From: Thioalkalivibrio nitratireducens
Lineage (GTDB): Bacteria > Pseudomonadota > Gammaproteobacteria > Ectothiorhodospirales > Ectothiorhodospiraceae
Reading direction: 5' to 3'
DNA length: 26,543 bases
Assembly: GCA_011390385.1 (NCBI GenBank)
Contig: JAABSN010000025.1
Location: 1 to 26,543 of the forward strand
Part shown: positions 1 through 26,543 of the stretch, piece by piece
Layout: the number at the start of each line of letters is the position of its first letter
How positions within the stretch are numbered: position 1 is the stretch's first letter
Program-made: the position numbers and the translations under genes
The notes under the pieces: generated by a model
What the model was told of the DNA's origin: nothing
The model's database searches: none
What the model saw: only the letters and a program-made list of their open reading frames with translations

Positions 1-2
1 AG

Positions 3-452
3 CACTGGTGCGGCGACATCGGATACCACGCGCTGCTGAGACTCGGCCACTGGGTCGACCGCGCACGCCGGTACATGGGGCGCCCCTACTGGTCGCTATC
101 CGCCTGGGCGAAAACCCGCGTGGGCCGCGCGCGCGACTATATCGGACGCTTCGAAGCCGCCGCGACGACCGTCGCCCGAGACCAGGGCTATGATGGCTAC
201 ATCGGCGGTCACATCCACAAGGCGGCGATCAGCTCCCGCGATGGCGTGCTGTACTGCAATACCGGCGACTGGGTCGAACATTGCACCGCACTCGTCGAAG
301 ATCAGCACGGTTTCCTGCACCTGGTTCACTGGTCGGACCATGGCCGCGTCGACGCCAGCGACACCGTTTCCCAGGATAACGACAGCACCCGAACCATTTC
401 CCTGCCGCCCGAACTCGCCTGGCTGCGTGCGACGACTCCCGGGACACACTGA
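3..452 (+). CDS. UDP-2,3-diacylglucosamine diphosphatase-like metallophosphoesterase, C-terminal part
   Basis: The reading frame is already open at the window edge and ends with TGA at 450-452, leaving 149 C-terminal residues. The sequence resembles the COG2908 calcineurin-like phosphoesterases related to LpxH, which remove UMP from UDP-2,3-diacylglucosamine in lipid A synthesis. Recognisable blocks are the PYWSLSAW segment, a GGHIHKA motif that supplies metal-binding histidines, and a YCNTGDWVEHCTALVE block typical of the family end. The N-terminal metal-binding aspartate motifs lie outside the window. Many members of this branch are LpxH paralogues of unproven substrate, so the exact reaction is uncertain although the fold assignment is firm. 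No terminator is visible after the stop codon. Confidence 0.85.
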   Translation, partial: HWCGDIGYHALLRLGHWVDRARRYMGRPYWSLSAWAKTRVGRARDYIGRFEAAATTVARDQGYDGYIGGHIHKAAISSRDGVLYCNTGDWVEHCTALVEDQHGFLHLVHWSDHGRVDASDTVSQDNDSTRTISLPPELAWLRATTPGTH

Positions 453-477
453 AGCAACGCCAGTCCGGCGGGCGCGG

Positions 478-535
478 CAAATGGCACCGTTCGAGCGGTG
501 TCGGTGAGGTTCGGCTGCGCCGCGCGGCAAGCTGC
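478..535 (-). repeat. Degenerate remnant of the ~108-bp intergenic repeat
   Basis: This stretch contains a block close to the conserved end of the repeat copy at 3170-3276: GGTTCGGCTGCGCC flanked by GGTGTCGGTGA and GCGGCA. It lies in the same orientation as that copy. The central part is missing, so it looks like a decayed or internally deleted copy. Nothing else was seen in the 453-631 gap. Confidence 0.5.
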
Positions 536-631
536 CAGAACAGGCCAGGGACTGAAGGATATCGAAGTGCTTCCAGCGCAGCGGGAATGCTACGATCGCC
601 TCCGACGATGAATCGATGCAGGATGGCGGCC

Positions 632-1126
632 ATGAATAGCGAAAAACTGCTGCGTGTTCTGCAGTTGGATGCCTCCGATGCACGGATCTACGAGCGCGTC
701 GCCACCCCGGGAGAATGGGCGGTACCTGGCGGATTCTACTTCTGGGATGCGGACCTCGAGGGTCTCGCCGGTGGGCAGCGTCAGGCTTTTGCCAACGCGT
801 TTCTCGGTATCGGCAGCTTCGGCTGGACGACCCTGGTCACGGTCTCCGAGATCGACAGCGCGGAACTGGAAATGGTGACGCGCGCGCTCGCACAGCATCT
901 GGTCGACGCCTTCGGCGCACCGGACATGATGACCGCTTTGCCCGCCGCCCGCGAGGAAATCAGCTTCGCGCAGAGCCTGTGCGAACATCCAGCGGGAACG
1001 GTGATTGCAGTCAACAGAAGCTTCGACGGCCAGGAGCTCAGCGAGGATTTTCGGCGCTGGACTGCGGGAACCGAAATCGACCACGAACACTTGAAAATCT
1101 TCGGTGTCGATACCCGGGACAGCTGA
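632..1126 (+). CDS. DUF6505-like protein of unknown function
   Basis: This encodes 164 residues, soluble, with no signal peptide or membrane helix. The ATG at 632 is chosen because an AGGA element lies about 8 nt upstream; in-frame ATGs at 623 and 608 are less well placed. The run LQLDASDARIYERVA, the GEWAVPGGFYFWD block, FLGIGSFGWTTLV and EEISFAQSLCEHPAGT match my memory of DUF6505, a small family without assigned chemistry. That match is from memory and not from a search. Family members I recall sit near redox or cofactor genes, and here a Rieske-like gene and formate dehydrogenase genes lie within 5 kb. It is followed by a repeat and a convergent regulator gene. No function is proposed. 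Confidence 0.75.
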   Translation: MNSEKLLRVLQLDASDARIYERVATPGEWAVPGGFYFWDADLEGLAGGQRQAFANAFLGIGSFGWTTLVTVSEIDSAELEMVTRALAQHLVDAFGAPDMMTALPAAREEISFAQSLCEHPAGTVIAVNRSFDGQELSEDFRRWTAGTEIDHEHLKIFGVDTRDS

Positions 1127-1443
1127 ACCGGTTTCCCGACTTCCGTCCCGGGCGGACGCGCCCCATTACTTTGGCAAAGCCTGCGTAGGGTGCCGTGAGG
1201 CGCAGCCGAACCGCACCGTTCCCACGCCGGGGAAATCCTCCAGCGTCCGGGCCACGACCGGTGCAATTCACTGCAATCATTGGCGCCCTGCGGCTTTCAT
1301 CTTCCGGGGTGCTGCGCGCCCCGGGGCATTCAAGTCAGCCCATGCGTGGGATTGCTGCCTTGCGGCTCTGGCGAACGGGCCGCAGTCCGGTTGCGGAACG
1401 CATGTCCGCACACCCTGTGTGTGCCTCGTCCCGATGGGGCGTT
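1127..1443. other. Intergenic region between convergent genes
   Basis: This 317-nt gap separates the DUF6505-like gene from the convergent NtrC-type gene. It holds one full copy of the ~108-bp repeat (1184-1292). Just after that copy is a GC hairpin, CCGGGG at 1304-1309 pairing with CCCCGG at 1319-1324. The hairpin could end transcription but has no T-tract. No convincing gene was seen. Confidence 0.6.
1184..1292 (+). repeat. Intergenic repeat, copy A (~108 bp)
   Basis: The copy begins CGTAGGGTGCCGTGAGG, continues with GCCGAACCGCACCG, and ends with a diverged GGCGCCCTGCG. The outer ends are inverted copies of each other (GTAGGGTGCC / GGCGCCCT). Compared with copies C, D and E it has substitutions at its right end, so it is probably older. 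Confidence 0.85.
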
Positions 1444-2871
1444 TCAGTCGCCGACCCTTCCCCACTGCTGGAGTTTGCGGTCCAGCGTCTTGCGCGAGAC
1501 CTCCAGCTGTCGCGCAGCCTCGGACTTGTTGCCACTGCAAGCAGCAAGTACCGCAAGGATATGCCGCTTCTCCAGGCTGGCCAGTGTCAGCGGCGCACCA
1601 GGAACGGCTGCCGTGTCCCCTTGCGTCGCAGTTGCGCGCGCATCACCGTTGCCACCAGCCCCCTGCAGACAATTCGCTGGCGACTGGCCGAGCAGGACGG
1701 ACCGTTCGATCACGTTGCGGAACTCGCGCACGTTGCCAGGCCAGTGATAGGCCTTCAGGCTGCGGATATCTTCGTCGGTCAACGGGATCGGCGGCAACGA
1801 TAGTTCGTCGGCGAGATTCCGCATGAAATAGTTCGCCAGAGTCGGGATATCCTCCTGTCGCTCGCGCAGTCCGGGCATGCGGATGGTCAGTACGTTGATA
1901 CGGTAGAAGAGGTCTTCGCGAAACTTTCCCCGTCGCACCGCCTCGGCGAGATCCCGATGCGTCGCCGCGACAATCCGCACATCGACAGGCACTTCCCGAT
2001 TACTGCCCACCGGCCGGATCTTCTGATCATCGAGCACCCGCAGAAGCTTGCTCTGCATGCTCATTGGCATCTCGGCAATCTCGTCGAGGAACAGTGTTCC
2101 ACCGTGAGCATAGGTAAACAGGCCCTCACGAGCCTGATGCGCGCCCGTGAAGGCGCCCTTTGCATGCCCGAACAACTCGCTCTCGAGCAGCTCCGGGGAA
2201 ATCGCGCCGCAATTGATCGGAACAAAGCTGCCACTTCGGCCGCTGAATGCATGCAATGCGCGCGCGGCCACCTCCTTGCCAGTGCCCGACTCTCCCAGCA
2301 CCAGTACCGTCGCGGGCGTCGGCCCCACGCGTTTGATCACCGCACATACCGGCTTGACCATCTCGCAATAGGTCACGACAACGTCGTGCGGCTGATCGAG
2401 ACCACCGGGGCGAAAGGGCCGAGATTCCGATCGCGCCGTGAGCCGGCGCGTGAAACAACGATCCACCGTCGCGGCCAGTCGATCGAAATCAAGAGGCTCC
2501 AGCAGAAGCTCGCAGACGCGCGCGCGCATCCCGGCAATCGCCGTTTCCATGTCCACATTCTCGGCCGTGACGATGACATCGGCCTCCAGGCCCGCGTCAC
2601 GCAATGTCTCGATCCAGCGCATGGCCGACCCGTCCGGAAGCCGGGTGTCGACGATGAGCAAGTCGAACTCGCAACGCTGGCGCAGCCGTTCCGCCTGTTC
2701 GATGGATCTGGCAATCTCCACCAGGGCAAAGCGGTGGCTAAGCAATCCCTCGAGTTTTCGCACCAGCGACGACTCGGGGTTCACGAGCAGGATCGAGCCC
2801 AATGCAGGCCTCGCGGGCTGCGCGCGACTGTCGTGCGGGAGGGCTTTGCTGGAATCGGGATTACCGCTCAT
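1444..2871 (-). CDS. Sigma-54-dependent response regulator, NtrC family, with atypical receiver
   Basis: This 475-residue protein has the order receiver (about 26-140), AAA+ sigma-54 interaction domain (about 165-395) and C-terminal Fis-type helix-turn-helix (about 430-470). The AAA+ part is intact: Walker A GESGTGKE at 193-200, the sigma-54 loop GAFTGA at 239-244, and Walker B GGTLFLDEI at 257-265. In the receiver the phospho-acceptor Asp75 (IVDTRLPDG) and Thr102 are present. The usual acidic pair is replaced by Asn31-Pro32-Glu33, and the conserved lysine before proline is Glu125 (LLLEPLD). AGGGAG lies about 6 nt before the ATG. No partner histidine kinase is in the window, and it is transcribed alone towards the DUF6505-like gene. 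Its targets are unknown; I saw no clear -24/-12 promoter in the window. Confidence 0.93.
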   Translation of the reverse strand: MSGNPDSSKALPHDSRAQPARPALGSILLVNPESSLVRKLEGLLSHRFALVEIARSIEQAERLRQRCEFDLLIVDTRLPDGSAMRWIETLRDAGLEADVIVTAENVDMETAIAGMRARVCELLLEPLDFDRLAATVDRCFTRRLTARSESRPFRPGGLDQPHDVVVTYCEMVKPVCAVIKRVGPTPATVLVLGESGTGKEVAARALHAFSGRSGSFVPINCGAISPELLESELFGHAKGAFTGAHQAREGLFTYAHGGTLFLDEIAEMPMSMQSKLLRVLDDQKIRPVGSNREVPVDVRIVAATHRDLAEAVRRGKFREDLFYRINVLTIRMPGLRERQEDIPTLANYFMRNLADELSLPPIPLTDEDIRSLKAYHWPGNVREFRNVIERSVLLGQSPANCLQGAGGNGDARATATQGDTAAVPGAPLTLASLEKRHILAVLAACSGNKSEAARQLEVSRKTLDRKLQQWGRVGD

Positions 2872-2997
2872 GAACTCCCTCTGATCCCCGTATTCCCGGG
2901 GAGTCGCTACACTGGTACTTGCGCACGGTGGCGGTAGAGCGCGCCTACCGGTCGAAGGTGCGTCAATTTGACCGGGCCTGCCTGGGCATGAATACGG

Positions 2998-3041
2998 CAG
3001 AATGTCCCAGGAGCCAGTCGAATGTCCGCCTTATATGGACC
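2998..3041. promoter_or_regulatory. Possible regulator site resembling the formate dehydrogenase operator
   Basis: CAGAATGTCCC at 2998-3008 is identical over 11 bases to one arm of the dyad before the formate dehydrogenase operon (minus strand, 15318-15328). A second GAATGTCC follows at 3020-3027, and GGACCAT at 3036-3042 is an inverted, diverged partner. The site sits between the NtrC-type gene and mobA and could serve either one. The evidence is only sequence similarity. Confidence 0.3.
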
Positions 3042-3169
3042 ATGTTGCGCAAAAATTCCAGTCCTACCCAGTCGGCCTGCCCTTGCAGTCAGTACGGATC
3101 GGACGCGGCCGAGGGCTTTTACCGTTACTTTCATGCCTCCGGGGCGCGCGGCGCCCTGATCGTGCCAGC

Positions 3170-3276
3170 CGCAGGGTGCCAATGCGCGCAGCGGATTGCA
3201 CCGCTCGAGACCCCAGGACCGAGCCTGCTCCGGCGTGGTTTCGGTGCGGTTCGGCTGCGCCTCACGGCACCCTACC
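3170..3276 (-). repeat. Intergenic repeat, copy B (~107 bp), inverted
   Basis: Read on the minus strand it begins GGTAGGGTGCCGTGAGG and continues with GCCGAACCGCACCG, ending GGCACCCTGCG. Its outer flank AACGTGAAAA (minus strand) is also found before copy E. The opposite flank shares GCGCGCCCCGG with copy A. The mobile or duplicated unit may therefore be longer than 108 bp. Confidence 0.85.
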
Positions 3277-3365
3277 GGAAATTTTCACGTTAGAATACGG
3301 ATCGCCTGGGCTGTGAAGGTACGATACAAATCGAATCCTTCCCGACCCTCGCGCCTGGAGGCTTG

Positions 3366-4031
3366 ATGAGCGCACAGCAGAATGACCGGAAACAGCACGC
3401 AGTCGCGGGGCTGATCCTTGCCGGAGGCCGCGCCCGCAGAATGGGCGGCGAGGACAAGGGCCTGATCGCACTTGCCGGGCGGCCGATGGTCGAGCATGTG
3501 CTGGAGCGGTTCGAACCGCAGGTGGACGAAGTCCTGATCAACGCAAATCGCAATGCGGAACACTATGGGCGCTATGGACATCGGGTCGTTGCCGATGTGA
3601 TCGGCGACTACTCGGGCCCGCTCGCGGGCATGCTCACGGCGATGCTGGCAGTCGATCAGCCATGGTTGGCCGTGGTCCCCTGCGACAGCCCTTTGCTGCC
3701 AACGGATCTGGTGGAGCGACTTTTCCGCTCGGTACAGGCCGAGTCGGCCGATATCGCGGTCGCGCATGATGGCCATCGCCTGCAGCCGGTGATCGCCTTG
3801 CTCAATTGCTCGTTGCTCCCTGATCTTCGCGCGTTCCTTGATCATGGCGGCCGCAAGATCGACACGTGGTATGCGCAACACCGGATGGTCGCCACGGACC
3901 TGTCCGATCACCCGGAAGCCTTCGTCAACATCAACACGCCCGATGAGCGCGAGGCGCTCGAACAGAGGGTGATGACCGGACAGCCGCGCAGTGACCAGCA
4001 ATCCCGGTCCAGCCCGGAAAACGCTGACTGA
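3366..4031 (+). CDS. mobA: Molybdenum cofactor guanylyltransferase MobA
   Basis: This 221-residue cytoplasmic enzyme transfers GMP from GTP to Mo-molybdopterin, the step leading to the bis-MGD cofactor used by formate dehydrogenase. The N-terminal nucleotide-binding motif is clear (GLILAGGRARRMGGEDKGL). It is followed by the VVPCDSPLLP block with its metal-binding aspartate and the late VNINTPDE motif. The length fits the family. The ATG at 3366 is chosen with GGAGG at 3357-3361; a TTG one codon earlier is too close to that site. Its presence here fits the bis-MGD enzyme encoded downstream. The last ten residues, rich in Ser and Gln, run up to an intergenic repeat and are probably not conserved. 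Confidence 0.95.
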   Translation: MSAQQNDRKQHAVAGLILAGGRARRMGGEDKGLIALAGRPMVEHVLERFEPQVDEVLINANRNAEHYGRYGHRVVADVIGDYSGPLAGMLTAMLAVDQPWLAVVPCDSPLLPTDLVERLFRSVQAESADIAVAHDGHRLQPVIALLNCSLLPDLRAFLDHGGRKIDTWYAQHRMVATDLSDHPEAFVNINTPDEREALEQRVMTGQPRSDQQSRSSPENAD

Positions 4032-4033
4032 TT

Positions 4034-4096
4034 CGTCGTCGCGAGGAGCGAAGCGTTGAGCCGCGAGCACAGCATGGCGGGACGTGGCGATCCACG
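4034..4096 (+). repeat. Second intergenic repeat family (GCGAGGAGCGAAGCG type), copy 1
   Basis: The sequence CGTCGTCGCGAGGAGCGAAG starts three bases after the mobA stop codon and continues with GCCGCGAGCACAGCATGGCG and a CGTGGCGATC end. It matches the start of a copy at the window end (26516-26543) and parallels 5936-5993. Repeats of this general form are widespread between genes in proteobacteria. Confidence 0.7.
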
Positions 4097-4149
4097 ATTC
4101 AGCGGGTCGCCTGGCCGTGGGGCCGCATGACCAGCAGAGGCGGTCGCGG

Positions 4150-4824
4150 ATGACACGAATCCCGTTATGGCGAACCCTGATGGTCGGACTGACGCTCGTG
4201 GCACTGATCCCGAGCGCCACTCTGGCATCGTCGATCGCGGAGGATCTCGTTCAGGCCGTGCGCACGGGCGATACGGCCCGCGTGGAGTCGTTGCTGCGGC
4301 GCGGAGCCGATCCGGACGCGACCAGCCTGGAGGCGCCGTACGCAGGCAAGACGGTACTGATGTGGGCCGCGGACCTCGGCCACGAGGGTGCAGTCGAGAG
4401 CCTGCTCCGCCACGGCGCGCTGGTCGATACCAGACATCCGAAGGGCAGTACCGCGCTGATGTATGCAGTCCTCCGTGACCAGCCGGACACCGTCGAACGC
4501 CTGCTGCGCGCGGGCGCCGACCCCAACATCCGCGTACGTCACGGGTGGACCCCGGTGCTGTTGGCCACCGTGAAGGGCCAGCGCGCCAATCTACGCGTTC
4601 TGGCGCGGTACGGTGCCGAATTCGGGGTACAGGATCTCTACGGTTGGACGCCGCTGATGCGCGCTTCGGAGCGCGACGATGCCGGACTGGTCAAGGTGCT
4701 GCTGGAACTCGGGAGCAACCCGGACCAGCGCGAGAACACCGGCCAGACGGCCCTGGACATCGCCGAGGCACTGGGGCATCACGAGGTGGTCCGGCTATTG
4801 AGGGCCACCGGCCCGAACCGTTGA
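4150..4824 (+). CDS. Exported ankyrin-repeat protein
   Basis: This 224-residue protein starts with a Sec-type signal peptide: TRIPLWR, a hydrophobic core LMVGLTLVALIPSATL, and likely cleavage after ALASS around residue 28. The rest is five to six ankyrin repeats (about 30-55, 66-98, 99-131, 132-164, 165-197, 198-220), each with the TALMYA / LLRAGADPN pattern. Ankyrin repeats bind other proteins, so a periplasmic scaffold or inhibitor role is plausible. The ATG at 4150 is preferred because it opens the signal peptide and has AGAGG about 9 nt upstream; a GTG at 4084 would add a tail encoded by the repeat. It converges on the Rieske-like gene, 37 nt away. The partner is unknown. Confidence 0.9.
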   Translation: MTRIPLWRTLMVGLTLVALIPSATLASSIAEDLVQAVRTGDTARVESLLRRGADPDATSLEAPYAGKTVLMWAADLGHEGAVESLLRHGALVDTRHPKGSTALMYAVLRDQPDTVERLLRAGADPNIRVRHGWTPVLLATVKGQRANLRVLARYGAEFGVQDLYGWTPLMRASERDDAGLVKVLLELGSNPDQRENTGQTALDIAEALGHHEVVRLLRATGPNR

Positions 4825-4829
4825 GGTTC

Positions 4830-4848
4830 TTCCCGTGGCGTACGGGAA
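4830..4848. terminator. Hairpin shared by convergent ankyrin and Rieske-like genes
   Basis: TTCCCGT at 4830-4836 pairs perfectly with ACGGGAA at 4842-4848 around the loop GGCGT. An outer GGTT/AACC pair is possible with a small bulge. It fills the 37-nt gap between two convergent stop codons, where a bidirectional terminator is expected. It has no T-tract on either side. Confidence 0.6.
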
Positions 4849-4861
4849 CCGGTCCACCCGC

Positions 4862-5584
4862 CTACGTCTCCAGGGAGACACCGCAATGAACGACCGAGCG
4901 GGTGAAGCTGGCCAGAGTCTGGACATGCGCGACGCCTTCGACCTGGCTGTCGGGGGCCTGATTCGGGTATTCGAGCATCAGTCGGTGCCCGAATTCCCGG
5001 AAGAACCGATCGAACATCTCGCCACCCAGCGTCCCCGTCGCAAACAACGCATCTTCGCCTGCATCGTATTCGAGGATGATCGCCGCCAGTGGCTGGTCGG
5101 CGGGCCCGGTCAATACGCGGCATCCGCGCCGCGGATCGTAGGCGCTACCCTCCGCGCAGCAGGCGATCATTCCCGAGTGCGCTCCCCCCTTCGTCAACTC
5201 CGGCCGGTAGTCGATGTAACTGATCACCGGTGAGGGATGCGCCATCTTGTGGGCACAGATCGCTGAATAGGCAACGACGCTGCGCTCCGGACCCACACCC
5301 CCCTGCCATCGGTACTCCCGCCCGTCGTGCGTCCGCAGCGTCGCCGGGTCCGCAGGCCGGTCCAGCCGGATGAGGAAACACTGCGTGGCGGCCATCGGGT
5401 AATGAAACAGGTAGGTTTCACCGATCTGGAGGTCATCGAGATGCAACGACCCACCACGATCGTTGACAAGCCGTACCCGGCCGTACGAGCGCTCCGCGAC
5501 GGTATCGGACGGATGCAGCAGACCGGGAACTGCGGCGGCGCTGGCGCCGCCTGCACAAAGGCGGAAGAAGTGGCGGCGGCGCAC
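4862..5584 (-). CDS. Tat-exported Rieske-like [2Fe-2S] protein with a non-standard second ligand box
   Basis: This encodes 240 residues. I start it at the GTG at 5584, one base after the DUF6494 stop, because this gives a proper twin-arginine signal (MRRRHFFRLCAGGASAAAVP); an ATG at 5629 would overlap DUF6494 by 44 nt and bury that signal. The first Rieske box is present as Cys110-Ala-His112. The second box, normally C-P-C-H-G-S, reads Cys142-Cys143-Ala-Glu145-Gly-Ser: the ligand histidine is glutamate and there are two adjacent cysteines. The Glu145 codon is GAG. The following SAYDP and the late GPADQPLAAI strand resemble ordinary Rieske folds. It is the second gene after DUF6494 and is probably translationally coupled. 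It is a predicted periplasmic electron carrier or a structural relict; the redox partner is unknown. Confidence 0.85.
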   Translation of the reverse strand: MRRRHFFRLCAGGASAAAVPGLLHPSDTVAERSYGRVRLVNDRGGSLHLDDLQIGETYLFHYPMAATQCFLIRLDRPADPATLRTHDGREYRWQGGVGPERSVVAYSAICAHKMAHPSPVISYIDYRPELTKGGAHSGMIACCAEGSAYDPRRGCRVLTGPADQPLAAIILEYDAGEDALFATGTLGGEMFDRFFREFGHRLMLEYPNQAPDSQVEGVAHVQTLASFTRSVVHCGVSLET

Positions 5585-5585
5585 G

Positions 5586-5792
5586 CTATTCGAGGGAAAT
5601 CTCGCCGTCGATGACGACGGGCCCGTCAAGGGGTCCGAACTCGAGCGTGACCTTGACCGGAATGGATTCGTTGCCCTGCAAGCTGCCGTCCTCCAGAGAC
5701 TGCCGGACGGCCATCTCGATCTCGCGCTGGCAGTTGATACCGACGCGCTTCAGGAAGCTGCGCAGACTCAGGTTCAGGGTTTCCTCGTTCAT
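5586..5792 (-). CDS. DUF6494 family small protein
   Basis: This 68-residue protein is soluble and acidic. The pattern MNEETLNLSLRSFLKRVG, then NCQREIEMAVRQSLEDG, then a beta-rich end (KVTLEFGPLDGPVVIDGEI) fits my recollection of DUF6494, a family without known function. The ATG at 5792 is chosen with GGAGAG about 8 nt upstream, which fits the family start; upstream in-frame ATGs would add a tail of unrelated sequence. It is the first gene of a two-gene unit with the Rieske-like protein, whose start lies one base after its stop. The tight coupling suggests the two act in the same process. Confidence 0.8.
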   Translation of the reverse strand: MNEETLNLSLRSFLKRVGINCQREIEMAVRQSLEDGSLQGNESIPVKVTLEFGPLDGPVVIDGEISLE

Positions 5793-5865
5793 CGAATGCT
5801 CTCCATGGTTACCGACTGTTGATGTGGTGACGGGTTCGGTACTGAGCGTGACACAAACCATACCC

Positions 5866-5895
5866 GTCATGAAACCCGACCATCAGGTCATGAAA
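5866..5895 (-). promoter_or_regulatory. Direct repeat GTCATGAAA, possible operator for DUF6494-Rieske
   Basis: GTCATGAAA occurs at 5866-5874 and 5887-5895, 21 bp apart (two helical turns), about 75-105 nt upstream of the DUF6494 start. The exact repeat and the spacing are typical of an activator site. I could not place convincing -35 and -10 elements. Confidence 0.35.
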
Positions 5896-5935
5896 GGTCG
5901 CGAGCGAGGACATCAGGGAAGCGCTGACCAATTTG

Positions 5936-6050
5936 CGTCATCGCGACGAGCAGCGCCTTCAGCCGCGAGCGCAGCGTGGCGGGACGCGGCGATCCTCAAG
6001 GCATCGATCATGGGAACTGCCGTTTGGATCGCTCGTTGCGCTCGCAATCA
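5936..6050 (+). repeat. Second intergenic repeat family, copy 2
   Basis: The sequence CGTCATCGCGACGAGCAGCG continues with GCCGCGAGCGCAGCGTGGCG and GGACGCGGCGATC, parallel to the copy at 4034-4096. A right part, GGATCGCTCGTTGCGCTCGC, partly mirrors the left part. The complete unit is therefore probably an imperfect palindrome of a little over 100 bp. Confidence 0.65.
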
Positions 6051-6082
6051 CGAGCGCTTCAACCAGCACTCCCCTGGCGACC

Positions 6083-6106
6083 GCCGGCCCCATTCCACGG
6101 GCCGGC
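6083..6106 (-). terminator. Perfect GC hairpin downstream of fdhC (distal)
   Basis: GCCGGCCC at 6083-6090 pairs perfectly with GGGCCGGC at 6099-6106 around an 8-nt loop. With the neighbouring hairpin at 6113-6139 it forms a tandem pair at the end of the formate dehydrogenase operon. It lacks a T-tract, so it may protect the mRNA 3' end or help termination rather than act as a classic terminator. Confidence 0.5.
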
Positions 6107-6112
6107 TGTCAT

Positions 6113-6139
6113 GCCCCCGGCGCCATTCCGGTCGGGGGC
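6113..6139 (-). terminator. GC hairpin downstream of fdhC (proximal)
   Basis: GCCCCCG at 6113-6119 pairs with CGGGGGC at 6133-6139 around a 13-nt loop, 13 nt beyond the fdhC stop codon. No T-tract follows on the minus strand. Confidence 0.5.
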
Positions 6140-6152
6140 GCCGCGTCGGGCA

Positions 6153-7241
6153 TCAGGACGATGCTGCCGGGCGCGGCTCCTCAGCGGGTTTCGGCGGTGG
6201 TGCCGAATCCGCGGCGGGCTGAGGCTTCACGCCCTTGTCTTCCAGATCCTTCATCCAGAGGTCGTGATGCTGGCGTGCCCAGTTCACGTCGACCCGACCG
6301 CCAACCATCCCCTCCAGCGAACCCTTCATCGCCACGATCGCCAGGTAAATGTGGCCGAATATGAAGGAAATCACGAGGATCGCCGTCGCCGCATGAATGA
6401 GCAGGGAAATCTGCATTGCCTCGCGCGACAGGCCGAACACCGGGAAAACCAGAACCAGGCCGGTGATCATCATCGCGATGCCGACGGTCGCGAGGAACCA
6501 GAACAGGAGCTTCTCCCCGCCGTTCACGAAGCCCGCATGGGGGTGTGCACCTTTCAGGAATCCACCGCCGGAAAGGAACCACTTCAGATCGTGACCTTTC
6601 GGCACGTTGACGCGGATCCACTTCAGGACCATCAGGACCAGACCGATCGCGAACAGCGCCCCGAGGTAGTTATGCACGTAGATGGCACCCTGCGCATACG
6701 TTGCGAAGGCTTCCGCCCCCATCACCGGCATCAGCACCAGGCGTCCATACAAGAGGCTCAGACCCGTGATTGCGAGGGCGATGAACAGGATCGCCGTGTA
6801 CCAGTGCAATACCCGGTCGAACAGCGTCCAGCGCTCGACCGTCATCCCGGAGCGTCCACCGTCGATCTGAACCCGCCCTCGAACGAGAAAGAGCGCCGCC
6901 AGGACCAATAGCACGACGGCCATGATCCAGCCTCCGTATATCGCCAGCGGCCCGTTGCGCAGTTGCCGGAAATTCTGGCCACTATCGGTGATGAGCACAT
7001 TGGCCGCCGGAGCCGTGACCGACGACACACCCTCGGTACCCTCGCGCACGCTGCGCCAGTATTCGGACAGGGGATTCACCGATCCCTGTTGTGCCTGCGC
7101 CACCGAGTCGCCAACGAAAAGCTGTCCGGTCCACGGCAGCGCCACGATCAGAAACACGGCACCCAGAAGTGCGAGGAGGATCAGCCTGCCGCGGCGGTGT
7201 CCTTTTTCGCTGGCCTGGGCCGTGTTGAGTGAAGATTTCAT
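6153..7241 (-). CDS. fdhC: Formate dehydrogenase gamma subunit, cytochrome b
   Basis: This 362-residue inner-membrane subunit takes electrons from FdhB and passes them to the quinone pool. There is a first hydrophobic segment at about 19-38 (signal anchor) and a periplasmic stretch to about 100. Further helices follow at about 103-121, 147-166, 187-207, 245-268 and 280-305. Candidate haem ligands are His146 (RVLHWYTA), His190 (YVHNYLG), His283 (LLIHAA) and His297 (FGHIYLA), the pattern of the FdnI/FdoI family. The extra N-terminal domain is typical of the longer FDH3-type gamma subunits. The C-terminus is a Pro/Ala-rich tail without obvious role. GGAGG lies before the ATG. It is the last gene of the operon, 20 nt after the lipoprotein gene. 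Confidence 0.93.
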   Translation of the reverse strand: MKSSLNTAQASEKGHRRGRLILLALLGAVFLIVALPWTGQLFVGDSVAQAQQGSVNPLSEYWRSVREGTEGVSSVTAPAANVLITDSGQNFRQLRNGPLAIYGGWIMAVVLLVLAALFLVRGRVQIDGGRSGMTVERWTLFDRVLHWYTAILFIALAITGLSLLYGRLVLMPVMGAEAFATYAQGAIYVHNYLGALFAIGLVLMVLKWIRVNVPKGHDLKWFLSGGGFLKGAHPHAGFVNGGEKLLFWFLATVGIAMMITGLVLVFPVFGLSREAMQISLLIHAATAILVISFIFGHIYLAIVAMKGSLEGMVGGRVDVNWARQHHDLWMKDLEDKGVKPQPAADSAPPPKPAEEPRPAASS

Positions 7242-7261
7242 CTTGGAATCCTCCGGGGATT

Positions 7262-7465
7262 TCAGCGGTCGGTTTGCACCATCAGGAACCGCTCGCGCAG
7301 ACGTTCCTGGTGTGCCGGGTCGGCGGACAATTCCACAAGCGGATCTGCCTTGCCTTTGTAAACCCCGGCGTCATGCATCGTGACATCGCGGCTCTCGTAA
7401 CAACCGGTGAGCAGAAACAGCGCGGCCACGAGTGACATCGTCGCTAACAGGAATCGGGTTTTCAC
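7262..7465 (-). CDS. Small lipoprotein of the formate dehydrogenase operon
   Basis: This encodes 67 residues. A lipoprotein signal ends in the lipobox LLTGC with the lipidated Cys22. The 45-residue mature part includes the run HDAGVYKGKADPLVELS. Similar short lipoproteins lie between the beta and gamma subunit genes in other FDH3 operons, to my recollection. A membrane-tethered accessory role in assembly is plausible but unproven. The start has AGGAGAG upstream. The 105-nt gap before it holds a strong hairpin. Confidence 0.85.
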   Translation of the reverse strand: MKTRFLLATMSLVAALFLLTGCYESRDVTMHDAGVYKGKADPLVELSADPAHQERLRERFLMVQTDR

Positions 7466-7525
7466 ATTGCTCTCCTTGAATTTCGATCACCATGGGGGCT
7501 TGGCCCAACCGACGGTCCCGGACTC

Positions 7526-7564
7526 CGCGGCACCCTGTTCGGAAAGACCGGACAGGGTGCCGCG
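7526..7564 (-). promoter_or_regulatory. 17-bp stem-loop between fdhB and the lipoprotein gene
   Basis: Positions 7526-7542 pair with 7548-7564 over 17 bp (one G-U wobble) around the 5-nt loop AAAGA. The stem starts 6 nt after the fdhB stop. No T-tract follows on the minus strand. It is better read as an mRNA-stabilising or processing structure, or a partial barrier to the polymerase, than as a full terminator, since fdhC lies beyond it. Confidence 0.7.
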
Positions 7565-7570
7565 ATGCGT

Positions 7571-8167
7571 TCAGATACCCGCGCCGTAGGCCTTGTCCCA
7601 ACCCCAGGTTTCCGGACGGCCGGACCGACGCATCACGCGCTTGCGATAGATATCCGCCAGAACGTCGCCGTCACCCGCCAGCAGGGCCTTGGTCGCACAC
7701 ATCTCCGCACACGCGGGAAGTTTGCCCTCGGCGATACGGTTGGCACCGTATTTCTCGAATTCGGCCTGCGAACCCGCCTCCTCCGGTCCACCGGCACAGA
7801 AGGTGCATTTGTCCATCTTCCCGCGCACGGCAAAGGCCTGCTTCTGCGGCGACGGATACTGCGGCGCCCCGAACGGGCAGGCGTAGAAACAGTAACCGCA
7901 ACCGATGCACAGATCCTTGTCGTGCAGCACCAGTCCATCGGCAGTGTAGTAGAAGCAGTCGACCGGACAGACGGCCGCGCAAGGTGCATCCGTGCAATGC
8001 ATGCATGCCACCGAAATCGATTTCTCGCCCGGAACGCCGTCGTTCAGCGTAACCACTCGCCGCCGATTGACCCCCCAGGGAACTTCGTTCGCATTCTTGC
8101 AGGCGGTTACGCACCCGTTGCACTCGATACAGCGCTCGGCATCACAAAGAAACTTCATCTTGGCCAT
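7571..8167 (-). CDS. fdhB: Formate dehydrogenase beta subunit, four [4Fe-4S] clusters
   Basis: This 198-residue ferredoxin-like subunit carries electrons from FdhA to FdhC. Four cysteine groups are visible: C13/16/19/23 (CIECNGCVTAC), C55/58/63/67 (CMHCTDAPCAAVC), C87/90/93/97 (CIGCGYCFYAC) and C121/C124 with C153/C157 (CTFC ... CAEMC), the FdnH/HybA layout. It lacks the C-terminal membrane anchor of E. coli FdnH, as is usual for FDH3-type beta subunits. It has no signal peptide and is expected to be exported with FdhA by the Tat system. AGGAGAG lies before the ATG. It follows fdhA by 44 nt. Confidence 0.95.
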   Translation of the reverse strand: MAKMKFLCDAERCIECNGCVTACKNANEVPWGVNRRRVVTLNDGVPGEKSISVACMHCTDAPCAAVCPVDCFYYTADGLVLHDKDLCIGCGYCFYACPFGAPQYPSPQKQAFAVRGKMDKCTFCAGGPEEAGSQAEFEKYGANRIAEGKLPACAEMCATKALLAGDGDVLADIYRKRVMRRSGRPETWGWDKAYGAGI

Positions 8168-8211
8168 AATGGGCTCTCCTCAGATCTGGTTGCCTGTCCA
8201 CTGCCGATGCA

Positions 8212-11109
8212 TCAGGCGGGCTGGATACGGCACAGGGAACACTTCGTCTCCTGCATCGCGGTCACCGAGTCATAGCCATAGGTGAACGCAGTATTGCAGG
8301 CCTCGCCAAGCACGTAGGGGTCGCTGCCTTCCGGATAGTTGGCACGCAGATCCTTGCCCTGGAAGTGGCCACCGAAGTGGAACGGCGTGAACACCACCCC
8401 CGGTTCCACGCGCTGCGTGACTAGCGCCTTGATCCGGATACGGCCGCCCTCCGGCCCTTCCAGCCAGATTTCCTGGCCGTCGCGGATGCCCGCATTGTTC
8501 GCGTCCACCGGATTGACTTCCGCGAACATCTCCTGCTTCAGTTCCGCGAGCCATGGGTTGGAGCGCGTTTCATCGCCGCCACCCTCGTATTCCACCAGAC
8601 GTCCACTGGTATGGATCAGCGGATAGTCCTGGCTGTAGTCCTTCGCCTGCACCGAGGCGTAGCGCGTCGGCAGCCGGAAGAAGCCCCGGCGGTCCGCGTA
8701 GGTCGGATACTTCTCCACCAGATCGTAGCGAGTGGTATAGAGCGGCTCGCGATGGATCGGCACCGGGTCCGGGAAGTTCCAGGCCACGCAGCGGGCCTTG
8801 GCGTTGCCGAAGGGCGCACAGCCGTGCTCGATCGCCACGCGGATGATCCCGCCGGAGCGGTCGAGGTGCCAGAACTTGCCTTCTGCCAGCACCTTCTCCT
8901 CATCGGTCAGATCATCCCACCAGCCCAGCTGCTTCAGCAGATCGGCGCTGAAACGGGGATGTCCGTCCGCGATTTCCGAATCCACCGGATACGAGCCTTC
9001 GGCCAGCAGGTTGTCTCCGTCACGTTCGGTGCCGAAGTTCTCGCGGAAATTCAGACCGCCCTTGGCCACCGGAAGACTGGTGTCGTAGAGATTGGCGGTA
9101 CCCGGATGCTTGAATTCCGGCGTACCCCAGCAGGGCCACGGCAGACCGTAGAATTCATCGTGAACCGGACCACCCTCCGCCAGCAGGGAGGTGGTGTTGA
9201 AGGTGTGCCAGTTCTGCTGGTGCTCCTTCAGGCGTTCCGGGCTCTGACCACTGTACCCGATGGTCCACATGCCCTTGTTGTATTCGCGGACGATATCCTC
9301 GATCAGCGGCTCCTCGCCGTTCACCTGAATATGTTTGGTCAGGTCGTCGGCGAAACCTAATTTCTTCGCGAACTTGTACATGATCACGTGATCGGGACGC
9401 GAGTCGAACAGCGGTTCGATCACCTTGTCACGCCACTGGATGGATCGGTTCGAGGCCGTGACCGAGCCGTAGGTCTCGAACTGTGTCGTCGCAGGCAGCA
9501 GATAGGTATTGTTCTTCCGCTCGTGCATGACCGCCGAAACGGTCGGGAACGGATCAACAACCACCAACAGGTCGAGCTTCTCGAACGCCTTCTTCATTTC
9601 CGGGCCGCGCACCTGGGAATTGGGCGCGTGCCCCCAGAAGACCATCGCCTTCAGGTTGTCCTGCTGGACGATCTGGTCTCTGTCCTCGAGCACACCGTCG
9701 ATCCACCGCGAGACCGGGATACCCGAGGTGTTCATCGGCTTGGCACCGGAACCACCGCGCTCCTCGTACGTTTCCTGCCCGAAACGCGCGGCCAGCTGGT
9801 CGTAGTCGAGATCCCAGACCGCCGCCCAGTGCTTCCAGGCCCCTTCGGACAGGCCGTAGTAACCGGGCAGGTTATCGGAGAGCACACCGAAGTCGGTGGC
9901 GCCCTGCACGTTGTCATGACCGCGAAAGATATTGGTCCCGCCGCCGGCCTTGCCCATGTTGCCCAGCGCCAGCTGGAAGTGGCAGTAGGCCCGGGTGAAG
10001 TTGTTGCCGACAGTGTGCTGGGTCCCGCCCATGCACCAGACGAAGGTGCCGGGCCGGTTATCGGCCATCAGCTTGGCCGCGTTGAAGCAGGTGTCGCGAT
10101 CCACACCCGAGACGCGCTCCACCTCGTCCGGTGTCCAGCGCTTGACCTCCTCGAGGACCTGATCCATGCCCCAGACGCGTTGTGCCAGGAACTCCTTGTC
10201 TTCCCAGCCATTCTCGAAGATGTGCCACATCATGCCGTAGACCACGGCGATGTCCGAACCCGGACGCAGGCGCATGTACTGGTCCGCATGCGCGGCGGTG
10301 CGGGTGAAACGCGGGTCGATGACAAGCAGTTTGGCGCCCTGCTCCTTGGCGCGCAGCACGAACTGCATGGACACCGGATGCGCCTCGGCCGGATTGCCGC
10401 CGATGATCAGGATGGCCTTGCTGTTCAGCATGTCGTTGTAGGAGTTGGTCATCGCTCCGTAGCCCCAGGTATTGGCTACGCCGGCAACCGTCGTCGAATG
10501 ACAGATCCGCGCCTGGTGGTCGACGTTGTTGGAACCCCAGAGCGCCGCGAACTTGCGCAGCAGGTACGCCTGCTCGTTGCTGTGCTTGGCCGATCCGAGC
10601 CAGTAGACGGAGTCAGGACCCGACGCCTCGCGGATCTCCATCATCTTGTCGCCGATCTCGTCGATCGCCTCGTCCCAGGAGATGCGCTTCCACTTGCCGT
10701 CCACCATTTTCATCGGGTACTTCAGGCGCCGTTCGCCATGTCCGTGCTCGCGCACCGCCGCGCCCTTGGCGCAGTGGGCACCGAGATTGAACGGGTGGTC
10801 GAACGCCGGTTCCTGCCCGACCCAGACACCGTCGCGCACCTTGGCGTAGATCCCGCATCCCACGGAACAATGGCCGCAGATCGTGCGCACGGTTTTCACA
10901 TCACCACCGACCGCGACGGTACTTGCAGCCTCCGATTTCCGGACCAGCCCCGGCGCCATCTGGCTTGCCAGGGTCACGCCGCCAACCGTCAGGCCGGCGT
11001 TACGCAAAAAGGCACGGCGATTCAGGGAGACGCCCTTGCCGTCGGCACCGCGACCCGCGCCAGGCGCCTCGACGTTGGGCTCGGTATGGGATTTTCTCAT
11101 CAGTTTCAT
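8212..11109 (-). CDS. fdhA: Formate dehydrogenase catalytic subunit, cysteine type
   Basis: This 965-residue molybdenum (or tungsten) bis-MGD oxidoreductase oxidises formate to CO2 in the periplasm. A Tat signal is present around Arg31-Arg32 (NRRAFLRNAG). The N-terminal [4Fe-4S] cluster is C78, C81, C85, C113. The metal ligand is Cys203 (ARICHSTTVAG), encoded by TGT, where E. coli FdnG/FdhF has selenocysteine; the following histidine is the conserved active-site His. The C-terminal molybdopterin-dinucleotide-binding domain (VEPGVVFTPFHFGGH) is complete. The length fits FDH3-type alpha subunits. AGGAG lies 9 nt before the ATG; a second ATG three codons in is possible. It lies between the Tat-target small protein and fdhB. 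Confidence 0.97.
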   Translation of the reverse strand: MKLMRKSHTEPNVEAPGAGRGADGKGVSLNRRAFLRNAGLTVGGVTLASQMAPGLVRKSEAASTVAVGGDVKTVRTICGHCSVGCGIYAKVRDGVWVGQEPAFDHPFNLGAHCAKGAAVREHGHGERRLKYPMKMVDGKWKRISWDEAIDEIGDKMMEIREASGPDSVYWLGSAKHSNEQAYLLRKFAALWGSNNVDHQARICHSTTVAGVANTWGYGAMTNSYNDMLNSKAILIIGGNPAEAHPVSMQFVLRAKEQGAKLLVIDPRFTRTAAHADQYMRLRPGSDIAVVYGMMWHIFENGWEDKEFLAQRVWGMDQVLEEVKRWTPDEVERVSGVDRDTCFNAAKLMADNRPGTFVWCMGGTQHTVGNNFTRAYCHFQLALGNMGKAGGGTNIFRGHDNVQGATDFGVLSDNLPGYYGLSEGAWKHWAAVWDLDYDQLAARFGQETYEERGGSGAKPMNTSGIPVSRWIDGVLEDRDQIVQQDNLKAMVFWGHAPNSQVRGPEMKKAFEKLDLLVVVDPFPTVSAVMHERKNNTYLLPATTQFETYGSVTASNRSIQWRDKVIEPLFDSRPDHVIMYKFAKKLGFADDLTKHIQVNGEEPLIEDIVREYNKGMWTIGYSGQSPERLKEHQQNWHTFNTTSLLAEGGPVHDEFYGLPWPCWGTPEFKHPGTANLYDTSLPVAKGGLNFRENFGTERDGDNLLAEGSYPVDSEIADGHPRFSADLLKQLGWWDDLTDEEKVLAEGKFWHLDRSGGIIRVAIEHGCAPFGNAKARCVAWNFPDPVPIHREPLYTTRYDLVEKYPTYADRRGFFRLPTRYASVQAKDYSQDYPLIHTSGRLVEYEGGGDETRSNPWLAELKQEMFAEVNPVDANNAGIRDGQEIWLEGPEGGRIRIKALVTQRVEPGVVFTPFHFGGHFQGKDLRANYPEGSDPYVLGEACNTAFTYGYDSVTAMQETKCSLCRIQPA

Positions 11110-11175
11110 GTTTCGTTGCTCCTGACCCTCACGGGGATCGATGCAGGCTTCTTGTTTTCCGACGCGGATTCCGGT

Positions 11176-11400
11176 CTAGTCCAGCGCAGTCCTGTAGTAG
11201 TCGCGGATGTGCGCGGTTTCCCGATAGCCGGTCGTGGCCGGCTCGGAGACGATCTCATCGGCATCGGGCCCGGCTGCGACGATCCCCGGCAGCGCAGCGG
11301 CAGCAGCCGCGCTGGACCCGGCCATCCCCACCTTTTTCAGGAAACGCCGGCGCTCGGTCGATGGCACCTGAACCGTGTGCTGCTGTGACTTGTCATTCAT
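11176..11400 (-). CDS. Formate dehydrogenase-region Tat-target small protein
   Basis: This 74-residue protein is almost entirely a Tat signal: TERRRFLKKVGMAGSSAAAAAALPG, followed by about 35 residues ending in HIRDYYRTALD. This matches the TIGR02811-type small protein found immediately upstream of FDH3 alpha subunits. Its function is unknown; it may help assemble or export the enzyme. GAGGAG lies about 10 nt before the ATG. It sits between the chaperone gene and fdhA with gaps of 86 and 66 nt. Confidence 0.9.
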   Translation of the reverse strand: MNDKSQQHTVQVPSTERRRFLKKVGMAGSSAAAAAALPGIVAAGPDADEIVSEPATTGYRETAHIRDYYRTALD

Positions 11401-11486
11401 GTCTCGCTACTCCTCAACTGGTTGGATCCCAAACTCAACACCTGTTTCGGCGCCCAACACGCCAGGCTCCGGCCAGGCGTCCATGA

Positions 11487-12083
11487 TCACCGCTCGCTTG
11501 TGTCCTGATAGGACTTTTCCAGCGCCAGGAACACGGTTCCCAGCCGCCCCACCGCCTTGTAGAAACAGGCCGACTCGCAGTTTTCCAGATCACGAAAGAA
11601 CGCCGGCATCCAGTTTCCCATGTGCGCCTTGAAGAACTGCTGCTGCGCCGACTCGGGTATCTCGCTCGAATTCACCATCAGCGCCATGGCCTCGCAGAGG
11701 AACGCTACGTGATCCTCCGGATCGGGGTTGCCCGGCTCACGTTCGAAGCCGAACCGGATCAGGTCCTGGCGCAACTCGCTCAATGGTCTCTCCATCAGGA
11801 AACCCGTCTGGTACCAGGAACCGAAAGGTACGAGCTCTCCCCGTCCGATCCCGATAAACAGGGTATGGAACTCATCGTCCACCTCCGAAGGTCGGGCCTG
11901 CTGTGCGGCGAGCTTCAGCATCGACAGGGCCACGGCCACCTCTCCCGTCGGGTTGTCCCCCAGATCGAGGGTTGCCAGTTCGTCCAGCTGTGACTGATCC
12001 GCCGGTGCTGCCAGCAACCTCGCCAGCAGCGTATACATTCCGACTCGGGCCTGATCTTCCTCGGGTAACCACGGCTCCTGCAT
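11487..12083 (-). CDS. TorD-family chaperone for the formate dehydrogenase
   Basis: This 198-residue all-helical protein has the TorD/DmsD/NarJ features: an early ARVGMYTLLARLLAAP helix, the FHTLFIGIGRGELVPFGSWY block (a variant of the family's E-F-x-x-L-F-x-G ... P-Y-x-S-x-Y), and DPEDHVAFLCEAMALM. These chaperones hold the molybdoenzyme until its cofactor is inserted and protect its Tat signal. Given its location, FdhA is the likely client. Two ATGs are adjacent; 12083 gives better spacing to AGGAG than 12086, and an upstream start at 12113 is less likely. It follows the polyferredoxin gene after a 155-nt gap, long for this operon, that holds a possible operator. Confidence 0.9.
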   Translation of the reverse strand: MQEPWLPEEDQARVGMYTLLARLLAAPADQSQLDELATLDLGDNPTGEVAVALSMLKLAAQQARPSEVDDEFHTLFIGIGRGELVPFGSWYQTGFLMERPLSELRQDLIRFGFEREPGNPDPEDHVAFLCEAMALMVNSSEIPESAQQQFFKAHMGNWMPAFFRDLENCESACFYKAVGRLGTVFLALEKSYQDTSER

Positions 12084-12203
12084 CATCTCTCCTGTGTCCG
12101 GGTAACCATGCAATCAGTGGGCCGTACCCCGGCGGAAAATTCAGACAAATAGAAAGGGAAAAGCATATCCATTACCCGGTTTGACGACGTATCTTCGCGC
12201 AAG

Positions 12204-12217
12204 GCGACATTGTGTCC
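12204..12217. promoter_or_regulatory. Possible internal operator before the TorD-like gene
   Basis: GGCGACATTGTGTCC (plus strand, 12203-12217) repeats, over 14 positions with one mismatch, the GCGACATTATGTCC site in front of the whole operon (15341-15354). It lies about 120 nt upstream of the TorD-like start, in the longest gap of the operon. An internal promoter for the structural genes under the same regulator is the simplest reading. Confidence 0.45.
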
Positions 12218-12238
12218 GCGCACCCGGGAAGGTCCGGG

Positions 12239-13876
12239 TCAAACCTTCCGAGCACTTCCATCGCTGAACATGTCGATCACACGGCAGTCCTCGCACATCA
12301 TCAGGCGCCGCATGGATGACTCATCCTGGAACATCGAGTGGCCTTCCAGCCGTTTGGTCATGTTCTCGATCATGCTCCGCGTGGCAAAGGGCTTGCCGCA
12401 GGAGATGCATTCGAAGGGTTCCTCTTCGTTCAGTGCCCGCTGTGCGTCACGCCGTTGCGGTTCGGTGATCAGGCGTGCCCGCAATGCGATCGCGCGCTCC
12501 GGACAGGTGAGTTCACACAGACCGCATTGCACGCAGTTGCCTTCCATGAAGTCCAGCCGCGGGCGGTCACCGGGTGCGGACAGGGCCTGCGCGGGGCAAA
12601 CGGAAACACAGGCCATGCAAAGCGTGCAGGCCGTGTGGTCGACGCGAATCTCCCCGAAGGGAGCACCCGCTGGCAGTGGGATCTCCAATGGCGGCGCCAG
12701 TGCCTGCTGGGTCAGATGATCCAGTGCACGGAACAGCGTCGCGCGTTTACGGTTGGAGCTCGTGATCCGCTCCGGACGAAATGCAGGCATCGGGGCACCG
12801 GGCAGGTCCCGGCAGGCCTCACTCTGTGCCAGCCGCAGTGACCCCTGCGGATAGCCGAGCGCCTGCAGCACCGAATGTGCGTAGCCCAACTGCTCGAGCA
12901 GGTTGCGCCGCACCTTGCCGGGCAAGGCCGGTGTATCAAGCAGGACGACCTCGCGTGCGCCGCCGGCAAGACAGCTCAGGAGCACATCGAGTCCGACACT
13001 GCCGATCTCGTCGACCTCGATGGCGAGGACCTGTCCGGGAAGCGGATCCAGGCGCTGCAGGGCCTCGGACCCTGCCTCATCATCGTAGAACAGGAGGACC
13101 GGTTCTTCCCCGCCAGTGTCGCGATAGGTCTCAAGCAGGGTCTGTATGCGCTCGATCAGATCGGCCGGGCGCGGATAGGTATAAATGATGGCCCCCGTGG
13201 GACAGACCGTCGCACAGATACCGCCTCCCTGACAGAGTTCGGGCTGCACTTCGATGGTCTCGCCCAGCGAGCGGATCGCGATCGCCGGGCAGGCATCCAG
13301 GCAGCGCGTACAGCCACTGATTCCGCTGCGACCGTGGGCACAGATATCGGGGTCGTAGCTGAAGAACTTGGGCTTCTCGAACTCACCCTTCAGATCGCTG
13401 AGGTCCTCGATGGCTCGATCCAGCGCCTCCGGGTCCCCGAAACCGGGGGCGAAATAACCGACCGGCGGCCATTCGGCCGAAATCAGCGGCGCCAGCCCCA
13501 GATCGAGGACCAGGTCGAAGTACTGCCAGTCAGCCCGCAACAGGGTGGCCACGTTCGCGGACTTCCCACCCACATCCAGGGTCACCCGAAAACGGCCAAG
13601 ATAGCCCTCGACCATGGGCTCGCGCCCGTTCGAGTGCAGCACCGGTATCCCGTCGATTTCCCGCGCATCGCCGGACCCGGTCAGCAGCATCGCGGGGCTC
13701 AGGTGCTCCCGAAGACGGCGCGCCGCATCGATCACGGATCCCTCATCGATACCAATGACCAGCACGCGTCCCTGCGAGTGGTAGGTGACCCGCGAGGTGG
13801 GCTCCACGGAAAGCTGCTTGACCGCGTCGAAGGCCTTGCCGCGTGCAAGTGTGTTGCGTTCCTGATCGATCGACAT
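12239..13876 (-). CDS. Polyferredoxin of the formate dehydrogenase cluster
   Basis: This 545-residue soluble protein has two ferredoxin regions. The first (about 175-232) has C179, C189, C192, C196 and C215, C221, C225. The second (about 417-460) has CTLCMACVSVCP and CVQCGLCELTCP. Between them is a domain (about 258-365) without cysteine clusters. The end carries two CxxC pairs (CISC at 490-493, CEDC at 528-531) that look like a zinc ribbon. Such proteins accompany DUF3305/DUF3306 in many FDH3 operons, where they may donate electrons or assist maturation; the role is inferred. The ATG overlaps the DUF3306 stop in a TGATG arrangement, so translation is coupled. A TTG one codon earlier is unlikely. 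Confidence 0.9.
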   Translation of the reverse strand: MSIDQERNTLARGKAFDAVKQLSVEPTSRVTYHSQGRVLVIGIDEGSVIDAARRLREHLSPAMLLTGSGDAREIDGIPVLHSNGREPMVEGYLGRFRVTLDVGGKSANVATLLRADWQYFDLVLDLGLAPLISAEWPPVGYFAPGFGDPEALDRAIEDLSDLKGEFEKPKFFSYDPDICAHGRSGISGCTRCLDACPAIAIRSLGETIEVQPELCQGGGICATVCPTGAIIYTYPRPADLIERIQTLLETYRDTGGEEPVLLFYDDEAGSEALQRLDPLPGQVLAIEVDEIGSVGLDVLLSCLAGGAREVVLLDTPALPGKVRRNLLEQLGYAHSVLQALGYPQGSLRLAQSEACRDLPGAPMPAFRPERITSSNRKRATLFRALDHLTQQALAPPLEIPLPAGAPFGEIRVDHTACTLCMACVSVCPAQALSAPGDRPRLDFMEGNCVQCGLCELTCPERAIALRARLITEPQRRDAQRALNEEEPFECISCGKPFATRSMIENMTKRLEGHSMFQDESSMRRLMMCEDCRVIDMFSDGSARKV

Positions 13877-14586
13877 CAACTCTTCATCCTGGTCTGGTCA
13901 TCGGAAGCCTCTGCACTGTCCGCACGTCCGGCTGCTCCCGAACCGGGGTCTGCGCGAGAAATGGTCTCACCCGCCGGATCGGCCCCGGAACGTTCACTGG
14001 GCGCATCTCTCTCTGCGGCCTCATTCGTCTGTTGTTCCGCGATCTGGCCCCGGTCCGGCGGCTCCGGCGGCGAATCCTCTTCCGCCGCTCGTGCGACACG
14101 GGCCGCCTCGCGCCGAGCTTCGACTTCCGCCATGTGGCGCATGTCGGAAGTCACGATGTCTCCGAGGGGCTGGAAATTCAAAAAGTCGTCCTGAAAGTCG
14201 TCCAGGCAGGTCTCGACATTGAACTTCGGCTGTCGGAACAGCTGGCGCAGGGCAGTCTGGCGCAGTCCGGGACTCACGCCCCGGGACAGAAAGGGACTGT
14301 AGTCGGAATCCTGGTTCAGCGAATCCAGCGGCGGCATGTCGTCGTCCGAACGCTCCGCCGGATCATGGGGCGACGCCTTTGCAGGGACCGGAATCTCCGT
14401 GGCCGGGGCAGGCTCGGGAACTTCCTGGGAAACGGCCTCCGGGGGATCGGCTGCCGCCGACGGCTCGGCGCTGTCCGGGCCGCCATCGCGCGCCTCGGCC
14501 TTGCGCTTCACCCAGCGGCGCAGGAAACCGTCTTCCTCGGGATCCCGTTCATCTTCCCGCGGTTCCTTCCAGCCCGATGTACTCAT
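13876..14586 (-). CDS. DUF3306 protein of the formate dehydrogenase operon
   Basis: This 236-residue hydrophilic protein has low-complexity Ala/Pro/Glu regions at both ends. The N-terminal DGFLRRWVKRKAEAR and the middle block (about 85-155) with SPFLSRGVSPGLRQTALRQLFRQPKFNV and GLDDFQDDF-like sequence are the DUF3306 signature. The family is known only from gene clusters with FDH3-type formate dehydrogenases and DUF3305. Its function is unknown; the charged, disordered ends suggest a binding or assembly partner. It lies 31 nt after DUF3305 and overlaps the polyferredoxin start. Confidence 0.9.
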   Translation of the reverse strand: MSTSGWKEPREDERDPEEDGFLRRWVKRKAEARDGGPDSAEPSAAADPPEAVSQEVPEPAPATEIPVPAKASPHDPAERSDDDMPPLDSLNQDSDYSPFLSRGVSPGLRQTALRQLFRQPKFNVETCLDDFQDDFLNFQPLGDIVTSDMRHMAEVEARREAARVARAAEEDSPPEPPDRGQIAEQQTNEAAERDAPSERSGADPAGETISRADPGSGAAGRADSAEASDDQTRMKS

Positions 14587-14617
14587 CCCCGCATCCGATC
14601 CCGCTGTCCCGATTCAT

Positions 14618-15160
14618 TCACTCGCACACGCCTCCCTTGCCGGGGTGATCCCGTTTTCGCTTGATCCGACGTTCAGGAGCATAGTTCTCAAGGACGTATT
14701 GTTCGACCCAGGAGTACAGGACTGGTGGGAGGGCAGCACTGTAAACGATCTGGTCTCCTCCCGACTCGTAGGCATCGGCCTCATCGTAACTGAGCGACAC
14801 GAGAAACGGTTCCGGCGCGCCATCGGCGCCGGAATGGGCGATTACGAAGATCTTCGGCTCGGGTGACAGCAGATTGTGATAGTAACTCTCGAGTTCGTCC
14901 CGGTGCAGACGAGCCCGGAAACCCGACCAGAGATACTGCTCGCCGTCATCCGATTGCCGGATACAGCGACGGCCGTCGCCCGCGGCGGGCTCGGCTTCGA
15001 GCACCACCCCGAGCAGATGCCAGCTCTCACGCAGCCAGCGTGAATCGGGCCGATCGCGGCGTTCCATCAATACCCCGACCCTGAAGCTGTCAGGCAATGT
15101 GGTATCGGGGGCCGATGACGCGGCCAGCCCGAGGTTGGGGTCTGATTTCGATTCATCCAT
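14618..15160 (-). CDS. DUF3305 protein, first gene of the formate dehydrogenase operon
   Basis: This encodes 180 residues. The DUF3305 core begins at FRVGVLMERRDRPDSRWLRESWHLLGVV, continues with the LHRDELESYYHNLLSPEPKIFV segment, and ends with VVLYSWVEQYVLENY-like sequence. It is soluble, with no signal peptide. The function is unknown and always linked to FDH3-type enzymes. I choose the ATG at 15160; the reading frame stays open 58 codons upstream, but that part looks non-coding and contains an 18-nt near-repeat just before the start. The ribosome binding site is weak. The promoter should lie in the 640-nt divergent region shared with fdhD. Confidence 0.88.
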   Translation of the reverse strand: MDESKSDPNLGLAASSAPDTTLPDSFRVGVLMERRDRPDSRWLRESWHLLGVVLEAEPAAGDGRRCIRQSDDGEQYLWSGFRARLHRDELESYYHNLLSPEPKIFVIAHSGADGAPEPFLVSLSYDEADAYESGGDQIVYSAALPPVLYSWVEQYVLENYAPERRIKRKRDHPGKGGVCE

Positions 15161-15318
15161 GTGGGGCTCGTCGTGTATGTGGGGCTCATCGTGATCCGTG
15201 GTTTTCCCTGCTCCGCGTGGCAGCGCACGCAAGACGCGTACCACGCGGAACACCGCTTCGCCCGGACTGAACCAGCAGGCGCAGATTGCTAGCGACCCCC
15301 TGGTTTTCGCTGCCAAAG

Positions 15319-15354
15319 GGACATTCTGACACATCGATATGCGACATTATGTCC
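15319..15354. promoter_or_regulatory. 36-bp dyad, candidate operator of the formate dehydrogenase operon
   Basis: The ends GGACAT (15319-15324) and ATGTCC (15349-15354) are exact inverted copies, centred on ATCGATAT. The 14-nt arms match at 10 of 14 positions. The right arm holds its own palindrome GACATTATGTC (15343-15353), and GACATTNTG is directly repeated 23 bp apart. It lies 160-195 nt upstream of the DUF3305 start. The right arm recurs at 12204-12217. Confidence 0.5.
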
Positions 15355-15397
15355 TGCCTGACAGCCTTCAGGTTGCCCGTTTTGACGGGAAAGGACC

Positions 15398-15505
15398 CGT
15401 AGGGTGCCGTAAGGCGAAGCCGAACCGCACCGATACCACGCAGGCCTGGCCCCCAGGCCCCGGGCCTCGAACGGCGCAATTCGCTGCGCTCATTGGCACC
15501 CTACG
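15398..15505 (+). repeat. Intergenic repeat, copy C (108 bp)
   Basis: It begins CGTAGGGTGCCGTAAGG and ends GGCACCCTACG, with perfect inverted ends (CGTAGGGTGCC / GGCACCCTACG). The interior holds GCCGAACCGCACCG and GGCGCAATTCGCTGCGCTCA. Copies C and D are nearly identical and stand in tandem, so one probably arose by local duplication. Confidence 0.92.
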
Positions 15506-15560
15506 CCTTTCATGACCCGGGTGGCCGCCGGCGCCATGGCAGTTGGCACGAAAGAACCCG

Positions 15561-15668
15561 CGTAGGGTGCCGTGAGGCGAAGCCGAACCGCACCGCTACC
15601 ATGCCGGCCTGCCCCCCAGGCCCCGGGCCTCGAACGGCGCAATTCGCTGCGCTCATTGGCACCCTACG
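15561..15668 (+). repeat. Intergenic repeat, copy D (108 bp)
   Basis: It has the same length, ends and orientation as copy C, and starts 163 bp after the start of C. The inner half CCCCGGGCCTCGAACGGCGC is identical to C. Together C and D fill most of the gap before fdhD. Confidence 0.92.
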
Positions 15669-15799
15669 CCTGAAGCTTTTATGGTTCGGGGTGCCGTGCA
15701 TGGCCATGAAAGCAACCGCGGCCGGCAAGGGAATGGATCTTGCATTGCGCCCTCCGAACGGACGTTCTCCATCCAGTCAGACCAGGAAATCCCTACACA

Positions 15800-16696
15800 A
15801 TGAATTCAGCTGCAGAAAACACCCGCTACCGGCCCGTGATGACGGCTGCGGGTCTGTCACCATCGCACCCGGTCGAGGTGGTGGATGAATATGGACTGCC
15901 ACGCGACGTGCATGTCGCCGGCGAACGCCCCCTGACCCTTTACGTGGATCGGCGCGAGATCGTCACTCTGATGACGCTGGGCAGCGCGCCCGAACTTTTG
16001 GTCCTGGGCTATATCCGCAACCAGGGATTCCTGCAGTCGCTGGACTCCATTCGTTCGGTTCAGATCGACTGGGAGACGGACTCGGCCGCGGTCAGAACAC
16101 TGGATGGCGTCGAGGACTGGGAGGAGAAACTCGCTCACCGGACTGTGACCACAGGCTGCGGGCAAGGCACCGTCTTCGGCAACCTGATGGAAAAACTCGA
16201 CGAGATCCGGCTGCCGGCGGTGACACTGAGGCAGTCGGAAATCTACCGCACGCTGCAACGCGTCAACGAGTACAACGAGGTTTACCGTCGTGCGGGGGCC
16301 GTCCACGGCTGCGCGCTTTGCCACGGAGACGAGATCGAGATCTTCGTCGAGGATGTCGGTCGACACAACGCCGCGGATGCCATCTCCGGACACATGTGGC
16401 TCGAAGGCCTGTCGGGCGAAGGCAGGATCTTCTACACCACCGGCAGGCTGACCAGCGAAATGGTGATCAAGGTCGCCCTGATGGGCATCCCGATTCTGGT
16501 ATCCCGTTCCGGCGTCACCTCGCAGGGGATGGACCTTGCACGCCGCGTGGGAGTGACCCTGATTGCACGTGCGAAGGGCCGGCACTTCCTTGTCTATCAC
16601 GGCACGGAGAATGTGCTCTTCGACGCCATTCCGGAAGCCCGGCCGGAAATGCGGAAGGGGACACCGCGCCGCGCGACGGCGGATGATGCGGAATAA
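15800..16696 (+). CDS. fdhD: Formate dehydrogenase accessory sulfurtransferase FdhD
   Basis: This 298-residue cytoplasmic protein passes sulfur from a cysteine desulfurase to the molybdenum cofactor, without which formate dehydrogenase is inactive. Family landmarks are present: RPLTLYVDRREIVTLMTLGSAPE, the EDVGRHNAAD motif at 184-193 and TTGRLTSEMVIKVA at 213-226. The cysteine loop differs from E. coli (two cysteines, C-x-x-C): here it is TTGCGQGT with a single Cys120, while another pair, Cys171 and Cys174, occurs in VHGCALCHGD. The ATG at 15800 is preferred over a TTG at 15740 because it fits the family start, although its AGGA is rather far (about 12 nt). The next gene starts 4 nt after its stop. 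Confidence 0.93.
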   Translation: MNSAAENTRYRPVMTAAGLSPSHPVEVVDEYGLPRDVHVAGERPLTLYVDRREIVTLMTLGSAPELLVLGYIRNQGFLQSLDSIRSVQIDWETDSAAVRTLDGVEDWEEKLAHRTVTTGCGQGTVFGNLMEKLDEIRLPAVTLRQSEIYRTLQRVNEYNEVYRRAGAVHGCALCHGDEIEIFVEDVGRHNAADAISGHMWLEGLSGEGRIFYTTGRLTSEMVIKVALMGIPILVSRSGVTSQGMDLARRVGVTLIARAKGRHFLVYHGTENVLFDAIPEARPEMRKGTPRRATADDAE

Positions 16697-16699
16697 GCC

Positions 16700-17608
16700 A
16701 TGAATGCAGCTGCAGAGTCACCCCGCTTCCTCAACGTCAGGCAGGTCGCGGAGTATCTGAACCTCCACGAAAAAAAGGTCTATTCGCTGGTCAGCGAAGG
16801 CAAGATTCCCGGCACCAAGATTACCGGCAAATGGTTGTTCCCGCGCGAGCTGGTGGACAAGTGGATGCTGGAATCCAGCCATGGCGGACTGCTGAGCGAC
16901 CGACTGATCGTTGCCGGCAGCGACGACCCGCTGCTGCATCGTCTGGTACCCAGACTTGCCGATCGAATACGGTCCAGGGCGCTGGTCAGTTTCACACCGA
17001 TCGTGACCCGGCTGGGCCTCGAACTCCTGCAGAACCACCGGGTGGATGCATGCTGTATCCACTGGGGTCCGGTGGCGGAGAGCCCGCTGCGCCACCCGGC
17101 GCTGATCCGCTCGTTTCCCCAGCACAGGCAGTGGATCATCGTCCGCGCTTTTCACCGGGAACAGGGGTTGATCCTGACTCAGCAGGTGGCCAGCAAATAT
17201 GAATCGCTACAGGAGCTGGTCGATGCGCACCTGCGCTGGGTGATGCGACAGCAGGGTTCCGGGACCCAGCGCTTCCTTCGCGAGACCCTCGGCCATGGCG
17301 CCGACGACCCGAGCAAGGTCAATACCGTGGCCGTTGCCCACTCGGAACGCGAATCGGCCGCCCTGGTCGCGATGGACGACGCCGACATCACCCCGGGCAC
17401 GCGTGCGGCCGCCCGGGAATTCGGTCTCGCCTTCTTCCCCATCGGCTGGGAAGCCTTCGATTTCGTACTGAACCGTTCGATCTACTTCCGCACCCTGTTC
17501 CGGGAACTGCTGGCACAGATCCAGTCCGGCGAGTCGCGCCGGGAGGCGGACCGCCTGCAGGGCTACGACCTCGCCGAGTCCGGGCGCATGCTTTGGTCCG
17601 GGGATTGA
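16700..17608 (+). CDS. One-component regulator: excisionase-type HTH fused to a PBP-like ligand domain
   Basis: This encodes 302 residues. Residues 9-58 form an excisionase/MerR-like helix-turn-helix (FLNVRQVAEYLNLHEKKVYSLVSEGKIPGTKITGKWLFPRELVDKW, shown here only by its key blocks at 10-55). Residues 65-290 resemble the substrate-binding-protein-like domain found behind such HTHs and in MoeA-linked regulators, with SGTQRFLRETL and a late FGLAFFPIGWEAFDFVL strand. That domain binds small oxyanions or similar ligands in related proteins, so sensing molybdate, tungstate or another ligand relevant to formate dehydrogenase is an inference. It lies 4 nt after fdhD in the same operon, next to the operon control region, and is the best candidate regulator. 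Confidence 0.88.
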   Translation: MNAAAESPRFLNVRQVAEYLNLHEKKVYSLVSEGKIPGTKITGKWLFPRELVDKWMLESSHGGLLSDRLIVAGSDDPLLHRLVPRLADRIRSRALVSFTPIVTRLGLELLQNHRVDACCIHWGPVAESPLRHPALIRSFPQHRQWIIVRAFHREQGLILTQQVASKYESLQELVDAHLRWVMRQQGSGTQRFLRETLGHGADDPSKVNTVAVAHSERESAALVAMDDADITPGTRAAAREFGLAFFPIGWEAFDFVLNRSIYFRTLFRELLAQIQSGESRREADRLQGYDLAESGRMLWSGD

Positions 17609-17774
17609 GCACACGCGCATCGCAGAGGATCCCGAACCGGGTACCCCGGCTGATCGCCACCACTTTCAGGGCAGAGCCACGGATCTCCCGTTCGACAACC
17701 ACGCGGGATTGCGTGCCGTCGCGGTCCGTGGTTTCGCTGCCTGGAGAAGTGCAGACACCCTCACCAGCAGGCCT

Positions 17775-18182
17775 TCAGTAGGTCAGCTTTGGCTCCAGAG
17801 TTTCCGCCTGCTTGACCCATTTGGTGACCTGGGAAAGTTTGGGCGGCGACCGCACCAGTTTCTTTTCCTCGTTGATCTCAAGCATGCGCTTGGTGAGATT
17901 CGCTGGATTGCGGCGGCGAAGCTGCTTTACGGTATTGCAGTTGGCGGCTTCGAGCAGCTCCGAGTATTCCTCGCCGACGCCGGAAATCCGCATCAGGTCG
18001 GCCATGTTCACCCACTTGAGCAACCGAACCGCGCTGACCCCACATTGTTCAGCCACTTTCTGACGTCCACGCGCGGACGCCGCCTGCGCCAGGAGATCCT
18101 CGGTGGTCTTGATACCGGCCTGTACAAGCTTTGCGGCGCTCGCCTTGCCGATACCCTCGATTTCCTCGATCTTGTGTTTCAT
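17775..18182 (-). CDS. DUF4332 helix-hairpin-helix protein
   Basis: This encodes 135 residues. It begins MKHKIEEIEGIGKASAAKL, a helix-hairpin-helix unit. A second HhH-like unit, LMRISGVGEEYSELLEAANC, follows at about 65-85, and then RRRNPANLTKRMLEINEEKKLV. This is the DUF4332 pattern. Paired HhH units usually contact DNA without sequence specificity, but no function has been shown for this family to my knowledge. The ATG at 18182 is chosen with GGAGG about 7 nt upstream; a longer frame to 18248 has no such site. It lies downstream of phoU, separated by 209 nt with two hairpins, and is probably transcribed independently. Confidence 0.88.
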   Translation of the reverse strand: MKHKIEEIEGIGKASAAKLVQAGIKTTEDLLAQAASARGRQKVAEQCGVSAVRLLKWVNMADLMRISGVGEEYSELLEAANCNTVKQLRRRNPANLTKRMLEINEEKKLVRSPPKLSQVTKWVKQAETLEPKLTY

Positions 18183-18277
18183 GCTCACATCCTCCGCTTG
18201 CACGCAACGTGCATAACGAAGAATCTTATGGAGTCGGCCTGATTGCAAGCCTTTTGCAAAATGCCCGCAAAAGCGAA

Positions 18278-18343
18278 GTGCCAGGGGTAGCTCACCGTTA
18301 CAAAGCGTTGAGCGAAGTTCTAGCTTCGGTCGACCCTTGGCAC
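18278..18343. repeat. Nested inverted repeat between phoU and the DUF4332 gene
   Basis: GTGCCAGGGGT (18278-18288) pairs with ACCCTTGGCAC (18333-18343) at 10 of 11 positions. Inside, GAGCGAAG (18310-18317) pairs with CTTCGGTC (18324-18331) at 7 of 8. The whole could fold into one branched hairpin. It may be a single copy of a REP-like element, or a regulatory structure in the leader of the DUF4332 gene. No second copy was seen in the window. Confidence 0.5.
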
Positions 18344-18370
18344 CTTTCCGGGAACGCGAACCGTCAGGCG

Positions 18371-18386
18371 ACCGGGATGTCCCGGT
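18371..18386 (-). terminator. Hairpin just after phoU
   Basis: ACCGGG (18371-18376) pairs with CCCGGT (18381-18386) around a 4-nt loop, with one further possible pair inside. It begins 6 nt after the phoU stop codon. The sequence that follows on the minus strand is not T-rich, so termination by this hairpin alone is uncertain. Confidence 0.45.
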
Positions 18387-18391
18387 ACCAT

Positions 18392-19120
18392 CTATTGGGC
18401 CTCGCTACCCGTGACGATCGCTTCCATTTCCTTCAGGTCGATATGCCGGACATCGCGGCCCTTGACCAGATAGATCGTGTATTCGCACATGTTGCGGGCA
18501 TGGTCGCCGACACGCTCCAGCGCGCGCGCCGCATAGGTGATATCCAGCATCCGCCCGATGTTGCGTGAGTCCTCCATCATGAAGGTCACGTTCTGGCGCA
18601 TGATGGCCTCGTGATCACTGTCGATCGCAAAATCCTGACGGACCACGGACACCGCGGCGTTGGCGTCCATGCGTGCGAAGACATCGAGGGCATCGCGCAG
18701 CATGGTGATGACGCGATTGCCCATGGTCTCGATATCGCGGAACAGCTGCTTGCGCGGACGGTCCCCTTCGGCCTGGCGCAGCGCCATGCGCGCAATCGCG
18801 TCGGCGAGATCACCGATCCGCTCCAGGTCCGTGATCGTCTTGATCACCGCAACGATCAGACGCAGATCCATTGCCGCCGGTTGGCGCCGCGCGAGGATCT
18901 CGACGCAGCGTTCATCAATGCTGACCTCGAAACTGTTGACGCGGGTATCGTTTTCGCTGACTTCCTTTGCAGTCTGGGTATCACCTTCGATGAAGGCCTG
19001 CAGTGCATTGGTGAGTTGCGACTCGACCAGACCGCCCATCGCCAGCACCCGGTTGACGACTTCCTCCAGCTCCGAATCATAGCGATGCGAGTAATGACCG
19101 CCGATGCGCTTGTTTTCCAT
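18392..19120 (-). CDS. phoU: Phosphate signalling protein PhoU
   Basis: This 242-residue all-helical cytoplasmic protein has two PhoU repeats. Each has a metal-binding E/D-x-x-x-D pattern: TITDLERIGDLADAIA at about 95-110 and AARALERVGDHARNMCEY near 200. PhoU links the Pst transporter to the PhoR kinase and keeps the Pho regulon off when phosphate is plentiful. It is the last gene of the pst operon, 206 nt after pstB, a gap that holds repeat copy E. The phoB-phoR genes that often lie nearby are not in this window. Confidence 0.96.
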   Translation of the reverse strand: MENKRIGGHYSHRYDSELEEVVNRVLAMGGLVESQLTNALQAFIEGDTQTAKEVSENDTRVNSFEVSIDERCVEILARRQPAAMDLRLIVAVIKTITDLERIGDLADAIARMALRQAEGDRPRKQLFRDIETMGNRVITMLRDALDVFARMDANAAVSVVRQDFAIDSDHEAIMRQNVTFMMEDSRNIGRMLDITYAARALERVGDHARNMCEYTIYLVKGRDVRHIDLKEMEAIVTGSEAQ

Positions 19121-19162
19121 CCCAACCTCTCGTAGTCGTCAGTAGTAACGTGAAAACCATTC

Positions 19163-19270
19163 CGTAGGGTGCCGTGAGGCGGGAGCCGAACCGCACCGTT
19201 ACCACGCCGGCCCTGGCTAAAACTCCGGGCCTTGAACGGCGCAATTCGCTTCGCTCATTGGCACCCTACG
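19163..19270 (+). repeat. Intergenic repeat, copy E (108 bp)
   Basis: It begins CGTAGGGTGCCGTGAGGCGG and ends GGCACCCTACG, with perfect inverted ends, and lies inside the pst operon between pstB and phoU. Its flank AACGTGAAAA is shared with copy B. In the pst mRNA it could form a long hairpin in front of phoU. Confidence 0.92.
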
Positions 19271-19326
19271 TCATTCATAATCAGAAGCATGCGCCGCGTA
19301 CGACCTTGGGGCGGAAGCGCGCCGGG

Positions 19327-20166
19327 TCAGCCGTAGCGTCCGGTGATGTAATCCTCGGTGGCCTTCTCGCGCGGGTTGGTAAACAGGTGCATCGTATCGG
19401 CGTATTCGATCATTTCGCCCAAATACATGTAGGCGGTGTAATCCGATACGCGCGCCGCCTGCTGCATATTGTGGGTCACGATCAGGATGGTGTACTTCTC
19501 TTTCAGTTCCTCGATCAGTTCCTCGATCTTGGCGGTCGAGATCGGGTCAAGCGCCGAAGTCGGTTCGTCGAGCAGAATGACCTCGGGCTCGATCGCAATC
19601 GCGCGGGCGATCACCAGACGCTGCTGCTGGCCACCCGACAGGCCGAAGGCATTACTCTGGAGTCGATCCTTGACCTCTTCCCAGAGACCGACCGCCTTGA
19701 TCGAGCGCTCCACCACCTCATCGAGCACGCGCTTGTTGTTCACGCCCTGCAGGCGCAGGCCGTAGGCCACATTCTCGTAAATCGTTTTCGGAAAGGGATT
19801 CGGCTTCTGGAACACCATGCCGACCTGGCGCCGCAACTCGGCGACGTCGGTCTTGCGATCGTAGATGTTCGCGCCATGCAGGTTGATCGCACCCTCGATC
19901 CGGCAGGAATCGACCAGGTCGTTCATGCGGTTGAAACAGCGAAGGAGCGTGGACTTGCCGCAGCCAGAGGGACCAATGAACGCGGTGACACGCTTCTTCG
20001 GAATCTCCATGGTGATGCTCTTCAACGCCTGCGTATCACCGTAGTAGAGGTCCAGGTTCTCGACCGAGATCGCGATTTCCTCGTCCGCCAGTGAGCGGAT
20101 CGTACGGGTGCTGCCCTCGAACAGACCGGCACTCATGCTGGACGCTGCTGGGTTCCTCTGGCTCAT
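19327..20166 (-). CDS. pstB: Phosphate ABC transporter ATP-binding protein PstB
   Basis: This 279-residue ATPase drives PstA-PstC. All signatures are present: Walker [10 protein letters not shown] (65-73), the Q-loop FQKPNPFP, the ABC signature LSGGQQQR, Walker [13 protein letters not shown] and the switch histidine in VTHNMQQ. I prefer the ATG at 20166 with GGAG 6 nt upstream; an ATG six codons earlier (20184) is possible. The N-terminal 30 residues before [14 protein letters not shown] are an extension seen in gammaproteobacterial PstB. It follows pstA by 55 nt. Confidence 0.97.
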
Positions 20167-20221
20167 TGGAGTCTCCGATGCCATGACGTAGTTACCTTGG
20201 TATTCAGGGGAAGAACCGAGC

Positions 20222-21877
20222 TTAATCGCTCTCGGCCCGATATTTCTCGCGCAGATGGTTGCGGATGGTGATCGCGGTCAGGTTCAGCACCACGATCAGC
20301 AGCACCAGAATCAGCGCGGTCGCATACACGAGTTGCTCGGCCGCCTCCGCGTGCGGGCTCTGGAAACCGACGTCGTAGATGTGGAAACCCATGTGCATGA
20401 TCTTGCGTTCGAGATGGATGAACGGGAAGTTGCCGTCGATCGGCAGCGTCGGCGCGAGCTTCACCACACCCACAAGCATCAGCGGCGCCACCTCACCCGC
20501 CGCGCGCGCGATGGCCAGGATCAGGCCGGTCATCATCGCCGGCGTTGCCAACGGCACCACCACCTTCCAGAGAGTCTCACCCTTCGTCGCGCCCAATGCC
20601 AGCGAGCCCTCGCGGATGGTCGAGGGAATGCGCGCGAGGCCTTCCTCGGTCGACACGATCACCACCGGAAGCGTCAGCAGGGCCAGCGTCAGGGACGCCC
20701 AGAACAGGCCGGGAGTCCCGAAGGTCGGTGCCGGCAGCGCTTCGGGGTAGAACGCCTGGTCGATCTGCCCCCCCACGAAGTACACGAAGAAACCGAGACC
20801 GAACACGCCGAACACGATCGAAGGCACGCCGGCCAGGTTGTATACCGAGATCCGGATCGTCTTCAGCAACGCCCCCTGCTTCGCGTATTCACGCAGGTAG
20901 ATCGCGGCGAGCACGCCGAACGGCGTGACGATGATCGACATCACCAGCACCATCACCACCGTTCCGAAAATCGCCGGGAAGATCCCGCCCTCGGTATTCG
21001 CCTCGCGCGGGTAGCCGAAGATGAAGCCGAAGAAATCGCTGACGTAGAAACCGACCTTGGCCGGAATCGACATATCGTTGGGCTGCCAGGCCTTGACGAT
21101 GTCGGCGAGCCGGACGGTGACTTCCTGTCCGTCGGCCGCTCGCAGCACGAGACTGTCGCGCGCTGCGTCCTCGTACAACTGGTTGAGGCGTTCCTCGAGT
21201 ACCCGGTACTCCGCCTGCAGGTCGGCCCGGCGCTGTGCAAATTCCGCCTCCAGCTCCGGAGTTTTCGTCCCTCGGAGCTCGGCGCGGCGCTCGTCCAGCC
21301 GTACCCGCTCGATCCGGAAATTGACGTTGCCGATCGCGCCACGCTCGATCCGGCGGATTTCATCAAAGAGGTCGTTGCTGCGTTCCAGACGCTGCTGGAA
21401 CTCGGACCAGAGGTCGTTACCGACCGCCACTGTGGCGTCGTTTTCCAGCAACCGGACCGGCGTGCCGAGGAAATCGCCCCATTCGCGCCGCTCCAGTACG
21501 GCGATGTCCTCCGGGTAGTGCCACTCGCCCATGAAGTCGTCGATGAAGTATCCGAAATCCCGACCGGTGACGTCGCGGTTACCCATCTTGACCAGATGCC
21601 GCACGACGAGTGCCTGGTCTTCCGGAACATCGACACCCGCATCGCGCATCGCCTGACCGGTGAGCGTCTCCGAACGTCGCAGTTCACCGACGACCCGCAC
21701 CGGCGCGTCCGCACCCGGAGCCATGTAGGTGGTTTCGAAGATGCCATGTGGCCAGAAATTGCCGAAGCCGCGCACCAGGATCAACAGCAGCAATCCGAAG
21801 ACCATGATCATGCTGATGGTGACTGCACCCCCATTGAGCCAGATCCATGGGGCGCCGCTTTTCCACCACTGTTTCAT
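20222..21877 (-). CDS. pstA: Phosphate ABC transporter permease PstA, long form
   Basis: This encodes 551 residues, about twice the length of E. coli PstA. The permease core occupies the C-terminal part, from about residue 298, with the coupling motif [21 protein letters not shown] first membrane helix lies at about 18-36. Between them, about 240 periplasmic residues contain a charged, probably coiled-coil stretch (about 155-240). Long PstA proteins of this kind are known in Pseudomonas and related bacteria. The function of the insert is not established; it may pack against the periplasmic domain of PstC. GAGG lies 8 nt before the ATG. Confidence 0.95.
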
Positions 21878-21904
21878 CTCGTCGTCCTCGAATCGAATGC
21901 GGGT

Positions 21905-24202
21905 TTACAGGGAGGCATAGCGCTTGCGCAGGCGCTGGCGCACGATCTCGGCGGCAGTGTTCAGCACGAAAGTGAACATCAGGAGCACCAGCGCGGAGAG
22001 GAACAGGACCCGGAAATGGGTTGAGCCCACCGCGGTTTCCGGCAGCTCCACCGCGATATTCGCCGCCAGCGTGCGCATGCCCTCGAACAGATTGAAGTTC
22101 ACCACGGGGCTGTTGCCCGAGGCCATCAGCACGATCATCGTCTCGCCGACCGCGCGGCCGAAGCCGATCATCACCGCGGAGAAGATGCCGGGGCTGGCGG
22201 TCAGCAGCACGACCCCGGTCACGGTCTGCCAGGGTGTCGCACCCAGCGCCAGGGAACCGTTGGTGAGATGACGCGGCACGTTGAACACTGCGTCTTCCGC
22301 GATGGAAAAGATCGTCGGGATCACCGCGAAACCCATCGCCATGCCGACGATCAGCGCATTGCGCTGGTCATAGGGGATGCCGACATCGGTAAACCACTGC
22401 CGCATCGACCCGTCGAAAAACCAGATCTCGATCCAGGGACTGCTGGTCAGGACCAGCCAGCCGGTTCCGATCACCACGGGCACCAGCAGTGCGGCTTCCC
22501 ATCCGGAGGGCACCCAACTGCGCACCGCCTGGGGCAGCCGTGACCATGCGAAGGCAGCGACGAGGATCAGCAGGGGGAACAGGATCGCACCGGTGATCAG
22601 GATGGGCAGGTTGTTCTCGACATACGGCGCCAGCCAGATACCGGCCAGGAACCCAAGAATGACGGTCGGCAGGGCCTCCATCAGCTCGATCGAAGGCTTG
22701 ACCACCTTGCGGATGGCGGGCGCCATGAAGTAGGCGGTGTAGATGGCCCCCATGATCGCCAGCGGCATCGCCAGCAGCATCGCGAACAGCGCCGCCTTCA
22801 GGGTACCGATCGAGAGCGGCACGATGCTGAACTTCGCTTCGAAGGCGTCATCGGCCGAGGAGGATTGCCAGATGAACTGCGGGTCCGCCCGGCCCTCGTA
22901 CCAGACCTTGCCCCAGAGCGCGCTGATCGAGGTCTGCGGATGCGGGTTGTCGATCGCAAGCACCTGCATCGCTCCGAGGTCCTCGCTCTTGACCAGGGCG
23001 CGACCGTTGTTCGGCCCCATCGCGATACGCACGATGGGACTTTCCGCGACGGGCTGCATCTTCAGTGTGACGTTGGACGTCGCATAGTGCAGGCCGACAT
23101 TGCCCTCGTCGTCGCCGGTCATGAAGCCCTTGCGCAGGTATTCCGGCTCGATCACGGTCACCGCGCCGGCATGATCCTGGAAACTGCGCACGAAGGTCAT
23201 GTGTGACTGACCGGTCTCTTCGTTCCGAACCAGGAACCACTGGCGCACGCTGCCATCCGAACCACCGACGATCAGCGAACGCGAGCCGACCAGGAACTCG
23301 GCCGCAGTGACGCGGGCACCCTCGCCGACCAGGTCGACCTCCTCGATCAGGGTCGGGTTGTTCCGGTCGACGATGTCGAAGTTGAACAGCCGCCCGCGGT
23401 CGTCGACCACGAACAGGTTGCGCAATGACTCGTTGACCAGAATCTGGCGCACGGGACGTCCGATCGAGGGCAGCGAGAAGTCTGAGCGTTGTTTCTGTAC
23501 GGCACCCGTCATCAGGTTGGTACGCGTGCTGAACAGGGCCATGACGAGCCGACCCTCCTCGGTGCCCCCGGCAACGACGTAGCCACCGCGGCCCTCAACA
23601 ATCGCAAGCGCCGAGTAGAGGTCGATCGCGCCATCGCCCAGAACAGTCGGCTCCTCGCCCAACGGGAATGAGAGTTTCGGTTCGATCTGGCGAACGCCAT
23701 CGATGAAGCTCTGGGTGTAATCGACCTTCAGGGGCAGCACGGTGCCATCGGAAAAGCCGTACACGAACAGCCTGCGACGGCTCTCGCCGCTGCCAAAGGT
23801 GGTGATGCGCTCCCCTTCCGGAACGGGAATCTGCAGGCGCGAGCGAAGGGCTCCGGTCCCTGCCTCGAAGAAGGTAATGACCCCCGACCCGGAGAAACGG
23901 GCTCCGATCTCCTCGTAACGGTCCAGGGTCAGGTGCAGGGTGGGCGCACGATCGGCATCCCCCGGCACCGAATATTGGGTTTCCAACTCGACGCTCACGG
24001 GTTTGAGCAACGGGAAGGTTTCGTAGAAAAGGTAGACGAAGATCAGGGCCAGGGCGATGATCACACCGATACCACTGGAACCTACGCCGTAGCGCGAGAA
24101 GCCGTCGCGAAACGCACGCTTCTTGCGCAGTTTCCGGCGCTGATCGGCCGCCGGCAGCAGAGAACCCGAAGAAAGTGGCTCTTCGTGCGTGGTTGCAGCC
24201 AT
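21905..24202 (-). CDS. pstC: Phosphate ABC transporter permease PstC with large periplasmic domain
   Basis: This encodes 765 residues, more than twice the length of E. coli PstC. After a cytoplasmic N-terminus and a first helix (about 44-66) comes a periplasmic domain of about 390 residues. It has repeated beta-blade-like segments (GAIDLYSALAIVEGR, LFVVDDRGRLFNFDIVD, LIVGGSDGSVRQW, FMTGDDEGNVGLHYA), suggesting a WD40- or quinoprotein-like propeller. The permease core starts near 468 and contains the coupling segment [20 protein letters not shown]. Such long PstC proteins are known in gammaproteobacteria, but the role of the propeller is not. AGGGG lies before the ATG. The gap to pstS holds an attenuator-like hairpin. 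Confidence 0.95.
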   Translation of the reverse strand: MAATTHEEPLSSGSLLPAADQRRKLRKKRAFRDGFSRYGVGSSGIGVIIALALIFVYLFYETFPLLKPVSVELETQYSVPGDADRAPTLHLTLDRYEEIGARFSGSGVITFFEAGTGALRSRLQIPVPEGERITTFGSGESRRRLFVYGFSDGTVLPLKVDYTQSFIDGVRQIEPKLSFPLGEEPTVLGDGAIDLYSALAIVEGRGGYVVAGGTEEGRLVMALFSTRTNLMTGAVQKQRSDFSLPSIGRPVRQILVNESLRNLFVVDDRGRLFNFDIVDRNNPTLIEEVDLVGEGARVTAAEFLVGSRSLIVGGSDGSVRQWFLVRNEETGQSHMTFVRSFQDHAGAVTVIEPEYLRKGFMTGDDEGNVGLHYATSNVTLKMQPVAESPIVRIAMGPNNGRALVKSEDLGAMQVLAIDNPHPQTSISALWGKVWYEGRADPQFIWQSSSADDAFEAKFSIVPLSIGTLKAALFAMLLAMPLAIMGAIYTAYFMAPAIRKVVKPSIELMEALPTVILGFLAGIWLAPYVENNLPILITGAILFPLLILVAAFAWSRLPQAVRSWVPSGWEAALLVPVVIGTGWLVLTSSPWIEIWFFDGSMRQWFTDVGIPYDQRNALIVGMAMGFAVIPTIFSIAEDAVFNVPRHLTNGSLALGATPWQTVTGVVLLTASPGIFSAVMIGFGRAVGETMIVLMASGNSPVVNFNLFEGMRTLAANIAVELPETAVGSTHFRVLFLSALVLLMFTFVLNTAAEIVRQRLRKRYASL

Positions 24203-24244
24203 GGTCTACCCCTGATTGCTCGAACTCGTTTCAAACAAACACGA

Positions 24245-24269
24245 GCCCTGCCACATCCGGTGACAGGGC
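24245..24269 (-). terminator. Attenuator-like hairpin between pstS and pstC
   Basis: GCCCTG (24245-24250) pairs with CAGGGC (24264-24269). One mismatch separates it from a further CAC/GTG pairing; the loop is ATCCG. On the minus strand it is followed by TCGTGTTTGTTT, a T-rich run, so it resembles an intrinsic terminator. Partial read-through would give more pstS than pstCAB mRNA. Confidence 0.7.
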
Positions 24270-24294
24270 CCGACCCAACCGATCAGCATGAACC

Positions 24295-25251
24295 TCAGTC
24301 GAGGTTCTTGGCGCTCCGGAAGCGATCCGCAGCCGCAGCCGACAGCGGGACGTAGCCGTCCTTGTCCACCACCTGCTGGCCTTCCTTGGAAAGGACCATC
24401 TTGAAGAACTCCTTCTCCAGCGGATTCCAACCGTCGTTCGGGTGCTGGTTGGCGTAGACGTAGAGGAAACGGGCCAGCGGGAAATCACCGGTGGCGGCGT
24501 TGTCAGCGGTGGCTTCGAAGCCGTTCAGCGGGATGGCGCGCACACCGGAGGTCTTGTAGCCGATACCGGAGTAGCCGATGCCGCCGAGGGTCTGCTCGAC
24601 GCCACGGACCACGGCCGAGGAGCCGGGCTGTTCGTTCACGGTCGAACGGAAGTCGCCGCCGCAGAGCGCGATTTCCTTGAAGAAGCCGTAGGTGCCGGAC
24701 ACGGCGTTGCGGCCATAGATCGTGATGTCGCGGTTCGCCCAGGCGCCGGTCATACCGGCGTCGCCCCAGTTGTTGATGTCCTTGTCATAACCGCAGGCGC
24801 GGGTCGCGGAGAAGATGGCGTCCACCTGCTCCATGCTCAGACCTTCGATCGGGTTGTCCTTGTTCACGTACACGGCGACCATGTCGATGGCAACCGGGAC
24901 TTCGGTCGCGGGATAGCCGTACTTCTCCTCGAACTCACGCTGCTCGGAGTCGCGCATGGCACGGCTCATCGGACCGAAGTTGGCCGTACCCTCGATCAGG
25001 GCGGGCGGAGCCGTGGAACTGCCGGCACCCTGGATCTGGATGTTCACGTTCGGGTAGATGTTCGCGAATTCTTCGGCCCAGAGCGTCATCAGGTTGTTCA
25101 GAGTGTCGGAACCGACCGAGCTCAGGTTTCCGGAAACACCGGAGACGCGTTCGTAGCTGGGCAGGTTGGGATCGACTTCGGCGGAGGCAATGGAAACGGA
25201 CATGCCCAGGGCGGCGACAACGCCCAGGACCAGGGATTTTTTCATCGTCAT
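24295..25251 (-). CDS. pstS: Phosphate-binding protein PstS
   Basis: This encodes 318 residues. A Sec signal peptide ([21 protein letters not shown]) with a likely cut after ASA precedes the mature periplasmic protein. Phosphate-binding blocks include [32 protein letters not shown] and the [14 protein letters not shown] motif. It delivers phosphate to PstC-PstA. The ATG at 25251 has AGGAAG upstream; a second ATG two codons in would give the same signal peptide. The 5' leader is about 70 nt from the predicted Pho promoter. Confidence 0.97.
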
Positions 25252-25329
25252 GATCAGTCTTCCTCAGTTGGAATGTTGGTCACGAACAGGGCAGGCGTCT
25301 AGGCCAGTGCCGTTGATTCGCGGTGGGCA

Positions 25330-25384
25330 GTATTACGCCCCCGGATCACAACGATATGACTGAAATGTGACAACCAGATGACAG
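25330..25384 (-). promoter_or_regulatory. Pho box and -10 element of the pst operon
   Basis: Read on the minus strand, four 7-mers stand at an exact 11-bp period: CTGTCAT (25384-25378), TTGTCAC (25373-25367), CAGTCAT (25362-25356) and TTGTGAT (25351-25345). This is two PhoB boxes in a row. A -10 element TAATAC (25335-25330) follows 9 nt later, the arrangement of PhoB-activated promoters that lack a -35. The expected start of transcription is near 25323. Confidence 0.85.
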
Positions 25385-25398
25385 ACGCCCCGGTCGCC

Positions 25399-26268
25399 TC
25401 AATGATCGGGCGCTCGGAATCCGGGCGGAACGCGTTCCGGGGCCGCAAGCTGTACTTGCAGGCGGACAAACTCGTTGACGCTGCCGAAATTCTCGATCAG
25501 GCGCAGATGATCCGGAAGCAACGCCCGCCCGGACCAACCCCAGCCACCGAATTCGACGCGCATGCATCCGGCCAGACCGAAGTCCCACAGTTCAATCGCT
25601 GACGGCCGGCCAGCTGGATCCAGGAACAGGCGAATCTCGTGTCCCGCTGCCGTGATACGCCCCTGCCAGGGCTCATCCCCATGGGTGGTTTCCCAGTTGA
25701 TCGCACCCTCGACAAACCAACCCCATGGAACCAGCACCGTTTCGCCGATCGCCTGCGCCTGCAGCGCCAGCGCCGACGGCCCGAAGCCGGGGCGATCGAC
25801 CCGGTACAGGCCAAGCCACCAATAGTGACTGCGCACCTGTCCGCGTTCGACCTCGTGAATCTCGTCGATCCAGCCGAATATCCGCAGGCGCACCCGCCGG
25901 ATCTGTGCCCACCAGCATCCGGGAACGCACCAGGTCCGCGCCGACACCGAGCGTTCCCGATCATCGCCGTCGTAACGCAACCAGCCCCGGGATTGCCATG
26001 TCGCAGGGCTCACGACCATGCCCGGACCGGACAGGCTTTCCAGCAGTTTCCGCACCCGCTTGCCGGAAAACGTGGCGAACCGCTCAGCGGCGTCTGGAGC
26101 GTGCCCCGAATGGCAATGATCGGCAACGGCCTCGAGGTAACGTGCCTCGACCTGAAGCTGAATCCGGCGCAGACGAAGCCACAGCATTCCGATGACCAGC
26201 GCGAGCACCAGGACCAGTGCGAGCGCCCAGGCCACGACCAGCCACAGCGAAGTCACAACGTCAGGCAT
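25399..26268 (-). CDS. Membrane-anchored DUF6544-like protein
   Basis: This encodes 289 residues. One strong N-terminal helix (about 8-32: LWLVVAWALALVLVLALVIGML, then LRLRR) anchors it in the inner membrane. The rest is soluble and probably beta-rich, with many aromatic residues (WWAQIRRVRLRIFGWIDEIHEVERG, VLVPWGWFVEGAINWE). The middle and C-terminal patterns recall DUF6544, a family of unknown function; the match is from memory. The ATG at 26268 has no good ribosome binding site. Its stop lies 14 nt from the Pho box of the pst operon, which reads away from it in the same direction, so read-through into pstS is possible. Confidence 0.75.
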   Translation of the reverse strand: MPDVVTSLWLVVAWALALVLVLALVIGMLWLRLRRIQLQVEARYLEAVADHCHSGHAPDAAERFATFSGKRVRKLLESLSGPGMVVSPATWQSRGWLRYDGDDRERSVSARTWCVPGCWWAQIRRVRLRIFGWIDEIHEVERGQVRSHYWWLGLYRVDRPGFGPSALALQAQAIGETVLVPWGWFVEGAINWETTHGDEPWQGRITAAGHEIRLFLDPAGRPSAIELWDFGLAGCMRVEFGGWGWSGRALLPDHLRLIENFGSVNEFVRLQVQLAAPERVPPGFRAPDH

Positions 26269-26515
26269 GGCGTCGGTACCTGGAAGCCCATCGGCAAGGC
26301 GCAGGACGGCAAAGGTGGCAAGCCTTCACCCGACGTGGCGATGGCGGGCATGGTGCAGCCTACGGGTGCTTCGGCTTCTGCGACTCGTCGGATGATGCTG
26401 CGCTCTTCCGACGCACAGGGTTTGAGGGTGTCGACCGTGGACATTCCGCTGAAGCTCACTTGACAGTTCCTGATTAGCACGAATGCTCCGCAGATCGGAA
26501 AATTAAGGCCCAAGG

Positions 26516-26543
26516 CGTCATCGCGAGGAGCGAAGCGACGTGG
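26516..26543 (+). repeat. Second intergenic repeat family, copy 3, cut by the window end
   Basis: GGCGTCATCGCGAGGAGCGA is followed by AGCGACGTGG and then the window ends. It matches the start of the copy at 4034. The 26269-26515 stretch before it shows no convincing gene or promoter. Confidence 0.65.

Follow-up and report, generated by a model that had tools for sequence, protein, structure and literature searches.

The nearest described counterparts of the protein analysed here are two Rieske proteins, AioB (TIGR02694; PDB 1g8j and 8cff), whose cluster boxes read C-x-H and C-x-x-H, and SoxF of Sulfolobus (PDB 1jm1), which carries CPCH and, among PDB entries, matches best by sequence. The histidine ligands of such centres raise their reduction potentials (-150 to +400 mV) and couple protons, according to PMC11138216. 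A carboxylate-ligated [2Fe-2S] cluster has a natural precedent in RsrR, a regulator of the Rrf2 family whose native cluster is ligated by a His, a Glu and two Cys (PMC11138216, PMC12499515), with one iron carrying Cys and Glu and the other Cys and His (PMC12499515). RsrR differs from the protein described below in being a DNA-binding dimer that shares its ligands between subunits and places one Cys on each iron (PMC11138216, PMC12499515). The average g value tabulated in PMC12499515 is 1.91 for Rieske CCHH and 1.93 for RsrR CCHE as well as for Apd1 CCHH, so by itself it would not tell the two ligand sets apart. Our search of the open-access literature, by titles and the beginnings of abstracts, found no description of this Rieske family.

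The window, by which we mean the whole 26,543-nucleotide stretch of DNA that was analysed (Thioalkalivibrio nitratireducens, contig JAABSN010000025.1), encodes a Rieske-like protein whose second box reads C-C-A-E-G-S (Table 1). The initial annotation had described this box beside an intact box I in an open frame, and all three descriptions hold: both motifs lie at the positions tabulated, and the minus-strand reading frame is open throughout from TTG 5629 to 4862. Residues are numbered here from that TTG, so C125 and H127 are Cys110 and His112 when counted from GTG 5584. At the place of this GTG, Met stands in 95 of 121 aligned members and also in L001, a homologue from a Thioalkalivibrio MAG that is 85% identical and has the same gene order. 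Between the window protein and L001, dN/dS is 0.079 (dS 1.15, 240 codons), and the protein is under purifying selection. Frameshift or decay is ruled out by this ratio and by the conservation of the family, in which 323 members with Glu or Asp in the box (E/D members) keep the other ligands; the annotation's argument for selection over decay is upheld. Relatives from both a protein search and a genome scan likewise rule out a single-genome oddity.

Aligned with AioB and SoxF, the window protein places C125, H127 and C157 on ligand positions and E160 on that of the second ligand His, with C158 opposite Pro and A159 opposite a disulfide Cys. The Rieske fold is predicted for it, and the twin Arg of its Tat-type signal (R18-R19) is present in 121 of 121 sequences (the window protein and the best 120 of 1354 matches), in agreement with the earlier suggestion that fold and signal are both kept. 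Across 65 members, the TAT_signal_seq model matches 42 and PF00355 matches 22 (E ≤0.1 in each case). For the window protein itself, PF00355 gives 14.4 bits, below its gathering score of 20.3, a point against the reading that we prefer below.

Compared with AioB, the window family reads CC-x-E without the disulfide pair, and the window protein has a C-terminal extension that carries C249. It scores 42.5 bits with TIGR02694, below the cut-off of 95.65. Its best NCBIfam match, which it shares with a relative that retains His (L091), is SoxL2 (TIGR03171), at 92.7 bits, far below the cut-off of 582.1; the two are compared here by model score. A true arsenite oxidase subunit is ruled out by the TIGR02694 score together with the molybdopterin subunit encoded in the window, which matches Fdh-alpha at 488.7 bits versus 64.0 bits for arsenite_ox_L. 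No AioA gene was found beside the window Rieske gene, whose neighbours are DUF6494, ankyrin and formate dehydrogenase genes. The genome of Aquisalimonas lutea holds both a true AioB (L085; 174.2 bits, over the cut-off) and a member of the family (L007). In a plasmid collection, 20 records matched and none covered 80% of the query; 17 of the matches are annotated as arsenate reductase (azurin) small subunit, one as a Rieske-domain protein, and two are unannotated at the match. Some family members are named arsenite oxidase small subunit in their source, a label that could give false arsenic-metabolism calls.

Table 1. Features of the window, and Rieske genes of the relatives that retain His (the last four lines, with positions in their own loci).
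Feature	Position	Strand	Remark
MobA, molybdenum cofactor guanylyltransferase	3363..4031	+	TIGR02665 above cut-off
Ankyrin-repeat protein	4150..4824	+	signal-like N-terminus (by eye); convergent with Rieske gene
Rieske-like gene	4862..5584	-	240 aa, GTG start at 5584
C249, C-terminal Cys	4883..4885	-	co-conserved with C158
Box II, C157-C158-A159-E160	5150..5161	-	codons TGC TGC GCG GAG
Box I, C125-A126-H127	5249..5257	-	retained ligand positions, by alignment
Tat-type signal, RRRHFFRLC	5480..5584	-	end is a guess
DUF6494 gene	5586..5870	-	PF20104, 1.2e-22; directly upstream of Rieske gene
Formate dehydrogenase gamma (cytochrome b561 type)	6153..7241	-	TIGR01583 above cut-off; upstream, same strand
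4Fe-4S protein, formate dehydrogenase beta subunit	7571..8167	-	by position and domains
Formate dehydrogenase alpha-like molybdopterin subunit	8212..11109	-	TIGR01591 best match, 488.7 bits, below cut-off of 666.25
His-type (CC-x-H) Rieske protein by FccB-like genes	L126:7786-8688		
His-type (CC-x-H) Rieske protein by FccB-like genes	L127:6288-7184		
His-type (CC-x-H) Rieske protein by FccB-like genes	L128:7752-8687		
His-type (CC-x-H) Rieske protein by FccB-like genes	L129:3733-4392		

The protein search returned 1354 relatives at E ≤1e-5, and in the window protein and the best 120 of these, C125, H127, C157 and C158 are invariant (121/121), with Glu at position 160 in 111 and Asp in 10. A scan of GTDB species contigs confirmed at least 456 relatives; the best 80 of them, all from Pseudomonadota, carry E in 75 and D in 5, a count biased towards E because one of the two search patterns, CC[SA]ExSxYDP, contains it. 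We also searched 398 Pseudomonadota genomes with a profile built from E/D members, and 17 had a match at E ≤1e-5. Four of these matches are strong (E ≤6.5e-76; two with E, one with D and one, L091, reading C-C-A-H), and 13 are weak (2.3e-12 to 6.8e-7), every one of the latter with His as second ligand (CPCH, CPGH, CMCH or CVCH). Among 369 genomes in the class of a gammaproteobacterial MAG (G007), there were 19 matches at E ≤1e-10, and the 18 strong ones (E ≤8.9e-39) have 14 E, 1 D and 3 H at position 160.

Our combined set lists 456 sequences, drawn from the window protein, the best-120 lists of three protein searches and the genome loci, with overlaps between sources kept and loci at ≤100 bits set apart as outgroup; it is a different set from the GTDB-scan relatives, the equal number being a coincidence, and counts within it are of sequences, not independent events. 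Position 160 is E in 288, D in 35 and H in 133 of those listed, with no other residue, in proportions that depend on the search queries used. C157 and C158 are present in 456/456, C125 in 455 (the one gap is a fragment), H127 in 454 (one Pro, one gap) and the complete Cys-x-His of box I in 454. All 323 E/D members listed read CC-x-E/D with C125, H127 and C157 intact, at a mean identity of 54% (sampled pairs). The annotation's guess at a distinct subfamily is borne out by this conservation of box II, as by the 111 E and 10 D among the best 120 matches and the window protein; close homologues with an ordinary C-x-C-H box, which would have spoken against it, did not appear, and the nearest His-bearing relatives found are CC-x-H. 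By its motifs, the family appears to comprise a large group of exported, apparently uncharacterised bacterial Rieske-type proteins in which one cluster-binding His is swapped for Glu or Asp.

Searches with the L091 protein and then the L129 protein (CC-L-H) yielded the His-type members, the best 120 of each being taken. The initial annotation had tied the Cys-Cys pair to the loss of His, a connection that fails: the pair is also present in 133/133 His-type members listed, of which 131 keep four canonical ligands. Because all ten outgroup members (10/10) have His at position 160, we regard His as the ancestral state. In a 55-row IQ-TREE phylogeny with column 160 masked, built without six long-branch family rows and one row below the coverage filter, the E/D rows form one clade (100/99) with the His rows as a grade below, and E and D interchange at least 3 times. 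The strength of this clade is qualified by its outgroup, which after thinning is one very long AioB-like row (L123, on a branch of 5.5 changes per column). A tree that is shorter and broader (70 rows, Rieske domain alone, four outgroup rows, the L129-type His clade included) also unites E/D in a single clade in its best topology, though with weak support (51/86): the clade recurs in 52% of bootstrap trees, and the bootstraps require 1-3 changes between H and E/D. FastTree with 350 rows needs one such change. Given the support in these three trees, a single origin is the best estimate and not proven: on the best AioB-rooted trees, one step leads from His to the Glu/Asp forms. No further His-type loci turned up in the class of G110 (1/385 genomes, G110 itself) or in the orders of G706 (1/5), G680 (1/3) and G650 (1/3), where the matches were again the centres themselves.

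We judge the chances to be about even that the window protein, a relative of AioB and SoxF, is an exported Rieske-fold electron carrier whose [2Fe-2S] cluster is bound by two Cys, a His and a carboxylate. Its ancestor would have been an ordinary two-Cys/two-His Rieske protein, in which the box II His gave way to a carboxylate in a large branch of descendants. C125 and C157 would hold one iron, and H127 and E160 (or Asp) the other. Such a geometry would differ from that of Rieske centres and also from that of RsrR, which is not a precedent for it because each iron there carries one Cys. Judged from its charge, the carboxylate should shift the reduction potential downwards, and the exchange would remove one of two titratable histidines. 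In Beta- and Gammaproteobacteria, the protein would probably act as a periplasmic one-electron carrier, and its gene often has formate dehydrogenase or other Mo/W genes nearby. If a cluster does form, these proteins would provide Rieske centres with natural carboxylate ligation, for which we found no report in the open-access literature, and the His-type relatives would offer natural before-and-after pairs for the effect of one ligand on Rieske potential and proton coupling.

Other readings of the same residues have to be weighed against this one. A mononuclear Fe or Zn site in the Rieske fold, catalytic or structural, would fit the Cys2-His-carboxylate set as well as a dinuclear site does; the closest solved relatives, however, are [2Fe-2S] proteins and three of the four ligand positions are unchanged, and we consider this reading unlikely, although it fares best among the alternatives.

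The residues around position 160 bear on a second alternative. In a column comparison of the 323 E/D and 133 His members listed, position 128, which adjoins H127, is K/R in 296 of the 323 E/D members and in none of the His members. Position 161 goes from mostly G/A in the His group to mostly K/R/N/H in the E/D group, and R142 is nearly fixed in E/D members (317/323). This pattern could reflect compensation, with K/R at 128 and R142 offsetting the new negative charge of E160, and it would equally fit a salt bridge. The shift at 128 is not specific evidence, because many other columns differ equally between the groups; several at 214-219, in the C-terminal helix, split them as much as 128 or more, which weighs against the preferred reading, as does the possibility that E160 pairs with K128 or R142 and not with iron. 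That pairing would leave a cluster on three protein ligands plus water or a partner residue, with E160 held in the second shell; but 27 of the 323 E/D members lack K/R at 128 and keep the carboxylate, and we rate this arrangement as improbable, second among the alternatives.

Third in rank, and doubtful, is loss of the cluster, with the Rieske fold serving as a scaffold for another role. One canonical ligand and the disulfide are indeed gone, yet loss should free all four ligand positions, and C125, H127 and C157 are invariant in 323/323 E/D members despite their sequence divergence.

As judged by motif, the classical Rieske disulfide pair is absent from the family: C.H..C occurs in 0/456 sequences listed versus 7/10 outgroup sequences, and Cys at 159 in 0/456. 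Rieske-type proteins such as dioxygenase ferredoxins also lack this cluster-loop pair. C158 (codon 5156-5158) co-occurs with the distant C249 in 454/456 listed, in His and carboxylate forms alike, which suggests a structural pair, and the two may be joined in a replacement disulfide that reaches the C-terminal helix. Least probable is a NEET-like [2Fe-2S] cluster on three Cys and one His in which C158, invariant (456/456 listed) and adjoining a ligand Cys, takes the place of the lost His, as C158 is just as constant among the 133 members with His at 160 (131 with four canonical ligands), appears to be paired with C249 and would leave E/D at 160 unexplained; the Cys pair does not look like a substitute for the lost His. 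Of the three outcomes that the annotation had allowed, Glu ligation is thus the best supported, whereas a three-Cys/one-His cluster and no cluster have lost ground, the former to C158 being invariant beside His160 and the latter to the three invariant ligands. C84, absent in 78/456 listed (3 of these by gap), is ruled out as a ligand or essential disulfide partner; C25 lies inside the signal. The AioB-like sequences L101, L095 and L098 read C-P-G-H and C-P-H-K-G, without the disulfide Cys pair. One His-type sequence (P0190) has Pro for H127 with the other motif residues kept, by sequencing error or natural ligand loss.

In the window, the stop codon of the DUF6494 gene runs to 5586 and the Rieske GTG starts at 5584; with this gap of one base, the two genes may be translationally coupled. 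The likely DUF6494 start is 5792, because the Pfam match starts only at an internal Met, and a DUF6494 gene is near the Rieske gene in 1 of the best 80 loci (L001). The ankyrin protein matches other NCBIfam families far below their cut-offs and is taken as repeats only. We counted neighbours by tblastn (bit score ≥60) in the best 80 and 16 additional E/D loci, of which at least 2 repeat loci of the 80, in 4 His-type loci and in 20 control regions taken from three genomes with a family member. Since many loci are <17 kb, the numbers for genes present are minimum values and some absences reflect a contig end only; the counts are not independent trials because all loci are related by descent.

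An ankyrin gene is found in 42 of the best 80 and 10/16 E/D loci, with 0/4 His-type loci and 0/20 controls. FdhA is found in 23 of the best 80 and 4/16 (0/4 His-type, 1/20 control). Seven Mo/W queries were used: the window FdhA, FdhB, FdhC and MobA, and by Pfam MoeA, a MoaD/ThiS-type protein and aldehyde ferredoxin oxidoreductase. Any of them is present in 42 of the best 80 and 9/16 (0/4, 1/20), and the four window queries alone in 33 of the best 80 and 9/16 (0/4, 1/20). An ankyrin and/or Mo/W gene is nearby in 53 of the best 80 E/D loci, and neither in 27 of the best 80 and 3/16; 16 of those 27 have ≥5 kb on both sides, the rest being partly contig ends. A dedicated formate dehydrogenase subunit is not upheld, with FdhA in 23 and neither kind of neighbour in 27 of the best 80; the link to formate dehydrogenase is positional only and not universal.

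The His-type loci have a different neighbour. FccA is the c-type cytochrome subunit of flavocytochrome c sulfide dehydrogenase, and in 4/4 His-type loci, a small sample, the Rieske gene adjoins FccB-like flavoprotein genes, where by analogy a one-electron acceptor would be expected; a Rieske protein would stand there instead of a c-type cytochrome. FccB-like genes are found in 0 of the best 80 and 0/16 E/D loci (0/96 together) and in 0/20 controls. Three FccB-like proteins, from L126 and L129, contain an FCSD_central domain above cut-off. In L129, 9 bases separate the end of the flavoprotein gene from the Rieske gene that follows; in L091/L126, two FccB-like genes flank the Rieske gene. Within the His grade, the four loci fall in at least 2 positions, with L115/L117 basal and L091 in the P0122 group.

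The fullest version of the preferred reading is one that we hold only tentatively, as somewhat less than an even prospect. In it, a Rieske-fold [2Fe-2S] protein whose cluster has one iron on Cys2 and one on His and Glu/Asp would have arisen from a CCHH Rieske protein through probably one His-to-carboxylate change, with loss of the flavoprotein partner, later association with Mo/W enzymes and retuning to low potential, C158-C249 replacing the classical disulfide.

Several smaller observations concern the neighbourhoods. In 42 of the best 80 loci, an ankyrin relative is encoded a short way downstream on the other strand, though no shared transcript is possible. A second type of E/D neighbourhood, represented by L015 and similar loci, has genes for aldehyde ferredoxin oxidoreductase and a MoaD/ThiS-type protein nearby. 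A protein of 67 aa encoded between two formate dehydrogenase subunit genes of the window (7262-7465, minus strand) has an N-terminus that looks lipoprotein-like by eye and no Pfam match, with a relative in 10 to 16 of the best 80 loci depending on the cut-off. A 188-aa protein without a Pfam match (L074:9507-10073, minus strand) has relatives in 9 of the best 80 and 5/16 E/D loci.
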